A DNA stretch of 64,000 nucleotides from Candidatus Woesearchaeota archaeon. GTDB taxonomy: Archaea; Nanobdellota; Nanobdellia; Woesearchaeales; JAFGLG01. The notes beneath the pieces were generated by a model that saw nothing but the letters and a program-made list of their open reading frames with translations, made no database searches and had not been told where the DNA came from. Shown piece by piece: positions 1-64,000 of this stretch; the first letter of the stretch is position 1; every line of letters starts with the position of its first letter. The DNA lies in NCBI GenBank assembly GCA_016928155.1, contig JAFGLG010000017.1, positions 1 through 64,000 of the forward strand, in the 5' to 3' direction. The position numbers and the translations under genes are program-made.

Positions 1-206
1 AAATCAGGATTTAAGGCGGAATTTCAGGGTGCTCAAAATAGTGGTTCGGGTGTAAATTGGAGCCGAAATATGATTTTTTTTCCTTTGCCACTATTTTGAC
101 AAATCGCACGATCAGATACTCCGAACTCATAAAGATACAAGGTAGTTTTAGGACACAGAAAACCTTGGTTTTTTAGTGTTTAGGTTGGGGATTAGTGCGA
201 TTTTTG

Positions 207-452
207 TTATTTATTATGCTGCAAATTTTGGGAAATGCCTGTTTCAGAAGGCAAGGCCGGAACAACACTCAATTGCAGATCAAAACTCGATCTGCCCAAA
301 CCTGCAATATTTTCATCTGTATTATCAGGGAAATCATAGTCATAGACAGCGTATGCCCCCAAATCCTTCTGTATAGAGCTTAAGGCAACAAGACAAACAA
401 TTGCCACTATTGCGACAACTGCAACAAAGAAAAAATGATTTGTTTCTTCCAT
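207..452 (-). CDS. small single-pass membrane protein, function unknown
   Basis: The 81-residue product starts with a short polar stretch (MEETNH), followed by one strongly hydrophobic helix at about residues 7-26 (FFFVAVVAIVAIVCLVAL) and a 55-residue acidic or polar tail with no recognisable domain. It looks like an N-terminally anchored small surface protein. The helix resembles the anchors of the proteins at 30734-31108 and 57614-58099, suggesting a common type of small exported protein. It stands alone, with no operon partner. Existence as a real gene is moderately supported; no function can be assigned. Confidence 0.5.
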   Translation of the reverse strand: MEETNHFFFVAVVAIVAIVCLVALSSIQKDLGAYAVYDYDFPDNTDENIAGLGRSSFDLQLSVVPALPSETGISQNLQHNK

Positions 453-692
453 AATAAAAAAAGTGATATCATCCTTATATTTGTTTGGGTCTGGCCATCC
501 GATTCTGGCTCATGTCAACCAAAGCATAGTATTGGTCCAAGCTGATTTCTAGCTTTGGCATATATCAACCCTGGAACCTTGGTGTTGGCCCTATTTTTCT
601 GATTCTGCAATGCATCGGAGCGCTTGCTTGAGTCCTTCTGTACTTTTTGTGCATAAAATTAATAAACAGAACATTTTCCATCAAGGCTATGC

Positions 693-843
693 AGCCCCGT
701 AGTGTAGTGGCCAATTGGAACAGAATTCCAGGTCATTCATCGCGGACTCTGGCATGTCGGGTTTTGACCTGATTTGGAGACATCCGTGGACCTCGGTTCG
801 AAAGTCCGAAGCTTGCTTTGGATCGAATGTCCGGGCGGGGCTA
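693..843 (+). tRNA. tRNA-Gln (CTG) with three introns
   Basis: The acceptor strands AGCCCCG (693-699) and CGGGGCT (836-842) pair fully, with discriminator A843. Removing 715-736, 753-781 and 803-829 leaves a 73-nt cloverleaf: D stem GTGT/TCAT, anticodon stem GCGGA/TCCGT with loop CTCTGGA (anticodon CTG), T stem CTCGG/CCGGG and loop TTCGAAT. Each junction forms a bulge-helix-bulge motif. In the D arm, helix GGCC/GGTC has bulges AA|T and AT|T. At 37/38, helix CTCT/GGAG has bulges GG|C and AC|A. In the T loop, helix TTCG/CGAA has bulges AA|A and TG|T. A T-run follows the gene. The identity is secure. Intron ends follow the rule of cutting after the second bulge nucleotide. Confidence 0.88.
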
Positions 844-899
844 TTTTTTCTTATGATGATTATGTTTCTTATGATAAAAAATATGGATAGAATGGAGCT

Positions 900-998
900 T
901 CATTCATCATCATCGAAATCAGAGGTGTCATAGTCATCATGGCCTTCATCATCATTATGGTCTGTCTCATCATCATAATACTCGTCTTCATCGAACAT
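900..998 (-). CDS. 32-residue acidic mini-protein
   Basis: A short frame encodes a peptide in which nearly two thirds of residues are Asp or Glu, beginning MFDEDEYYDDE and ending SDFDDDE. The ATG has a well-placed ribosome binding site (GGTGA four bases upstream), which argues for translation. It lies just downstream of the SpoIIM-like gene on the same strand, separated by a 16-bp perfect palindrome, so it could be co-transcribed. Such an acidic tail might act as a DNA mimic or charge shield, but that is speculation. The repetitive GAT/GAC codon content also makes a chance frame possible. Confidence 0.35.
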   Translation of the reverse strand: MFDEDEYYDDETDHNDDEGHDDYDTSDFDDDE

Positions 999-1010
999 GA
1001 TCTCACCCCG

Positions 1011-1026
1011 GCCGGTCATGACCGGC
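1011..1026. repeat. 16-bp perfect palindrome (hairpin or operator)
   Basis: GCCGGTCATGACCGGC reads the same on both strands. It sits between the stop of the SpoIIM-like gene and the ribosome binding site of the acidic mini-ORF. On the minus strand it could end the upstream message, shape the leader of the mini-ORF or bind a dimeric protein. No T-run follows it, so a classical terminator is unlikely. Confidence 0.6.
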
Positions 1027-1058
1027 GTCAGAAATAAGGGATATAAAAATATTGCGGT

Positions 1059-2078
1059 TCAGAATGCGAACATGCTGCTCGCTGCATAGACTTTTGTCAG
1101 GGCACCTATATTCCCAAGCACGAATGTCTCAACAAGGGCTCCGAGCATGAATATGAGTATGGCGATGACCAGGAGGTAATAGTTGTAGACAAACACCTCT
1201 TTGTGCTTCTTGTCATCGAATATCATGTTGAGGGAATGTATTATGAAGAGCATCAATGCGATGTTTAGGAACCCTGCGAATATCCCTGAGAACATCTGCC
1301 GTATGAGTATGAACAGGAAAAAATAGCCTATTCCTGCCCCTGCTGCCACCATGAGGAACTTGCGTATCTCCTGTGATTTTGAGATTATGTCATCGGATAT
1401 GACTGATCCTGATATTGCAGCGAGGATATATGCCCCGCCTTCCAGCACAAGATGCGGCAATGTGAAGACGACGATGATGAGGAGGTTTGTCCAGGGGTCA
1501 TGGTATCCGGCAAGCCCTGCTGCAAGGGCCCTGTATCCGAGTATTGTGCCCCACGTGGATGCATTCCAGGTTATGAAGAATATTGCTCCGTCTCCGGTCA
1601 TCAGCGAGAGGAGGAAACAGGCGAGCAGCACCCACCAGTTGTTCAGGAAAATCTGTATGAATAATGATTTTGTGAATATCAGGTTTCCTGTGACCCCCTC
1701 GAGCCTCAGCTGTTCCTTGAAGATGGGGAGTATGTCTATCCCGAGCTGGGGGAGTATGAATGAGAAGAGCAGGTACGCAAGATAGATCCCGAAGAAGAGA
1801 GAGAAGTAGACCTTCACGGTTTTCCTGTTGTCTCTGAACAGCTTGCGCAGTGTGAAGCTTTTTTCTTTCAGCTCGATCTTCTCTTCCTTCTCAAAAAGCT
1901 TCTCTAGATACGGCAGCAGCAGCAGTGACGTGAATGCTATGCTGACTATCCCTGAATTCGACTTGAAGAGCAGCCTGGCTGCAACAATAGATAATGATGA
2001 ATACACGAATGCGAGGATGAAAGAATACCTGATTTTCTTTTCTAGCCAGTCTTCTGGGAAAAGGTGCTCAAGTACCAT
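1059..2078 (-). CDS. SpoIIM/DUF95-family integral membrane protein
   Basis: The 339-residue protein has five to six hydrophobic helices: two N-terminal ones (about 15-60) after a short cytoplasmic start, one near residue 90, then the conserved core with NNWWVLLACFLLSLMTGDG and ITWNASTWGTILG, and C-terminal helices. The NN-x-x-V core followed by a G-rich membrane segment is characteristic of the stage II sporulation protein M family, which is widespread in archaea without any link to sporulation. The molecular role in archaea is unknown; membrane remodelling or transport are guesses. It is transcribed divergently from rpsO with a TATA-rich spacer. Confidence 0.8.
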   Translation of the reverse strand: MVLEHLFPEDWLEKKIRYSFILAFVYSSLSIVAARLLFKSNSGIVSIAFTSLLLLPYLEKLFEKEEKIELKEKSFTLRKLFRDNRKTVKVYFSLFFGIYLAYLLFSFILPQLGIDILPIFKEQLRLEGVTGNLIFTKSLFIQIFLNNWWVLLACFLLSLMTGDGAIFFITWNASTWGTILGYRALAAGLAGYHDPWTNLLIIVVFTLPHLVLEGGAYILAAISGSVISDDIISKSQEIRKFLMVAAGAGIGYFFLFILIRQMFSGIFAGFLNIALMLFIIHSLNMIFDDKKHKEVFVYNYYLLVIAILIFMLGALVETFVLGNIGALTKVYAASSMFAF

Positions 2079-2167
2079 ATGACCACTATTTGTTCGTTGA
2101 TTTAAAAATATTTTTAAACAGAAAATAGGATAATATTATTTTTCTATATAGAAATTATATACAAAAA

Positions 2168-2281
2168 AATTTAAAAACCACCCTTTTCTCCAGGAATCAT
2201 TCATGGATAAGCTGGTGCAAGCTCGCTTATGCCGGAGATCTGATATCTCATTCTGGTCTCCGAGATGATGGAGGCAAAAAA
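2168..2281 (+). promoter_or_regulatory. rpsO promoter and structured 5' leader
   Basis: A TATA-like tract (AATTTAAAAACC, 2168-2179) lies about 105 bp before the start codon, so the leader should be about 80 nt, long for this window where many genes are leaderless. It can fold into two hairpins: ATAAGC/GCTTAT (2207-2212 with 2225-2230), and an 8-bp stem CGGAGATC/GGTCTCCG (2233-2240 with 2255-2262). The ribosome binding site GGAGG (2270-2274) follows seven bases before ATG. A leader structure just upstream of the site suggests translational feedback by S15, as known for bacterial rpsO. This is inference. Confidence 0.5.
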
Positions 2282-2737
2282 ATGGCAAGGATGTATTCAA
2301 GGAAGAAAGGCAAGTCTGGTTCAAAGAAACCCATAAAGAAAGTCGCTCCGAGTTGGAGCAGGTACAAGGACAAGGAAGTTGAGATGCTTATAGCCAAGCT
2401 CGCGAAAGAGGGCAAGAGCCCGAGCCAGATCGGCCTGATCCTTAGGGATGTCTATGGTGTCCCTAGCGTCAGGATAATCTGCAAAAGGAAGATAAATCAG
2501 ATTCTCGTCGAGAAGAAGGCTGCTCCGAAGCTGCCTGAAGACCTGACTCAGCTCCTCAAGAAGTTGGTGAACATCAGGAAGCATCTTACTGAGAACGCGA
2601 AGGACATGCCTGCACTGAGAGGCCAGACCCTCACCGAATCCAAGATCAAGAGGCTCGTGAAATATTATAAGAGGGCGAAGAAGCTCCCGGCTGACTGGAA
2701 CTATGATTCCCAGAACATAGGCCTGCTGATTGAATGA
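2282..2737 (+). CDS. rpsO: 30S ribosomal protein uS15 (archaeal S15/S13e type)
   Basis: The 151-residue protein has the archaeal/eukaryotic N-terminal extension (MARMYSRKKGKSGSKKP, then the Ser/Trp-rich WSRYKDKEVEMLI) ahead of the four-helix S15 core: SPSQIGLILRDVYGVPSV, then HLTENAKDMPALRGQTLTESKIKRLVKYYKR. This matches the usual length of about 150 residues. uS15 binds the 16S central domain at an early step of small-subunit assembly. A GGAGG site lies seven bases before the ATG. The stop overlaps the start of the RecJ-like gene, so the two are translationally coupled; rpsO next to a RecJ-like gene is a common archaeal arrangement. Confidence 0.97.
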   Translation: MARMYSRKKGKSGSKKPIKKVAPSWSRYKDKEVEMLIAKLAKEGKSPSQIGLILRDVYGVPSVRIICKRKINQILVEKKAAPKLPEDLTQLLKKLVNIRKHLTENAKDMPALRGQTLTESKIKRLVKYYKRAKKLPADWNYDSQNIGLLIE

Positions 2738-4185
2738 TGGTCAGGCAAGGCTCAGGGGAAAAGGACTTCTCTGGTTTCTTCAGCTCTGTGGACCTGGCAG
2801 TTGAGAGATTCAGGGCAATCCCGAAGAATGAGAACATAAGGATAATCTCCCATCTGGATGCAGACGGCATCTCGGCTGCTGCAGTGATGATAAGGGCGCT
2901 GTCCAGGGAGAAGCGGCCCTATTCCATCTCCATCATCCATAATCTGGATAAGAATTCTGCAGAGGTCCTGATGAATGAGGACCATAAGCATTACATCTTC
3001 ACTGACCTCGGGAGCGGCCAGCTTGACCTCGTCGTCAGGTATCTGAAGGGACGGGATGTCTTCATCCTTGATCATCACAGGCCTGGCCATGGGATAAGGG
3101 TCCCAGAAAACATAACTCATGTGAACCCGCATCTGAGCGGCATCGATGGGACAGCAGGCATCTCTGGCAGCGGCGTTGTCTATTTCTTTGCAAGATCCAT
3201 GGACAGGAGGAACGAGGACATGGCGCATATCGCCATTGTCGGGGCTATCGGTGACCTGCAGGAGCATAATGGTTTCGACCATCTCAATGATATCATCCTG
3301 AAAGATGCTTTGAAGGCCGGGAACATCTCGGTGTTCAGGGGTCTTAGGCTTTTTGGTGTCCAGACAAAACCATTATACAAGGTCCTGGCCAACAGCATGG
3401 ATCCTTTCATACCTGGAGTTACTGGCTCTGAGACAGATGCTATCGGGTTTCTCAGGGGTCTTGGGATTGACCCGAAGAAAGGTTCTGCCTGGAAGAAGCT
3501 TGTCAATCTGGACAGGAAAGAGATGAAGAGGCTTATCGGAGGCATTATCATGAAGAGGATGTCTGAGGACAATCCGGAAGACATACTCGGCACAATCTAT
3601 GTACTGCCGAAAGAGGAGAAGGAGAGCCCGACTAGGGATGCGAGGGAATTCGCGACTCTTCTGAATTCCTGCGGCAGGCTCGGCAAAGCCTCGCTTGGTA
3701 TCGGCACATGCCTCGGCGACAGGAAGTATCTGAACAAAGCGATCGCTAACATGAATTCCTACAGGCGTGAGCTGATTGTCGCCATGAAATGGTTTGAGGC
3801 CCAGAGGAAGAATAAGTCAGGTCTTGTGGTTGAGGGTGATGGTTTTGTGATAGTGAATGCCCAGGATAATGTGATGCCGACGATAGTGGGCACTCTGGCT
3901 TCAATGATAGCCAAATCAGGCTTTTCCAGGGATACCCTCGTGGTGGCTATGGCGCAGCAGGTTGACGGCAACACCAAGATATCGATGAGACGCTCTTTCT
4001 CCTCAGAGAAGAGGGATTATGATCTGAAGGATCTCCTTGACAGGTCAATGAGGAATCTGGGGGGCCAGTCCGGAGGGCATATGTCTGCTGCCGGTGCATT
4101 GATCCCCTCGTCAAAGGAACAGCAGTTCATCAGGCAGGTCAGGTCTGTGTTGAAAGAGGAGCTTATGAGTGAGAGTGTTGGATAG
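2734..4185 (+). CDS. archaeal RecJ-like DHH-family exonuclease
   Basis: The 483-residue protein carries the DHH phosphoesterase motifs: HLDADG (40-45), TDLGSG (90-95) and ILDHHRPG (111-118), where D113-H114-H115 bind Mn. The DHHA1 C-terminal domain has GGQSGGHMSAAG near residues 452-463. The archaeal members of this family (GAN/RecJ) are single-strand exonucleases associated with the GINS-MCM replisome, and some also degrade RNA. The start codon overlaps the rpsO stop (ATGATGG), giving coupled translation. A second, shorter DHH protein is encoded at 15811-16884; archaea often have two, with different partners. All metal ligands that I can see are kept. Confidence 0.9.
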   Translation: MMVRQGSGEKDFSGFFSSVDLAVERFRAIPKNENIRIISHLDADGISAAAVMIRALSREKRPYSISIIHNLDKNSAEVLMNEDHKHYIFTDLGSGQLDLVVRYLKGRDVFILDHHRPGHGIRVPENITHVNPHLSGIDGTAGISGSGVVYFFARSMDRRNEDMAHIAIVGAIGDLQEHNGFDHLNDIILKDALKAGNISVFRGLRLFGVQTKPLYKVLANSMDPFIPGVTGSETDAIGFLRGLGIDPKKGSAWKKLVNLDRKEMKRLIGGIIMKRMSEDNPEDILGTIYVLPKEEKESPTRDAREFATLLNSCGRLGKASLGIGTCLGDRKYLNKAIANMNSYRRELIVAMKWFEAQRKNKSGLVVEGDGFVIVNAQDNVMPTIVGTLASMIAKSGFSRDTLVVAMAQQVDGNTKISMRRSFSSEKRDYDLKDLLDRSMRNLGGQSGGHMSAAGALIPSSKEQQFIRQVRSVLKEELMSESVG

Positions 4186-4242
4186 CTCTAGGATCTGTTT
4201 ATTTGATTGTCTGTCGTCCAGATAGGAAGTTTCTGCAGTGCT

Positions 4243-4518
4243 TTATTTGTTTAGCAGGGCCCTTATCGCGTCTATATGGTCAGCGACTTCCTGTCCCTTC
4301 TTGGTGAGGGTGAGGAGCTTCAGACGTCCCTGCTTGTCAAAATTGATGAGCTGGGCCTTCTCCATCTCCTGGAGCATCTTGACGACGTGAGAATAAGTGC
4401 AGTCTATCTGCTTTGCCAGTGAAGAGGCATAGATCTCATTCTTGGCATTCCTGAGGCCGACTAGCATCATTGCAGGCTTTTCGCGGAAAAAGACATTGAA
4501 AATCTCGCTGTTGTTCAT
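4243..4518 (-). CDS. small winged-helix transcription regulator
   Basis: The 91-residue product is essentially one winged-helix domain: IYASSLAKQIDCTYSHVVKMLQEME forms the helix-turn-helix (about 30-54), followed by a wing (LINFDKQGRLKLLTLTKKGQEVA). It resembles MarR/ArsR-like one-domain regulators that are common in archaea. It lacks a sensor domain, so it probably acts as a dimeric repressor or chromatin-like regulator. It converges with the RecJ-like gene and faces an AT-rich 260-bp upstream region shared with the XPD-like helicase, which could be its own operator. The target is unknown. Confidence 0.75.
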   Translation of the reverse strand: MNNSEIFNVFFREKPAMMLVGLRNAKNEIYASSLAKQIDCTYSHVVKMLQEMEKAQLINFDKQGRLKLLTLTKKGQEVADHIDAIRALLNK

Positions 4519-4779
4519 CTTTATACCCCCGATTGTGTGTTGCTTCTCGACCCCTTTTTTCCTGTTTTATGCTAAGACAAAACAAGGATAAAACCAGTAT
4601 TTATATAGTTTATTATATATATTACTAAAGTAGGGAAAAGAAGGATATTTTAAATATTTATATTTTTTAGTATATAATCCGGGAAATAATTTTCATACGT
4701 CTTTATGCTGCTGATCGTGTGTGGGTAAAGGGCAAATCTTATAATAGGGGTGTCCTAATTGCAGATTTAGGGGGTTTTA

Positions 4780-6678
4780 ATGGCTGATGCATCAGTTGAT
4801 AAGGGCAATGGGAGCATGAGGGATATCTTCTTTCCATATGAGAAAGTTAGGGATATCCAGAACAGGATGATTGAGCTTGTTGAGCAATCCTTGAAATCAG
4901 GGAGCAACATTGTCGTGCATGCCCCTACAGGTCTTGGCAAGACAGTGGCCACCCTTGGTCCTGCTCTCTCATACAGTCTGAAGCATAAGAAGACTGTCTT
5001 CTTTCTCACTTCAAGGCACACCCAGCACAGGATTGCGATAGATACGCTGAAAGAGATCAAGGAGAGGTTCGGAGAGGAATTCTTTGTCACAGATATCATC
5101 GGCAAGAAATGGATGTGTCTCCAGCCGGGCATCTCTCTTCTGAACTCCCATGAGTTCAGGGAGTACTGCAGGCATCTCAGGGAAGAGGGGACATGCGAAT
5201 TCTATGAGAACACGAAGAAAGGCTCTAGACCGACAAAAGAGGCTTCGCTTGCCATCTCTGAGATTGACAGCAGGGGACCTATGCATACTGATCAGCTGAT
5301 AAGCCTGTGCCGGGACCATAAGCTCTGCCCTTATGAGGTGGCTGCGCTGATCGCTGCAAGGTCGAGCGTGATAATCGCTGATTATTATTATGTCTTCAAT
5401 CCGAAGATAAGGGAATCATTCTTCATCAGGTCTGGAAAGACCCTGCATGATTCCATAATCATCGTCGACGAGGGCCATAATCTTCCTGGGCGCATGAGGG
5501 CATTGATGAGCGAGAAGATATCCAATTTCAGCATCAGGAAGGCCCTGTATGAGGCGAAGAAGATGCAGTATTCAGAGACGATCGACCTGCTGACATCTAT
5601 CCAGAATGTGGTTAACGATCTCTCGTCTGATCTTAACCTAAGCAGGAGGGAGAAGATCATTGATAAGCAGGATTTCATAGACAGGATCGCTGCCATCAAG
5701 GATTATGATGAGATTGTTGCGGACCTCAGTTCTGTCGCTGAATCAGTCAGGGAGATGAACAAATCCTCTTCGATTGGTGCGATAGCGTCTTTCCTCGAGA
5801 AATGGCCTGGCCCTGATGATGGTTTTGTCAGGATAATCTCATATCGTGAGCTGAGAAAAGAGCCGTTTGTCCAGCTCTCTTACCGCTGCCTTGACCCGAG
5901 CATGCTCACAAAAGAGGTGGTGGAGAATTCGCATTCCTCTATCCTGATGTCAGGCACGCTTAACCCGACAGACATGTATGCCGATCTGCTGGGATTTCCT
6001 GAGAACACAGCGATAATCTCTTTCAGGTCACCGTTCCCTGAAGAGAACAAGCTCACCGTGATAGTCAATGAGACGACAACGAAGTTTGACAGGAGGAATG
6101 ACAGGGAATTCAGGAGGATTGCGGAGATTGTGTCGGAGATCATCAGCCTGGTCCCGGGTAACATAGTGGTCTTTTTCCCGAGCTATTCTCTGAGGGATAG
6201 GATCTATTCTTTGATGGATATCAGCAAGACTGTCTTTCTCGAAAAGCCTGAGATGACAAAGGACGAGAAGTTCGGGATGCTCGACAATTTCAAGAGCTAT
6301 AATGATTCCGGCGCTGTCCTGCTCGCTGTGTCAGGTGGGAATTTCTATGAAGGCATTGATCTCCCTGGTGATCTCCTCAAGGCTGTCGTTGTCGTTGGCC
6401 TGCCGCTCCAGCAGCCGGACCTTGAGATCAAGTCGCTGATCGATTATTATGATGCCAAGTTCGGCAAGGGCTGGGACTATGGTTATATCGCTCCAGCCTT
6501 CTCCAAATGCCTGCAGGCTGCTGGCAGGTGCATCAGGTCTGAGACAGATCGCGGTCTCGTGATTTTTCTTGACGAGCGTTTTGCATGGAAGAACTATTAC
6601 AGGCATTTCCCAGCTGACACCAAGATGACTGTGACAAGGGATTACAGAAAGCTCATCTCTGATTTCTTCAGTGAATGA
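4780..6678 (+). CDS. XPD/Rad3-type superfamily 2 DNA helicase
   Basis: The 632-residue protein shows Walker A APTGLGKT (48-55), cysteines 113, 130, 139 and 183 positioned to hold the 4Fe-4S cluster typical of XPD, and the DEAH-like box VDEGHN (229-234). The C-terminal helicase domain contains SGTLNP, then SGGNFYEGIDLPG, and QAAGRCIRSETDRG with the arginine finger region. The family unwinds DNA 5' to 3' and serves in nucleotide excision repair in eukaryotes; in archaea the pathway is uncertain. It stands alone after an AT-rich promoter region. The length is close to the archaeal norm, and the cluster and motor motifs are intact. Confidence 0.92.
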   Translation: MADASVDKGNGSMRDIFFPYEKVRDIQNRMIELVEQSLKSGSNIVVHAPTGLGKTVATLGPALSYSLKHKKTVFFLTSRHTQHRIAIDTLKEIKERFGEEFFVTDIIGKKWMCLQPGISLLNSHEFREYCRHLREEGTCEFYENTKKGSRPTKEASLAISEIDSRGPMHTDQLISLCRDHKLCPYEVAALIAARSSVIIADYYYVFNPKIRESFFIRSGKTLHDSIIIVDEGHNLPGRMRALMSEKISNFSIRKALYEAKKMQYSETIDLLTSIQNVVNDLSSDLNLSRREKIIDKQDFIDRIAAIKDYDEIVADLSSVAESVREMNKSSSIGAIASFLEKWPGPDDGFVRIISYRELRKEPFVQLSYRCLDPSMLTKEVVENSHSSILMSGTLNPTDMYADLLGFPENTAIISFRSPFPEENKLTVIVNETTTKFDRRNDREFRRIAEIVSEIISLVPGNIVVFFPSYSLRDRIYSLMDISKTVFLEKPEMTKDEKFGMLDNFKSYNDSGAVLLAVSGGNFYEGIDLPGDLLKAVVVVGLPLQQPDLEIKSLIDYYDAKFGKGWDYGYIAPAFSKCLQAAGRCIRSETDRGLVIFLDERFAWKNYYRHFPADTKMTVTRDYRKLISDFFSE

Positions 6679-6762
6679 AAGAATTTGCATTAACTTTGCA
6701 TTTATGAACCTCTCTTTTCCAGCGCAATAATATATTTAATGGGAGCGTAATCCCCCCGGTTT

Positions 6763-7695
6763 ATGAAGGCCATTGTTCTTGCGGGGCAGGATGATTGCAG
6801 GCAGAGGGATGTTGAGATATATAATGCGATAAACAGGAAGGATTTCCTCTGGAATACTTATAAGCCTCTGATCAATGTGGGTGATGGGGATTCTTATGTC
6901 CCTCTCATCGGCAGGGTTTTGGCTGCGCTTGATCAGAGCACGAGTGTTGATCATATCATCGTCGCAGGCCTGCCTGGCCTTGAGAACATCATTGATGTTT
7001 GTCAATGCCGTACTCCGGTGACATTTGTGCCGGTCAGGAAAGGGAACAGTCCTGTGCATAATTTTTTTTCTGCTTATGGGCAGGCTGGTGCTTCAGGTCA
7101 TGCTCTCGTGATGGCATGCGATCTCCCCCTGATCCACGAGACTGGAAGGGAAGGCAGGACAGCTGTAGATAGGTTCGTTGACAGATGTATCAGCTATGGT
7201 CTGGAACATGATCTATACATGGGTATTGTCTGCCAGGACCAGGTTGGTCGTCTTGGACTGGACAGGAGATACTTTCGTCTGGTGCCTGATCATGATCCGG
7301 GCATCGGGAGGGATCAGGATTATTCCATTGGCAGGAGATATGGTTTCCGTGATGCGAGCATATTCTTGGCTGACGGATCATTGGATTCTCCATTGTTACG
7401 GAAAAATTTTGGGAAAGCAGCTTCTCTGAGGACTTACCCCGGACCATGGTTTGCAGCGGCATATTTTTTTATGAGGAATGTGCTTGATATAACAAATCTG
7501 ATTGTGAAGTATAAATTAGGTAGCCTGGGTGTTGATGAGCTTGAACACAGAGCTCCGAAGATATTTGGTGCAAGCCTCAAATTCATCGAGATAAGGGGTG
7601 GGGATGCAGCTGCATTTGCGCTGGATATAGATATCAAAGATGATCTTCAGAAGCTTAGGGAGATTGCAGAATCTGTGCATTTAAAGCATGATTGA
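6763..7695 (+). CDS. MobA/GlmU-like nucleotidyltransferase
   Basis: The N-terminus MKAIVLAGQDD is the nucleotide-binding start of the NTP-transferase fold, but the usual GGxGTRL loop is altered to GQDDCRQRD. VMACDLPLI near residue 114 supplies the metal-binding aspartate. The remaining 170 residues have no domain I can name. The 310-residue length is longer than MobA (about 190). The family moves a nucleotidyl group onto sugars, cofactors or phosphoalcohols; the substrate here is unknown. The degenerate loop could signal changed specificity. It follows the XPD-like gene with an 84-bp gap and TATA-like sequence, so probably has its own promoter. Confidence 0.65.
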   Translation: MKAIVLAGQDDCRQRDVEIYNAINRKDFLWNTYKPLINVGDGDSYVPLIGRVLAALDQSTSVDHIIVAGLPGLENIIDVCQCRTPVTFVPVRKGNSPVHNFFSAYGQAGASGHALVMACDLPLIHETGREGRTAVDRFVDRCISYGLEHDLYMGIVCQDQVGRLGLDRRYFRLVPDHDPGIGRDQDYSIGRRYGFRDASIFLADGSLDSPLLRKNFGKAASLRTYPGPWFAAAYFFMRNVLDITNLIVKYKLGSLGVDELEHRAPKIFGASLKFIEIRGGDAAAFALDIDIKDDLQKLREIAESVHLKHD

Positions 7696-7844
7696 TTTTA
7701 GTTAGCAGATTGTCTGATTCTGTCTGATTTTTATTATTTTCATACATGATTCATAAAAAAATATATTTTTTCTTATACATTTCCCCCTAACTAGTATACA
7801 GAATAGTAACATTTATATATCAGTCGTATTTTATAGCTATTAAG

Positions 7845-8240
7845 ATGGTAATATTATTTGACCAATATCACTTGCCGAATGATATTTACGAAATCATTTT
7901 TGCGACCGAGCAGCAGGTCATAGTTGCAAAGCTGCTCATAAATGCCATGAAGGCAAATGACGGAGTGATGGGAAAGACAGAGATGTCGATGTTTGCCACC
8001 AAGCTGCATGAGGGCAACCTGCTGGAAGAGCCGGAAGGCCCCCTGAAATCAAAAGCGAAGAAGATCTCTTACAACAAGAGGCAGTTTTATGACAGGATAC
8101 TCACTCCGATGAAATCAATGGGCCTTATCGATTATGACATGTACAAGAAGGTCTACAAGGTTTCGACAAGATTCAACAAGGTGCTGATCAAGATTGGATT
8201 GATGTGGATTCAAGAGGTGAACAGAAAGTCACTGATATGA
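7845..8240 (+). CDS. hypothetical protein, possible winged-helix fold
   Basis: The 131-residue product is rich in Lys and helical segments. The middle (TEQQVIVAKLLINAMKAND...) and SYNKRQFYDRILTPMKSMGLIDYDMYKKVYKVS look like a helix-turn-helix followed by a beta wing, so a DNA-binding role is plausible. No family name can be assigned. It is preceded by a strong TATA-like stretch (ATTTATATATC at about 7811-7821) roughly 25 bp before ATG, which indicates a leaderless transcript. It is followed by a large stem-loop with a T-tract (8258-8334). Confidence 0.6.
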   Translation: MVILFDQYHLPNDIYEIIFATEQQVIVAKLLINAMKANDGVMGKTEMSMFATKLHEGNLLEEPEGPLKSKAKKISYNKRQFYDRILTPMKSMGLIDYDMYKKVYKVSTRFNKVLIKIGLMWIQEVNRKSLI

Positions 8241-8257
8241 CACATGACACTCAGCAA

Positions 8258-8334
8258 GGCTCCCTATGCTGTGTTCTACTCAATCACTCCCCACCCCTAA
8301 AAACCCTTTATAGGGAGCCGCTTTCTTTTTTTTT
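8258..8334 (+). terminator. long-loop stem with T-tract
   Basis: GGCTCCCTAT (8258-8267) pairs perfectly with ATAGGGAGCC (8310-8319). A C-rich 42-nt loop lies between, and a CTTTC-T9 tract follows directly. It lies 17 bp after the stop of the upstream gene. It could terminate that message or be the end of a small structured RNA; the loop is longer than in typical terminators. Confidence 0.5.
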
Positions 8335-8401
8335 CACTGTCCATGACGACAGTGATGACAGTGACTGATATCATCTCCACATCCCCAAAAATAATTTAAA
8401 T
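8335..8401 (+). promoter_or_regulatory. promoter of the GGDEF gene with inverted repeat
   Basis: The inverted repeat CACTGTC-N6-GACAGTG (8335-8354) is followed by another ATGACAGTGA half-site. The TATA-like TAATTTAAAT (8392-8401) lies 22 bp before the ATG at 8424, so the transcript is likely leaderless. The repeat upstream of the TATA box is placed where archaeal activators or repressors bind. Confidence 0.45.
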
Positions 8402-8423
8402 CAACCTGTGCAATGCGGATAAT

Positions 8424-9476
8424 ATGGCTTCAGAACCCGTCCCCCAGTTGTATGATATCGCCTGTGAGCTTGACAGCAGGATACAAAGCTATGAAGTTTT
8501 CAGGAATGACCTCTTGGCAGCCCACCAGCAGATGGTCGCGATGCAGGCAAAGGTCGAGCAGAGCCTGACTGATATCCTGAAATTCGGGCAGAGCACTGTC
8601 GGGATAGAGCCTCCGGCAAGGAGGGATATGATCAACAATGTCTTGTTTGCCGTCGACACACAGATGAGGACAGAGTATGCCATCCCTGCGCTTGAGATCC
8701 CGTCAGCAGAAGAATATATCGGCAGCAGGAAAAGATGTCTTGGCCTTACTGAAGAATATTCTGCGAGGTCTGAGTCTCTCAAGAGATCGGTCGAGAGGCT
8801 GGACAGGCAGAAGGAGAGGATGGTGATTTCACTCATGAAGGAAAGGGATATCTGCTGGAGGACTGGCTTGTATAATCCTCGTCTTGCAGAACCGCTGGTC
8901 GCACAGGAGATCAGGAATGTTTATGCCTGCCAAGATGGCGGGCGGCCCGCTCTGTCTTCGCTCATTTTCATTGACTTCGACAAGTTCGGCAGGTTCAACA
9001 AGCTGTATGGCAGCATCGCCACAAATGAGGTGCTGGCTCTGATTGGACACACCCTCCTTTCTAATCTCGGTCCTGATGACAAGGGTATCAGGTATGGCGG
9101 AGACGAATTATTGGTGCTCCTCCCTGGCAGGAGAGGGGACAGCGAATACTCTGAAGCCATGGAACAGGCTCTCGCTATCCAATCAGCGATATACAACCTG
9201 AATCTTGAAGACATCGATCCGGGCATGCATTTCGAGAAGCTCACTTTCAGTGCTGGCATTGTGCAGTTCAGGCCAAGGGATTCGCAAAGGGATTTTATGG
9301 CAGAGGCAAGAGAATGGATCTCAGAGGCGGATCAGATCTCCAGGCAGGCAAAAAAGGATGGGGGAAACTTGATTCTTGCCTGTGGTCGGGTAGAGGAACC
9401 CGAGAATCTGGAGCATGCGGTGCAGCATCATCCATTGACCGGTCCTGCTGTCCTCCAAAACATTTTTATTAGGTGA
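8424..9476 (+). CDS. GGDEF-domain protein (diguanylate cyclase-like)
   Basis: The 350-residue protein has an N-terminal helical region (about 10-140, probable coiled-coil or sensor) and then a GGDEF domain. Visible marks are RTGLYNPR (147-154, like TGLxNRR), metal-binding IDFDKF (183-188), the substrate Asn in RFNKLYG (N192) and RYGGDELL with GGDEL at 225-229. The signature keeps GGDE and changes only the last residue to Leu. The RxxD inhibitory site before the signature is absent. Bacterial enzymes of this type make c-di-GMP; such domains are rare in archaea. No transmembrane segment is seen, so it should be cytoplasmic. An HD-domain gene follows 16 bp downstream, suggesting a linked pair. 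Confidence 0.85.
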   Translation: MASEPVPQLYDIACELDSRIQSYEVFRNDLLAAHQQMVAMQAKVEQSLTDILKFGQSTVGIEPPARRDMINNVLFAVDTQMRTEYAIPALEIPSAEEYIGSRKRCLGLTEEYSARSESLKRSVERLDRQKERMVISLMKERDICWRTGLYNPRLAEPLVAQEIRNVYACQDGGRPALSSLIFIDFDKFGRFNKLYGSIATNEVLALIGHTLLSNLGPDDKGIRYGGDELLVLLPGRRGDSEYSEAMEQALAIQSAIYNLNLEDIDPGMHFEKLTFSAGIVQFRPRDSQRDFMAEAREWISEADQISRQAKKDGGNLILACGRVEEPENLEHAVQHHPLTGPAVLQNIFIR

Positions 9477-9492
9477 AGATTGTTTATTTCTG

Positions 9493-10074
9493 ATGAAAGA
9501 TATTATAACAGAAGAGTTTGCCCTGAAGCTTCTTAAGAGATATTCAAAGTCTGGTACAAAAGGATCTTACAGGATTGTCTCATCTGATGCAAAGAGACTG
9601 AGCAAGCTTGCCGTCGCTTATGCGAAGAAAGCAGTCAAGAATGGTCATGATATTGACATTGGATTTGTGGCATCAGCTTCACTTCTGCATGATATTGGAA
9701 GATTTAGATATCCCCCATTTGCCAAGGACAATATCAGGCATGGCATCGAAGGTGCAAGGATCCTCAAGAAAGAAGGGCTTTCAAGGAGATACCAGGATGT
9801 CTGCCTGAATCATATTGGTGCTGGTTTACGGAGGTCTGATATTATCAGGCAGAATCTCCCCCTCCCGAAGAAGGATTTCATGCCGAAGACCAAGGAGGAG
9901 ATCATCATTTCCTATGCAGACTTGAGATTTCATGAGGGTAGAGTTGTGGGTATTGTTAGGGAATCCAGGAGATATGAGTCATTCCAGAAAGGCCTCGGGA
10001 AGCGTGTTCTTCAGTTCCACAACCGTGTCATGAAGCTCATCGGAGCGGATAATAAGGTAAGGAATATAAGATAA
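9493..10074 (+). CDS. HD-domain metal-dependent phosphohydrolase
   Basis: The 193-residue protein has the HD motif in SLLHDIGRF (H66-D67), a preceding helix region, and later His (RHGIEGARI, near 83) and Asp residues, the layout of small archaeal HDIG proteins. HD proteins hydrolyse phosphate esters of nucleotides. The GYP extension of c-di-GMP phosphodiesterases is not seen. It starts 16 bp after the GGDEF gene on the same strand and is probably co-transcribed with it, so it could act on the same nucleotide. The catalytic residues appear intact; the substrate is unknown. Confidence 0.8.
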   Translation: MKDIITEEFALKLLKRYSKSGTKGSYRIVSSDAKRLSKLAVAYAKKAVKNGHDIDIGFVASASLLHDIGRFRYPPFAKDNIRHGIEGARILKKEGLSRRYQDVCLNHIGAGLRRSDIIRQNLPLPKKDFMPKTKEEIIISYADLRFHEGRVVGIVRESRRYESFQKGLGKRVLQFHNRVMKLIGADNKVRNIR

Positions 10075-10111
10075 TAAGGTAAAAGATATAAACAAGTTCT
10101 GATTCTGATGC

Positions 10112-10173
10112 CCTGTCGATGATGAGGTTATCCCCGGCTGATCGCATGATGAATTCGAAACGCTCTGAGACAA
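10112..10173 (+). ncRNA. C/D box sRNA guiding 23S rRNA 2'-O-methylation
   Basis: All four boxes are present in order: C ATGATGA (10119-10125), D' CTGA (10138-10141), C' ATGATGA (10146-10152) and D CTGA (10165-10168). Both guide spacers are exactly 12 nt, the canonical archaeal spacing. TGTC and GACA flank boxes C and D and can form the terminal stem. A TATA-like AGATATAAAC (10084-10093) lies about 25 bp upstream. The D' guide is complementary over 11 bases to the universally conserved 23S segment CCGGGGATAAC of the peptidyl-transferase centre. The N+5 rule points to a G near E. coli 2446. The D guide has no target I recognise. Confidence 0.88.
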
Positions 10174-10209
10174 TATATTCAGGATCTGCTTGCTGAGCAT
10201 CTGCACAAA

Positions 10210-10548
10210 ATGAGACTTATCAAGACAAAGGATGGTTACAGGATCCCAAGCTCTTCCCAGAAGAACCAGTTCTATGAAGTTGATCCTAAGAAGAAGAGCT
10301 GTACTTGTGCCCAATATCTCTTCCGCGCAAGAAAAGTGGGAGGCACCTGCAAGCATATCGATGCAGTCCTTGAGCATCTCGGCAGTATGAAGAAGAATGA
10401 GAAAGAGGAACTTCTGGAAGTTGTAAAAAAACTGGGACCGATTGACTTTGTCAAGCTCGCGGAATCTTACAGCGAAGACCTCATCAATCAATTGATAGAC
10501 AGCGGTGACCTGATTGAGGAAAAAGGCAGGATCAGGTTATTAAAATAG
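10210..10548 (+). CDS. SWIM zinc-finger protein
   Basis: The 112-residue protein carries a SWIM-type zinc site CTCAQYLFRARKVGGTCKH (about 31-49; C-x-C then C-x-H). Next comes a helical C-terminal part (LSGSMKK... to LIDSGDLIEEKGRIRLLK) that resembles a small helix-turn-helix or a wing at the end. SWIM domains bind DNA or proteins and occur in recombination and helicase partners. No partner gene overlaps it; alaS follows 40 bp downstream. The role is unknown. The ligand spacing is complete, so a folded zinc site is likely. Confidence 0.75.
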   Translation: MRLIKTKDGYRIPSSSQKNQFYEVDPKKKSCTCAQYLFRARKVGGTCKHIDAVLEHLGSMKKNEKEELLEVVKKLGPIDFVKLAESYSEDLINQLIDSGDLIEEKGRIRLLK

Positions 10549-10588
10549 CACCATAACATATTTAAAGCTTCACCTGCTTCTCAAAATC

Positions 10589-13117
10589 ATGATCCCTGAC
10601 AAGCAGATCAAGGCAGATTTCAGGAAAACAGCATGGGATGACCCTGATAAGTACTATGCGACTTCAGTCCTGAAAGAAGAAGGCTTCATCAGGAAGATCT
10701 GCACAAAGTGCTCCAAGCCTTTCTGGGCAATAAAGGACAGCAAGGTATGCGGTGATCCGGCATGCTCTGGTGGATTCAGGTTCTTTGAGGGTTCTCCTGC
10801 CAAGAACAGGATGGATTATATCGAAGCTTGGCAGAGGTTTGCAGAGCTCTTCCGCAAATTTGGATACACACCGATTAAGCGTTATCCTGTTGTCGCCAGG
10901 TGGCGTGATGATACTGATTTCGTGCAGGCATCCATCTATGACTTCCAGCCTTATGTGGTGAATGGGACAATAGATCCGCCAGCTAACCCGTTGGTAGTCC
11001 CGCAGTTCTGCTTGAGGTTCAATGATATTGATAATGTCGGCATCACAGGCGCGCATTACACTGGCTTTGTGATGATCGGCCAGCATGCCTTCATGCCTCC
11101 CGAGAATTGGAATCAGGACCAGTATTTCCGCGATATCCACACCTGGCTTAAGGAAGGATTAGGCCTCCCGAACGAGGAGATAATCTTCCATGAGGATGCT
11201 TGGGCAGGCGGCGGAAACTTCGGCCCTTGCATGGAATTTTTCTCGAGAGGTTTAGAGCTTGGCAATCAGGTCTATATGATGTACCAGCAGACTCCTGGAG
11301 GCAACAAGGAGCTGAATCTTAAGGTGCTGGATATGGGTATGGGCCATGAGCGAAACGCTTGGTTCACCAAAGCAACAAGCACAAGCTATGAGACAACATT
11401 TCCCACAGTCACAAAATTCCTGCATAAGGAGACTGGAATCAAGATTGATGATAGTATCATGAAGAAATTCCTGCCATATGCCTCTTACCTCAATGTTGAT
11501 GAAGTGGAGAACATCGACAAGGCTTGGGATGAAGTTTCAAAAAAGACATGTATAAGCAAGAGCAGTCTGAAGCAGAGCATCATCCCTCTTTCTCAATTAT
11601 ACAGTGTTGCAGAGCATTCACGCTCGTTGTTATTCGCAATCTCCGACGGAGCTCTTCCCAGCAATGTGGGTGGAGGATATAATCTCAGGGTCATATTGAG
11701 GCGTGCATTGCAGTTCATCGAAAAGAACCGCTGGAACATCAGGCTTCCTGAGCTTTGCAGGCTGCATGCCTCTTATCTCAGGCCAATATTTCCGGAACTC
11801 AGTGAGAACCTTGATGATGTCGAGCAGATCCTTGATGTCGAAGAGAAGAAATTCTATCAGACTCTTGAGAAATCAAGGAGGATTGTCAAGGGGATATTTG
11901 AGAGAGAGCAGGATATTGATACAAAGAAGCTGATCGAGCTTTATGATAGTCATGGCATAACCCCTGACCTGATAAGCGATGAGGCTGAATCCCATGGTAA
12001 GGATATTGAGGTCCCTGATCGTTTTTATGCACTGGTTGCAGAACAGCATGAGCAGACATCCCAGGCTAAAGAGAAGGAGAAGGTCTATGATCTGCATGGT
12101 GTGCCGGATACAAAGGCATTATACTTTGATGATTTCAAGATATGCGAGCTGACAAGCAGGGTCATCAAGGTCATCGACAATATTGTCATCCTGGATCAGA
12201 CCATTTTCTATCCAACTTCTGGCGGCCAGGATCATGATATCGGCACCATGGATGATATCAAGGTCATTGACGTAAAGAAGCAGGGCCCGCACATTTTGCA
12301 TTTCCTCGAGAATCCTTCATTCAAGGAAGGCGATAAGATTCATTCAAAGATTGATTTCTCCAGAAGATTGCAGCTCACCCAGCATCATTCTGCTACTCAT
12401 CTGATAAATGGCGCTGCAAGGAAGATTCTTGGGAGCCATATCTGGCAGGCAGGTGCTGAGAAGCGTCTTGATAAGGCAAGACTTGACATAACGCATTATG
12501 AGCAGATATCAAAAGAGGATTTGCAGAAGATTGAGGAACTTGCTAATGAGATGATAGCGGCTAATAAGCCTGTCTACAAATCTTTCATGAAGAGGAACTT
12601 GGCTGAATCAAAGTATGGCTTCAGGCTTTATCAGGGTGGTGCTGTTCCTGGCAAGGAGATCCGTGTTGTTGATTATTCTAATTTTGACATTGAAGCATGC
12701 GGCGGCACCCATGTGGATCTCACTGGTGAGATTCAGCAGATAAAGATCCTGAGATCCACTAAGATCCAGGATGGCATTGTGAGGATTGAGTTCACTGCAG
12801 GTGATGCTGCTCTTGATACATTGAGCGAATCCAAGGCATTGGTCGAGCAGCTGACTGGAATCCTTGGTGTTGACGAGGATCTTCTGGCTTCACATGGCCA
12901 GGAGCTTTTTGAGAAGTGGAAGCGTGCCAAGAAGATAATCAAGAAAGGAAGTCCTGATCCTGAGTTCAATCCAGAGCTTGTCTCACAAGAGAAGATTGAA
13001 GGCGACCCTGTGCAGAATCTGAGCGGGATCTACAAGACCCAGCCAGAGCATATTGTCAAGACTATCGAGCGCTTCAGGAAAGAATTGGCAGATATGGCTG
13101 ATAAGCTGCCGAAATAA
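10589..13117 (+). CDS. alaS: alanyl-tRNA synthetase, archaeal type
   Basis: The 842-residue protein begins with the archaeal N-terminal zinc-ribbon region (CTKCSKPF ... CGDPAC, about 38-60). The class II catalytic core follows, with AEHSRSLLFAISDGALPSN near 360 helping tRNA recognition. The editing domain shows HHSATHLINGAARKILG (zinc HxxxH) and CGGTHVDLTGEI. The C-terminal dimerisation (C-Ala) part is short and diverged, ending soon after KKGSPDPEFNPEL, so the enzyme is smaller than the roughly 900 residues usual in archaea. It attaches alanine to tRNA-Ala and clears Ser/Gly mischarging. It lies after the SWIM gene with a small gap and has its own TATA-like sequence. Confidence 0.95.
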   Translation: MIPDKQIKADFRKTAWDDPDKYYATSVLKEEGFIRKICTKCSKPFWAIKDSKVCGDPACSGGFRFFEGSPAKNRMDYIEAWQRFAELFRKFGYTPIKRYPVVARWRDDTDFVQASIYDFQPYVVNGTIDPPANPLVVPQFCLRFNDIDNVGITGAHYTGFVMIGQHAFMPPENWNQDQYFRDIHTWLKEGLGLPNEEIIFHEDAWAGGGNFGPCMEFFSRGLELGNQVYMMYQQTPGGNKELNLKVLDMGMGHERNAWFTKATSTSYETTFPTVTKFLHKETGIKIDDSIMKKFLPYASYLNVDEVENIDKAWDEVSKKTCISKSSLKQSIIPLSQLYSVAEHSRSLLFAISDGALPSNVGGGYNLRVILRRALQFIEKNRWNIRLPELCRLHASYLRPIFPELSENLDDVEQILDVEEKKFYQTLEKSRRIVKGIFEREQDIDTKKLIELYDSHGITPDLISDEAESHGKDIEVPDRFYALVAEQHEQTSQAKEKEKVYDLHGVPDTKALYFDDFKICELTSRVIKVIDNIVILDQTIFYPTSGGQDHDIGTMDDIKVIDVKKQGPHILHFLENPSFKEGDKIHSKIDFSRRLQLTQHHSATHLINGAARKILGSHIWQAGAEKRLDKARLDITHYEQISKEDLQKIEELANEMIAANKPVYKSFMKRNLAESKYGFRLYQGGAVPGKEIRVVDYSNFDIEACGGTHVDLTGEIQQIKILRSTKIQDGIVRIEFTAGDAALDTLSESKALVEQLTGILGVDEDLLASHGQELFEKWKRAKKIIKKGSPDPEFNPELVSQEKIEGDPVQNLSGIYKTQPEHIVKTIERFRKELADMADKLPK

Positions 13118-13179
13118 TCCTATCCTGATTAGTGCCATTCTGCTGGTTGAGAGGATAAGGTTGGCGGATCGGGTATATG

Positions 13180-14400
13180 CTAGAATTGGCTGAGACGTTT
13201 CTGCGTCTTCAACTCCTTCAACAGCAGACTTTTCCTGAATATCCCATCCAGATCGATGCCAAATTTCTTCTGCGCAAATATCTTTGCATAATGCAGCATC
13301 AGGTCCTTGTCGCCGAATTCCAGCGGTTTTGCCTTCAGCGCCTTGCGCGTCGCTTCTCTCACCACCCAAACGCCGAGCGGCGCATAATACTCATCTGTTA
13401 TGAACCTGAGGCATAGCACAGAGCTCTGGAACTTCTTGCATCTCATCAGGTCTGCAATACCCAAGCGTGCTGCATAATATCCGCCGACACAATTCTGCGC
13501 ATAATCCTTCCTTCCCCCAAAGAATTCGTGGTCTGTTGAGTATTTCAGCTCTTTTTCCTTGCCTGACCCGGCATATATCTCGAACAGCTCATAGCTCCAC
13601 ACTCCCGGGATGAAAAGGATCAGATAATAATTTCCCAGATAGCCCCCGAAGTAAGCATAATTGCCGTCTTCTGAGAAGTTCTTGACCTCTTCGACCCTGA
13701 ACTTGGACACCATGTCATCTGTTGCTGTTATGCTCCATCTTGTCGGCACAAGTTTTCTGTCAGCCCCCACCCCAAGTGTCCCCACAGAAAGCAGTTTGAT
13801 TATCTGGTTCTCATCGATCTGCTTTTCGTAGAGTATCTTGACTCCCTCGACTGCTCTCAGGTCTGTCTCGCCGACAACCTTCTCGATTTTTGTATTTATC
13901 GAAGGGCTGCTTGTAATCTCTGCTCTTTCAATGTCGCCATAAGCCCCGACTGGCGGTGAGAATGGATCGAGGTTCATGCGGAAGAATGGCCTTTTCTTGA
14001 ATTCTACCTCCACATCCACTGGCTTTGATGCCATCGCCACTTCTTGTGCCATCTCTACTTGCTTGTCGAATCTCTTTGCTATTGTGAATCCGCGCGAGTT
14101 TATCACGCTGCTCCTGAAATCCATTATCTTCTCAATGCGGAAATCCGATTCAGACCAGAACTTGGGGGAATCATACTGCCATGCATCTTGTCTCTGTATC
14201 GGATTGAGTATCCCTACTGAAAGCCTTGGATATTCCTGCAGTCCTACAAACACCCCTGGGCTGCTTGACTCCATCTCTTTCTTGTCTGAGAATTTCTCAA
14301 TGAAGCTTTTTGTCCTGTATGCTGTCATCTGCCTGCTGCATCTCGGGCAATAGTCTGATCCTCTTGTTTCAGATTTGCATTTAAGGCAGAGTCTTGGCAT
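13180..14400 (-). CDS. nreA: NreA-family DNA repair protein
   Basis: The 406-residue protein starts with a zinc ribbon (CLKCKSETRGSDYCPRC, about 5-21), followed by the conserved archaeal Nre core with VFVGLQEYPRLSVGILNP, then RSSVINSRGFTIAKRFD and a long mixed domain containing VPTRWSITATDD. The C-terminus QKRLSQF matches the PIP-box pattern (Q-x-x-L-x-x-F), consistent with reports that Nre proteins bind PCNA. NreA is linked to repair of DNA damage in haloarchaea; its biochemical activity is unknown. It converges with alaS. The start is a good ATG before an AT-rich upstream tract. Confidence 0.85.
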   Translation of the reverse strand: MPRLCLKCKSETRGSDYCPRCSRQMTAYRTKSFIEKFSDKKEMESSSPGVFVGLQEYPRLSVGILNPIQRQDAWQYDSPKFWSESDFRIEKIMDFRSSVINSRGFTIAKRFDKQVEMAQEVAMASKPVDVEVEFKKRPFFRMNLDPFSPPVGAYGDIERAEITSSPSINTKIEKVVGETDLRAVEGVKILYEKQIDENQIIKLLSVGTLGVGADRKLVPTRWSITATDDMVSKFRVEEVKNFSEDGNYAYFGGYLGNYYLILFIPGVWSYELFEIYAGSGKEKELKYSTDHEFFGGRKDYAQNCVGGYYAARLGIADLMRCKKFQSSVLCLRFITDEYYAPLGVWVVREATRKALKAKPLEFGDKDLMLHYAKIFAQKKFGIDLDGIFRKSLLLKELKTQKRLSQF

Positions 14401-14443
14401 CTTGCATTCATTTATCCCTGTTTTTTTAAAGATATATGAAGTG

Positions 14444-14560
14444 GATGATCATTATAAGAAAAGATGATCATTATAAGAAGATGTGATCGTTGCAAGAGGA
14501 TATAATTATTGCCAGAAAAGACAATTATTATAAGGAAAGAATATCTGTATGAGAAGATGA
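14444..14560 (+). repeat. degenerate 19-21 bp tandem repeats
   Basis: Five to six imperfect units built on GATGATCATTATAAGAAA lie head to tail (clearest at 14444 and 14463, period 19), decaying downstream. The array fills the spacer between divergent nreA and the zinc-ribbon gene. Since ATGATCAT is itself palindromic, the units could be protein-binding sites; otherwise it is a minisatellite. Confidence 0.5.
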
Positions 14561-14655
14561 TCATTTTCAATGGATTTTCAGAAGATTGATGTTTTTAGGC
14601 TGCAATAAGCTGATATTTCCGTCACATTTAAAAATGCTCCACTTATCCCCCTTTT

Positions 14656-14832
14656 ATGCCTAAAAAATGCATCATTTGTCATGAGAAGGCTGATTTCTGC
14701 ATCAAGGACTCAAGCGATTTCTACTGTGCAGACTGTGCCAAAGAGTATTTTGCTGATACCAGTTTGCTTATAACTGTTGAGGAGCAGGCCAAGAGGCTCA
14801 AGGAGCTTATTGATGACCCGGATCAGCTTTAA
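14656..14832 (+). CDS. 58-residue zinc-ribbon protein
   Basis: The frame encodes two CxxC knuckles, CIICHEK near residue 5 and CADCAKEY near residue 22, followed by a short helix (VEEQAKRLKELIDD). That is the look of a minimal treble-clef or zinc-ribbon domain. It sits 29 bp upstream of the E1-like gene on the same strand, so the two may form an operon, and it could serve as a partner in that protein-modifying or sulfur pathway. TTTAAAAATG about 25 bp upstream gives a leaderless promoter. The function is unknown. Confidence 0.65.
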   Translation: MPKKCIICHEKADFCIKDSSDFYCADCAKEYFADTSLLITVEEQAKRLKELIDDPDQL

Positions 14833-14861
14833 AAGCAGGGGATTATTCTGTTGAGATCAAG

Positions 14862-15821
14862 ATGAGATATTCCAGACAGGTAGCATTGACGGAAATTGGC
14901 AGGGACGGCCAGAAGAAGCTCACTGGATCTTCTGTGGCTATTATTGGTGTAGGCGCTCTTGGATCCTGTTCAGCTGAACTTTTGGCAAGGGCGGGGATAG
15001 GCAGGCTCATCCTGGTTGATGACGAAAAAGTAGAGCTCTCTAATATCCAGAGGCAATGCCTTTTTGATGAGAAAGATATTGGCAAGCTCAAGGTTTCTGT
15101 TGCTGAGAAGAAGCTTGCACTGATCAATTCTGGTATTGAAGTGGAGTCCTATGATGCCCGGCTCAATGAGGGTAATCTGGACCTCCTTGATTGCGATTTG
15201 ATTATTGATGCGACTGATAATATTGGATCAAGACTCCTGATCAGCAGTTATGCATATGCTCATTCTATCCCATTCATCTTTGGCAGCGTTGTCCAGACAA
15301 GGGGCATGATGTTTGTCTCGCATGAAGGGCCTTGTTTGGGATGCATCATTGGGGATGCTGTTTCTGAGTCTGACTGCACATCGTCTGGCATCATCAACAC
15401 CATACCGCCGATGATCGCCTCTTTGCAGGTCACAGAAGCCATAAAGATGCTTACTGGTCATCCGGCTTCCAGGGATCTGATGATTTTGGATGTGTGGAAG
15501 GGGGAGCTCTCCAGGATCAAGGTGAAGAAAAGGCCGGGATGCCCTGTGTGCGGGGCGGATAAGTTCGGTTTTACTGTCGAGAGATGCAAGACAAAAGCAG
15601 CATATTCCGCAAGACCCCTGAAGTCGCAGAAGCTCGATCTTGACAGCATAAAGAAGCGCTTCAAGGTTGTGATGGAGACTCCGATGCTGCTCGTGATTGA
15701 TGAGCATGGTGAGATAATAGTCCACAGGCATGGCGAGCTCATGTTCAAGGCATTGGATGATGTCAGGAAGATAAGGGATATATCTGAAAGGATTTACAGG
15801 GTGGGTGTTCATGGCGCTTAA
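14862..15821 (+). CDS. E1-like ThiF/MoeB/UbaA-family adenylyltransferase
   Basis: The 319-residue protein begins with RYSRQVALTEIG, typical of MoeB/ThiF. It has the nucleotide loop VAIIGVGALGSCSAELL (GxGxxG at 29-34) and VDDEKVELSNIQRQ for ATP and metal binding. The zinc site is made of CLGC and CPVC pairs. About 80 residues follow the second pair and form an extra C-terminal domain with no name I recognise; this domain is not a rhodanese (no CxxG active site). The family adenylates the C-terminal glycine of ubiquitin-like or sulfur carrier proteins, used in archaea for SAMP conjugation and tRNA or cofactor thiolation. No carrier gene is visible here. Its end overlaps the DHH gene. Confidence 0.9.
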   Translation: MRYSRQVALTEIGRDGQKKLTGSSVAIIGVGALGSCSAELLARAGIGRLILVDDEKVELSNIQRQCLFDEKDIGKLKVSVAEKKLALINSGIEVESYDARLNEGNLDLLDCDLIIDATDNIGSRLLISSYAYAHSIPFIFGSVVQTRGMMFVSHEGPCLGCIIGDAVSESDCTSSGIINTIPPMIASLQVTEAIKMLTGHPASRDLMILDVWKGELSRIKVKKRPGCPVCGADKFGFTVERCKTKAAYSARPLKSQKLDLDSIKKRFKVVMETPMLLVIDEHGEIIVHRHGELMFKALDDVRKIRDISERIYRVGVHGA

Positions 15822-16884
15822 GGATAAGGAACTGGATAGTATCAGGGGGCATCTTGATGATTGCAGCAAGCCCCTTTTCTATTTTGATGACGATGTCGAT
15901 GGCCTTTGCAGTTTCCTGCTGTTGTACAGGTATAAGAGAGAGGGCAAGGGCATAATCCTGAAGGTCGCTCCTGAGGTAAAGAAGGAGATGGCCAGGAAAG
16001 CTGTTGAGTTCGGTGCTGACAAGGTCTTCATCCTCGACAAGCCCATGGTGAGCGATGAGTTCTTTGATGAGATAAAGGCTGATATTGTCTGGCTTGATCA
16101 TCATGAGGTCCAGGATATCTCTCACTCGAATGTCCATTATTTCAATCCGAGGAAGCATGAGGACTCTGACAACAGGCCTACGACTTACTGGTGCTATAAG
16201 GTGGTTGACCCGAAGCTTGAGGATAAGAATAATCTCTGGATCGCTGCTGTGGGGTGTGTGGGTGATTGGCATCTTCCTGATTTCTTCGACAGGTTCAGGG
16301 AAGTGTTTCCTGAACTGGTGGGCGAGGATGTGAAGAAGCCCGAGGATGCTTATTTTGCCTCTAGGCTGGGTGAGTTGATAAGGATACTCTCATACATCCT
16401 CAAGGGCCAGACAACTGAGGTCTTCAAGTGCATTAAGATCCTCACAAGGATTGAGTCTCCGGTTGAGATACTTGATCAGGCAACCGACCGCGGCAGGTTC
16501 ATATATAAGAAATATCTTAAGGAGAAGGAAGAGTATGATTCTATCATGCGCGAGATAGTGGAGAAGCACGGGCCCGGTGATAAGAAGAAGGGGATGATCG
16601 TGCATATCTACCACGCGAACAAGACCAGCTTCACATCTGATCTTTCCAATGAGCTTCTTTACATGTTCCCTGAAAGGATCATCCTTGTCGGACGCGAGAA
16701 GAATGAGGAGATCAAGTTGAGCTTGAGATCGTCTAAGGAGCATGACTTGAGGGAAGCTTTGGAATCTGCCTTGACTGTTGCTGAGGGTTATGGTGGGGGC
16801 CACAGGAATGCCTGCGGCGCCAATGTGAAGAAGCGTGATTTCAGTCAGTTTGTTGAAAAGCTCAGGGGTGAGCTGGGCGTTTGA
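15811..16884 (+). CDS. DHH-family phosphoesterase, RecJ-like
   Basis: The 357-residue protein carries DHH motifs: FDDDVDGLCS (near 22-31), FILDKP, VWLDHHEVQD (the DHH triad, about 94-97) and a C-terminal GGGHRNACG (DHHA1). It is shorter than the other DHH protein in this window and diverges in the first motif (DDDVDG for HxDxDG). ATG at 15811 is chosen because it overlaps the E1-like stop by 11 bp, the usual coupling here; a GTG lies six bases earlier. Archaeal paralogues of this class associate with GINS or act as nanoRNases or exonucleases. Substrate unknown; catalytic metal ligands are retained. Confidence 0.85.
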   Translation: MALKDKELDSIRGHLDDCSKPLFYFDDDVDGLCSFLLLYRYKREGKGIILKVAPEVKKEMARKAVEFGADKVFILDKPMVSDEFFDEIKADIVWLDHHEVQDISHSNVHYFNPRKHEDSDNRPTTYWCYKVVDPKLEDKNNLWIAAVGCVGDWHLPDFFDRFREVFPELVGEDVKKPEDAYFASRLGELIRILSYILKGQTTEVFKCIKILTRIESPVEILDQATDRGRFIYKKYLKEKEEYDSIMREIVEKHGPGDKKKGMIVHIYHANKTSFTSDLSNELLYMFPERIILVGREKNEEIKLSLRSSKEHDLREALESALTVAEGYGGGHRNACGANVKKRDFSQFVEKLRGELGV

Positions 16885-16925
16885 ACCGCAATCTTTATTA
16901 ATGCTTCATTTCTCCGGAACACGAT

Positions 16926-17024
16926 GCGCCGATGGTCTAATGGCTATGACAGCGGCCTTCCAAGCAGGTGAAGTCAGCCGTTTATCCGGGTTCGAAACTC
17001 TATGCGAAAGTCCCGGTCGGCGCA
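16926..17024 (+). tRNA. tRNA-Gly (TCC) with two very short introns
   Basis: Acceptor strands GCGCCGA (16926-16932) and TCGGCGC (17017-17023) pair perfectly, with discriminator A17024. Removing 16963-16975 (13 nt) and 16997-17010 (14 nt) leaves a 72-nt cloverleaf with anticodon loop CTTCCAA (anticodon TCC), T stem CCGGG/CCCGG and T loop TTCGAAT. Both introns form bulge-helix-bulge motifs: CTTC/GAAG with bulges CA|A and TC|A at 37/38, and TTCG/CGAA with bulges AA|A and AG|T at 59/60. The introns are near the smallest size that can hold the motif. Confidence 0.93.
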
Positions 17025-17079
17025 TTTGATTCTTTCCTTACCGAAAATTATTTAATGACATCTCGCATGTTTTGTTCTC

Positions 17080-17724
17080 ATGAGGAGACCGAGAATTGTT
17101 GTATTCACAGCCCATGATGATGATAATGTATTTGGTCTTGGCGGGACACTGATAAAATACATCGGGGAAGGCCATGATGTGACCTGTGTCATCTTCTCTT
17201 ATGGGGAAAGCAGCAATATACTTCTGAAGAAGAACATCACAAAAGGGATGAGGAAGAAGGAATGGCTTGAGGTCTCGAGATTCATCGGTGTCAGGAAGAC
17301 TGTCTACTTCGGTCTTGAGGACATGAATGTCGATAGGGAGATCAGGAATAAGCAGGTCCTTGAGGAGACAATCAAGGTTCTCAGGAAGACAAAGCCGGAT
17401 AAGGTATTCACCCACTCAGCGAATGATGCCCACCCCGACCACAAGGCTGTACATTCTCTGGTCCTTGAGGCTTATGATGGGCTCGGCCTGAAGTCAGACC
17501 TTTATACATTCGACGTCTGGACACCGTTCAGGAAGAGCAAGGACCTTCCTGAGATGTACGTTGATATCACCGGGCAGTTCAGGAAGAAGCTCAAGGCGAT
17601 TTTCATGTTCAGGAGCCAGAGGAATACCATCTTCACTCTGATGACTTCGGTCTATTGGAAGGCGTTTTATTTCGGTCTCAAGAATCATTGCAGATGGGCT
17701 GAGAAGTTCTATAAGGAGAGATAG
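17080..17724 (+). CDS. PIG-L/LmbE-family N-deacetylase
   Basis: The 214-residue protein starts with VVFTAHDDDNVFGLGGTL, the zinc motif of the family (usual AHPDDE, here AHDDDN), and has the second ligand site HSANDAHPDHKAVH. These enzymes remove acetyl from N-acetylglucosamine-linked lipids or other conjugates. It is followed two bases later by a GT4 glycosyltransferase, so the pair probably builds a sugar conjugate at the membrane, as in inositol or mycothiol-like pathways. The Pro and Glu of the canonical motif are changed, but the His and Asp metal ligands are kept. Confidence 0.85.
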   Translation: MRRPRIVVFTAHDDDNVFGLGGTLIKYIGEGHDVTCVIFSYGESSNILLKKNITKGMRKKEWLEVSRFIGVRKTVYFGLEDMNVDREIRNKQVLEETIKVLRKTKPDKVFTHSANDAHPDHKAVHSLVLEAYDGLGLKSDLYTFDVWTPFRKSKDLPEMYVDITGQFRKKLKAIFMFRSQRNTIFTLMTSVYWKAFYFGLKNHCRWAEKFYKER

Positions 17725-17725
17725 A

Positions 17726-18847
17726 ATGAGGATATTGGTTGCGACTGACAATTACTTGCCGAGGTGGGATGGGATATCGCGGTTCCTGCACGAGATTCTT
17801 CCGGGGCTCGCCAGGAATTTTGACATAAGCGTCATCGGCCCCGGATTCCCGGGCAAGAGCATGGGCATCAGGGGAGTCTCTGCCGAGCTGCTCCCCACTT
17901 TCGGGTTTCATGTGGGTGATTACAGCCCTGCTAAGCCCAGCATGAGGAAGATAAGGGAGATGGTGGAAGATTGTGATGTGGTCTTCTCCCAGTCTCTCGG
18001 CCCGATAGGTTTTTTTGCTGTGAATTATGCCAAGAGGTATGGCAAGCCTCTTGTCTGCTATGTGCATTCCATTGAATGGGAGCTTTTTGAGAAATCCATC
18101 AAGCTGCACAGGTATGCCAAAAGCATTGTGAAGCATACAACAAAAAGCCTCGCCCGCAGCCTCTACAATAAGGCTGACCTTCTTCTTGTCCCTTCGAAAG
18201 AGATTGGCTCATTGCTCACTAAGGAAGGTATCAGGACAAAGAAACATGTCGTGCATCTGGGCATCAACACAGAAGAGTTCAGGCCGTCAGCAAAAAAGGC
18301 TGATGCTAAGAAGAAGCTTTCTTTTGGGGATGATATTATCATAGGATTCACAGGGAGGCTTGGGAGGGAGAAGGATCTTCCTACCCTGTATGAGGCTTTT
18401 GATATAATCTCAAGGGTGCATGATGATGTCAGGCTTGTTATCGTCGGCACGGGCATTGAGGAGCTTGGGTCCCGCACGAACAAACGTGTCATTTTCACTG
18501 GGAATGTGGATAATGTGCAGGACTATCTCAGGGCTTTTGATATATTTGTCATGCCATCACTGACAGAGACCTCATCTCTTGCCACCATGGAGGCCATGGC
18601 CTGCGCCTTGCCTGTTGTATCGACAAAAGTCGGTTACATAAGGCATTATATCAGGGATGGGCAGAATGGTTTCTTCTTCGATTTTGGTGACGCCAATGGT
18701 CTTGCCAGAAGGCTTGACATGCTCATCGGGTCAGAATCATTGAGGAGAAGCATAGGTAAGAAGGCCCGCGAGACCATTGTCAGGAAATATCCTTGGTCAA
18801 AGACGATGAAGGAGCTGAATATGGTTTTTGATGGCTTCAGACCTTGA
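17726..18847 (+). CDS. GT4-family glycosyltransferase
   Basis: The 373-residue protein has the GT-B layout: N-terminal MRILVATDNYLPRWDGISRF (acceptor side) and C-terminal donor domain with GFTGRLGREKDLPTL, then FVMPSLTETSSLATMEAMAC, the ExxxxxxxE retaining signature of GT4. It transfers a nucleotide sugar to a lipid or glycan. It is tightly linked to the PIG-L-like deacetylase and its 3' end overlaps that of smc by 11 bp in convergent orientation. The upstream partner suggests a glycolipid of the surface coat; the sugar is unknown. Confidence 0.9.
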   Translation: MRILVATDNYLPRWDGISRFLHEILPGLARNFDISVIGPGFPGKSMGIRGVSAELLPTFGFHVGDYSPAKPSMRKIREMVEDCDVVFSQSLGPIGFFAVNYAKRYGKPLVCYVHSIEWELFEKSIKLHRYAKSIVKHTTKSLARSLYNKADLLLVPSKEIGSLLTKEGIRTKKHVVHLGINTEEFRPSAKKADAKKKLSFGDDIIIGFTGRLGREKDLPTLYEAFDIISRVHDDVRLVIVGTGIEELGSRTNKRVIFTGNVDNVQDYLRAFDIFVMPSLTETSSLATMEAMACALPVVSTKVGYIRHYIRDGQNGFFFDFGDANGLARRLDMLIGSESLRRSIGKKARETIVRKYPWSKTMKELNMVFDGFRP

Positions 18848-21800
18848 GGCTTACGACATTGCTCACTCCGTGTTCGTCCATGGAGACGCCGTAGAGTATC
18901 TCTCCTTCTGAGACAACGGAATCATTATGTGTTATCATGAGGTATTGGGCCCTGTCAGAGTATTGTGCGACGAGCTTTGCCAGTTTCTCTGAATTCTTCT
19001 TGTCCAGCGCTGCATCCACTTCATCAAGCACATAGAATGACGCCGGCTCATGTTCCTGTATGCAGAATATGAATGCCAGCGCTGTCATGGTCTTCTCGCC
19101 TCCTGAGAGGCTTCTTATGTCAAGGAATTTCTTTCCTGATAGCCTTACCTTTATCCTGACCCCTTCTGCGAGCGGCTCTTTCTCATTCTCAAGCTCAAGG
19201 TAAGCGTCTCCTTTTGTGGACAGCTGTGAGAATATGTTCTTGAAGTTCTCTGTTACCACATTGAATGTCTTGAGGAAAAGGTCTTTCTTCTTCGTGTCTA
19301 TCTCGTTTATCATGAGCAACACGTCGGACCTCTCTGTCTCCAGCTTCTTCTTCTTCTCGTGCAGGTTCTTGTATTCATGCTCGACATTGTCGTATATCTC
19401 AAGTGCCTTGAGGTTGACTGAACCGAGGTTCTGCACCATGTTCTCGAACTGGCTTATCTCCCTCTTGAGGTCCTGTTCTGATTTCTGCTTGTCCAGGCTG
19501 ACCCCTTCATAGTCCTTGAATTCGTTCTGGAGGTTGTCGAGGTCTGCCTTGACCCTGGCGTTCTCAAGGTTTATTGAGTTTATAAGGTGGTCCTCTTTCC
19601 TTTCCTGCTCGAAGAGCGCTGTCAGCTTGTCGTCAAGCTTCTTGATGTCTGTGTCTATCTTTGTCTTGTCTGTGAAAAGGCTTTTGAACTGCTCGTAGAA
19701 CCTCTTCTCGATCTTCTCGCTCTCCTTGAGCTTTGTATCCAGCCCGGCCATCATGCCCTGGTTGTCTTTGATCTGGCCTTCGAAGTCCGCTTTCTCTTTC
19801 TTCTGGTCTGCCAGCAGCCTGTCTATCCTGGCATTCTCTGGGTCCAGTATGTTCTTTGTCTGCGCATCGATGTTGCTTGTCTCTATCTGCAGCTTGCTTA
19901 TCTGTTCGTTCAGCTCGCTCTTTTTCTGCTCGAATGTGTTCAGCTCGGCCAGCAGCCTCGGGTTCCTCAGCTCGTTTATCTTGTCCCTGAGCTCCTGCTT
20001 CTTCATCTTCAGCTCGGCCAGCGACCGGTTGCCTTCCGATATCTTGCTCTGGACCATGTTCATCTGCTTGTCGACGCTGCCTGTCCTGTCGTTCAGCTCC
20101 TTCTTCTGTTTTTTCGAGACATCCATGTCACCTGAATCAAGGTGGAGTGTCTTCTCTATCTTTATTATGTCCGCCTCGAGGTTCACCTTGAGCTGCCTCA
20201 GCCTGTCGATCCTCTTCTCGTTCTCTTCTTTCCTGCTTTCGAGGGCTGACACCATCCTTTCCAGGTCCTCTAGGTCTTTCTCTCTCTTGGAGATGTCCTT
20301 GATGACCTCTTTCTCCTGGAAGCTGAAGCCCTGCCTCTTGGTCGACCTGTAACCGCCTTTCATGGCCCCGCTGAGCTCAGTGAGGTCCCCCCCGAGTGTC
20401 ACCATCTTGGCTGTCCCTACACCTATCCTTCTTGCTGTCTGTATGTCATCGACGACCACTGTGCTTCCGAATACATATGAGAATATGCCCCTGAACTTCG
20501 GCTCATGGCTCACCAGGTCTATTGCCAGCCCGTGGACTCCGCTTGTGTCCTTAAGGGCTTTCGCTGCCTGGTCTGCCTGCTTGCCGTGCACCTTGTTGAG
20601 CGGGAGGAATGTGGCTACCCCGAGCTTGTTGTCCTTGAGATAGCTTATGCATCTTGCTGCGACTGCGTCGTTCTCCACGACAACCCCCTTTATCTTCTGC
20701 CCTGCCGCTATCTCTAGCGCAAGCGAGTATTTGGAGCTTACCTCTCCTAGCTCTGATACCGCACCATAGATGCCTTTTATGCTCTTCCTCTGCTCCAGGA
20801 TCTTCCTTAGGGCGGTGTCCCCGAGGGATATCTCCTTTATGCTCATCTCTCGCGCCCTGAGCTTAGAGAGCTCCTCGTTGATCGTGAGTGTCTTTGACCT
20901 TGCTGTGCCTAATTGCGCTGACAGGCTTGAATCCTCGTTGAGCAGCTGGTTCAGCTCCAGGGTCGCTGACTTGAACTCCTTCTTCTTCTGTTTCAGGTCC
21001 TCTATCTGGGCCTTGTTCTCCTTCTCCAGCATCAGCACTTTTTCCATCTTCTCGTCTATTGCCTGGACCTGGAACTCTATCCTGTCCTTCTCCCTGAGAA
21101 GGTCCTGCTGCTGCTGCCTGAGGTCGCCCAGGCCTTTCTGCATATCATCCGCTTTCTTGTCGAGTCCTTCTATCTCCTTGTCTAGCTCTGCTGCATTCTG
21201 AAGGTCATGCTTTTTCCTGAAGTCATCTATCTTCCTGCTTATCAGCTCCCTCTCGTTCTCCCTGGACTTCAGCTGTTTGCCCAGCTCGCTTCTCTCGAAT
21301 TCAAGGCTCTTTTTCTTCTCGATTATCTCGTCTTTCTGTTTCTGGAGCTGCTCTTCCCTCTGGTTTATCCGGTGAATCTCGTTCTTCAGGGCTTCTGTCT
21401 TGTTCTTCAGCGTCGCGATCTCCACCCTTATCTTCTCTGCCTGCTTGTGCATGTCCACCTGCTCTTTCTCGCCTTTCTGCTCTATCTCCTTGTTTATTGC
21501 ATCTGTCTTTTCCTTGAGCTCTGCCATCCTGGTCTTCAGCTCGTGGATCTCCTTGGTGACCTTGTCTATCCTTTCCTGGTGTTTCTTGGCCCTCGAGTCG
21601 AACTCATCTTTCTCTGCCTGCTTCTTCTCTATCTGCCGCCATAGGAATGTGGCCTTGTTCGTCTTTATCTTGCTGTTGAGGTTCTGGTATTTTGCTGCCT
21701 GGTCCCTCTCTTTCTTGAGATTCTTGAGGTTGTTTTCTCTCTCTCCGAGTATTATCTCAGATTCCTTCAGCTTCTGCTCTACCTTATCCAGCTCCATGAG

Positions 21801-22334
21801 GGCTTTCTGCCTCTTCTCCTCATATTTTGAAATGCCTGATATCTCCTCTATTAGCATCCTCCTGTCATTGGGGGACATCTCAACGAACTTGACTATGTCC
21901 CCCTGTAGGATTATGTTATACCCTTCCGGGTCAATCCTGGCAAGCCCCAGGAGGTCTAGAATCTCTTGTCTTGTCCTCTTCTCTTCATTGATTTTATAGA
22001 TGCTGACCCCGTTCGGCCTGACTATCCTTGTGATCTTTATCTCCTTGTCTTCTGTCGGAAAGGTCTTGTCCATATTGTCGAAATATATCGATACCTCTGC
22101 GAATGCTGCGCTCTTCTTCGACTTCCCGCCGTTGTAGATGAGGTTTGCTGACTTCTCTGCTCTTAGCGCTTTTGAGCTTGACCTTCCGAGAACAAAGCAG
22201 ATTGCATCGAGTATGTTCGATTTTCCGGAGCCGTTCGGGCCAAGCACGACATTGAATTTGTTTCCGAATATAAGTTCAGTCCTTTTGGCGAATGATTTGA
22301 ATCCGTGTAAGACGAGTTTGTTTATCTTTGTCAA
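18837..22334 (-). CDS. smc: chromosome segregation ATPase SMC
   Basis: The 1165-residue protein has the full SMC plan. Walker A GPNGSGKSN (32-40) comes first, then a long coiled coil with RDQAAKYQNL near 215. A globular hinge follows at about 515-670, and a second coiled coil leads to the signature LSGGEKTMTAL (about 1076-1086) and Walker B VLDEVDAALD. Length is typical for archaea. With ScpA/B it compacts and segregates chromosomes; no scpA is visible in this window. A divergent 260-bp AT-rich region separates it from the glycan operon at 22596. Confidence 0.97.
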   Translation of the reverse strand: MTKINKLVLHGFKSFAKRTELIFGNKFNVVLGPNGSGKSNILDAICFVLGRSSSKALRAEKSANLIYNGGKSKKSAAFAEVSIYFDNMDKTFPTEDKEIKITRIVRPNGVSIYKINEEKRTRQEILDLLGLARIDPEGYNIILQGDIVKFVEMSPNDRRMLIEEISGISKYEEKRQKALMELDKVEQKLKESEIILGERENNLKNLKKERDQAAKYQNLNSKIKTNKATFLWRQIEKKQAEKDEFDSRAKKHQERIDKVTKEIHELKTRMAELKEKTDAINKEIEQKGEKEQVDMHKQAEKIRVEIATLKNKTEALKNEIHRINQREEQLQKQKDEIIEKKKSLEFERSELGKQLKSRENERELISRKIDDFRKKHDLQNAAELDKEIEGLDKKADDMQKGLGDLRQQQQDLLREKDRIEFQVQAIDEKMEKVLMLEKENKAQIEDLKQKKKEFKSATLELNQLLNEDSSLSAQLGTARSKTLTINEELSKLRAREMSIKEISLGDTALRKILEQRKSIKGIYGAVSELGEVSSKYSLALEIAAGQKIKGVVVENDAVAARCISYLKDNKLGVATFLPLNKVHGKQADQAAKALKDTSGVHGLAIDLVSHEPKFRGIFSYVFGSTVVVDDIQTARRIGVGTAKMVTLGGDLTELSGAMKGGYRSTKRQGFSFQEKEVIKDISKREKDLEDLERMVSALESRKEENEKRIDRLRQLKVNLEADIIKIEKTLHLDSGDMDVSKKQKKELNDRTGSVDKQMNMVQSKISEGNRSLAELKMKKQELRDKINELRNPRLLAELNTFEQKKSELNEQISKLQIETSNIDAQTKNILDPENARIDRLLADQKKEKADFEGQIKDNQGMMAGLDTKLKESEKIEKRFYEQFKSLFTDKTKIDTDIKKLDDKLTALFEQERKEDHLINSINLENARVKADLDNLQNEFKDYEGVSLDKQKSEQDLKREISQFENMVQNLGSVNLKALEIYDNVEHEYKNLHEKKKKLETERSDVLLMINEIDTKKKDLFLKTFNVVTENFKNIFSQLSTKGDAYLELENEKEPLAEGVRIKVRLSGKKFLDIRSLSGGEKTMTALAFIFCIQEHEPASFYVLDEVDAALDKKNSEKLAKLVAQYSDRAQYLMITHNDSVVSEGEILYGVSMDEHGVSNVVSLKV

Positions 22335-22595
22335 AGTTACCCCTTCTTTTTCAATATGGACAATTTTTTATATGGACACGTCTATCCTGAGCCTTGTTTT
22401 CTGGTTATAATATTTAAATCTTTCTCTCAGCCAGAATCCGTATAAATGCAGAATTCTTGGCATAAAAGGCGTATAAACCATTTTTACCAAAATTATCAGC
22501 AGGATATTTATCGGCTGAAAGACATATATTGCAGGCTGTGTATTTAAAAGAGTTGCTAAAACTATTTAAGGTTTGGGAGAGAGCTTGGCAGGATA

Positions 22596-24212
22596 ATGGG
22601 GAGATCTCAGCAGAAGCGTGGAACTAGGGTCAAGAATGCCAAAAAGCCTTCCAGACATGTTTTAAATGCTTCTAAAAGCGCTGATGGCCGGGGCATTGGG
22701 CTCAGGTATTGGATAGTTCTTGCTCTGATTTTCATTGTCTGCTCATGCCTGAGGATATATCTTGCGTATCAGGCCCCGTATTATTCAGATGACCTTGCGT
22801 ATTTCAGCATGCGTCAGGTTGAGTCGATCCAAGAGACAGGATTCCCCATATTCAATGATACGCTGAGTTTTCAGGGAAGGCTCGCGATATTCTCTCCGTT
22901 GTTCCATTATTTTCTTGCCTTTTTCGGTCTTTTCCTTCCGTCAGCCATTGTGTTCAAGGTCATTCCGAATCTCCTTGCTGCATCTGTTGTTGTCATCATC
23001 TTTCTCATCACCTATGAGATAACCAGGTCAGGCATGTCAGCTTTAGCATCCTCTGCATTGAGTGCCTTCGTCCCTGTCTATATCAAGACAACGATCAATT
23101 CAGTCTCTGTCCTCAGTCTTGTTGTCCCGCTCATATTCTATCTCATATACTGCTATATGCGGATCGAAGAGGATCTTTTCATGAACCAGTTCATCATCCT
23201 GATTTTCATCCTGCCTCTCATCCATTCCACCGCTTTCCTCTTCATCATAGGCCTTGTGTTCTATATCTTCCTGGCGAAGCTCCAGGGATTGAGGCTGCTC
23301 CGCAAAGAGATCGAGGTCATACTGTTCTCGCTTTTCCTGATAATATGGGTGGAGTTCCTTATCTTCAAAAAAGCCTTTTTGTTCCACGGCATCCATGTGA
23401 TATGGCAGAATGTCCCTCCGCAGGTATTGGATCTCTATTTCCAGCAGATCTCTTTTTTTGAGATATTGGGGCTGATCGGGGGCATCTCTTTTGTGATTGG
23501 TGCTTACACGATCTACAGGTACCTCTTCACCCAGAAGAACAAGGATATCTATCTTGTCGGCGGCTTCACCCTTTCTGTCGCCATCCTCCTTTGGCTGAGG
23601 CTGATAAAGCTTGAGACAGGGCTTGTGTTTTTCGGGCTTGTCCTCACTATCCTTGTGGGCCTTTTCTTTGGTCATTTCGACAGTGCTGTCCGGAAGACCA
23701 GGTTCGCCGGGCTGAGGTATATCGGGCACTCTGTCCTGATCATCCTGATTCTGGCAACAACTGTCTTCCCTTCCTATGTGATTGCTCAGAGGGAGATCCT
23801 TGACTCGACTACAGAAGCCAAGATATCTGCCCTTGAGTGGGCAAGGGACAGCCTGCCTCAGGATGCCACTCTGGTATCAATGATGGATGACGGGCATAAG
23901 ATAAACCACATTGCGAAGAGGAAGAATATCCTGGATTCGAATTTCCTGCTGATTGAGGACGCTAAGATCAGGTATGCCGACCTTACTGACCTTTTCACCA
24001 CCATGTTCAAGACTGAGGCGATAATGATCTTCGGGAAGTATGACGCCGAGTTTATCATGATGAGCCCCAGAGCAGCTGGATTCTATGGCATTGAGGGTCT
24101 CAGATATGTTGATGAGGTGTGTTTTGAGGAAGTATACGATGAGGAGGGCATAATCATCTATCAGAATAGATGCACATTGGAGCCCTTGGAGAAAAATGGC
24201 CAGAAAGAATGA
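22596..24212 (+). CDS. GT-C-type membrane glycosyltransferase (STT3/PMT-like)
   Basis: The 538-residue protein begins with a basic stretch, then about ten transmembrane helices (from residue 35 on). The first external loop carries YYSDDLAY, the acidic pair typical of GT-C enzymes. A soluble C-terminal part (about 400-538) contains LVSMMDDGHKI, at the place where AglB/STT3 has WWDYG. This suggests a lipid-phosphate-sugar-dependent transferase, perhaps an oligosaccharyltransferase relative. It is the first gene of a tight operon with another GT-C protein and a GT2. Which acceptor it uses is unknown. Confidence 0.7.
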   Translation: MGRSQQKRGTRVKNAKKPSRHVLNASKSADGRGIGLRYWIVLALIFIVCSCLRIYLAYQAPYYSDDLAYFSMRQVESIQETGFPIFNDTLSFQGRLAIFSPLFHYFLAFFGLFLPSAIVFKVIPNLLAASVVVIIFLITYEITRSGMSALASSALSAFVPVYIKTTINSVSVLSLVVPLIFYLIYCYMRIEEDLFMNQFIILIFILPLIHSTAFLFIIGLVFYIFLAKLQGLRLLRKEIEVILFSLFLIIWVEFLIFKKAFLFHGIHVIWQNVPPQVLDLYFQQISFFEILGLIGGISFVIGAYTIYRYLFTQKNKDIYLVGGFTLSVAILLWLRLIKLETGLVFFGLVLTILVGLFFGHFDSAVRKTRFAGLRYIGHSVLIILILATTVFPSYVIAQREILDSTTEAKISALEWARDSLPQDATLVSMMDDGHKINHIAKRKNILDSNFLLIEDAKIRYADLTDLFTTMFKTEAIMIFGKYDAEFIMMSPRAAGFYGIEGLRYVDEVCFEEVYDEEGIIIYQNRCTLEPLEKNGQKE

Positions 24213-25674
24213 TTTGCTTGGCAATCGGAAATTGGTTTTTGTGATCATATTGGTATTGTCATCCGTAGTGTTTTCGATGCCGCATCTGCTGAGGGCTTAT
24301 AAGGACAATTCCGCCCTGGTCGGGCAGGAGCCTTACTATCATCTCAGGGCAGCTGAACAGATTCTCGGACAGTCATCTGTGGATGATCCATTTGTCGACG
24401 ATATCTTCATCTCACCTTATGATTGCCTCGTAGCCTTCTTCCTCATGATCGGGCTTGAAGGTATCATCCTGAGCAGGCTGCTGCCTTTCATGATAGGCAT
24501 GCTTTTCATGTTCTTTGTCTGTCTGAATCTCAGGAGGGCTGATTCTGACAATCTGAAGCTGGTCCTTTTTGCAGTATGCATCCTGCTCTCTCCCGGGCTG
24601 ATTTTCATATTCTCATTCTCGAATGCTCTCTCCTTGGCCCTCTTATTGTCTGCAATCGGGCTGTATTGCTTCTCATCCCCTTCAAGGGCCGTCAATTATC
24701 TGTCTGTAATATGCATTTCTGTCCTGGCATTCTTCAACATCGCTTACGCTTCGATAATGCTCATGATATTCTTCGTCCATATGATCCGCCAGAGGAGGGG
24801 TCATCTTGTGTTCCTGCTCTCTCTTCTTGTTTCTCTCATGATATTCCATCTCTTCAGCATTCATGTATACCTCCAGTACAACCAGGTGAGCATGCTGTCC
24901 TCGGCATCTGTGCTCTCCCAGCTGGTGTCTGATTTCGGGAGCTTCAAGGGTTTTGGCATATATAACCTGATACTTGCTGTCATAGGCCTCTTTGTTTCCT
25001 GGAAAGATAAGTTCAGATATATCTGGGCTTATGTCCTCCTTTTCTTCCTGATATTCTATTATCCGAGCACAGGCATGGATCTCCTCATACCCGCCGGCAT
25101 CATCATTGCCATCTTCGCTGGCTTAGGACTCAACAGCCTGGTGAGGCTTGATTGGCAGATATCCAAGATCAGGGATCTGACCATCATAATCGTCTTCTGC
25201 GGCCTCATCTTTTCATCTTTTTCCCTGGTGAACAGGGTGAGCTCATTTTATCCTGATGATGATTATGTCGAGGCTTCATCTTTCCTTTCAGGCTCTGGTG
25301 TCGTCCTGAGCCATTTCTCTAATGCGCATATCATAGGATATTATTCCGGTCTTCCTGTCCTGCCGGATCCGCTTATTGCATATGGCGGTTCAGATGCGGA
25401 TGCCATATATCATGACATAGATACCATCTTCAGCTCCTCTGATCTTGACGATACTAAGAGGATGCTGTATAAGTATGATGTGAAGTATATCTTCATCGAT
25501 TCCCGCATGGACCAGGGCCTGGTATGGGAGAAGGAGAATCAGGGCCTGCGGTTCTTGTTCAGGAATGATGAGACGTTCAGCAGGGTCTTTGCCAATGATG
25601 GCATTGAGATCTGGGAAGTGCTGGATGCAAGGCCTGAATGGGTCGGTTTTGAGTTGATTGATGATGAATCTTGA
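24196..25674 (+). CDS. second GT-C-type membrane protein of the operon
   Basis: The 492-residue protein also has about ten transmembrane helices and a first loop with VGQEPYYHLRAAE, close to the DEPFYHLR pattern of STT3-like proteins. The C-terminal soluble segment (about 350-492) resembles that of the preceding gene in size but not in obvious sequence. It overlaps the previous gene by 17 bp and the next by 14 bp, so the three are co-translated. It may be a paralogue that uses a different acceptor or forms a heterodimer with the first. The function is inferred from the GT-C features only. Confidence 0.65.
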   Translation: MARKNDLLGNRKLVFVIILVLSSVVFSMPHLLRAYKDNSALVGQEPYYHLRAAEQILGQSSVDDPFVDDIFISPYDCLVAFFLMIGLEGIILSRLLPFMIGMLFMFFVCLNLRRADSDNLKLVLFAVCILLSPGLIFIFSFSNALSLALLLSAIGLYCFSSPSRAVNYLSVICISVLAFFNIAYASIMLMIFFVHMIRQRRGHLVFLLSLLVSLMIFHLFSIHVYLQYNQVSMLSSASVLSQLVSDFGSFKGFGIYNLILAVIGLFVSWKDKFRYIWAYVLLFFLIFYYPSTGMDLLIPAGIIIAIFAGLGLNSLVRLDWQISKIRDLTIIIVFCGLIFSSFSLVNRVSSFYPDDDYVEASSFLSGSGVVLSHFSNAHIIGYYSGLPVLPDPLIAYGGSDADAIYHDIDTIFSSSDLDDTKRMLYKYDVKYIFIDSRMDQGLVWEKENQGLRFLFRNDETFSRVFANDGIEIWEVLDARPEWVGFELIDDES

Positions 25675-26905
25675 TTTCGGGACAGTGCTTGTGTATGTGA
25701 TGTCATACTTTGGCCTGTTCACTGCCATCTTCTTCCTGATAACATTGTATGAGAACAGGGGGGGCCTGAAGAATCCTGTAAATGGCAGGTTTCCTGTCGT
25801 CACTATTGCTGTGCCTGCTTTCAATGAGCAGAGCACTCTCAGACGTACCATCGAGTCCCTTCTTGCTCTTGATTATCCGAGGAAGAAGCTTGACATCATA
25901 GTCATCAATGACGGCTCCACTGACAGCACGCTGGAGGTCGCAAATTTGTATAGGAAGCAGGGGGTCAGGGTTTTCTCTAAGATGAATGGAGGCAAGGGGA
26001 CTGCGCTTAATCTGGCATTGAAGAAGGCAAGAGGTGAGCTCTTCGGGGCTCTGGACGCTGATTCCTGGGTTGAGCCCGGCGCATTGAAGAAGATCGTGGG
26101 ATATTTCAATGATCCGAAGATAATGGCTGTCACCCCGTCCATGAAGATAGGTGATCCCCAGTCTTTGCTGCAGAAGATACAGTCCATTGAGTATCTTTTC
26201 GGCATCTTCCTGAGGAAGATTTTCGCTTTCCTGAACAGCATCCATGTCACGCCCGGCCCTTTTTCTATCTTCAGGAAATCATTTTTTGATAGGTATGGCG
26301 GTTATTCGACCCACAATCTCACAGAGGACATTGAAGTGGCGCTCAGGATCCAGAGCCATGGCTATATCATCGAGAACTCTGCTGACGCATGCGTCTATAC
26401 AAAGGGCCCGAAGAGGTTCAGGCCTCTCCTGAGGCAGAGGCTGAGATGGTATAAGGGCTTCCTTGATAATCTGATGGATTACAGGCAGCTTTTTGGTTTC
26501 AGGCATGGCAATCTTGGCATCTTCATCCTGCCTGGCTCCCTGATTTCTGTCGGCCTGGCTGTCATCCTTTTGGTCTATACCTTTGGGAAGCTCATCAGGG
26601 ATTCTTTCACTACGCTGAGGAATTGGTATTATATAGGATTTGATCTGAAGGAGATGCTCAAGCCAAATTTCGATCTCTTCTACTTTAATCTCAATGCTGT
26701 TGTCTATCTTGCAGTGTTCCTTCTCATCCTGGGTCTGTCAATGATTTATATAGCAAAGAGCATGTCGGATGAGAAGTCAAAGATCAAGTGGATTTATTTG
26801 TCTTATATAGTGTTTTATATGCCCCTCTTTGGTTTCTGGTGGCTTGTTTCCCTCATTTATAAGGCGACTGGCAGGAAGATAAAGTGGGGGCCAAAATATA
26901 TTTAA
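25661..26905 (+). CDS. processive GT2-family membrane glycosyltransferase
   Basis: The 415-residue protein has an N-terminal helix, then the GT-A domain with VTIAVPAFNEQSTLRRTI, VINDGSTDSTLEV, the DxD-type GALDADSWVEPG, the acceptor loop NLTEDIEVALRI (TED) and QRLRWYKG, which is the QxxRW motif of cellulose/chitin/hyaluronan-type synthases. Three C-terminal helices complete the pore. It probably makes or extends a polysaccharide chain while exporting it. ATG at 25661 overlaps the preceding stop. Together with the two GT-C proteins it points to a dedicated surface glycan pathway. Confidence 0.88.
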   Translation: MMNLDFGTVLVYVMSYFGLFTAIFFLITLYENRGGLKNPVNGRFPVVTIAVPAFNEQSTLRRTIESLLALDYPRKKLDIIVINDGSTDSTLEVANLYRKQGVRVFSKMNGGKGTALNLALKKARGELFGALDADSWVEPGALKKIVGYFNDPKIMAVTPSMKIGDPQSLLQKIQSIEYLFGIFLRKIFAFLNSIHVTPGPFSIFRKSFFDRYGGYSTHNLTEDIEVALRIQSHGYIIENSADACVYTKGPKRFRPLLRQRLRWYKGFLDNLMDYRQLFGFRHGNLGIFILPGSLISVGLAVILLVYTFGKLIRDSFTTLRNWYYIGFDLKEMLKPNFDLFYFNLNAVVYLAVFLLILGLSMIYIAKSMSDEKSKIKWIYLSYIVFYMPLFGFWWLVSLIYKATGRKIKWGPKYI

Positions 26906-26923
26906 AATAGGTGGGTTCCCCTC

Positions 26924-27631
26924 ATGGGCATGGATAGGAAAAGGGTTCAGAAGACGAAGTATCTTGCTGTTTTTGCTACCACCACGCTCATATTTCTGAT
27001 TGGCATCCTTGTGGGCAATTATTTCGCTGGACTCAAGCTGGAGACTGTGGATGACATTGAGAATCAGCTGAAGGTCGATACTTTGAGCACTGAGCTCCAG
27101 TTCGATCTCTTTGCTGAATTGGCTTGCGAGAACATCAACTCAACTCCTTTGATCAATGAGCTCCACGAGCTTGGCACTAAGCTGGATCATATGGAGAACA
27201 TCCTTGGTAAGAAGAGCAGGGAAGTCCTGCATCTTAAGGATTATTATTCCGTGCTTGAGCTGCGTCAGTGGATGCTTGAGAAGCGGATAAATGAGAGATG
27301 CGGCAAGGACAGCATCCTGATCCTTTATTTCTACTCGAATGATGAGGACATCTGTGATGATTGCGAAGAACAGGGCTTCATCTTGACTTATATAAGGAAG
27401 AATTTCTTCAATGTGAATGTGTACTCTTTTGATGTCGACTCTGACAATGCTGCTGTCGATGCTGTCAAGACCATATACGGGGTCAATTCTGTTCCGACCA
27501 TTATGATCAACAGCCAGAAGTTCGAGGGTTTCACAGAGAAGGAAGTCATTGCTGGGACAATAGAGGCTCTGCGGAATCCTGATAACCAGACACAGGCTGT
27601 ATCTGATTCATCATTCAGCAGGATCAGCTGA
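26924..27631 (+). CDS. membrane-anchored thioredoxin-fold protein
   Basis: The 235-residue protein has one N-terminal membrane helix (about 13-33), a helical linker and a thioredoxin domain. The domain shows LILYFYSNDEDICDDCEEQG (C-x-x-C, CDDC) and the cis-Pro loop SVPTIMI. The domain should face the outside, where it could form or reshuffle disulfides in secreted proteins; several Cys-containing surface proteins occur nearby. It starts 18 bp after the GT2 gene and so likely belongs to that operon. It converges with the PMT-like gene, with a 21-bp overlap of the ends. Confidence 0.8.
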   Translation: MGMDRKRVQKTKYLAVFATTTLIFLIGILVGNYFAGLKLETVDDIENQLKVDTLSTELQFDLFAELACENINSTPLINELHELGTKLDHMENILGKKSREVLHLKDYYSVLELRQWMLEKRINERCGKDSILILYFYSNDEDICDDCEEQGFILTYIRKNFFNVNVYSFDVDSDNAAVDAVKTIYGVNSVPTIMINSQKFEGFTEKEVIAGTIEALRNPDNQTQAVSDSSFSRIS

Positions 27632-29011
27632 TGAATAGACATAAGCGGACATGCCGCAGTCATTTGTGAAGCTCTTCTCCATCCTAATCAGTTCTGACTC
27701 ATCAAGCACGCTCTTGTCAAATGGCACATTATCGTATGTCGAATAGACAATGTATTTCACATTGTATTTCTGGAGCAGCATCGTGATGTTCTCTGTCCAC
27801 AGGCTTGCTGCATGCGCGTTGTTGTAATAGCCGAACCATGGCCATGAGTTTGAGAGCACCCATTCCTCAGTTCCCAGCTCTCCTATATGGTCTGATGCCT
27901 GCTCGATCGGCCCATTGGTCCTGCACCACCCTCTCTCCATGATAAGGTCTATTGTCGGTATGGCATAGGCCGCTGAAATGAAGACCAGTATTATGATCAT
28001 CGCCCTGAATTGCTTTCTTTTTGCGCTCTGCATCCATGATTCCATTTCATCTATTGCCTTGAAGGCGAAAAGCAGTATAAATGGCATGATTGCCAGAAGA
28101 TACCTCTCCAGCTTCATGTTTACAAAGAAGATATAGTACGAGAGTGAGATGATCAGGAATATGAAAGCTATCATGGATGTCTCTGTCTTTCTTTGCCTGT
28201 ATCCATGCAGTCTGTTGACGAAGATGAATAGGCTGAGCAGGAAGAATATTGACAGCACATGGAAGTTCTTTGCGAAGTTCCAGAAGAAAATGCTGATCGG
28301 CTGCCACGTTGTGTATATATCAACAACACTGTACTGTGCTGTGAAATCCCAGAGGGGATTCCCATAATTTAGGGAGTTGTATATCATCCATGGTATCAGG
28401 GATAGCGCTATCCCTGCAAAGTATGATAACAGCATTCTTATTTTGTATTTTTCAAAGAATATCCTAAGGATTAGATATGCCGTGACTGAAGCGCCGAACA
28501 ATGCAAGAGGGAACCTGAACAGGAATGCGATGCCTGCACAAGCTCCTGCTCCGAGAATCAGGTATATGCTTTGGCTTTTTCTTTCCTTGATCATGAGATA
28601 ATAGCTGAGAAGCACGAACAGCATGCCGGCGATATCCCCATATACCCTGAAGCTCCAGGTCAATAGTATTGGCGTCAAGAATGATATCAATAGGAAATAG
28701 GTATGATTTTCTGGGTTTAGCTCTTCTTTGATTATCAGATAGAACACATACAGCATTGCCAGTGTATAGGCTATCATGAGCAGTTTTGCTGCAGCTAGGC
28801 TCTCGCCTGTGATCATCCAGATGCCTGCTATTGTGTATTCGAGCAGCGGGAACCTGAAGTCCTCTGCAAAATTTGACACGCCTATCCTGGCTCTCGCATT
28901 GCCGAGATATACATTCTCATCCCAGATGAGTCCCGGGTATTGCTGCCAGAGCCATATGTAGAATATCACGGACAGGACAAATATCCCGGCTATCACTGCC
29001 TTTTTTTTCAT
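27611..29011 (-). CDS. PMT_2/ArnT-like membrane mannosyltransferase
   Basis: The 466-residue protein has about ten helices. The first loop has LIWDENVYLGNARARI, matching the D-E (DExxY) motif of the GT39/PMT-ArnT family, which uses polyprenyl-phosphate sugars. A soluble C-terminal part of about 90 residues ends with TNDCGMSAYVYSS. It follows the aMBF1 gene by 27 bp on the same strand, and may be read from that promoter. Its role in protein O-glycosylation or lipid modification is inferred from the family. Confidence 0.78.
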   Translation of the reverse strand: MKKKAVIAGIFVLSVIFYIWLWQQYPGLIWDENVYLGNARARIGVSNFAEDFRFPLLEYTIAGIWMITGESLAAAKLLMIAYTLAMLYVFYLIIKEELNPENHTYFLLISFLTPILLTWSFRVYGDIAGMLFVLLSYYLMIKERKSQSIYLILGAGACAGIAFLFRFPLALFGASVTAYLILRIFFEKYKIRMLLSYFAGIALSLIPWMIYNSLNYGNPLWDFTAQYSVVDIYTTWQPISIFFWNFAKNFHVLSIFFLLSLFIFVNRLHGYRQRKTETSMIAFIFLIISLSYYIFFVNMKLERYLLAIMPFILLFAFKAIDEMESWMQSAKRKQFRAMIIILVFISAAYAIPTIDLIMERGWCRTNGPIEQASDHIGELGTEEWVLSNSWPWFGYYNNAHAASLWTENITMLLQKYNVKYIVYSTYDNVPFDKSVLDESELIRMEKSFTNDCGMSAYVYSSADPAE

Positions 29012-29038
29012 TTTGCTATTTCTTATTCGCTTTTTTTG

Positions 29039-29506
29039 CTATTTCTTCTTCACTTTGATGACGTCGCCGAGCGTGAATCCCTCTCCTGACTCAGATGCTT
29101 TTGCTGTTCCCCTGACTTCCTCGTGCTGGTCGATGATCTTCACTCCCAGATATTTCTCGAACTTCCTGGCAAGTTCCATGCCTGGCTTGAAATGCCCTGA
29201 CTCGACTTTATGTATCAGGCTTTCTCTCTCTGCCATCACCTTTGCCAGCTCTTCCTGCTTGAGTCCTCGTTTCTCTCTTCCCTTCTTGACTATCTCTGCA
29301 TATTCTGGGATTATGTATTGGACGATTTCTTTGTTTGGAGCAGGAGTCGCCCTTTGTTTTGCGATGCTTGGGGGTAGTCTCTCAGCTCTTCTCGGCTGTT
29401 CTATCACCTTGCCATACCTTGCACAGGCATCGCATACGCTTAGCATTGTCCCTTCTATCTCTGCCTTGACAAGTTCTGTATCATTCCCGCACATGTCGCA
29501 TTGCAT
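29039..29506 (-). CDS. archaeal multiprotein bridging factor 1 (aMBF1)
   Basis: The 155-residue protein has the classic order: N-terminal zinc ribbon (CDMCGND ... CDACARYG, about 3-30), a linker rich in Pro/Arg, and the Cro-type helix-turn-helix (GREKRGLKQEELAKVMAERE, about 75-94) ending in KVESGHFKPGMELARKFEKYL. aMBF1 associates with the small ribosomal subunit and is conserved in archaea. The leader of about 70 nt after a TATA box (TTTATAAAG near 29605) is unusual for this genome, and a GGTGA site lies before the ATG. Confidence 0.93.
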   Translation of the reverse strand: MQCDMCGNDTELVKAEIEGTMLSVCDACARYGKVIEQPRRAERLPPSIAKQRATPAPNKEIVQYIIPEYAEIVKKGREKRGLKQEELAKVMAERESLIHKVESGHFKPGMELARKFEKYLGVKIIDQHEEVRGTAKASESGEGFTLGDVIKVKKK

Positions 29507-29632
29507 GATTTCACCCTTGTATGATTTTTGTGATTCAGCTTAGAAATCTCCGGTTTTATCTTCAATCATCTCATCAATCCCCAGAATACCAGTATCAGCC
29601 ACCTTTATAAATATTACCCCAATGATTTAGGT

Positions 29633-30088
29633 TTATGGCAAGTCCAGCTTATTTTCAATAGCTGCACTCAATGTCTTGATGTACAATAATGCCTGCACTT
29701 GGATGCCTTTCCAGTCTTTTTCATATATGGGATTGCCGTAGTAATGGATGCCATTTCTCTTTGTCCTGAATCTTTCGAAGAAGCTCCAGTCAAGGTCAAG
29801 TTCTGGATGCTTGACACAGAGATATGCAAAGAGGCATTGGTGATTGATGGATCTGACTTTTTCAAATAGGAGATAAGTTGCTGCGAGGGTGCGCAATATA
29901 TCATAGTAAAGCTTTAATCCTGTATTCCAGTTCTTGCTGAATATTGCCTGTTCAGCAACTTCTGTATCTCCTTTAGTGATTTCTATGTTTGTCATGATCT
30001 TGCCGAAGTCAACCTGTTCCAGATAGACTAAGTACCTGTCTGACATGCATCTTTTATGCACCTCTTCTTTGCTTCTGAAGTTCGACAT
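29633..30088 (-). CDS. HEPN-domain protein, toxin partner of an MNT antitoxin
   Basis: The product is an all-helical HEPN-like domain of about 151 residues with RTKRNGIHYYG near residue 118, matching the R-x4-6-H RNase signature. The ATG at 30088 has a GAGGT site eight bases upstream and overlaps the MNT gene by 35 bp, the usual arrangement for this two-gene toxin-antitoxin type. HEPN toxins cleave RNA and are silenced by AMPylation by their MNT partner or by direct binding. A longer start at 30130 is less likely, being without a ribosome site. Confidence 0.75.
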   Translation of the reverse strand: MSNFRSKEEVHKRCMSDRYLVYLEQVDFGKIMTNIEITKGDTEVAEQAIFSKNWNTGLKLYYDILRTLAATYLLFEKVRSINHQCLFAYLCVKHPELDLDWSFFERFRTKRNGIHYYGNPIYEKDWKGIQVQALLYIKTLSAAIENKLDLP

Positions 30089-30620
30089 ATGCTGAGACCT
30101 CTTGAGGTATTGTACCTTTGACAACAACACCCCTCAGTACATTGTAGATCACACTACGTCTGAACTTTTTTAATTCTTCCTTGTTTTTTACGGAGAATAT
30201 CTGGATTTCTCGACGGAGTTTCGATTCATATTGTTGGAGGTTGATTTCGCCATCTCCATAGATGAAGATATCAATATCACTTCCGAAATACCAATCGCTC
30301 CTGGCAAAACTTCCAAACAGGATTGCGCATTCCACATCTGCAAGATCATCAAGGATTCCGCAACTGCACAACTGATTCATTGCATATATCCTCTTCCTCA
30401 GTTTGTAGTTTCCATCCTCATGATTGCTGACATAGTAAGGCATCTTGCCTTTTTCTTTTGTGCGCGTGATGATCTTCTCTTCCTGGAATCTCTTGAGCCA
30501 TTTTGCTAGTTTGCTTTCTGCAATCCTGATTTCCTTGTTCAGTTCGCAGAAATGCCAGTGCTTTGCTGGGTTTTCAAAGAATAATCTCAATACATCCTCT
30601 TCCTTGCTATGCCTTCCCAT
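30054..30620 (-). CDS. MNT-type nucleotidyltransferase antitoxin with N-terminal wHTH
   Basis: The 188-residue protein begins with a winged helix (ELNKEIRIAESKLAKWLKRF, about 27-46). The minimal nucleotidyltransferase site is AILFGSFARSDWYFGSDIDI, where GS-x-D-x-D is intact. In known pairs, MNT proteins AMPylate their HEPN toxin. Here the extra DNA-binding domain suggests that it also represses its own promoter: a dyad (30623-30643) and TATA box lie directly upstream. It is divergent from the Cys-rich membrane protein gene. Confidence 0.82.
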   Translation of the reverse strand: MGRHSKEEDVLRLFFENPAKHWHFCELNKEIRIAESKLAKWLKRFQEEKIITRTKEKGKMPYYVSNHEDGNYKLRKRIYAMNQLCSCGILDDLADVECAILFGSFARSDWYFGSDIDIFIYGDGEINLQQYESKLRREIQIFSVKNKEELKKFRRSVIYNVLRGVVVKGTIPQEVSAYVELQKQRRGA

Positions 30621-30622
30621 AT

Positions 30623-30653
30623 TACTACCCTTAAAGGGAAGTATTATTTAAAT
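30623..30653. promoter_or_regulatory. dyad and TATA box before the MNT-HEPN pair
   Basis: The imperfect dyad TACTACCCTTAAAGGGAAGTA (CCCTT/AAGGG core) spans 30623-30643, immediately before the MNT start. On the minus strand, TTTAAATA at about 30646-30653 forms the TATA box. The dyad covers the transcription start, the expected place for autorepression by the winged-helix antitoxin. Confidence 0.5.
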
Positions 30654-30733
30654 CTTACCAATAGTTTATATGATAATTTATATAAAAGAGAAGCGATTAG
30701 ATGATGTATCACACTCAAAGGGGGTGCCATAAC

Positions 30734-31108
30734 ATGGCCAAAAAAGAGGTCGAGATAAAAGCAAAAGGTGATAATTCATTCGCATTCTTATCAATCGTTG
30801 CCATAATAGCAATAGTCGCATTAGTGGTTCTGGTGACAGGAGTAGGAAAGAGACAGGCAATGCCCACCTATGTCACAACAGGGGTTGAAGGTGGAGATTT
30901 GGTTGGGCAGCCGATTGCTGAAGTGGGAGAAGAACAAGCACCAAATAGACCACTAACAAAAGTTGATCCGCATACTGATACTGGATGTGAAGTGGTTGAT
31001 AACTGGTGGCCGATTCCTGATACATGTAAAGCAAGACAAGGGAGTAATTGTCAGACTTGTTATTTTGATTCAGGCGGGAACTGCAAATGTAAAGAATTCC
31101 CTGGTTAA
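30734..31108 (+). CDS. membrane-anchored small Cys-rich exported protein
   Basis: The 124-residue product has a Lys-rich start (MAKKEVEIKAKGDNSF), one membrane helix (about 17-38, FLSIVAIIAIVALVVLVTG), a Pro/Gly linker and a C-terminal domain with five to six cysteines (TGCEVV, DTCKARQGSNCQTC, GNCKCKE), which should form disulfides outside the cell. ATG at 30734 is preferred over the in-frame upstream ATG because GGTG precedes it. It is divergent from the MNT gene; the helix resembles those at 207-452 and 57614-58099. Function unknown. Confidence 0.7.
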   Translation: MAKKEVEIKAKGDNSFAFLSIVAIIAIVALVVLVTGVGKRQAMPTYVTTGVEGGDLVGQPIAEVGEEQAPNRPLTKVDPHTDTGCEVVDNWWPIPDTCKARQGSNCQTCYFDSGGNCKCKEFPG

Positions 31109-31162
31109 ACTAGTATTTTCTCATTTTTACTTTGATTTTCATCTTTATGTATTATCATGATA

Positions 31163-31207
31163 GCCAGAATCCCAGAATAAGCCAGATATCTTAGTGATCT
31201 CTTCATG
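31163..31207 (+). repeat. 45-bp direct repeat, left copy (flanks BRO gene)
   Basis: The copy matches 32185-32229 at 41 of 45 positions; the core CCCAGAATAAGCCAGATATC is identical. It lies about 55 bp after the stop of the Cys-rich gene. Together the two copies bracket the BRO gene, spaced 1022 bp apart, as left after integration or a repeated 3' region carried with the gene. Confidence 0.75.
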
Positions 31208-31314
31208 GTGGGGGGTAGGTTGGCAGGTTTTTAAAGGTTGCTTTATCTTTTTTCCGGAAATCCACTGGTCATTTCGGAGTGAAATATATAAACCATTAAA
31301 TTATTAGTAAGTTT

Positions 31315-32154
31315 ATGGATAAAGATAATGCTTTGGTTGTTTTCCAGGACAGGAGAATCCGTAGGATTTGGCATCAGGACCAGTGGTTTTTCTCAGTCAT
31401 TGATGTCGTTCAGGCTTTGACTGACAGCTCTAATCCAAGGAATTACTGGAGTATGCTTAAGAAAAGGGAATCTGAATATGAAATTGACTTGTCCACATTT
31501 TGTGTACAACTGAAGCTGCTCTCTGCAGATGGCAAGTATTATAAGACAGATTGCGCAAATGTAAAAGCGCTTTTTAGGATTATACAATCAATTCCCTCAA
31601 AAAAAGCTGAGCCTTTCAAGCTGTGGCTCGCACAAGTGGGATATGAACGAATTCAGGAGATAGAGGATCCAGAGCTTGCTCAAGAGCGTATGAAAGAGCT
31701 TTATGAGCAGAAAGGTTACTCGAAGGCATGGATAGAAAAACGCCTTAGGGGAATTGCTGTTAGGCAGGATCTGACTGATGAATGGAAAAAACGTGGAGTT
31801 GATAGCCAAATCGGTTTCTCAATATTGACAGCAGAGATATCCAAAGCAACTTTTGGCATGACCCCATCTGAATATAGACTATTCAAGAATTTGAAAAATG
31901 AGAACCTGAGGGATCACATGACCGACTTGGAACTGATCCTCAATATGTTGGGAGAAGCATCGACAGCTGAACTAGAACGGGTTCATGATCCAAATACTTT
32001 TTCTGAGCATAAACAGGTTTCTAGAGATGGAGGAAAAGTTGCAGGAAAGGCAAGGCAAGAATTAGAGAACAAGACTAAGAAACAAGTTATTAGCGAGGAA
32101 AATTATCTTGACGAGCCTGAAAAAGTAAAAAGGAAGAAACTCCCGAAAGAGTAA
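31315..32154 (+). CDS. BRO-N/DinD-like phage-type protein
   Basis: The 279-residue protein opens with a BRO-N domain (VVFQDRRIRRIWHQDQWFFS, then VIDVVQALTDSSNPRNYWSM and LKLLSADGKYYKTDCANVKA) and continues with a conserved second half (GIAVRQDLTDEWKKRGV, LTAEISKATFGMTPSEYRLF) like DNA damage-inducible protein D. Such proteins are typical of phages and mobile DNA and bind DNA through BRO-N. The 45-bp direct repeats on both sides and the accessory neighbours (TA module, tRNAs) support acquisition. A TATA-like AAATATATAAACC is about 25 bp upstream, giving a leaderless transcript. Confidence 0.85.
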   Translation: MDKDNALVVFQDRRIRRIWHQDQWFFSVIDVVQALTDSSNPRNYWSMLKKRESEYEIDLSTFCVQLKLLSADGKYYKTDCANVKALFRIIQSIPSKKAEPFKLWLAQVGYERIQEIEDPELAQERMKELYEQKGYSKAWIEKRLRGIAVRQDLTDEWKKRGVDSQIGFSILTAEISKATFGMTPSEYRLFKNLKNENLRDHMTDLELILNMLGEASTAELERVHDPNTFSEHKQVSRDGGKVAGKARQELENKTKKQVISEENYLDEPEKVKRKKLPKE

Positions 32155-32184
32155 GTTAAAATTTATTATATCCCTATCCCGGCT

Positions 32185-32229
32185 GCCAATATCCCAGAAT
32201 AAGCCAGATATCTTAGCGATTTCTTCATG
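32185..32229 (+). repeat. 45-bp direct repeat, right copy
   Basis: Matches the copy at 31163-31207 with four mismatches, including an identical 26-bp core. It starts 31 bp after the BRO stop and runs to the boundary with the tRNA-Cys gene. Confidence 0.75.
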
Positions 32230-32278
32230 TTTTGTGGGATTATTATATCTTAATAAAGTTTTCAGAAAAAAAAAATGA

Positions 32279-32434
32279 AGCGCGGAGAGGGACTTTCGGC
32301 GCCTTGGCGTTGAAAGTAAGCCACGCCAGTGGCTGCACTCGAACCCCCGAATGATCGCTGTCTGTTTTATATCATCGCCGAAGCTCAATACAGCAATCTG
32401 CAGGCGATTGCCTTAGCCGCTTGGCTACCCGCGC
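32279..32434 (-). tRNA. tRNA-Cys (GCA) with two introns
   Basis: On the minus strand, acceptor GCGCGGG pairs with TCCGCGC, with discriminator T, as usual for archaeal Cys. Removing 32360-32397 (38 nt, between 37 and 38) and 32293-32337 (45 nt, T loop 59/60) leaves a 73-nt cloverleaf: anticodon stem ATCGC/GCGAT, loop CTGCAGA (anticodon GCA), T stem GGGGG/CCCTC, loop TTCGAGT. The T-loop intron forms TTCG/CGAA with bulges AG|T and AG|T. The anticodon motif CTGC/ACAG has one C-A mismatch, a relaxed bulge-helix-bulge. A T-run follows the gene. Confidence 0.9.
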
Positions 32435-32526
32435 TTGATGCGGCTAATCCTGTGTGAATTCTTGACCTTTATAAATATTATCTACTGAATCGCCTGATTC
32501 TGCGCCCCTTTCACTCTATAACCATT

Positions 32527-32634
32527 GAAAATACAAGAGGTCCTGGCCAGATTCGCACAGCGAATCTGGATAAACCAGGATATGATCCCTTGAATTTTCC
32601 AGCTAAGAACACTGCAAGGCAAAGGATTAAGAGA
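32527..32634 (+). repeat. dispersed hairpin element, copy A
   Basis: The element has outer inverted ends (GAAAATACAAG near 32527, CCCTTGAATTTTC ending near 32599) and a middle stem TCCTGG/CCAGGA. The inner 10-bp stem is CCAGATTCGC/GCGAATCTGG (32547-32556 with 32560-32569, loop ACA). A conserved tail GGCAAAGGATTAAGAG lies 18 bp beyond. Copies at 40314-40421 and 63775-63879 share the plan. It lies between the tRNA-Cys and tRNA-Arg genes. No protein is encoded. Confidence 0.8.
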
Positions 32635-32657
32635 ACAAGTACAGAACCAAAAAAAAA

Positions 32658-32795
32658 CGCGCCTAGAGGGACTTTCAGGGCACTGAAAGTTCGCAACTTC
32701 AGTTGCCGCATTTGAACCCTCGATCTACAGCTCTCTTTGCTTCTATATCCAAAGCATAGAAGGCTGTCGCCCTATCCAGGCTAGGCTATAGGCGC
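32658..32795 (-). tRNA. tRNA-Arg (TCT) with two introns
   Basis: On the minus strand, GCGCCTA pairs with TAGGCGC, with discriminator G. Removing about 32733-32756 (24 nt, 37/38) and 32672-32710 (39 nt, T loop 59/60) gives a 75-nt cloverleaf with anticodon stem ACAGC/GCTGT, loop CTTCTAA (anticodon TCT), T stem GAGGG/CCCTC and loop TTCAAAT. The T-loop intron motif is TTCA/TGAA with bulges AA|T and AG|T; the central helix covaries with the G57-to-A57 change relative to the other tRNAs. The anticodon motif has one C-A mismatch, so that intron's ends are less certain. Confidence 0.9.
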
Positions 32796-32872
32796 ATCTG
32801 TGATAATGATAAAATACACCATTTTTAAATGTTCTGCTAAACTTTATATAAGAAACCCTATTGAAAGATTTT

Positions 32873-34393
32873 ATGTCAAAAAAAGGTGTGCTTATTCTGT
32901 CAGTATTATTAGTGCTGATCATGATCCCTGTATCATTAGGAGCCTATGAGAAAAAGGTTTATTCTGGTTCTGTGCTTTATCTTGAGGATTTGTGGATAAA
33001 CTACACTGAAGGCCAGTTCAGGGTATCTTTGGGCTCCTCCAACAAGCTGACTGTCACTTTGCCTGATGGCTTCGGCATGATACTGATAAACAACACATGT
33101 GAGAAGAAGGATGATTTCACTGTCTGCTTCAATAATCTCCGATATGATCATCATAATGCGACTCTTGATAAGGATATCAACAGGGCTTCTTTCAATATAA
33201 GTGAATCAAGGCCGAGCCCTGCATGGATCACGATAAGACAATCGATCGACATCCCTGAGCTCAATATCGGCCAGTCTGCAAGGATTGAAGTCACTCTCGA
33301 GAACACAGGTGACCTGTCTGCCCAGAACACTTTATACTCAGTCATTTTCCCTGATTTCTTCGACATCACACCATATGGGCCTTCAGTGAATCTTCAGGAT
33401 GGTTCGTATCTTGTGAAGTGGCGGGGAGAGGTGAAGCCTGGTGAGAAGCGGTCTTTCAGTTACAGGATTGTGCCGAAATCAAACATCACATTGGAATCGA
33501 AAGCCCGCCTGAGCTATGATGACGGCGAGAAGAAGGCAGAGATGAATTCCCAGGTTATGAAGATAACAGTCCTGCCGCATCAGCTTGCCTTGGTGCTCTC
33601 CCCGCAGAACGGGTCTGTCGGATTGGGTGACTCCTTCATTTTCTCTGTCTGGATGAAGAATCTTGCTCAGAGATCCATTGATATAGACACCAGGATTGAT
33701 GTCCCTGACTCTCTTAAGATCCTGGAAAAGGACAAGAGGCTCCTCAACCTCGGCTGGAAAGGCAAGCTGGGCCCTCAGGAATCTGTGAACCTGACCTTGA
33801 ATTTGTCGTCGACAAGGATAGGCAATTTTTCTGTCTTTGTAGGGACATCATATGTCTTGGACAGTATTGAGACTCATTTTGAGTCATCATCTGTCATCAG
33901 GCCGTATTGCGCCCCTCTTTTGTTGGAATATGATATCACTGATAATATTGGCAGCATATCTATCCCAATTAGGATCAGGAATATCGGATCATGCGGATAT
34001 AATAATGTGTCTTTGTCTGTCAGCTCGGATATTCCTGGTTTTTCAGGTTTCGAGAAGCATATCGGCACTCTTCCTGCCCGCATGCATGATTCCATAGATG
34101 ATATCAGGATCATGACTCCCGAAGGTGATTTCTCTGCAGATATGGGATTGGGTATGCTTCTTGCCTATCAGACTTCATTCGGCCAGCAGTTCGAGATGTC
34201 AAAGGAGATAGATCTGGGTGTCGTGTCAGATTCTGGACAGGCACTTCATGAAGATCCGGAGGATGAGGGAGATTTCAGCTTCTTTGATTTCAGGTTCAAT
34301 AAGGACTACTTGATGATAAGTGTTGTCACCTTTGTGATTGCGGCATTCATAATGCTGCATTTCTATTACAGGAAAGACCTGACTGAGCCCTAA
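32873..34393 (+). CDS. exported surface protein with Ig-like domains and C-terminal anchor
   Basis: The 506-residue protein has a signal peptide (MSKKGVLILSVLLVLIMIPVSLG), several beta-rich regions with repeated patterns like LNIGQSARIEVTLENTGDLSAQN and GNFSVFVGTS that resemble NEW3/CARDB-type Ig folds, and one C-terminal membrane helix (ISVVTFVIAAFIMLHFYY) followed by a short basic tail. It should be a type I membrane protein with most of the chain outside. ATG at 32873 fits the TATA box (CTTTATATA, about 32842) 25 bp upstream; an upstream TTG also exists. Several N-x-S/T sites suggest glycosylation. Its 3' end overlaps that of top6A by 4 bp. Confidence 0.75.
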   Translation: MSKKGVLILSVLLVLIMIPVSLGAYEKKVYSGSVLYLEDLWINYTEGQFRVSLGSSNKLTVTLPDGFGMILINNTCEKKDDFTVCFNNLRYDHHNATLDKDINRASFNISESRPSPAWITIRQSIDIPELNIGQSARIEVTLENTGDLSAQNTLYSVIFPDFFDITPYGPSVNLQDGSYLVKWRGEVKPGEKRSFSYRIVPKSNITLESKARLSYDDGEKKAEMNSQVMKITVLPHQLALVLSPQNGSVGLGDSFIFSVWMKNLAQRSIDIDTRIDVPDSLKILEKDKRLLNLGWKGKLGPQESVNLTLNLSSTRIGNFSVFVGTSYVLDSIETHFESSSVIRPYCAPLLLEYDITDNIGSISIPIRIRNIGSCGYNNVSLSVSSDIPGFSGFEKHIGTLPARMHDSIDDIRIMTPEGDFSADMGLGMLLAYQTSFGQQFEMSKEIDLGVVSDSGQALHEDPEDEGDFSFFDFRFNKDYLMISVVTFVIAAFIMLHFYYRKDLTEP

Positions 34394-35475
34394 GGCAGCC
34401 ATGTCTTCGGATTCTCAAGCTTCGCCGGAAGGTATTCTGTCATCACGGAATTCAGTCCGCGCGCAGCAAGAGCCTGCTGCTCTGCCCTGACTTTCAGCGT
34501 CGTGATATCCTTGAGCGCTTTCTGCCACTGCGGATACTGCCTGACAAACGGGTCGTTCTTCATCCCGTCCTTTATCCTCTTGATGTCGACTTCCTTCAGA
34601 GGGTGCGTCGGAAGCTTGTAATCGACGATGTCCTGTGCTGTGATCCCGAAGAATTTGGCGTTCGGCACGCAGAAGTATTTGTTGATATGCGCCGCATTCC
34701 CTGAACCCACTTTCAGGGTCCTGTAGATGTTCAGCCAGCCGTAGGGGTCCCCGTCTGTGAAGGCATAGACTGGTAATTTCTTGTAGTCAGACAGTCTTCT
34801 TATGAATCTCCTGCATGCCCTTGTCGGCACTCCGCCGAGGCTTATCAGTATGCAGTTCGCTGTCTTCCAGTAGGAGTGCTTGACGAGCCTCTGGTACATA
34901 CCTGCCGTCTCTATCGCAAGGATGAACTTGGCATTCGTCTCGAAACCGAGGTGCTCGACTGAGCTGGGCACCGAATAGGCCCCTGTCCCCATCTTGCTGC
35001 AGTCTATCTTCACCTCATTCCCTGTGGAAGGGTCCTTGTCGACGACAACAAGCTTGCCTGCGACATCGCCTCCCTTCTCTTCCGGGATGAACCCTATCTG
35101 TTCCCTGTTGACCATCAGCATCGCTTCTATATCATCCATGACAGCATCGGATTCTGGCTGCTCCCTGAACCTTGCGTCGCCCCAGTTCTTTGAGATGTAG
35201 TACGCTTCCCTTTTTGTCGCGATGTCATCTGTCTTTATGAGCTCTTTCGAGAATGACATCAGCCTCAGTGTCTGGGCGAATGTCTTGACAGTGCTCGCTG
35301 TGAGTGTCCTGTTCTTCATCTTCCCCAGGAGCTCAAAATATCCCACTTTCGGATCATAGGTGACATTGTTGAGCGCCCTCAGAGGCATGGCTATCTCAGG
35401 CTTCTCTTTCTTGATTATGCTTTTGTATATGCTGGTTGCTATGTCCTTTATCCCGTCCAGCACATTCTTACTCAT
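34390..35475 (-). CDS. top6A: DNA topoisomerase VI subunit A
   Basis: The 361-residue protein shows the Spo11-like layout: winged-helix domain with the catalytic tyrosine in [10 protein letters not shown] (about 108), then the Toprim domain with [13 protein letters not shown] and [22 protein letters not shown] (Mg-binding DxD). It cuts both strands of DNA with 5' two-base overhangs and forms an A2B2 enzyme with Top6B. ATG at 35475 overlaps the Top6B stop codon (ATGAGTAA), giving translational coupling. Length is typical. It is the last gene of the pno1-top6B-top6A operon. Confidence 0.96.
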
Positions 35476-37084
35476 CCATATCACTCGTCACTATGGTTTC
35501 GTCCTTCATCTCTACACCCTGTTTCCTTGAGCTCTCCAGTATGTCTTTGAGGTTTGTGAGCACTCTCTGCTCCTGGGCGTCGTCCAGGCCGCACAGGTCC
35601 TTCAGCGCGGATCCGACATGGGGCAGGAATTTCTCTATATAGCTCCTTTTCTGGAGCTCGTCTCCGACCCTTCTTTTCTTGGCTACATATTTGTACAGCT
35701 GCCTGCCGCATTCCTGCAGCGCCAGCTTTATCTCCTTGCTGATTTCCGGGTAATGGGCGATCGCTTCTTTTGCCTCTGATGTGAAAGGCGCCCATACTGA
35801 TACGAAATGTACCAGTATGACGACTGGGCCGACCGGCAGCGAGTTCTGGCTCTGCTGCAGCCCGTATGACCTCCATGTGGTCTCGGTTATCGCATCTGTT
35901 ATGGCGCAGGCTCCTTGCTGATACAGCAGCGGCACCCGGTTGGCGAACCTGAGCACAGTTGCGCTCTTCTCTGCCTCAAGCTGCCCGCCATATGCTATCC
36001 CTGCTTCGATGACAAACGGATTGCCCCTGTATACGCTCGGCGGTCTTGAGGTTGAGGCATAGAATTCTGCCTGGAATTCCTTCTTCATCCCTTTCAGAAC
36101 AAGCTCGTGGCCGAGTGGGCTGATGCAGTCAGTGGGGGGCGCTATTATCTTGGTGTCATGGATCGCTTTTATCAGCCTTTCAGCCTGGTCCCTGCTCACG
36201 CTCTCCGGTTTCACATTTGTTAGGACTGATGCTTTTTGGCATATCTCTTTTGCAGTGCCCGGACCGACCCGGGAGAATTCTGTGACAAGGAACTGCTGCA
36301 GTGTTCTCGTCTCAGTGTTGTTCAGCATCTTTATCAGGACGCCTAGCTCCACGCCGTGAGGGTGCGGTTTTATCTCCTTCGGCTCTGCCGGCAGTTCATC
36401 AGTGGCCCGCGGGAATATTATCTGCTCTGCCTTTGGATTGGTATAGACGAAGGTCGCATGGGGGTTTATGGTCGCTGTCTCCTTCAGGTATTCATCGACG
36501 CTCTGCGGCCCTTTCTGGTATGATGCCTCTAGGTCAAGCTCGAGCCTGGTGCCGTGGTCCTTGTTCCATTCAACTGATTCCTCTTTCTTGACGTCAGGAT
36601 GGTTCTTCTGCGTGTCGATATGGAGTTCGCAGTAGTTTGCAGGCTCATTCGACCCTGTCTTTGAGGTGATCCTGATCGGCCTTCCTGTTGTGAGCTGGCC
36701 GTACAGCGCAGCTGCGCTGATTCCGATGCCCTGCTGACCTCTTGCCTGCTTGAGGGTGTGGAATTTGCTCCCATAGAGAAGCTTTGCGAATATCTTGGGT
36801 ATCTGTTTCTTCACGATCCCGGGCCCGTTGTCCTCGACAATTATCCTGAAGCGGTCATTCCCCATGTCTATTATCTCCACTGATATTTCAGGGAGTATCT
36901 TCGCTTCCTCGCATGCGTCAAGTGAATTGTCGACTGCTTCCTTCACTGCGGTCAGCAGTGCCTTCCTTTTGTTGTCGAAACCGAGAAGATGCCTGTTCTT
37001 CTCGAAGAATTCTGCGACCGATATCTCGCGTTGCTTTGTCGCCATCTGCTCGGCGATATTTGATTTGTCACCCTCTTTTGTCAT
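35468..37084 (-). CDS. top6B: DNA topoisomerase VI subunit B
   Basis: The 538-residue protein has the GHKL ATPase fold: [18 protein letters not shown] (N box), [14 protein letters not shown] (G1) and [18 protein letters not shown] (G2). The H2TH and transducer domains follow, including the conserved [15 protein letters not shown] and [11 protein letters not shown] segments. ATP binding dimerises B and drives strand passage. Operon with the KH protein upstream (36-bp gap) and Top6A downstream (overlap). The family member is complete. An MgATP-binding surface with all named motifs is visible. Confidence 0.97.
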
Positions 37085-37120
37085 TTGCCTGGTCCCCTTC
37101 TGGGTTATTTATTAATTTTT

Positions 37121-37672
37121 CTATAGGTTCCTTTCTGCAAATTGTCTCATCTGCAATTCTTTGTATCTTTTCTCGAGCCATTTGTAGACATTCTTGTGCG
37201 GGCTTCCGTTCAGCAATGACTCGACTGCTCTCCTTGCGATTGTCGCTGACTCTGCCTCTCCGATTATTCCGATTGTCTTTCCGTACACAGAGACAGAGCA
37301 TCCTGTCAGGGTCTCTATTGTCTTCCTTGTCTTGCCGCCTGTCCCTATCACTCTTCCTTTTATCCTTTCCATGTGGCTTTTCTTGTCCTTGACATAATCT
37401 GTGACCTCAAGGATCTCGAGGACATAATCCTGTTTTGTGAGTAGCAGTGCAATCTCGGGATTGAATCCGCGGCCGATCGCTTTGATGATCTCTCTCGCTG
37501 AATAAAGCCCTATTGCATCATTTCCTGTTATCGTCACATCCCCTTCCTTTGAATCTATATCCAGGTTGGAGCTGGTCGCTTCTTCGAGCTGTGCTTTTGT
37601 CTCTCCGTTCTTTCCTATCAGTACAGCTATCCTTTCTTTTGGTATTTTGAGATCATACGCGAATTCTGGCAT
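37121..37672 (-). CDS. KH-domain RNA-binding protein, Pno1/Dim2-like
   Basis: The 183-residue protein has two KH domains: KIPKERIAVLIGKNGETKAQLEEAT (GxxG as GKNG, near 19-22), and RIKGRVIGTGGKTRKTIETLTG (GTGG). The C-terminal PHKNVYKWLEKRYKELQMRQ is characteristic of archaeal Pno1/Dim2, which binds the 3' end of 16S rRNA during maturation with Nob1/RIO. Archaeal genomes commonly place this gene next to rio1 or top6; here it precedes top6B. Its promoter lies below a tandem palindrome array (37729-37808), which could control the whole operon. Confidence 0.9.
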   Translation of the reverse strand: MPEFAYDLKIPKERIAVLIGKNGETKAQLEEATSSNLDIDSKEGDVTITGNDAIGLYSAREIIKAIGRGFNPEIALLLTKQDYVLEILEVTDYVKDKKSHMERIKGRVIGTGGKTRKTIETLTGCSVSVYGKTIGIIGEAESATIARRAVESLLNGSPHKNVYKWLEKRYKELQMRQFAERNL

Positions 37673-37728
37673 ATTAGGCCTTCTTGCCTGCTTCTTTTTT
37701 AACTTTTCTATACTAAGAACAAACTTAC

Positions 37729-37808
37729 ACTTACAATGTAAGTAATTCTTTACCTACAATGTAAGTATTAATACTCACAATGTAAGTATTATACCTACAT
37801 TGTAAGTA
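37729..37808. promoter_or_regulatory. four tandem ACTTACAATGTAAGT-like palindromes
   Basis: Four near-palindromic sites with core TACAATGTAAGTA start near 37729, 37752, 37773 and 37793, spaced 23, 21 and 20 bp, about two helical turns. Thus all face the same side of the DNA. They lie 57-136 bp upstream of the pno1-like gene, just beyond its TATA-like region. The layout suggests cooperative binding of a dimeric regulator controlling the pno1-top6B-top6A operon or the plus-strand region. Not a CRISPR: spacers are too short. Confidence 0.65.
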
Positions 37809-38513
37809 TAAAAAGATACCAAAAGAGACTCAATGATAATAAGAATATCAACAATCCCAAAACAAATATTTACTAATTAGTAACAAAAATCGAAACATAT
37901 AAATATAAGTTATGCCTATACAATGGTAACAGATTTGGTTGTCAATCAAATCATCATGCTAACCACCTCTTTTTCCCTAGCAAAGCACTGCAAAGTGCTT
38001 TGCCAGGGTTTTTATGCTCATCAGCTCTTGCTTATTTCTTCTTGATTCGATAGAACTGGAAAATGCGCTTTTTCAGAGCAAAACAAAATCTTTATATACT
38101 CATGAAATCATTGATTGGATATACCGAATTTGCACAAATGGGTCCTTTTTTGAGCAGAAACCTTGTGTTTCGGCAGTGATATCAAGCCACTCTTGTGCAA
38201 TACAGCCCGTCACGAGAGTACCCAACAGAGCATACGATGAGGGAGTGATTCGCTACCGCTTCCATTATCAAGCGATGAGTTTGGGAGTTAGTGCATCGGG
38301 CATCATATTCATTGTCATAAGATCACATATTGCAGAAGAACACTTTCATTTCATCATTAGGGGTTGGTTAGGGTATTAGTTCTGATGTAATTTGTGAGTA
38401 GGATGATTATTAAAATGAGAAAGGCTATTTCACATTCATTGGATCACTCAGTTTTGGCTGATTTGGATTATTTTGGGGAGTGAGTAGCTTTTTCTTTGAT
38501 AGGAGGGAAATAA
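37809..38513. other. intergenic region, one doubtful ORF, possible small RNA
   Basis: No convincing gene is seen. A TATA-like stretch (ATATAAATATAAG, about 37898-37910) precedes GATTTG-N9-CAAATC and a stronger hairpin with a T-run at 37980-38013, so a small RNA of about 80 nt is possible. A 121-codon frame at 38014-38379 has no ribosome site, odd composition and no recognisable family, and I doubt that it is coding. Within it, CGCTT-N8-AAGCG (near 38249) is another hairpin. The last 100 bp contain the dnaG leader with a strong GGAGGG site. Confidence 0.4.
37980..38013 (+). terminator. strong hairpin with T-run
   Basis: GCAAAGCACT (37980-37989) pairs fully with AGTGCTTTGC (37994-38003) around loop GCAA, a GNRA tetraloop. 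The stem is followed by CAGGGTTTTT. It looks like the end of a plus-strand transcript, probably the putative small RNA that starts near 37930. Confidence 0.55.
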
Positions 38514-38514
38514 A

Positions 38515-39789
38515 ATGGGTAAGATAAGCCCGGTATCTGCAAAATATATAGTCCATACCACTATTGATATTGAGGGTGTTGTTGACAGGCCTGATGTCAT
38601 TGGCGCGATTTTCGGCCAGACAGAGGGATTATTGGGATCTGATCTCGAGCTCAGGGAGCTCCAGAGGTCTGGAAGGATTGGCAGGATTGAGGTCGATGTC
38701 GAGACAAAGAACGGTAAGACAAAGGGCAATATAATAATCCCTTCTTCGCTTGACAAGGCTGAGACATCCATCATTGCAGCTGCCTTGGAGATCATCCAGA
38801 GGATAGGTCCGTGCAATGCGAAGATCAAGGTCGAGAACATCGAGGATGTCAGGATTTCTAAGAGGAATTTTGTCATAGAGAGGGCCAAGGAACTGCTGAA
38901 AGGCCTGATGGACAATGTCCTGCCTGACTCGCAGGAGCTCACCGATGAGGTGGCCTATTCTGTGAGGATTATGGAGTGCCAGGAGTACGGGAGGGAGCGT
39001 CTTCCTGCAGGCCCCGCGATCGACGAGTCTGACGAGGTCATTGTGGTCGAGGGCCGGGCTGATGTCCTTAACCTCCTGAAGCATGGCATCAAGAACTCTA
39101 TCGCAATAAACGGCACCAACATACCTCAGACCATAATGGAGCTCTCCAGGAAGAAGATCGTGACTGTCTTTGTCGACGGTGACAGGGGCGGTGATCTGAT
39201 AATTAAGGAGATCCTTGAGGTCGGCGAGATAGATTATGTTACAAAGGCCCCTGACGGCAAGGAAGTCGAGGAGATCACAAAGAAGGAGATCCACAAGGCT
39301 TTGAGGAGCAGGATGACTGCTGAGCAGGCCAAGCTTGAGATAGGCGCGAGGAAGGACCTTGATCAGGAGAGGTCCAGGAGGCCTACGATAAGCAATGGCA
39401 ACAGGGATCAGAGGCGTGATTTCCAGCAGAAGAGGGATTTCAGGCCGCCTGAACAGAGGGACAGGCCGCAGCCGCCGGTGCAGAGGCCCAGGATCACTGA
39501 TGAGGAGAAGGCCAAGTTCAAGGAGATGCTTGAGGGCCTTATCGGGACAAGGGGTGCTTTTGTGCTAGACGACAAGCTGAACATCCTAGGCAAGGTCCCC
39601 ATTACAGAGCTCCAGTCCACACTGAAGAGCCTGAACAGGGGAATCTATGCTGTTGTCATGGACGGCAACATCGACAAGAACCTGCTCCAGATGGCAGAGA
39701 GATCGCAGGTGAAGTTCCTTGTCGCCATGGACGCAAAGGTCAAGCCGACCGGCCCGCACATCACTATCGTGACAGGCGCGAACCTTTGA
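38515..39789 (+). CDS. dnaG: archaeal DnaG-like primase / exosome subunit
   Basis: The 424-residue protein has the archaeal DnaG N-terminal domain (KYIVHTTIDIEGVVDRPDVI, IFGQTEGLLGSDLELRELQ), and the central Toprim domain with DEVIVVEGRADVLNLLKHG (about 172-190) and TVFVDGDRGGDLI (catalytic acidic residues). A charged linker (about 290-325) and C-terminal domain follow. In archaea this protein binds the RNA exosome and can also make primers. A perfect GGAGGG site lies seven bases before the ATG. Metal ligands are intact. Confidence 0.95.
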   Translation: MGKISPVSAKYIVHTTIDIEGVVDRPDVIGAIFGQTEGLLGSDLELRELQRSGRIGRIEVDVETKNGKTKGNIIIPSSLDKAETSIIAAALEIIQRIGPCNAKIKVENIEDVRISKRNFVIERAKELLKGLMDNVLPDSQELTDEVAYSVRIMECQEYGRERLPAGPAIDESDEVIVVEGRADVLNLLKHGIKNSIAINGTNIPQTIMELSRKKIVTVFVDGDRGGDLIIKEILEVGEIDYVTKAPDGKEVEEITKKEIHKALRSRMTAEQAKLEIGARKDLDQERSRRPTISNGNRDQRRDFQQKRDFRPPEQRDRPQPPVQRPRITDEEKAKFKEMLEGLIGTRGAFVLDDKLNILGKVPITELQSTLKSLNRGIYAVVMDGNIDKNLLQMAERSQVKFLVAMDAKVKPTGPHITIVTGANL

Positions 39790-39843
39790 TGTCATGATCT
39801 GTGATTCAAAAAAAATTTAAGTAGGGACCTCTTGGGGATACTC

Positions 39844-40251
39844 ATGATTAGTTCAAAAGAGCTGTCTGGGTGGGCACTGGATTATGTCAGGAGCAGGGAT
39901 GCCCATTTCAGGAGGATTCAGGATATCGCCCGGCGGGGTGATGATTTTTTTGTTAAGTTCTCTGATAGGGAAGTGCTCTATCTTATTGAGCCTGACATGA
40001 AGGCTGATTCCTTGGATAAGGATAAGAACTATGTTCTTGTGACCCTGAATACAAAGAAGAATTTTGATGCGCTGATAAGGGTTTGGCCGGATCTGAAGGC
40101 CATCAGGGGCCTTGCTGTGTGGTTTGTGAATCCGAATTCAGCGAATGAGACCAAGTGGATGATCAATCCTTATATCCATTCCAAGATATGTGATGATGAA
40201 TCTCTGAAGACCGGCCTCAAGGCCATGTTCGACACTGTTGATGTAATCTGA
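39844..40251 (+). CDS. hypothetical protein, conserved-looking
   Basis: The 135-residue product has a mixed alpha/beta pattern with VLVTLNTKKNFDALIRVWPD, IRGLAVWFVNPNSANETKWM and no membrane segments. I recognise no family. The ATG at 39844 comes 25 bp after a TATA-like AAAAAATTTAAG, suggesting a leaderless message. It follows dnaG on the same strand but likely with its own promoter. The alternation of hydrophobic strands (LYLIEP, YVLVTLN, LAVWFVNP) suggests a small sandwich fold. Confidence 0.6.
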   Translation: MISSKELSGWALDYVRSRDAHFRRIQDIARRGDDFFVKFSDREVLYLIEPDMKADSLDKDKNYVLVTLNTKKNFDALIRVWPDLKAIRGLAVWFVNPNSANETKWMINPYIHSKICDDESLKTGLKAMFDTVDVI

Positions 40252-40313
40252 TTTTTTCTTATGAAGATATTTTGTAGTTCGCATCATCCTCTGCCTTGTG
40301 ATATTTCTAGAGA

Positions 40314-40421
40314 GAAAATTCAAGTGGCCACGACCAGATTCGCAGAGCGAATCTGGATAAATCCTGATTTTATCCCTTGGATTTTCAGATGGGTCAAGGG
40401 ATTAGGGCAAAGGATCAAGAG
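40314..40421 (+). repeat. dispersed hairpin element, copy B
   Basis: Outer ends GAAAATTCAAG and CCCTTGGATTTTC, inner stem CCAGATTCGC/GCGAATCTGG (40334-40343 with 40347-40356, loop AGA), and tail GGGCAAAGGATCAAGAG at 40405-40421 match copy A in order and spacing. It lies between the convergent ends of the gene at 39844 and the PRC-barrel gene. Confidence 0.8.
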
Positions 40422-40475
40422 GGTTAGTGCAAAAATATCTTGGCTAACAGTACAAAAAGATTAGAAAAAGAAACT

Positions 40476-40748
40476 TTATTCCTTCTCTTCTTCCGGATTA
40501 TAGGAAGGCACAGCTGATTTGCTTATCACCATGATGTCACCTATGGCCTTGACCAGCTGGTGCGGGATGATGACTCCTTTCGCGCTTCCCAGGACCCGGT
40601 TAAGGAAACTTGATTTTGTGGACTTGACTCTCCAGCCGAACACCTTGTTTTTTGTGAGGATTGCCTCTTCGACATCGCCGAAATAATCGCCATTGTCTGT
40701 GAAGACTTTCATCTCATAGGATTCGCTGATTTTCTTCATCTTGATCAT
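40476..40748 (-). CDS. PRC-barrel domain protein
   Basis: The 90-residue product is one PRC-barrel: MKVFTDNGDYFGDVEEAIL, then VFGWRVKST and GVIIPHQLVKAIGDIMVIS. This small beta-barrel occurs in archaea as a stand-alone domain with roles in RNA metabolism, cell division (CdpB-like proteins) and photosynthesis in bacteria. GGAGGGG lies five bases before the ATG, a strong site. It is single-gene and convergent with the hypothetical gene at 39844; the hairpin element B lies between. A cell-division role is possible but not shown. Confidence 0.85.
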   Translation of the reverse strand: MIKMKKISESYEMKVFTDNGDYFGDVEEAILTKNKVFGWRVKSTKSSFLNRVLGSAKGVIIPHQLVKAIGDIMVISKSAVPSYNPEEEKE

Positions 40749-40872
40749 TTTTCCCCTCCTTTAGTGTAACTTGGATAAAAAAGTGATACCAAGACCAATG
40801 CCAGATGCCTATATAAAGTTTTCGTCATAATCTATAAAAAGGCAAGGCTTCCCCAACAGGAAGTATTTAAAA

Positions 40873-41595
40873 ATGGATAATCTGCTGATTGTCGGGACTT
40901 CTCACATTGCAAGCCAGAGTGTGAAGGAGGTGAATGAGGCTTTTGAGGGTTTCAGGCCTGATATCATCGCTGTTGAGCTTGATCCCCATCGCCTCTATGC
41001 CCTGACCCATAAGCAGAAGGGCTTCTCTTTCAGGGATGCCATGAGTGTGGGTTTCACCGGTTTTCTCTTCAGCCTGATCGGAGGCTTCATCCAGAAGAGG
41101 CTCGGCAGGATTGTCGGCATGGATCCTGGCTCTGAGATGCTTGAGGCAGTGAGGATTGCAAAGGCTAAGAAAGTGAGGTTTGCGCTGATTGACCAGGACA
41201 TCCAGATAACCTTGGCCCGTTTCTCGAAATCCCTGACATGGAGAGAGAAATTTAGGATTGTGGGTGATATTTTCTCTGGAATATTCTTCAGGAAGAGGCA
41301 GATGAGCAAGTATGGGCTGGATTCCATTGACCTTGATAAGGTGCCTGAGCAGGAGCTCATCAGGAAGATGATAAGCATCATCAGGAAGCGTTATCCTAAC
41401 ATATATAAGGTGCTTATCCATGAGCGCAACAGGTACATGGCTGATCGCTTGTCATATATTCTGGAGCATGAGCCTGACAGGAGGGTCCTTGCTGTTGTTG
41501 GTGCAGGCCATAAGGATGGCATGGAGAAGATGCTTTCTAAAGGGGCTGCCCCTGCTTCTCCTGACTACTCTTTCTCGTATGAATTCAAAAGCTGA
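40873..41595 (+). CDS. TraB-family (pheromone shutdown) protein
   Basis: The 240-residue protein has the TraB/GumN-like motifs: LLIVGTSHIASQSVKEV (GTxH), DIIAVELDPHRLYAL (VELD, R) and HERNRYMADRLSYIL, ending AVVGAGHKDGM (GxxH). The fold belongs to the TIKI/Tiki-EreA-ChaN metallo-hydrolase superfamily, so a peptidase-like activity is proposed. A hydrophobic hairpin (TGFLFSLIGGFIQKR, about 62-75) may touch the membrane. It has its own TATA box and precedes the M50-like gene by 58 bp. Substrate unknown. Confidence 0.88.
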   Translation: MDNLLIVGTSHIASQSVKEVNEAFEGFRPDIIAVELDPHRLYALTHKQKGFSFRDAMSVGFTGFLFSLIGGFIQKRLGRIVGMDPGSEMLEAVRIAKAKKVRFALIDQDIQITLARFSKSLTWREKFRIVGDIFSGIFFRKRQMSKYGLDSIDLDKVPEQELIRKMISIIRKRYPNIYKVLIHERNRYMADRLSYILEHEPDRRVLAVVGAGHKDGMEKMLSKGAAPASPDYSFSYEFKS

Positions 41596-41653
41596 TGCAC
41601 AAAGCGAAGAACAGGGAAAAATTTTTAATATACAGGCCGTTTAAAAAGCTGTA

Positions 41654-42388
41654 ATGTCAGATCTATGGTATAATATCAAGAGGTACGGCCTTTTCAGCGC
41701 TGAAGAGACCAAGTACTTGGTGATATCTATCCTTGTACTGGGACTGGTTGTGGGCTATGATGATGGCAGGCCTGTGTTCAATGCTGCTCTTTGGAGCTTT
41801 AATCTGCTGAATTCAGTGCTGATCGTTGCTCTGACTATCTTGGTCAACCAGATTGGCCACCGTATCGCTGCCCTTTCCATAGGCCTGAGAGCTGAGTTCA
41901 AGATATGGTATGCCGGCATCATCTTTGCGCTCATCATTGCAGTGGTGACGAGAGGCAAGTTCTGGTTCCTCCTTGTGCCAGGGGGCATAATTGTCCATCA
42001 TATGATGGGCCACAGGATGACTTATTTCAGATATGGCCTGAATTATTGGGCTATTGCGATGGTTGCGACAGGCGGGATTCTGGCCAATGTGATGCTCGCC
42101 CTTTTCCTTAAGATAATCATGGCGACGCCTTTGGCAAATCCTTTGGTCGAGAAGGCCCTTCTCGTGAATATAGTCTATGCTTTTGTGAATATGCTCCCTA
42201 TCCCTCCGCTTGATGGCTCGCATCTTTTCTTCTCGTCAAGGGCAACATACTCTTGGGTCTTTGGTTTTGTCCTTGGCCTTTGCCTCCTGCTCTATTTCAC
42301 GAATTTCTGGCTGAGCCTGCTCGGCGCTGTGGTCATAGGGACTATTGTCTGGATAATGTTCCTTTACTTCATCGAGGTGCCTGGATGA
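41654..42388 (+). CDS. M50-family membrane protein with degenerate zinc motif
   Basis: The 244-residue protein has six hydrophobic segments and the S2P fold landmarks: the place of HExxH is NQIGH (65-69), and NMLPIPPLDG (179-188) keeps the third zinc ligand. Archaeal M50 proteases have HELAHK in this context, followed by AEFR as seen here (RAEFKIW). Losing the first His and the catalytic Glu makes proteolysis very unlikely, so this may be a pseudoprotease acting as a membrane scaffold or decoy. It is followed by an overlapping small membrane protein (4 bp), so the two may act together. Confidence 0.8.
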   Translation: MSDLWYNIKRYGLFSAEETKYLVISILVLGLVVGYDDGRPVFNAALWSFNLLNSVLIVALTILVNQIGHRIAALSIGLRAEFKIWYAGIIFALIIAVVTRGKFWFLLVPGGIIVHHMMGHRMTYFRYGLNYWAIAMVATGGILANVMLALFLKIIMATPLANPLVEKALLVNIVYAFVNMLPIPPLDGSHLFFSSRATYSWVFGFVLGLCLLLYFTNFWLSLLGAVVIGTIVWIMFLYFIEVPG

Positions 42389-42735
42389 GGATGCTGAGAG
42401 GCAGGAGAGGCCTGGAGTATTACATGGACTGGGCTGAGATCTTTTTCTTCATCCTGCTGGTGATTGGCTTTGTGCTCTCCCTGTCCACAGGGAGCGCTTT
42501 TGTCAGCTATGTCATCATCATCCTGACAGGGCTTTTGTCAGGGCGCATCCTGCATGACAGGAAGCATAAGGGCAAATTCCCTTATTATCTCATAATAATA
42601 GGTTTCCTGCTCGGTTATCTGATTGGGAATTTCTATGCCAACACCAAGGTGCTGATGTTCTTATTCATTGTCGTCAACATATTCAGCTACTGGCTTCATG
42701 AGAAAGGCTATATGGAGAAGGGTCTTTTTTCCTAG
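42385..42735 (+). CDS. small four-helix membrane protein
   Basis: The 116-residue product has a basic start (MRMLRGRRG), and four hydrophobic stretches, WAEIFFFILLVIGFVLSL, FVSYVIIILTGLLSG, YYLIIIGFLLGYLIG and VLMFLFIVVNIFSYWL, with short loops. No family is recognised. The ATG overlaps the M50-like stop (ATGA), so its translation is coupled to that gene. It may be the membrane partner of the pseudoprotease. It converges with the gene at 42732. Confidence 0.7.
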   Translation: MRMLRGRRGLEYYMDWAEIFFFILLVIGFVLSLSTGSAFVSYVIIILTGLLSGRILHDRKHKGKFPYYLIIIGFLLGYLIGNFYANTKVLMFLFIVVNIFSYWLHEKGYMEKGLFS

Positions 42736-43238
42736 CTTCCTATCGGCAGGCTGTATCTCCATATATTGTATGCAAAGTTGAGTTTGCTGAAGAGGTCGAA
42801 TTTCTCTCTTTCATCCATTGTGACAAATTCTGCTGACGTGCCGGCTGTCTGGAGCTGCTGGTCCATCATCCTGTACCTGATGACCTTTTCAGCTGTCTTG
42901 TAGCTCATTGAGTCAGCGTCTGTCTTCATCTGCTCAGGTATGAGATCATATGCTTCTTCTTTCCTGGCGCCGGATGGAGTGCTTTCAGTGTATGCCTGGT
43001 ATGGCATTGCCTCCTGCTTCTGGTGTCTCGCGATATAATTGAAGAATTCCTTCATCTTGTCAGATATGCGTGAATATGGGGCTGGATGAGATCTGGTATC
43101 TTTCACAGGCCCGGGCATGCTCTCTTCTTTTGCCTTCACAACAACCTGTCTTATCTCATCCTCTATTGTCTTCTGGCTTGCGCTTTGGAGTGCCTTCTGC
43201 ACAAGCATCTCAAGATAATCCTTGTCCCCTTTTTTCAT
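42732..43238 (-). CDS. hypothetical helical protein
   Basis: The 168-residue product is charged and helical (KDYLEMLVQKALQSASQKT, ISDKMKEFFNYIARHQKQE) with a C-terminal FDLFSKLNFAYNIWRYSLP. I recognise no domain. The ATG at 43238 is preferred: GGTGG lies just upstream, and a TATA box (TTTAAAAATTTA, 43268-43280) is 30 bp away; starting further upstream would place the start in the promoter. It is divergent from hef, so the two may share regulation. Function unknown. Confidence 0.6.
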   Translation of the reverse strand: MKKGDKDYLEMLVQKALQSASQKTIEDEIRQVVVKAKEESMPGPVKDTRSHPAPYSRISDKMKEFFNYIARHQKQEAMPYQAYTESTPSGARKEEAYDLIPEQMKTDADSMSYKTAEKVIRYRMMDQQLQTAGTSAEFVTMDEREKFDLFSKLNFAYNIWRYSLPIGS

Positions 43239-43401
43239 ATCCCACCTTTGATGTCTTGATTTTGTTGTGGGGAGATTTAAAAATTTAATCATCCGGTGGC
43301 TCCTGTTTTATCACAGCAACAGCTTAAATAGATTTAAATAAACACTCCTCACTGGACACCCCTCAATAACCTATTTAAATGCAGGATGATGCTTCTGCAG
43401 G

Positions 43402-45606
43402 ATGATAAAGAACTTCGAGCCAAGGCTCTATCAGCAGACTGTTGTATCAACTTGCGTAGATTACAATACCCTGGTCATCCTACCCACAGGCATGGGCAAG
43501 ACTAACATCTTCCTGATGCTTGCTGCCCATAGATTAAGGAACTACCCTAATTCAAAGATCCTTCTTCTCGGACCGACAAGGCCTCTGATTGACCAGTATC
43601 TTGATGTCTTCAGGACCAATTTTGATATTGCAGAGGATCAGATGGCTATCTTCACTGGTATGATAAGCCCTGAGAAGCGTCAGAAGCTCTGGCAGTCATC
43701 AAAGATAATCTTCTCGACTCCCCAGGGCCTGGAGAATGACCTGATTTCAGGGAAGATCTCTTTGGAGGATGTCTCCTTGATAGGCTTTGATGAGTCCCAT
43801 CGCGCTGTCGGAGATTATTCTTATGTCTTCATTGCAAAGAATTATTACAATAAGGCGAAGTATCCGAGGATCCTCGGCCTGACTGCTTCTCCCGGCCATG
43901 ATCTTGAGAAGATCTCTGAGGTCTGCAGGAATCTTTTCATCGAGGAGATTGAGATCAGGACTGAGGATGATCCCGATGTCAAGCCTTATATCCAGGATGT
44001 CGCCATCTCATGGGTGAAGGTCGAGCTCCCGGATGATTTCAGGCTTATCCAGAAGAATCTGAAGCACTGCTTTGATTCAAAGCTCCAGACAATAAAGGAT
44101 AATGGTTACATAAAGGGATTGAAAAGCACTTTGATGGGCAAGAAGGAGCTTCTTTCCATTATGGGCTCTTTGCATAAGGACATCGCGGGCGGCAATAAGG
44201 ACTTTGATCTCATGCGTGCTGTCTCTCTTCTTGCTGAGGCAATGAAAGTGCAGCATGCTCTTGAGCTTCTTGAGAGCCAGGGCATCACCCCTCTTTTCCA
44301 GTACATGGAGAAGCTGAATAATGATGCGAGGACATCTAATGTCAAGGCAGTGCAGAATCTTGTGAGGGATCTCAATTTCAGGACTGCTTATTATCGTGCG
44401 AGGGAGCTTTTTGAAAAAGGTGTGGAGCATCCCAAGCTTGAGAGGCTCAGGGAGATGGTCAAGAGCGAACTGTCAAAAGGCCAGGATGTGAAGATCATTG
44501 TCTTCAACCAGTTCAGGGACAGCGCCTTGAAGATTGTCAGTGAGCTCAAGAAGATAGATGGGGTGAATCCTGTGCTTTTTGTCGGCCAGATGAAGAAGAA
44601 GGATACAGGGATGAGCCAGAAAGAGCAGCAGGAGGTTTTGGAGAAGTTCAGGGACAATGGCTTCAATGTCCTTGTCGCGACTTCTGTTGCTGAGGAAGGC
44701 CTTGACATCCCTGCTGTTGACACTGTCATTTTTTACGAGCCAGTCCCCTCTGTCATCAGGACGATCCAGAGGAAGGGCAGGACTGGAAGGCAGGAGAAGG
44801 GCAAGGTCTTTGTCCTTATGACAAAAGGCACAAGGGATGAAGGTTATAGATGGAGCGCTCATCATAAGGAGAACAAGATGTACCGCACTTTGCATGAGCT
44901 CAAGACCAGCATGAAGCTCAAGAAGCCCAGGAAAGAGGCTCCTTTGGATGGATTCTTGTCTGAAACCCCCCTGTATGTTTATGCTGACCTGCGTGAGAAG
45001 GGCTCTGGCATCATGAAAGATCTGATTGGCAAGGGTTTCTCTATCCAGCTCAAGAATCTTGAGGTCGGTGATTATGTCTTGTCTTCAAGATGCGCTGTCG
45101 AGATCAAGACTGTGCCTGATTTTGTTGACTCCATTATTGATGGCCGTCTTCTGTCCCAGCTCAAGGAGCTTAAGAAGAATTTTGAGAGGCCTCTTGTCCT
45201 GCTTGTCGGCCAGGAGGATATCTATTCCCAGAGGAAGATACACCCTAATGCTATCAGGGGCATGTTTTCTACTATCGCTTTGTCTTATGGCATCCCCATA
45301 ATGCAGGCAAAGGATTCTCAGGAAGCAGCTTCTCTGCTTGCTATCATGGCAAAGCGCGAGCAGGAGCAGACATCCAAGGATTTCAATCCTCATGGCTCTA
45401 GGAAGCCCATGTCTCAGAAGGAATTGCAGGAATATATTGTATCATCCTTGCCTGGCGTCGGCTCAGGTCTCGCTAAACCTTTGCTTGAGCATTTTGGAAG
45501 CGTGAAGAAGGTCATGGATGCATCAGAGGAGAGACTGCAGAAAGTCGATAAGATCGGTCCGAATAAGGCTAAGGAGATAAGAAGTATCCTTGATGAGGAT
45601 TATTGA
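43402..45606 (+). CDS. hef: Hef helicase-nuclease for forked DNA
   Basis: The 734-residue protein has the FANCM-like helicase (Walker A PTGMGKT 28-34, DESH 130-133, then VATSVAEEGLDIP and QRKGRTGRQ). The XPF-type nuclease domain (about 540-660) has VGDYVLSSRCAVEIKTVPDF, and a C-terminal (HhH)2 pair (LPGVGSGLAKPLLEHFGSV, VDKIGPNKAKEIRSIL) binds DNA. Archaeal Hef acts on stalled forks with PCNA. In the nuclease signature ERK reads EIK (Arg to Ile), so cleavage may be weaker. The last 40 bp are repeated at 46787-46826 and are decayed again at 50890-50945. A TATA box (TATTTAAAT) is 25 bp upstream, giving a leaderless start. Confidence 0.95.
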   Translation: MIKNFEPRLYQQTVVSTCVDYNTLVILPTGMGKTNIFLMLAAHRLRNYPNSKILLLGPTRPLIDQYLDVFRTNFDIAEDQMAIFTGMISPEKRQKLWQSSKIIFSTPQGLENDLISGKISLEDVSLIGFDESHRAVGDYSYVFIAKNYYNKAKYPRILGLTASPGHDLEKISEVCRNLFIEEIEIRTEDDPDVKPYIQDVAISWVKVELPDDFRLIQKNLKHCFDSKLQTIKDNGYIKGLKSTLMGKKELLSIMGSLHKDIAGGNKDFDLMRAVSLLAEAMKVQHALELLESQGITPLFQYMEKLNNDARTSNVKAVQNLVRDLNFRTAYYRARELFEKGVEHPKLERLREMVKSELSKGQDVKIIVFNQFRDSALKIVSELKKIDGVNPVLFVGQMKKKDTGMSQKEQQEVLEKFRDNGFNVLVATSVAEEGLDIPAVDTVIFYEPVPSVIRTIQRKGRTGRQEKGKVFVLMTKGTRDEGYRWSAHHKENKMYRTLHELKTSMKLKKPRKEAPLDGFLSETPLYVYADLREKGSGIMKDLIGKGFSIQLKNLEVGDYVLSSRCAVEIKTVPDFVDSIIDGRLLSQLKELKKNFERPLVLLVGQEDIYSQRKIHPNAIRGMFSTIALSYGIPIMQAKDSQEAASLLAIMAKREQEQTSKDFNPHGSRKPMSQKELQEYIVSSLPGVGSGLAKPLLEHFGSVKKVMDASEERLQKVDKIGPNKAKEIRSILDEDY
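45565..45604 (+). repeat. hef: 40-bp direct repeat, left copy (hef 3' end)
   Basis: This stretch, coding for the last 13 residues of Hef, is identical to 46787-46826. It starts AAGGCTAAGGAGATAAGAAG and ends two bases before the stop. The two copies bracket the second MNT-HEPN pair, as attachment sites do. Confidence 0.8.
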
Positions 45607-45608
45607 GA

Positions 45609-46109
45609 TTACTCTTCCATGATTACCTTGGTCTTGTCCAGGATTTTTTTTGCTGTATTGAGCAGGTCTGCATATTCTCCGTTTTCCAGTGTTGTTTTTG
45701 TGTTGTATTGATACTTTTCCCTCAGGCTGATTGCTGTTGTTTCATGTGCATTGATGAGTGCCACTTTTTGTATATCCTCCTTATTTAGGTTTATTTTCTT
45801 GTCATCGATCAATGACTCGATCAGGGAGAATGTGCATTCCTGGTTCCTGCTTTCGAATCCCTCTTTTAAGAGTATTGACAAGAAACAATGGTATATTGTG
45901 TAGAAAAGGCTGATTGAGCACCAGTCTGTGAATCCTCCTTTGTTTAGGTATAATGTGGCTTTCAGGTTGTGTTCTGCCTTGGTCATGTGTTCTTTGGCTC
46001 TCGTCAGGCTTGGCTCTGTCCTGACAATGCCCCTGTGTTTGTGCCCTTTCTCAAGCTCTTTCTGCGCTTTGTTGAGGCACCATCTTAGTTTATTCTTTGC
46101 GTGACTCAT
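45609..46109 (-). CDS. HEPN-domain protein of the second MNT-HEPN pair
   Basis: The 166-residue protein has the helical HEPN pattern (HMTKAEHNLKATLYLNKGGF, FTDWCSISLFYTIYHCFLSI), common to PF05168-like members. A clear R-x4-6-H motif is not seen; the C-terminal LREKYQYN matches the R-x-Y variant of this branch. It could be a non-nuclease partner or a toxin with a different active site. The start overlaps the end of the MNT gene by 20 bp, and the stop is two bases from the end of hef. The module lies between two copies of the hef tail. Confidence 0.72.
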   Translation of the reverse strand: MSHAKNKLRWCLNKAQKELEKGHKHRGIVRTEPSLTRAKEHMTKAEHNLKATLYLNKGGFTDWCSISLFYTIYHCFLSILLKEGFESRNQECTFSLIESLIDDKKINLNKEDIQKVALINAHETTAISLREKYQYNTKTTLENGEYADLLNTAKKILDKTKVIMEE

Positions 46110-46680
46110 GGTAAACCCTGATGAATTGGTCCTCGCCAGTCACAAGGATGCCCTTGATGGCATCTAATATTGGCTTGTGTTCCTTTTTAACATTTTCCTG
46201 GATTTCTCCGGAAGTTTGGTACAAAGGATGGATTTTTTTCGGGTTTACCTTATTTATCTCATTGACTTCTTTTTGCAGCCTCCTGAATCTCCTCTTGTCA
46301 GTTATCAGGAGCGCATCGATATCATTCGGGTCTGGTTTCCTGAGCACTGATCCGAACAGGATGATGATGTCGGCATTTCTTATTTTTCTGAGCTCTGTTA
46401 TCCATCTCCTTATCCTCGGAGGTGCGTGCAGCGCCTCTCTTGACAGCATCAGGGAAACATATCTTTTGGCATATTCTGCATTGCTTATCCTGTAGATTGT
46501 CGCCTGCCCTATCTTGCTTGATTTCAGGACACCCTCTTTTTCCAGTCTTTTCAGTATCTTCAGTGCTCCCATTGGTGTTATATTGGCTTTCTTGGATATG
46601 CTGTTCGCATTGTAATGCCTCTCCGGGCTCTTGGCTATTGTCAGTACAATCTCCATCTCTGCTGCTGTTATGTCTCTCAT
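46090..46680 (-). CDS. MNT-type nucleotidyltransferase with wHTH, second pair
   Basis: The 196-residue protein starts with a winged helix (MRDITAAEMEIVLTI, then NANSISKKANITPMGALKIL). The nucleotidyltransferase core IIILFGSVLRKPDPNDIDAL follows, with the GS-x10-D-x-D signature. ATG at 46680 is chosen over a longer upstream frame because a strong 18-bp palindrome with TATA character (46691-46708) immediately precedes it. That palindrome is probably its operator, giving autorepression of the pair. The protein may AMPylate the HEPN partner. Confidence 0.78.
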   Translation of the reverse strand: MRDITAAEMEIVLTIAKSPERHYNANSISKKANITPMGALKILKRLEKEGVLKSSKIGQATIYRISNAEYAKRYVSLMLSREALHAPPRIRRWITELRKIRNADIIILFGSVLRKPDPNDIDALLITDKRRFRRLQKEVNEINKVNPKKIHPLYQTSGEIQENVKKEHKPILDAIKGILVTGEDQFIRVYHESRKE

Positions 46681-46681
46681 A

Positions 46682-46719
46682 TAAACATCAAGTTTATATA
46701 TATAAACTGATAGTTTATA
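46682..46719. promoter_or_regulatory. palindromic operator and TATA box of the MNT-HEPN pair
   Basis: AGTTTATATATATAAACT (46691-46708) is a perfect 18-bp palindrome. ATAAAC upstream (46681-46686) and AGTTTAT downstream (46712-46718) repeat the half-site, giving four half-sites. It overlaps the TATA region and stands just before the MNT ATG, so binding would block the promoter. Confidence 0.65.
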
Positions 46720-46755
46720 AAGCTTCTGTTTAGGACAGCTGGGCCATATGGGGAT

Positions 46756-46829
46756 TCCCCAGAAAACCGTGGGTATCAGCCCTAACAAGGCTAAGGAGAT
46801 AAGAAGTATCCTTGATGAGGATTATTAGG
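46756..46829 (+). pseudogene. hef: duplicated 3' end of hef (tail copy 2)
   Basis: The frame reads QKTVGISPNKAKEIRSILDE then DY and stop, like the Hef end (VDKIGPNKAKEIRSILDEDY). The last 40 bp are identical to hef, while the upstream part is diverged. This is what site-specific insertion into the 3' end of a gene leaves behind. It lies next to the stop of the LysM gene on the other strand. Confidence 0.8.
46787..46826 (+). repeat. 40-bp direct repeat, right copy
   Basis: Identical to 45565-45604 (hef 3' end). The distance between the two copies is 1222 bp and covers exactly the MNT-HEPN module. Confidence 0.8.
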
Positions 46830-49581
46830 CTGTACCGCCATTTCCTGGCGGGTATGGGTACGAATCAACATACTCAGGTGGTGGCGGGGGGGTTGGAGGC
46901 CTCAATTGAAGGAATGAATAAGGATATCCTGTGAGCACTCTATTCCTATAATATTCTTGATACCAATCCCTCATGTTTTGCATGATCTGGTTAGATTGTT
47001 CAGATGAGACACCATATACATAGAAACCTCTTGATACAGGAGTTGTTACCCCATATTTTTCCTCTAGCTTGTCATGCACAAATTGGTTTGCATCTGCTGA
47101 GCAGAAATCGCAATCTCCGATTGAGAAATGAGTGTTTAGTCTTTGTTCTGCATTTCTTATTGATTTGTCTCCCACTAGTCCTTTATTGGTTATTGTAGGT
47201 TCATCATATGAGAACATTGGCCCCATTGCATCATCAAGTCTTTGCTCGAAATCATCGCCGAAATCATATTGTGATTGCCACTGTGACTCCCATAATGATT
47301 GATCCCATATTAATTCAGGTGCAAAAGGGTCAGCTCGCTGCTGTCTCATTTCTGCAAAATATTCATCAATTGAATCAGAAACATCTCTCAGTCTTAGTGG
47401 CTCATCTACTATCGTGGTCTCAAATCCTAATTGAAGATTTTCTGCTAATGCATCAGACCTGAAGAGTGAAGATGGTGATCTGTCTCCAATGGCGCAGAAT
47501 AGGCTGGATGACCCGCAGTCCTGGAATGGCTCAAAATCTGCGAGGAACTCCTCTGAGTGATGTGCATCAGTCACAAATGTAGGCTCTGTGTCAAGTAGGT
47601 CTAGGTTCCCGATGTCGAATGTTGTGGTATGCCTTATTTCCTCTCTTTGTCTTTCATTGATGGCTTGCATTTGCGAGGTTGAGATCGTGCTCATCTGAAT
47701 CCTCCCCCCCGCACCAGCCGAGTACTGTCTAACTTCTGTTGCTGTCCCGGGGTTTATAAATATCTGCTCTCCTGCAAAGATAAGGTCTCCTCCTCTATCG
47801 CTTCTCTCCTGGATATTAGGATTCATTCTGACAAGGTCCTGCCATGTCACTGTTTGTCCTGTTTGCATGCTTAGATCTTGTGCAATGTGTGATAATGTGT
47901 CCCCTGATTTGACATCGTAAGTCCCGACTGCCACATCAAATGATCTTGATGGCCTGTGTGAAACAGCTGGGGCTTCAGGATCAGGTTGAGGTGGTGTGTT
48001 TGTTGCCACCTGTTGAGGAGTTTCTACTGGCCCTAGTTGTATCACGGGCCCGTATGGTTCTGTATAGGCTAAGAACTGTTCACTGGCGCTGTATCCTCCA
48101 AAACCCATTAGACCCGCCAGTGTCGGATCTACACCTGAACCAATCAACATACTGCCCAGAGGATCATTGAAATCAAATACTTGTTGGCCTTCTGCTATCT
48201 GAATTGAATATACCCCATCTCCCATATTGCCTGTTATGGGCTGTATTGAAATTATGGGCCCATCATTTCTAGGTACAGTATTGAGATAGACTTGAGTACC
48301 ATCACTTAATCCTGTTGGGGATGATCCGAAAGTCAATGTTATCGGATCAGATGAATGGCTTTGTGTGAGTATTGTTTGAGGTTGCTGGACTCCTAACTGT
48401 TGTATCCTGAGATCTGTTCCTTCTTCTGCCCTTACAAGCCCTTGTCCATCAACCCAGGTGTATGATGCCTGTCCGGTTGCATGCACCCCCGCCAGCATTC
48501 CGTGTGTTCTAGGGAATGTGAGATCTGCTGCCCCATTCATATCCGTATATGTTTTCCCAGTGGTTGCATCTAAAATCAGGACAGGTTGCTGCGTTGTCTC
48601 CATCCTTATCTCAACACTATTCTCATCGACAACTCTCACAGGTCCTAAGAGTCTTGTTGTATCTCCTAGGGTTATGACTTGTATTGACTCTGAATCATCT
48701 GCCAGAAGCAAATGGCTGTTGCTTGAAGTCCTGATATCTGAGTCATCACCTATTGAATATACTTGAAGATTATAATCATTGTCATTCTCTTTTACATAAG
48801 TCGCTCTTGGTGTGATGCCCCTATCATTTGGGAGTCTTATCTCATGATCATCTATTGTGTATCTTCCTTCAGTGCCAACTGCACCACCATAATATAACTC
48901 AACTCCAAGATTACCTTGATCATCTCCTGATCTGATATAAGTCTGCTGCATTGGTCCGACGATTGTGATTGTCTCAGAACTGTCAGAGGAGCTTACTACA
49001 ACTGTGTTCCCTGTTGCATCTGTGGTAAATGTTGTCTCTGTATCAGCTTGAAGGATAAGATCATTGCTCATCTTTACTTGATTATGCTGTGCATCATATC
49101 CTTCAACAGTTGATCCGGGTCCGCCCCCTTTCACAGTGATGGGATTCTGTTGGTTTTGTGCGTTTCCACCTGTTATTGTAAATCCGCCACCATCACCACT
49201 AACAGCCTCAACTGATGATGCCTGTCCTATAGCAGATAATGGGAGAGGAGTCCCACCAGCTGTGTTTGTCAATGTTGTTCCTGATATTGATATTCCTGGA
49301 CCGCTCTTTATCTGTGTGCTACCATAGGTTGCATCTGAATTAAGGATAACTGTGTAGCTTCCTGTGTTCATATTAGAAAGGTCTACGCTTCCTCTAGTTA
49401 TTGTTATTGTATTGCCTGATTTTATTGCCTGTACCCCTTGAGAACTGATTCCGGTAAAATCTTGAAGTTGGTCATCAGAAAGTGTCTCCTCTTCATCATC
49501 TCCTGTCCCTTCTTCTGTTGGCTGAGCAGCAACATTTATGACAATCAAGAGCAATACTAGAAGGACAATGATTTTCTTCAT
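46825..49581 (-). CDS. exported LysM-domain surface protein 1
   Basis: The 918-residue protein has a signal peptide (MKKIIVLLVLLLIVINVAAQ) and a long beta-rich Ser/Thr region (about 30-520) with repeated strands as in beta-helix proteins. One LysM domain follows (about 552-612: TYDVKSGDTLSHIAQDLS, then VRMNPNIQERSD), and then a Pro-rich C-terminus ending LRPPTPPPPPEYVDS. LysM binds N-acetylglucosamine polymers such as peptidoglycan or chitin, so this could attach to other cells' walls or glycans. It overlaps the pilin-like gene upstream (ATGA), and is a paralogue of the gene at 52198. No transmembrane anchor is seen. Confidence 0.8.
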   Translation of the reverse strand: MKKIIVLLVLLLIVINVAAQPTEEGTGDDEEETLSDDQLQDFTGISSQGVQAIKSGNTITITRGSVDLSNMNTGSYTVILNSDATYGSTQIKSGPGISISGTTLTNTAGGTPLPLSAIGQASSVEAVSGDGGGFTITGGNAQNQQNPITVKGGGPGSTVEGYDAQHNQVKMSNDLILQADTETTFTTDATGNTVVVSSSDSSETITIVGPMQQTYIRSGDDQGNLGVELYYGGAVGTEGRYTIDDHEIRLPNDRGITPRATYVKENDNDYNLQVYSIGDDSDIRTSSNSHLLLADDSESIQVITLGDTTRLLGPVRVVDENSVEIRMETTQQPVLILDATTGKTYTDMNGAADLTFPRTHGMLAGVHATGQASYTWVDGQGLVRAEEGTDLRIQQLGVQQPQTILTQSHSSDPITLTFGSSPTGLSDGTQVYLNTVPRNDGPIISIQPITGNMGDGVYSIQIAEGQQVFDFNDPLGSMLIGSGVDPTLAGLMGFGGYSASEQFLAYTEPYGPVIQLGPVETPQQVATNTPPQPDPEAPAVSHRPSRSFDVAVGTYDVKSGDTLSHIAQDLSMQTGQTVTWQDLVRMNPNIQERSDRGGDLIFAGEQIFINPGTATEVRQYSAGAGGRIQMSTISTSQMQAINERQREEIRHTTTFDIGNLDLLDTEPTFVTDAHHSEEFLADFEPFQDCGSSSLFCAIGDRSPSSLFRSDALAENLQLGFETTIVDEPLRLRDVSDSIDEYFAEMRQQRADPFAPELIWDQSLWESQWQSQYDFGDDFEQRLDDAMGPMFSYDEPTITNKGLVGDKSIRNAEQRLNTHFSIGDCDFCSADANQFVHDKLEEKYGVTTPVSRGFYVYGVSSEQSNQIMQNMRDWYQEYYRNRVLTGYPYSFLQLRPPTPPPPPEYVDSYPYPPGNGGTA

Positions 49582-50603
49582 GGTTTCACCGTGAATGTGA
49601 TGACTTTCCAGCCTGTCATGTTCTTTTCATCTGTGGCGCTGATGTTTGTCTCGAATGAACCTATCTCACTTGGTGTGAAGCTTATTATCCCTGTGTATTT
49701 TGCAATAGGCACTTTCGGATTGCTTGATTTGAATATCATATAATCATCTTCTGGGTCATATGCCTCGACCTTGTGATAGAATGATTCATTCACTTCAGCT
49801 TCTAGGTCAGCAACTTGCACTATTGGGGCATGATTCTCAATGTCATATGATGCTGCAAATAGGAAGACATAGGGAACTTCATTTATGCTCACTGTCTCAG
49901 GATCTTGGATTATATAGACAACTGAATCTTCATAGGAGATTGTATCTATCTGTAGGTTCAGGTCTGATGATACTTCAAGCAGTGTGCTTGTTGGTATTAG
50001 TCTGGGATATTTCACTATTGAGTCAGTTATTCTCTCAGAGGCTTTAAGGATAGTCATCATTCTTGATGGCCTCGAATATTGGAATTCTGTGAAAGTCTTA
50101 ACTTTTTCACCTTGCTTCACTTCAAAGGGGAATTCCACTTTGAATACGACTGTCTCATCGCTGAATTTAACATCAGTTGCATATCTCAAATTGTCGAATT
50201 GGTATCCTTGGAACCTATATGTCTTGAAGTCATTGAGACAATACTGGAGAGCTTCATCGACATAGTCTTCTAATTCTATCTCTAAGCTGTTCTCTGTGTG
50301 CACTGATTTTGCACCTTTGTAATAGAAATATGGCACTGGTGAATATATTGTTTCCAAATGAAGTGGGGGTATATGGTGGTATCCTCCTTTGAGCCCAAGA
50401 TGAAAATATCCTATCTCTGCAACATCATCGACGCATTTCTGCGTGGACATCCTTATCTGCTCGAAGTCGGTTATACTCGCCTGTTCTACTGCCATCTCCA
50501 TTTCTCCCTTGTTTCTTAGGGATGACATGTAGATTATGAGGCTTATGATCATTATGAGCACTATGCCGAGAACTATGAATACTGTGACCTGCCCTCTTTT
50601 CAT
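49578..50603 (-). CDS. pilin-like membrane protein with C-terminal Ig-like domain, cassette 1
   Basis: The 341-residue protein begins with MKRGQVTVFIVLGIVLIMII, a short basic lead and hydrophobic helix like archaeal type IV pilin-like anchors. A globular middle part with QKCVDDVAEIGYFHLGLKGG and a C-terminal cadherin/Ig-like domain (YHKVEAYDPEDDYMIFKSSN, IISFTPSEIGSFETNISATD) face outside. Its stop overlaps the LysM start, so the two are co-translated and probably form one surface complex. It is a diverged paralogue of 54792-55817 with almost identical upstream DNA. Confidence 0.78.
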   Translation of the reverse strand: MKRGQVTVFIVLGIVLIMIISLIIYMSSLRNKGEMEMAVEQASITDFEQIRMSTQKCVDDVAEIGYFHLGLKGGYHHIPPLHLETIYSPVPYFYYKGAKSVHTENSLEIELEDYVDEALQYCLNDFKTYRFQGYQFDNLRYATDVKFSDETVVFKVEFPFEVKQGEKVKTFTEFQYSRPSRMMTILKASERITDSIVKYPRLIPTSTLLEVSSDLNLQIDTISYEDSVVYIIQDPETVSINEVPYVFLFAASYDIENHAPIVQVADLEAEVNESFYHKVEAYDPEDDYMIFKSSNPKVPIAKYTGIISFTPSEIGSFETNISATDEKNMTGWKVITFTVKP

Positions 50604-50667
50604 CAGATATGCTAATCAGAAATGTATTTATAAATTTTATGTAATATCATATATTAATAGCCATCAT
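50561..50667 (-). repeat. 107-bp duplicated promoter/start region, copy 1
   Basis: Matches 55775-55881 with one mismatch; the 64 bp upstream of the ATG are identical. It includes the TATA box (ATTTATAAATAC, minus strand) and the first 14 codons. The genes behind it have diverged strongly, so the promoter is either recently exchanged or under selection. Confidence 0.85.
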
Positions 50668-50889
50668 CCTGCCCTGCTTGTTCCGGTTTCTTCTGCCAGA
50701 TAAGTGATTGTCGGCTTGATTGCAGTTTCTTTCAGGAGTATCCTCAGATTTTTGCTGTTGTCATCATCTGATGCCCGTATTCTTGCTATTTCCAAATCAT
50801 TAACAACTATTAACATATAGTTAACAGCATTATTTAAAGGTTTTGGTTGCCTTGACATGATGCCGCAGGATGCCATGCGGCAGGCTTCA

Positions 50890-50945
50890 GAAGATAGATA
50901 AGATAGGGTCAATAAAAGCCAAAGAGATCAGAAAGATCCCTGACT
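50890..50945 (+). pseudogene. hef: older hef 3'-end remnant (tail copy 3)
   Basis: The frame reads RLQKIDKIGSIKAKEIRKIP then D and stop, against RLQKVDKIGPNKAKEIRSIL in Hef. DNA identity is about 75 percent. It lies at the 3' edge of the gene at 50928 on the other strand and bounds the first LysM cassette, so it marks an older insertion or recombination event. Confidence 0.65.
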
Positions 50946-52040
50946 GAGGTTATTAGACATGATCTGATTCACTTGAGAGATTTTTAATAGCAGGTTGCTC
51001 ATGGTTTCTTGGTACTCATATGATGCTGTTTGTTCTCCCGGCTTATTCTTTAGATGGTTAAATGCATATGAAAGGTTACTGAGCATCTCATGGCAGAACA
51101 TCATCTGCTGATCCCTGTCTCCCCACTCTTTAATATAATTTATTGGGTGCGAGAGGACCCCTATTGCATGGTTGGGATTTTGGCTAATATTCTGAAGTGC
51201 TTTGTCTGATTCTTCTTGGTAGATCTGCAGTCCTTCTTTTATGTCAATATCTCTTACTGGAGAGCTTGTTCTTGACAGGTTCTTGTTCATGGATAAGGAT
51301 TTTCTGTAGTATTGTGGCGCGATTGATATGAGATTATTGTTTTGATATGCTCTTTGGAGCAGTGTGTATGGTTTTTCCGGATTTCTGAAATGCCCTGTCT
51401 CGCATAGGTGGCTGATCTCGTCAGTTATCTGGTCCATCATCTCTTGTTCTGTGTGATTCATTGTGTATGTTGCGAACCTGTCCAGGAAATTTGCTGTACG
51501 GTCTGCGCCAAGCGAATCTACAAAGAGCTTTGTCAGCTCAGCCATGTCTATCCGGTTCTTGTGCAGGCCTTCCATTAGTATTTCACTGGATTCATATCCC
51601 CTGCCGGTTGCATAGACCTCAGTGAAGTCAAACGCATTTTTTTGTTTTGCCAGCTCAAGGTAGTGCTGTACTGCCTCTCTCCACTCTCCTTTTTCGAACA
51701 TGTCTTGCATAGAGTAGCTGAATTCTTCTTTGTCCTGTTCTGTCATCTCGCCAAATTCATTGAAGTGGTATATCATGGCATCCAGGCCATGATTTTGATT
51801 GGTTTTTTTGGGGATTGGTTGCGCTGGCTGTCTCTCTTCTGTCGGTTCTGTTTTTTCTGGAGGTTCTTCATGATGATCCAACAGAGAATAAGAGATTGCC
51901 AGTGTTATAAGGGATGCCACTGCGATAGGTATGCTTAATCTTGTCCTGCCTGCTTGTTTTTCAATCTTAAGGATGTTCTCCAGCTCAGGCTGGCCTGCAT
52001 ATCTTTCTTTGAGATCCTTGAAATACTCACTTTTATCCAT
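50928..52040 (-). CDS. hypothetical protein with one membrane helix
   Basis: The 370-residue product has a cytoplasmic start (about 1-32), one membrane helix (LSIPIAVASLITLAISYSLL, about 34-53), a Pro/Glu linker and a long helical region (about 100-370, with HYLELAKQKNAF-like repeats) that may be TPR-like. I recognise no family. It lies between the two LysM cassettes on the same strand and might belong to the surface machinery as a bitopic scaffold. Its 3' end overlaps the third hef-tail remnant. Confidence 0.65.
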   Translation of the reverse strand: MDKSEYFKDLKERYAGQPELENILKIEKQAGRTRLSIPIAVASLITLAISYSLLDHHEEPPEKTEPTEERQPAQPIPKKTNQNHGLDAMIYHFNEFGEMTEQDKEEFSYSMQDMFEKGEWREAVQHYLELAKQKNAFDFTEVYATGRGYESSEILMEGLHKNRIDMAELTKLFVDSLGADRTANFLDRFATYTMNHTEQEMMDQITDEISHLCETGHFRNPEKPYTLLQRAYQNNNLISIAPQYYRKSLSMNKNLSRTSSPVRDIDIKEGLQIYQEESDKALQNISQNPNHAIGVLSHPINYIKEWGDRDQQMMFCHEMLSNLSYAFNHLKNKPGEQTASYEYQETMSNLLLKISQVNQIMSNNLSQGSF

Positions 52041-52197
52041 GTATTATCCTGAATTGTTTCAATATAAAAATTTTATTGTTTTTATCACTATATAATGACA
52101 AAATAAACTATTTACAATATAGAAAATAATTACTTGTGATGCATGACCAGATGGTATGGACAAGGATTTCCATGATAGGATTAAGATGTTCCGATAC

Positions 52198-54795
52198 TCA
52201 GACTAGTGATTGACTTGGATTTCTAATTAGATATTGTTGCAACCAGTAGTCTTTCATTTTTGTTTTTATCAATTCCTTCGCTTCATTTTGTTTACTCGGA
52301 TCAAGCTGCCATATGTTGATTGTTCTCTGCTGGTTATTGACAGAAGTTAATGCTGTTGTTCCAAGTTCAGTTCCGACCTTCTTGGCCACTGCTTGCCAGC
52401 ATGCATCATCACACCATGACTCTCCTGACACCGGAATGTCTGAGTATGTTCTTTTCCACTCAGTCCCTTCTCTATGATACCATCTTGTTGGAGCCCCCTG
52501 TCCTCGCTCAAATTCTCCAAACCTCAGATCATCTCTGTGTTCATATTCATCTGCTTTTTCAGTCAAATCTGAACGTAATACAGCCGGACCTTCAAGAGTT
52601 GTAGTATCTGAATTAGATGCTGGTTGCACATCAGACGCAAAGGGTGGCAAATCACTTAATAAAGGATTTTGCAGATATTGCCGTCCAGAAATAGGGTCGA
52701 ATAGTGTGGGTTGGTAGAACGGTTTGTTGCTGAATAAATTTCTTGCATCAAATCTTACTCCATCATCCACTTGTTCATCCGCTTGTTTAGTAGCCTCATG
52801 AATTTTATTTGCAGCTTCATCTGTTGCTCCAGATAGATCCTTTGTTGTTATGGTCTTTAGTTTATGGTCTTGTCCTACTACTCCTTGCTTTTGTTTGCCC
52901 CAAAAAGATTCTGCAATCTTTATTTCCTCACCGATGAATATCAGGTTTTTTCCGCTAAGTGTACTGTCACTTGCAAGCTCTATGCATCTTCCTTCAATAT
53001 GCGGGTTCATCTCCATCAAATCCTGGACAGTACGTCCATAAAGGTCAGCGATCTTCTGCAATGTATCTCCCTTTTTTACCTCAACATACCCCCTTTCAAA
53101 GGCATCGTCAGTATCATCACCAGTCTGCTGTGGAACTACCGCTTCAATATGATCCGAACCCACAAGGGCATTGGATGTTTGTTGTGCCTGAGGTTGAAGG
53201 ATAAGTGGTACTGTTGTATCTTGGTTGTGGGCTGTGTCATCCAAAATTTTGACAGATGGTGCATTTTTCTCAGTAACTATTACAACTTTTGGAGTTTCAA
53301 CCGTGGTTGTAGAATCGCCTTGATTTGTTGGATTAGCCACAGGTATTTCTCGTGTAACAGATGAATCTGATATTGGATTCTTTAATTCTGAAACTTTGCC
53401 TATATCATTTTGGGTATGTATACACTTACCATAATTGATATTATATGTAACACTATAATCAAAAAAAATTTGGGGCCCTTGTATACTAAATTTGGATTGT
53501 GGGGTTTGTGTTTCATCATAATTAATAAAAATATCAGATTCGATATTTGGAGAATCACCAACTTTTATCCGTAGAGGCCTACGGTTATCATCACCTGCAA
53601 GTAAATCACTTCTTGACAAAGTGATCAAGTTATAAGGGACACCATTTTCAACATAATTGACCATACTAGTATCACTAACAGAGGGGAATATTATTTGTTC
53701 AACTTTATTATCCTGAAATGAGAGCTCATGTTCGGAATAAACGTTATAATGACCATCTTTATAGGGAAAATTGGATCTTTGACCACTTATACTATTAGGT
53801 TTCCCATCATGAAAAGCTAATCTTGCCATTCCAAGTGTGATAATGCCTGTATCACCATACTCGCACTTAACATTTAAATTTGGATCATCACTTCCTACAG
53901 AAATACGATTAATAGCAACATAATCGTCGTGAAGGTTGATCCTAAAAGGGCCCACAAATTCCTCGCTCTGGGTTGTAGGTAGGGGCCAAGATGTATCTGA
54001 AGTTGTATCTTTGGAAATGGCAATATCAAAGTCTTTATAATGTAAAATACCTGATTTTATAGATGAAACATAATAACTATTTTCTTTTCTACTAAATCTT
54101 ACAGCTTCCCCGCTATGGACAGTATAAGTCAAATCTCCCAATGTAATAACTCTACCTGAGCTTTCCAAATTCTTCAAACTAGAAATAATTACAGATTTAG
54201 AGGGGTCTACACTTATGGTGCTGCCGACAAGATCGCCTGAAACTTTGACACCATCAATACTTAATTCTTCATTATTATATTCCACTGAAACCTCCTTCAC
54301 ACCAGAATAAGAAAAAAGAACATCTTTATCATTATAGGTAATTTTTTCTGATCCACCAGTATTCGAAAATTGGACATTTGAGATAACTAAGATGCTATTT
54401 TTATTAGTTATGCGAAACTTATTATTTCCAATAGCTGAGACTGACTCTGCTTTCACTTTATTCAGATCAAGCGTGTTCTTCCCGTTTGTCACAACCCCAT
54501 TTTGGACTGTGACTGAGCTCGCTCCATCAAGTTTCAGGGGCATCCCATTGTATTTTGCATTTGTTTTCAGTACTACTTGATTGTTTCCGAAACTACTGAG
54601 TTCTGGTTCCCCGCCAGTCACTGTAAAGACATTATCAGCAAATGTTCCGCTTAATCCTTTGCATACATCAGATGAAGCCCTGGTTTCACATTCTGTTTGA
54701 AAAACCTGCTCCTCGTCTGTTTCCTCAACAGGTGGATCTTGAGCAACCACTCCAGCTACCAAGAGCAAAAGGACCAGCAGTATTATCTTCTTCAT
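52198..54795 (-). CDS. exported LysM-domain surface protein 2
   Basis: The 865-residue protein has a signal peptide (MKKIILLVLLLLVAGVVAQ), a long beta-rich region (SSVTVQNGVVTNGKNTLDL-type strands), and a LysM domain at about 570-640 (YVEVKKGDTLQKIADLYGRT, MEMNPHIEG). A helical C-terminal part ends WLQQYLIRNPSQSLV. Sequence identity with the first LysM protein is low outside the signal peptide and the LysM domain. Its start overlaps the pilin-like stop (ATGA). The pair seems to be an old duplicate of the first cassette. The binding partner is unknown. Confidence 0.8.
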   Translation of the reverse strand: MKKIILLVLLLLVAGVVAQDPPVEETDEEQVFQTECETRASSDVCKGLSGTFADNVFTVTGGEPELSSFGNNQVVLKTNAKYNGMPLKLDGASSVTVQNGVVTNGKNTLDLNKVKAESVSAIGNNKFRITNKNSILVISNVQFSNTGGSEKITYNDKDVLFSYSGVKEVSVEYNNEELSIDGVKVSGDLVGSTISVDPSKSVIISSLKNLESSGRVITLGDLTYTVHSGEAVRFSRKENSYYVSSIKSGILHYKDFDIAISKDTTSDTSWPLPTTQSEEFVGPFRINLHDDYVAINRISVGSDDPNLNVKCEYGDTGIITLGMARLAFHDGKPNSISGQRSNFPYKDGHYNVYSEHELSFQDNKVEQIIFPSVSDTSMVNYVENGVPYNLITLSRSDLLAGDDNRRPLRIKVGDSPNIESDIFINYDETQTPQSKFSIQGPQIFFDYSVTYNINYGKCIHTQNDIGKVSELKNPISDSSVTREIPVANPTNQGDSTTTVETPKVVIVTEKNAPSVKILDDTAHNQDTTVPLILQPQAQQTSNALVGSDHIEAVVPQQTGDDTDDAFERGYVEVKKGDTLQKIADLYGRTVQDLMEMNPHIEGRCIELASDSTLSGKNLIFIGEEIKIAESFWGKQKQGVVGQDHKLKTITTKDLSGATDEAANKIHEATKQADEQVDDGVRFDARNLFSNKPFYQPTLFDPISGRQYLQNPLLSDLPPFASDVQPASNSDTTTLEGPAVLRSDLTEKADEYEHRDDLRFGEFERGQGAPTRWYHREGTEWKRTYSDIPVSGESWCDDACWQAVAKKVGTELGTTALTSVNNQQRTINIWQLDPSKQNEAKELIKTKMKDYWLQQYLIRNPSQSLV

Positions 54796-55817
54796 CTTGT
54801 CACCGTGAATTTTATCATTTTCCAGTTTGTTGCATTGAGTTCATCAACAACTGACAGGTTCACATCATACACACCTGTGACAGTTGGCGTGAAATTGATG
54901 AATCCTGAGTATCTTCCCACTGGCAGTGCTGGATTGTCTGAAAAGAACTCGAAAGAGTCATAGTCTGCGTCAAAGCTTTCTATCTCATAGTAGAACGTCT
55001 CATTCACCTTTGCTTCCATGTCCTCGATGGGTAATGTGGGCGGGTTGTTCATTGGGCTTGTCTTTGTCGAAAACAGGAACATGTAAGGCACCCCTCCGTC
55101 ACTCAGTAGGCTCTTGTCCTGCACTACATATGTCACGATTGTCCCGTATGACAGCGTGTCTATCTGGAGGTCATGCTTTGCAGACATTTCTAATATTGTA
55201 GAGGTGGGGGTGTATCTTGGATCCTTTATGACCTCAAGGACTATTTCCTTCGCTGCATCTATTATGTTTAGCATCCTGGCTTGTTGAACATATTCGAATT
55301 CCTCATAGCTCTTCACAGCATCCCCTTTCTTTATTTCAAGAGGATATCTTATCTTGAATATGATGTTCTTAATCCCGACTTCAACATCGGCTGTGACATT
55401 TGGCTCATTGAATGAGTATCCCATCATCTTGTAGTTCCTGAAGCCCTGCAGGCAATAAGGGAATGCCTCTTCGATTGCCTCTGATAGTTCGCGCTCAAGG
55501 TCTGTCTTATTCACCAGTCCGACATATCCCTCAAAATAGAAATAGGGTATATCTGAATATATTGATTTGAAATGCAGCGGGGGCAGGGTATAATATCCTC
55601 CTTTAAGCCCCATAGAGAAGAATTGCGTCTCAGCAACATCCTCGACGCATTTCTGTGTGAGCATCCTTATCTGCTCGAAGTCTGTCACCCTTGCCTGCTC
55701 CACTGTCATCTCAATCTCTCCCTTGTGTCTCAGGGCTGTCATGTAGATGACCAGGCTCACTATCATCAGGATTACTATGCCGAGAACTATGAATACTGTG
55801 ACCTGGCCTCTTTTCAT
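54792..55817 (-). CDS. pilin-like membrane protein with C-terminal Ig-like domain, cassette 2
   Basis: The 341-residue protein matches the one at 49578-50603 in length and plan: MKRGQVTVFIVLGIVILMIV anchor, QKCVEDVAETQFFSMGLKGG, and the C-terminal Ig-like domain (YYEIESFDADYDSFEFFSDN). The anchor segment is nearly identical, the rest clearly diverged. It is coupled by ATGA to the LysM protein 2 gene. It faces the lemA gene across the promoter region at 55818-55967. Confidence 0.78.
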   Translation of the reverse strand: MKRGQVTVFIVLGIVILMIVSLVIYMTALRHKGEIEMTVEQARVTDFEQIRMLTQKCVEDVAETQFFSMGLKGGYYTLPPLHFKSIYSDIPYFYFEGYVGLVNKTDLERELSEAIEEAFPYCLQGFRNYKMMGYSFNEPNVTADVEVGIKNIIFKIRYPLEIKKGDAVKSYEEFEYVQQARMLNIIDAAKEIVLEVIKDPRYTPTSTILEMSAKHDLQIDTLSYGTIVTYVVQDKSLLSDGGVPYMFLFSTKTSPMNNPPTLPIEDMEAKVNETFYYEIESFDADYDSFEFFSDNPALPVGRYSGFINFTPTVTGVYDVNLSVVDELNATNWKMIKFTVTR

Positions 55818-55881
55818 CAGATATGCTAATCAGAAATGTATTTATAAATTTTATGTAATATCATATATTAATAGCCATCAT
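55775..55881 (-). repeat. 107-bp duplicated promoter/start region, copy 2
   Basis: Partner of 50561-50667 (one mismatch in 107). It contains the TATA region and start of the second pilin-like gene. Confidence 0.85.
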
Positions 55882-55967
55882 TTTGCCCAGCAGACTCCAT
55901 ATGACATATATTTCGTTATATTTAAATATAGGTTTACTGATGAAAACCTCAAACAGGGGGTGTTGAA

Positions 55968-56516
55968 ATGTCAACTTTATGGATTGTGCTTATCATTGCT
56001 GCAGTGATCATCCTTTATGTGATCTATGTCTTCAACAGCATGATAACTCTGAAGAACCGTGTCCAGAATTCTTGGGGCCAGATCGATGTGCAATTGAAGA
56101 GAAGATATGACCTGATCCCGAACTTGGTCGAGACTGTCAAGGGCTATGCCAAGCATGAGAAAGAGACTCTTGACATGGTCACAAAGGCCAGGGCAGGATT
56201 GATGAAAGGTGGCATGCAGGAAAGAGCAAAGGCCTCTGACATGATAACTAATGCCTTGAAGTCCTTGTTCGCTGTCGCTGAGTCTTATCCTGACCTGAAG
56301 GCCAATCAGAACTTCCTGATGCTTCAGGAGGAATTAGCAGGCACTGAGTCCAAGATCGCTTATGCCAGGCAGTTCTATAATGATATGGTGATGAAGTTCA
56401 ACACAAAGCTTGAGAAGTTCCCTACGAACATGGTCGGCAAGATGCTCAACTTCGCATCCAAGGAATATTTCAAGACAGAGGGTGTTGAGCGGGAAGCTGT
56501 CAAGGTCAAGTTTTGA
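55968..56516 (+). CDS. lemA: LemA-family membrane protein
   Basis: The 182-residue protein has an N-terminal helix (MSTLWIVLIIAAVIILYVIY), then the LemA core: TLKNRVQNSWGQIDVQLKRR, YDLIPNLVETVKGYAKHEKE, FLMLQEELAGTESKIAYARQ and FYNDMVMKFNTKLEKFPTN. This anchored coiled protein is commonly next to htpX, as here (13 bp upstream), and is thought to aid the protease or membrane quality control. Start is well supported by GGGGTG six bases upstream. Confidence 0.93.
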   Translation: MSTLWIVLIIAAVIILYVIYVFNSMITLKNRVQNSWGQIDVQLKRRYDLIPNLVETVKGYAKHEKETLDMVTKARAGLMKGGMQERAKASDMITNALKSLFAVAESYPDLKANQNFLMLQEELAGTESKIAYARQFYNDMVMKFNTKLEKFPTNMVGKMLNFASKEYFKTEGVEREAVKVKF

Positions 56517-56529
56517 TTAAGGAATCAAG

Positions 56530-57417
56530 ATGTATGAGGCAATTTCAGCCAACAAGAGGAACTCAGTCATCCTGATAATCCTCTTCATTCTTTTTATTTC
56601 TGCTCTTGGTTATTTCTTCGGGATATATATCGGCGATATATACATCGGCGTCTTCATCGCTGCCTTCATCTCCATAATCTATGCAGTGATAATGTATTTC
56701 ACAGGCGACAGGATGATCCTTACCCTGTCAAGGGCAAAGCCTGTGACAAAGCAGGAATATCCTCATCTCTTCCACACAGTGGAAGGTCTTGCAATTGCTG
56801 CAGGCATCCCGACCCCCAAGCTCTACATCATCGATGATACTGCAATCAATGCCTTTGCGACTGGCCGGAGCCCTGAGCATGCTGCCATTACAGTCACAAA
56901 AGGATGCATAGACAAGCTCAACAGGACTGAGCTTGAAGGGGTCATTGCTCATGAGATGTCCCATATCAAGAATTATGATATCAGGATCATGATGCTTACT
57001 GTCATCATGGTCGGCATTGCCTTGCTCCTCTCAGATTTCATCCTGCGCTCTTTCCTGTGGGGCGGTGGCAGGAAACGCGAGTCCGGAGGTTCTGCTGGTG
57101 CTATCCTTATCGTGCTTGGCCTTGTGCTTGCACTCCTCACACCATTGATTGCTGAGCTCATGAAGCTTGCCATATCAAGAAAGAGAGAATATTTGGCAGA
57201 TGCTGACGGCGCTTTATTGACAAGATACCCGCCAGGCCTGGCCGATGCCCTGAAGAAGATCAGGGATGACAATGAGCCATTGGTGGAAGCTGCAAATAAG
57301 GCGACAGCCCATCTTTTCATCGAGAATCCTCTGAAGAAAAAGAAAGGTAAAGTGAAATCTTTGTTCTCCACTCATCCTGACATCAATGACAGGATAAAGA
57401 GATTGGAAGCGATGTAA
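56530..57417 (+). CDS. htpX: HtpX-family membrane metalloprotease
   Basis: The 295-residue protein has N-terminal membrane helices, the zinc motif GVIAHEMSHIKNYDIRI (HExxH, near 141-145), two further helices, and the third ligand region SRKREYLADADGALLT. The C-terminus THPDINDRIKRLEAM is typical of the family. HtpX degrades misfolded membrane proteins under stress. It is coupled with lemA. The end lies against an EF-Tu-like remnant on the opposite strand. Confidence 0.95.
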   Translation: MYEAISANKRNSVILIILFILFISALGYFFGIYIGDIYIGVFIAAFISIIYAVIMYFTGDRMILTLSRAKPVTKQEYPHLFHTVEGLAIAAGIPTPKLYIIDDTAINAFATGRSPEHAAITVTKGCIDKLNRTELEGVIAHEMSHIKNYDIRIMMLTVIMVGIALLLSDFILRSFLWGGGRKRESGGSAGAILIVLGLVLALLTPLIAELMKLAISRKREYLADADGALLTRYPPGLADALKKIRDDNEPLVEAANKATAHLFIENPLKKKKGKVKSLFSTHPDINDRIKRLEAM

Positions 57418-57418
57418 G

Positions 57419-57560
57419 TTATTCAATTACCTCTGTGACTACTCCAGCCCCTACTGTCCTGCCACCTTCTCTTATTGCGAATTGACCCACTGCATTGCCC
57501 TGCTCGTCTACCAGAATCACTTCTTCAGTCTCCTCGGCAAATGTTCCACTATAGTGAGGC
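57419..57560 (-). pseudogene. C-terminal remnant of an EF-Tu-like gene
   Basis: On the minus strand an open frame without an ATG ends in QFAIREGGRTVGAGVVTEVI then E and stop, closely like the C-terminus of bacterial EF-Tu (FAIREGGRTVGAGVV). The part before it is not EF-Tu-like, and a stop lies upstream at 57608. It appears to be a broken fragment left by transfer or recombination. The alternative, a diverged archaeal EF-1-alpha tail, is less likely since that family reads RDMGQTV here. Confidence 0.6.
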
Positions 57561-57613
57561 AGACTATTGCAACTATAGCGATGATTGACACGAAGGTTAT
57601 GAAAAGATTATCA

Positions 57614-58099
57614 TTAATTTTGAACACCCGATTTATAATCAAATTTAGTTTCGATATTAGTAATTGGCTTCTTTGCCGTCAACCCAGCCAGATTCTCTTC
57701 CTCAACACCAGCTTCTCTGGGATATGTAAGCTCTAGCTTGTCCACGATTATGTATATCCCGATGCTGTCCGGAAGGTTGTCTGAAAGATGCTGGTGCGCA
57801 ACAACCATCAGCTCTGGAGAGACTGCTGCATGATAGAATGTGACTTTTATCTTGCCATTGCTAACTGATGAGACGACTGATGGATTGCTGACTCCTGCTT
57901 TGCTTAGCGCAGCCAGTCCTGTCTCTTTCATCATCTGCTCTGTTTCATAGAGGCCGCCTGCAGTTGCCTGCCCTGATAGGTCTGCACCGATGATTGGCGC
58001 CCTGACTTTCTGGACAATCATGACAAGTGCCACAATGCTTACTATGACAAGTATTGCTAGCATTGCTCCTTTTTGGGAAGTATCATTCTTTTTTTCCAT
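57614..58099 (-). CDS. membrane-anchored small exported protein
   Basis: The 161-residue product has one N-terminal helix (MLAILVIVSIVALVMIVQKV, about 13-32) and an external domain with an alpha/beta pattern (GKIKVTFYHAAVSPELMVVA, YIIVDKLELTYP). No Cys motif or known domain is seen. The anchor resembles that of the proteins at 207-452 and 30734-31108. It faces an AT-rich promoter region and is transcribed away from the PEP synthase gene. Confidence 0.65.
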   Translation of the reverse strand: MEKKNDTSQKGAMLAILVIVSIVALVMIVQKVRAPIIGADLSGQATAGGLYETEQMMKETGLAALSKAGVSNPSVVSSVSNGKIKVTFYHAAVSPELMVVAHQHLSDNLPDSIGIYIIVDKLELTYPREAGVEEENLAGLTAKKPITNIETKFDYKSGVQN

Positions 58100-58295
58100 A
58101 TGACCACCTTTTTATGAACATCTGTCGCTTTATGTTTTAAATGTTTTACTATGGACAATTTATTTATTTTCTATATAAACAATAATTAACAAATATATAT
58201 AAATTATCACTATTAAGTGACAAAAATAAGAAAGGTTTATATACTCAGACATCTTAAGATAGGATACGAAAAGCAACAGAAAAGGAGGTCAGAAA

Positions 58296-58533
58296 ATGCT
58301 ACAGAACCTGAGAAATTCCTGCACGAGCAGAAGAAGAAAGAGATGAACAAGGATGTCTTCATCAAGAGCACTGTTCTGACCAGTCAAGGCATTAATCTTG
58401 AGCAGTCAAGAGCCCACTGAAAATGAAGAAAGACAAGAATCCAGAGATGAAGCTGACAGTGATCATATCCTCATCTTACACTCCAAGATATGAAAAGATC
58501 TCAAAAGAGTATATACATGATTATATTATATAA
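58296..58533 (+). other. run of three short ORFs behind a promoter, possibly decayed gene
   Basis: A TATA-like GTTTATATAC (58235-58244) and a perfect AAAGGAGGT (58281-58289) precede an ATG at 58296 whose frame is only 16 codons. It overlaps (ATGA) a 25-codon frame at 58343-58420, followed by a 36-codon frame at 58423-58533. Either this is a frame-shifted remnant of one protein or a set of tiny genes in the leader of the PEP-synthase gene. No family is recognised. An in-frame 67-codon reading from 58217 exists but has no ribosome site. Confidence 0.3.
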
Positions 58534-58571
58534 CCATAACAATTTAATATTTACTCTGTTCTCAAGAATAC

Positions 58572-59573
58572 ATGAAGTATATAAGATGGTTCAGGGATCT
58601 GGGAAAAAGCGACATCCCGACAGTTGGCGGAAAAGGCGCTAACCTCGGTGAGATGTTCAATGTTGGCCTGCCGATACCTGATGGTTTCTGCGTGACAGCC
58701 CAGGCTTATGAAGAATTCATCCAGAAGAACAATCTCGCTCCTGAGATGACATCGATTCTCAGTTCCTTGGATGTCGAGGATACTGAGAAGCTTCAGCAGG
58801 CTTCGGCTAAGATAGAGAAGCTCATTCTCTCAAAGCAAATTCCGGATGATATGAAAGATGATATCATCAGGTCTTACAGAAACCTTGGAGGATTTGTCGC
58901 TGTAAGAAGCAGCGCAACTGCAGAAGACCTGCCGACTGCTTCTTTTGCAGGCCAGCAGGCCACTTTCCTAAATATAAAGGGCAATGAAGAAGTCATCAAA
59001 GCTGTCAGGGAGTGCTGGGCATCTCTGTTCACTGCAAGAGCGATTTATTATAGGGACAAGAACAATTTTGACCACATGAAAGTCCTTATCTCAGTCGTCA
59101 TCCAGAAGATGGTCAACTCAGACAAGGCTGGCGTGATGTTCTCAGTCAATCCGGTCACTAATGATGACAGAGAGATCATCATCGAAGGCAGCTATGGATT
59201 GGGTGAGGCTGTTGTCTCTGGCTCTGTCAATCCTGACTCTTATATTATTAACAAGTCCAGCGGCAAGGTCACGAGCGAGAACATAGCATCTAAGACTTGG
59301 GGTTATTTCAAGGATCAGAATGGAGCAACAATAAAGAAAGATATCCCTGAATTTGATCAAGAAAAAAGGCTATTGTCAGATTCTGAGCTCAAGCAGCTGC
59401 TCGATTATGCCCTTCTTGTCGAGAAGCATTATGATTTCCCGCAGGACATGGAGTGGGCCATCGAAGGTGATAAGGTATTCCTCACCCAGGCAAGGCCTGT
59501 CACGACCTTCAAGCCCAAGAAAGACCAGCCGAAGATAGACAACCCGCAGAAGAAGCCAAGGCTGGATCTGTAG
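58572..59573 (+). CDS. N-terminal ATP-grasp domain of PEP synthase, stand-alone
   Basis: The 333-residue protein matches only the N-terminal PPDK/PEP synthase ATP-binding domain: VGGKGANLGEMFNVGLPIPD, VRSSATAEDLPTASFAGQQA, IEGSYGLGEAVVSGSVNPDS and WAIEGDKVFLTQARPV. The phosphohistidine domain and the PEP-binding barrel are absent; it ends in a Lys/Pro tail (KKDQPKIDNPQKKPRLDL). Full enzymes are about 800 residues. It may phosphorylate a separate His domain encoded elsewhere, or be a relict. Nothing in the DNA suggests a frameshift at its end. Confidence 0.85.
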   Translation: MKYIRWFRDLGKSDIPTVGGKGANLGEMFNVGLPIPDGFCVTAQAYEEFIQKNNLAPEMTSILSSLDVEDTEKLQQASAKIEKLILSKQIPDDMKDDIIRSYRNLGGFVAVRSSATAEDLPTASFAGQQATFLNIKGNEEVIKAVRECWASLFTARAIYYRDKNNFDHMKVLISVVIQKMVNSDKAGVMFSVNPVTNDDREIIIEGSYGLGEAVVSGSVNPDSYIINKSSGKVTSENIASKTWGYFKDQNGATIKKDIPEFDQEKRLLSDSELKQLLDYALLVEKHYDFPQDMEWAIEGDKVFLTQARPVTTFKPKKDQPKIDNPQKKPRLDL

Positions 59574-59624
59574 TCAGATTTCTTTTGAGAAACATTTAAA
59601 TAACTTAAGCAGTAATTTATTACT

Positions 59625-60020
59625 ATGAATAATCCTGATTTGCAGGAAGTTATTAGGAATAGTCCGGTGGTTATACACCCTGGACGTTATGCTTATTTAC
59701 AGGGTAAAGAAACCACTATCAAAGAACATTTCTTAATCTGTAAAGATGATGATGAAATCACCATAGTGACAGAAGAGGCTAACATTGGTGGAACTGACTA
59801 TGTTAAGGATGTAAAATGGTTCAAACTTTTTGAATTCAAAGTATCAATCCCCTTTCTAGCACCTGGATTTCTTGCAAAAATATCTTCTGCAGTTGCAGAA
59901 AATAATATCAATATATTGTTCGTATCAACTTTCTCTAAAGATTATGCCCTCTTTAAAGAGGAGGATTATAAAAACGCCATGACAATACTGCAAAAGGTTG
60001 GATTTTCATTCATTGAATAG
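59625..60020 (+). CDS. ACT-domain protein
   Basis: The 131-residue product has two ACT-like parts; the C-terminal one is clear: FEFKVSIPFLAPGFLAKISS, then AVAENNINILFVSTFSKDYA and LFKEEDYKNAMTILQKVGFS. It resembles the amino-acid-binding CASTOR/DUF2241-type proteins that sense small molecules. TATA-like AATAACTTAAG lies 25 bp upstream. It converges with rfcL with a four-base gap. Ligand unknown. Confidence 0.8.
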   Translation: MNNPDLQEVIRNSPVVIHPGRYAYLQGKETTIKEHFLICKDDDEITIVTEEANIGGTDYVKDVKWFKLFEFKVSIPFLAPGFLAKISSAVAENNINILFVSTFSKDYALFKEEDYKNAMTILQKVGFSFIE

Positions 60021-60024
60021 GTAT

Positions 60025-61248
60025 TCACTTCAGCATATGATCGGCTTCTTCCTTGTCCAGGTCAAAATAATCAGCAAATGATGTTAAGAATTCTTTGTCT
60101 TTTCTCTTTGACCTCATCATGCTGCGGACAAATGGATATATCTCCTGCAGCGCATCCTTTGTGCCTGTATGGCACTTTTCGCCGATCTTGCCTGATATGG
60201 CTTTCTTCTTGAGGTTCTTCTGTTTTGCTATCCATAACTTGAGTATCCTCTGTGTCGGCCCGTAGCTGACTTGGTCTTTGTATTTCTCTTGCTTGCTCAC
60301 AGCAACTCCTGAACTCAGGAATGAATTGATATACACAAGGAACCTCCAGTGCTGCCATCTTCTTATCCTCCCCCTGAAAACATCTGCCTGGCTGACGAAA
60401 TCATATGCTGCTGCGAGGTCATCAGCCCTGGTGTATTCTTTTGGCAGGTTCTCATCGACCCAGAAGAATATCTTGTCCAGATCCTCATCAAGATTGTCAA
60501 ATGCGTGGTTTGTCACTTTGAGGTCCTTGCTCTTGAACACTTTTACAAGTGCATTGTTGATCGTCTCTACCTTCTCTCTCTGCGAGAGCGTGTCAACCTC
60601 ATCCATGCCTATCTTTCCATGCATCTGGTACAATGTCTGCAGGTCATTTATTGCTGCCCTTGCATCCCCGCCAGCACGTCGCGCCAATGATTTAAGTGCA
60701 TGGTCATCATAAGCTACTTTCTCTTCTTTCGCTATCCTCTCGAGTATCAGGGATATCTCTTTATACCCCAGGTCAGCGAACTCGACAAGCATGCATTTCT
60801 TCCTGAGTGTGCTGAATTTCTGGTCCCAGATGTTGTTCGCAGACAATATCATCGGGAATTTTGTCTCGGCTATCAGGTCAGTTATAGCACTCAGCCCGCC
60901 CCTGTCCTCCCTGCCTGCAACGCCGTCGACTTCATCCACGAATATTATCTTCCCTGAGCTGAACAGGCTCATCTGCTTTACAGCATTGCCCAGCACGCTC
61001 TCTATCTGGTCTTTGTTCCTGAAGTCTGATGCATTGACCTCTATTAACTCAAGATCCATCTCAGATGCAAGTGCATATACCGAGCTCGTCTTCCCGCATC
61101 CTGTCGGTCCGTGGATGAGGACTGCCTTCTTCTGTTTCCTGTGGATCTTCACGAATTCCCCGAGTGTCTTGATGGCTCCCTCTTGCCCGATGACATCCTT
61201 GGGCTTCCTTGGTTCATATTTCTTGATCCATGGTGTTGTGCTTTTCAT
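60025..61248 (-). CDS. rfcL: replication factor C large subunit
   Basis: The 407-residue protein begins with the archaeal RFC-L pattern (PWIKKYEPRKPKDVIGQEGA). It has Walker A GPTGCGKTS (47-55), Walker B KIIFVDEVDGVAGR (about 103-116), sensor 1 FPMILSANNIWD and a RRAGGDARAAINDLQ sensor 2 region. With RfcS it loads PCNA. The C-terminus lacks an obvious PIP-box (ends FDLDKEEADHML). It is slightly shorter than typical archaeal RfcL (about 450-500). It is divergent from valS. Confidence 0.96.
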   Translation of the reverse strand: MKSTTPWIKKYEPRKPKDVIGQEGAIKTLGEFVKIHRKQKKAVLIHGPTGCGKTSSVYALASEMDLELIEVNASDFRNKDQIESVLGNAVKQMSLFSSGKIIFVDEVDGVAGREDRGGLSAITDLIAETKFPMILSANNIWDQKFSTLRKKCMLVEFADLGYKEISLILERIAKEEKVAYDDHALKSLARRAGGDARAAINDLQTLYQMHGKIGMDEVDTLSQREKVETINNALVKVFKSKDLKVTNHAFDNLDEDLDKIFFWVDENLPKEYTRADDLAAAYDFVSQADVFRGRIRRWQHWRFLVYINSFLSSGVAVSKQEKYKDQVSYGPTQRILKLWIAKQKNLKKKAISGKIGEKCHTGTKDALQEIYPFVRSMMRSKRKDKEFLTSFADYFDLDKEEADHMLK

Positions 61249-61344
61249 TGCTTAATCCATTTCCAGCTTGGTTTATTAATTTGACGCGAATATGGCCAGT
61301 GCATTCAAAAGATTTAAAAAAGCCCCATATTTCACAATTCATTC

Positions 61345-63738
61345 ATGGCAACAGCCAAGATCACTGAAAAACGCTGGGATAAGTCATTTGAGAAGCCTGT
61401 TTATGCCAGGTGGAAGGCTGATAAGCTGTTTGCCTTCAATAAGGATGCAATAAAGCCATTCTATAGCATTGACACCCCTCCGCCTTATGTGAACACTCCG
61501 ATCCATATCGGGCATGCTGTCACTTATGTGCTGATGGATATGTTTGCCAGGTATCGCAGGATGACTGGCCACGAAGTGCTTTTCCCGCTTGGTCTGGACC
61601 GCAATGGACTGCCGATTGAGATGGCAGCAGAACGCAGGTTCGGCAAGAAGCTCAGTGAGGTTTCAAGGGCAGAGTTTGTGAAGATGTGCAATCAGGTCCT
61701 GGAGGAGTCCTCTGCTGAATCGACTGATTCTTTCCTGAAGCTGGGCATCTCTTTCAATTCCTGGGAGCTTGGCAGTGGCATAGGCGATATGTATTACACT
61801 GACTCTGATGAGTACAGGACCCTGACTCAGGAGACTTTCATCGATCTCTGGAACAAGGGCCTGATCTATGAGGATGAGCGTACCAATAATTACTGCCCAG
61901 GCTGCCAGACAACTATCGCTGACTCTGAGATTGATTATATGGACATCCCTTCTCTGTTCAATGATGTCATCTTCAAGATTGAGGAGACAGGTGAAGAGAT
62001 CATCATCGGCACCACAAGGCCCGAGCTCATCTGCAGCTGTGCGATGGTCGTCTTCCATCCTGATGATGCGAGGTATCACCATCTTGAAGGCAAGCACGCG
62101 ATCACCCCGGTTTTCAATAAGAAAGTCCCTATCAGGGCACATCCGAGCGCAAGCATGGAGAAGGGCACGGGATTGGTCATGATGTGCTCTTTCGGTGATT
62201 ATACTGACATAAGGTTCTTCAGGGATATGAACCTCGAACCTATCATATCGATAAATATCGACGGCAAGATGAATGAGAACGCCGGCCAGTACAATGGCCT
62301 TGCTGTCAGGGAGGCCAGGGAGAAGATTATTGAGGATCTCAGGTCCGCAGGCTTGCTTGTGAAGCAGAAGGAGATAACGCACCGCACGCCTGTTTGCGAG
62401 AGGAGCAAGGATGAGATAGAGTTCATCAGCATGAAGGAATACTATCTCAAGCAGCTTGATTTCCTCGATGACATGAAGAGGGTGAGCAATGGGCTGAATT
62501 TCTTTGCGCCTAAGTCAAAGCAGATCCTTGATGCCTGGATTGATTCTGTCAAGATTGACTGGCCCATCTCAAGGAGGAGGGTTTATGCGACTGAGATCCC
62601 GCTCTGGTACTGCAAGTCCTGCAATGCGAAGATGGTTCCTGAGAAAGGCAGGTATTACAGGCCATGGAAAGACAAGGCGCCTTTTGGCAGGTGCAGGTGC
62701 GGTTCATCTGAATTTGTTCCTGAGATGAGGGTCTTTGACACCTGGTTTGACTCGTCGATAACCCCCTTGTATATCCTCGGTTATGGCCGTGATCCCGAGT
62801 TCTTCCAGAGAGCCAAGCCTTGCACATTGAGGCCCCAGGGCAAAGAGATAATCAGGACCTGGCTGTACTATACCCTGCTCAAGTGCTATCACCTTACTGG
62901 TGAAAAGATATTCAGGGATGCGTGGATAAATTATCATATAGTGGATGAGAAGGGCACAAAGATGTCCAAGTCATTGGGCAATGTCATCGACCCGCATGAT
63001 ATCCTGGAGAAATTCGGGGCAGAGCCCTTCAGGCTTTGGTGCGCTGTCGAGGGGAATCTTGATAACTCTGACCTGCGCTGCTCTTATGAGAGGATCGATG
63101 GTGCTGGCAAGACCCTTACCAAGCTCTGGAATGTCACTAGGTTCATATCCATGTTCGAATATGACAAGACTTCAGAATACAAGCTTACAGAGCTCGACAA
63201 GTGGATCATTTCAGAGGTCAATGAGCTCATCGATCTCTGCAGGAAGAGCTATGAGGTATATGATTTCCATAATCCGGGTATCCAGCTGAAGCATTTCATC
63301 TGGGATACTCTTGCAAGCCATTATCTCGAGATGGCAAAGAAGCGCGCATATAATGATGGAGGTATCTTCTCGAAAGAGGAGCAGAACGGAGCATTGTACA
63401 CTCTTGACTATTGCACAAAAACACTGCTTAGGCTCCTCTCGCCGATCACGCCTTTCATCACTGAGAAGCTTTATTCCAGCTTGTTCGAAGGCGAGATCCA
63501 CCATATGCCTTTCCCTGAGGTGGAGCATGATGTCTCATCCCAGGTCACAAATCAGGATATCATCGATATAAACAGCGCTGTGTGGAAGGCAAAGGAGGAG
63601 CACAGCATCTCCTTGAAGAACCCCATAAAGATGGTCACTTTGACAGAAAAATACAGGCCTGTCGAGAAAGAGCTTATCATCACCCATAACATAGAGAAGG
63701 TGGAGTATGGTGATGAGATTAAGGTCATCGCAGAATAA
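61345..63738 (+). CDS. valS: valyl-tRNA synthetase, archaeal type
   Basis: The 797-residue protein has class I motifs: PPPYVNTPIHIGHAVTYVLM (HIGH), DRNGLPIEMAAERR, an editing (CP1) domain with GTTRPELICSCAMVVF, a zinc pair region (WYCKSCNAK, RCRCGSSE), DTWFDSSITPLYI, and KMSKSLGNVIDPHDI. The anticodon-binding helices follow. The spacing and zinc ligands fit archaeal ValRS. It charges tRNA-Val and edits Thr/aminobutyrate. A TATA-like AAAAGATTTAAAAAAG lies 25-35 bp upstream. Confidence 0.96.
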   Translation: MATAKITEKRWDKSFEKPVYARWKADKLFAFNKDAIKPFYSIDTPPPYVNTPIHIGHAVTYVLMDMFARYRRMTGHEVLFPLGLDRNGLPIEMAAERRFGKKLSEVSRAEFVKMCNQVLEESSAESTDSFLKLGISFNSWELGSGIGDMYYTDSDEYRTLTQETFIDLWNKGLIYEDERTNNYCPGCQTTIADSEIDYMDIPSLFNDVIFKIEETGEEIIIGTTRPELICSCAMVVFHPDDARYHHLEGKHAITPVFNKKVPIRAHPSASMEKGTGLVMMCSFGDYTDIRFFRDMNLEPIISINIDGKMNENAGQYNGLAVREAREKIIEDLRSAGLLVKQKEITHRTPVCERSKDEIEFISMKEYYLKQLDFLDDMKRVSNGLNFFAPKSKQILDAWIDSVKIDWPISRRRVYATEIPLWYCKSCNAKMVPEKGRYYRPWKDKAPFGRCRCGSSEFVPEMRVFDTWFDSSITPLYILGYGRDPEFFQRAKPCTLRPQGKEIIRTWLYYTLLKCYHLTGEKIFRDAWINYHIVDEKGTKMSKSLGNVIDPHDILEKFGAEPFRLWCAVEGNLDNSDLRCSYERIDGAGKTLTKLWNVTRFISMFEYDKTSEYKLTELDKWIISEVNELIDLCRKSYEVYDFHNPGIQLKHFIWDTLASHYLEMAKKRAYNDGGIFSKEEQNGALYTLDYCTKTLLRLLSPITPFITEKLYSSLFEGEIHHMPFPEVEHDVSSQVTNQDIIDINSAVWKAKEEHSISLKNPIKMVTLTEKYRPVEKELIITHNIEKVEYGDEIKVIAE

Positions 63739-63774
63739 TAATAATAATAATCCGCCTTTATTTTTATTTCCTTT

Positions 63775-63879
63775 TCGCTCTCTTCTTTGCCAAGTTCTCT
63801 TGAAGGAAAAATTTCAAAGAATATATCAGGGTTTATCCAGATCCGCAGCGCGGATCTGGTTGTAATCCTTTGAAATTTT
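63775..63879 (-). repeat. dispersed hairpin element, copy C
   Basis: On the minus strand it has ends AAATTTCAAAG and CTTTGAAATTT, inner stem CCAGATCCGC/GCGGATCTGG (loop of three bases), the shared ATAAACCCTGATAT segment and the tail GGCAAAGAAGAGAG. Compared with copies A and B, both stems carry paired (compensatory) changes. It lies between the convergent ends of valS and the gene at 63928. Confidence 0.8.
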
Positions 63880-63927
63880 TATGTGAGTCAAGCAAGGCAG
63901 AGGATGCTCAGAATAAGATATGCATGA

Positions 63928-64000
63928 TTATTGTCTTTTAAGTCTGTCAAGCGCCTCGAATGCCTTGAATCCGATGTTCCTGACATCAACTGGCACTGAA
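63928..64000 (-). CDS. 3' end of a gene cut by the window edge
   Basis: The final 23 codons read SVPVDVRNIGFKAFEALDRL and then KRQ and stop. The remainder is outside the window, so no function is assigned. Orientation is convergent with valS, with element C between them. Confidence 0.5.
   Translation of the reverse strand, partial: SVPVDVRNIGFKAFEALDRLKRQ

Follow-up and report, generated by a model that had tools for sequence, protein, structure and literature searches.

A glutamine tRNA gene with the anticodon CUG lies at 693-843 on the forward strand of the window, the stretch of DNA analysed here, which comprises the first 64 kb of contig C17 in a Candidatus Woesearchaeota genome (1.48 Mb, 17 contigs, 99.7% complete). 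As read from the sequence, the gene consists of four exons and three introns with a precursor of 151 nt, and is thus a multi-intron tRNA gene, a kind with two or three introns per gene. Removal of all three introns restores a standard tRNA, AGCCCCGTAGTGTAGTGGCCAATCATCGCGGACTCTGGATCCGTGGACCTCGGTTCGAATCCGGGCGGGGCTA, which is 73 nt long and is identified by ARAGORN as tRNA-Gln(ctg) over 1-73. In this spliced product all 7 of the 7 acceptor pairs, the stems, and the conserved nucleotides are intact. The sequence-only reading had described a three-intron tRNA-Gln(CTG) with introns of 22, 29, and 27 nt, and its coordinates proved exact. The unspliced 151-nt precursor gives no tRNA call in ARAGORN, the whole 64-kb window yields no tRNA from ARAGORN or from Rfam at the gathering score, and a genome-wide search with RF00005 at E<=10 misses the Gln(CUG) gene. 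Group I introns were also considered and judged unlikely, as the inserts are just 22-29 nt. The features of the locus are given in Table 1.

Table 1. Features of the tRNA-Gln(CUG) locus, in window coordinates.
Feature	Position	Strand	Description and basis
AT-rich TATA/box A-like stretch (putative)	652-667	+	about 26-41 nt upstream of the tRNA; from sequence reading
Exon 1	693-714	+	tRNA positions 1-21; ARAGORN on spliced product, agrees with intron-free Gln(TTG) paralogue
Intron 1 (22 nt)	715-736	+	D-loop, about 21/22; central helix 709-712/731-734, inner helix 716-720/726-730; relaxed outer side
Exon 2	737-752	+	tRNA positions 22-37, anticodon CTG at 749-751; ARAGORN on spliced product
Intron 2 (29 nt)	753-781	+	canonical 37/38; central helix 747-750/776-779; strict BHB
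Exon 3	782-802	+	tRNA positions 38-59; ARAGORN on spliced product
Intron 3 (27 nt)	803-829	+	T-loop, 59/60; central helix 797-800/824-827, outer helix is the T-stem; strict BHB
Exon 4	830-843	+	tRNA positions 60-73; ARAGORN on spliced product
T6 run (possible terminator)	844-849	+	directly 3' of the tRNA; from sequence reading

At each splice site, exon and intron pair into a complete central helix (4/4 pairs; GGCC/GGUC, CUCU/GGAG, and UUCG/CGAA for introns 1, 2, and 3, respectively). Introns 2 and 3 sit in strict hBHBh' bulge-helix-bulge (BHB) motifs, in which a 4-bp central helix lies between two 3-nt bulges and the helices on either side, outer and inner, are well formed. The outer helix is the anticodon stem for intron 2 and the T-stem for intron 3. 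In intron 1, the 4-bp central helix forms, as do the 5' bulge and an inner helix of 5 bp, but no outer helix is adjacent; an internal loop of 705-708 (UAGU) against 735-737 (AUU) is followed by the D-stem (702-704/738-740). The intron 1 motif is relaxed and HBh'-like, a type that is accepted in the BHB intron family, and the other D-loop introns parsed likewise have no adjacent outer helix (outer run of 0 or 1). A good BHB with 3-nt bulges had been proposed for every intron, which holds for introns 2 and 3 and for all central helices but is slightly overstated for intron 1 because its outer helix is absent. The minimum-energy fold of intron 1 also has its 3' bulge paired and not exposed, which counts against the explanation favored below. 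Shuffling of the intron letters, with the splice sites kept in place, gave a complete central helix (4/4) and an inner helix as good as the real one at frequencies of 4e-5, 1.8e-3, and 5.7e-4 for introns 1, 2, and 3, respectively. Taken jointly, the motif quality of the three introns is not a product of chance.

Introns are widespread among the tRNA genes of this genome, whose inventory was drawn from targeted stretches and is incomplete. A T-loop-intron pattern has 22 matches in the genome versus 5 in a reversed control, and 14 tRNA genes are recognised once the T-loop introns are removed (Glu, Pro, two Ala, two Arg, Asp, Tyr, His, Gln, Cys, and three of class II; Gln after complete splicing). 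The T-loop intron site of the Gln(CUG) gene is thus occupied in at least 13 other tRNA genes; several of these additionally carry canonical introns, and Pro(TGG) has a D-loop intron. All four tRNA genes seen in the window (Gln, Gly, Cys, and Arg, with Gly read by eye) have an intron at the canonical site and another in the T-loop. The earlier view that a three-intron gene is unexpected in this genome is not supported, since T-loop, canonical, and D-loop introns are all common in it and across the order. The DPANN origin suggested at the same time agrees with the named relatives of its EndA, almost all of which are Candidatus Woesearchaeota or Nanoarchaeota; on the strength of these names the order is probably Woesearchaeales.

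The other window genes are tRNA-Gly(TCC) at 16926-17024 (+), which has a 13-nt canonical and a 14-nt T-loop intron and is overlooked by tRNA finders, tRNA-Cys(GCA) at 32277-32435 (-), and tRNA-Arg(TCT) at 32657-32796 (-), the last two also interrupted both at the canonical position and in the T-loop. Three class II (Ser-like, G73) genes, L030/L068, L028/L073, and L064, have the 7-nt anticodon loops CTGAAGC, CTGATGC, and CTGATAC; these give the formal anticodons GAA and GAT and not a Ser anticodon. L068 and L073, which belong to different tRNA genes, share a near-identical 26-nt T-loop intron, TACTCTTGACCCCTTGAGTTTGGAAR, a likeness that suggests that an intron was recently copied, or that gene conversion took place, as is known from Thermoproteales.

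The GTDB family of the source consists of this genome alone and therefore offers no close relatives for comparison; a contig scan with the DHH-family neighbor protein as the query gave no match. Across the order, a pattern search located the 5' end of a tRNA-Gln gene in 125 of 145 genomes; the loci examined number 130. Among the parsed Gln genes, 49 are intron-free and the remainder are interrupted at one or more of the same three sites. Strict thresholds return six three-intron Gln genes (this gene, L098, L110, L134, L173, and L189), and relaxed thresholds return eight in seven genomes (L141 and L198 added, one mis-parse discarded), a count that leaves out L091 (a tandem copy) and L136 and L142 (T-introns beyond the gene end). 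Three-intron tRNA-Gln genes with the same sites therefore occur in six other genomes of the order, all from other families, and the named relatives are Candidatus Woesearchaeota. Genome G108 has all three introns in each of its two Gln isoacceptors (TTG and CTG; L110 and L134), and an intron-free Gln gene was not seen there.

The pairing between exon and intron is maintained across these genes. In a test set of 27 genes whose D-loop intron ends were set from the mature tRNA structure alone, the central pairs are 4/4 in 16 and at least 3/4 in 26. Exon nucleotide 20 (C/U), which forms the pair 711-732 with the intron in the present gene, covaries with intron G/A in the D-loop (12/1 versus 2/11, p=2e-4) and, among the pattern matches, exon nucleotide 57 (G/A) covaries with intron C/U in the T-loop (15/8 versus 6/45, p=6e-6); relatedness is ignored in both tests, and since the sequences are related the p-values are optimistic. 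Within this genome the covarying T-loop pair holds in 15 of 15 cases. This exon-intron covariation in the central helix supports the predicted splicing. The T-loop pattern has 442 matches in 165 genomes of the order versus 57 in the control, but only 57 versus 27 in the other orders of the class.

The boundary of intron 1 could alternatively fall at 714-737 (24 nt), which also gives a 4/4 central helix (TGGC/GTCA) and a scanner score equal to that of 715-736, and would leave a shorter D-loop. Such a cut would, however, lose conserved D-loop nucleotides, and the Gln(TTG) paralogue and the intron-free relatives carry CCAAUCAU, the same as the 715-736 splice product; the shifted boundary is quite improbable. 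Another alternative concerns the need for the gene. The one other Gln gene found in the genome is Gln(TTG), which is intron-free, and U34 is able to read G-ending codons. Gln(TTG) could thus decode CAG by wobble, the Gln(CUG) gene could then be dispensable in principle, and the latter might be a decaying pseudogene whose inserts merely resemble introns. This is very improbable given a spliced product with intact pairs, stems, and conserved nucleotides, inserts that match splice motifs in the shuffle test, and their recurrence with covariation in other families. CAG is moreover the major Gln codon (428 CAG versus 133 CAA in the window ORFs), so that a tRNA-Gln(CUG) should matter. A second, intron-free Gln(CTG) gene, which the sequence-only reading had named as the finding that would speak against its proposal, was not found as far as searched, and the sole match of the 151-nt query in the genome is the gene itself, although a further CTG gene with different introns may have gone undetected.

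The same genome contains one gene for EndA and one for RtcB, the pair expected in a host of EndA-dependent tRNA introns. The EndA protein (174 aa), encoded at 107828-108349 of contig C17, is of the single-subunit alpha type and is strongly conserved, with catalytic Tyr/His/Lys regions that are preserved across the order. No CSL or ASL loop was found in it, and a sequence-based alignment of the order reveals no insertion before LSLLEALYL relative to Methanocaldococcus jannaschii. Searches of the 99.7% complete genome with PF01974, PF02778, this alpha protein as the query, and an NCBIfam beta model detected no second EndA-like gene, although the negative for a beta subunit is soft because this model is weak (control genomes fall below its cut-off). 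Without a detectable second or fused beta unit and without CSL/ASL, the enzyme is apparently not of the (alpha-beta)2 or epsilon2 type, on this soft negative, and judging from the gene count it is probably a homotetramer. According to a review, relaxed introns are efficiently removed only by (alpha-beta)2 and epsilon2 EndA, and alpha4 enzymes are listed as narrow (PMC6379350). An alpha'2 EndA is nevertheless able to cleave a relaxed 37/38 motif when the precursor is of full length (PMC6379350), so this specificity rule is not absolute.

A beta subunit might exist that, like the one in Nanoarchaeum equitans, has diverged strongly and escapes the profiles, in which case EndA would be a hetero-oligomer of ordinary specificity. 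The closest solved relative is indeed the catalytic subunit of the N. equitans (alpha-beta)2 enzyme (E 8e-38); the alpha4 enzyme of M. jannaschii follows at 7.5e-31. The EndA of the order also has an invariant Trp four residues before the C-terminus, and N. equitans, M. kandleri, S. tokodaii, and ARMAN-2 are alike at this place, where M. jannaschii has Tyr. Set against these affinities are the soft negative of the profile and protein searches and the finding that in most of 145 genomes PF01974 at E<=1 detects a single gene. We consider a hetero-oligomer unlikely, if clearly less so than a shifted boundary or a pseudogene, and it challenges the homomeric state assumed in the favored explanation, not the reading of the introns.

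The anatomy, the recurrence, the covariation, and the single EndA and RtcB genes together make it highly probable that the locus is a functional Gln(CUG) gene with three BHB-type introns that belong to an order-wide class in Woesearchaeota at these same sites. The locus would be transcribed as a 151-nt precursor with D-loop, anticodon-loop, and T-loop introns. At each site the 5' exon and the 3' part of the intron would pair into a central helix of 4 bp. The lone alpha-type EndA, probably as a homotetramer, would cut inside the bulges, whatever the order of intron removal, and RtcB would then join the exons.

Related arrangements are known from other archaea. The tRNA-Pro(UGG) of Pyrobaculum islandicum has three introns at 25/26, 37/38, and 56/57, and 59/60 is already among the published intron positions (PMC4090602); in Thermoproteales the maximum reported is three introns per tRNA gene (PMC4033280). 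The present gene resembles these in that the D-arm, the anticodon region, and the T-arm each hold a single intron, in BHB or relaxed BHB motifs that by anatomy are EndA substrates, but it differs from the P. islandicum gene in isotype (Gln) and in its sites (21/22, 37/38, and 59/60). Thermoproteales have a CSL-bearing (alpha-beta)2 EndA, whereas the woesearchaeote host has a lone alpha-type enzyme. Multi-intron tRNAs are also known in the Asgard archaea Atabeyarchaeia and Freyarchaeia (PMC11291895), where, similarly, most tRNA genes are interrupted, often at non-canonical sites and more than once; this lineage is unrelated, and the Woesearchaeota set found here is dominated by a single T-loop site, at which the 3' end of the intron repeatedly reads YGAANN ahead of U60. 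N. equitans, also of DPANN and the nearest solved EndA relative, has a second EndA subunit, which was not detected here, and also split tRNA genes. The M. jannaschii alpha4 EndA, listed as narrow (PMC6379350), is likewise a single short alpha protein with no CSL/ASL insertion, but the substrates in Woesearchaeota, by anatomy, include relaxed D-loop and many T-loop introns.

Because three-intron tRNAs are known from Pyrobaculum, the Gln(CUG) gene is of a known type, in a lineage for which no earlier report on tRNA introns was found by a literature search that mostly could not reach subscription journals, so that such a report may exist. Only 20 tRNAs exceed the Rfam cut-off in the whole genome despite its 99.7% completeness; standard tRNA finders miss intron-bearing genes, and Woesearchaeota genomes can therefore wrongly seem poor in tRNAs. 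The point of interest is the order-wide intron load beside an EndA that, as predicted from gene content, is apparently homomeric. On balance, we lean toward the view that Woesearchaeota remove relaxed, non-canonical, and multiple tRNA introns by a homomeric, alpha-only EndA without CSL/ASL, and the rule for broad specificity would then be incomplete. The order offers many natural substrates for asking whether a one-subunit EndA can be of broad specificity, and it may also inform on the spread of introns to one preferred T-loop site.
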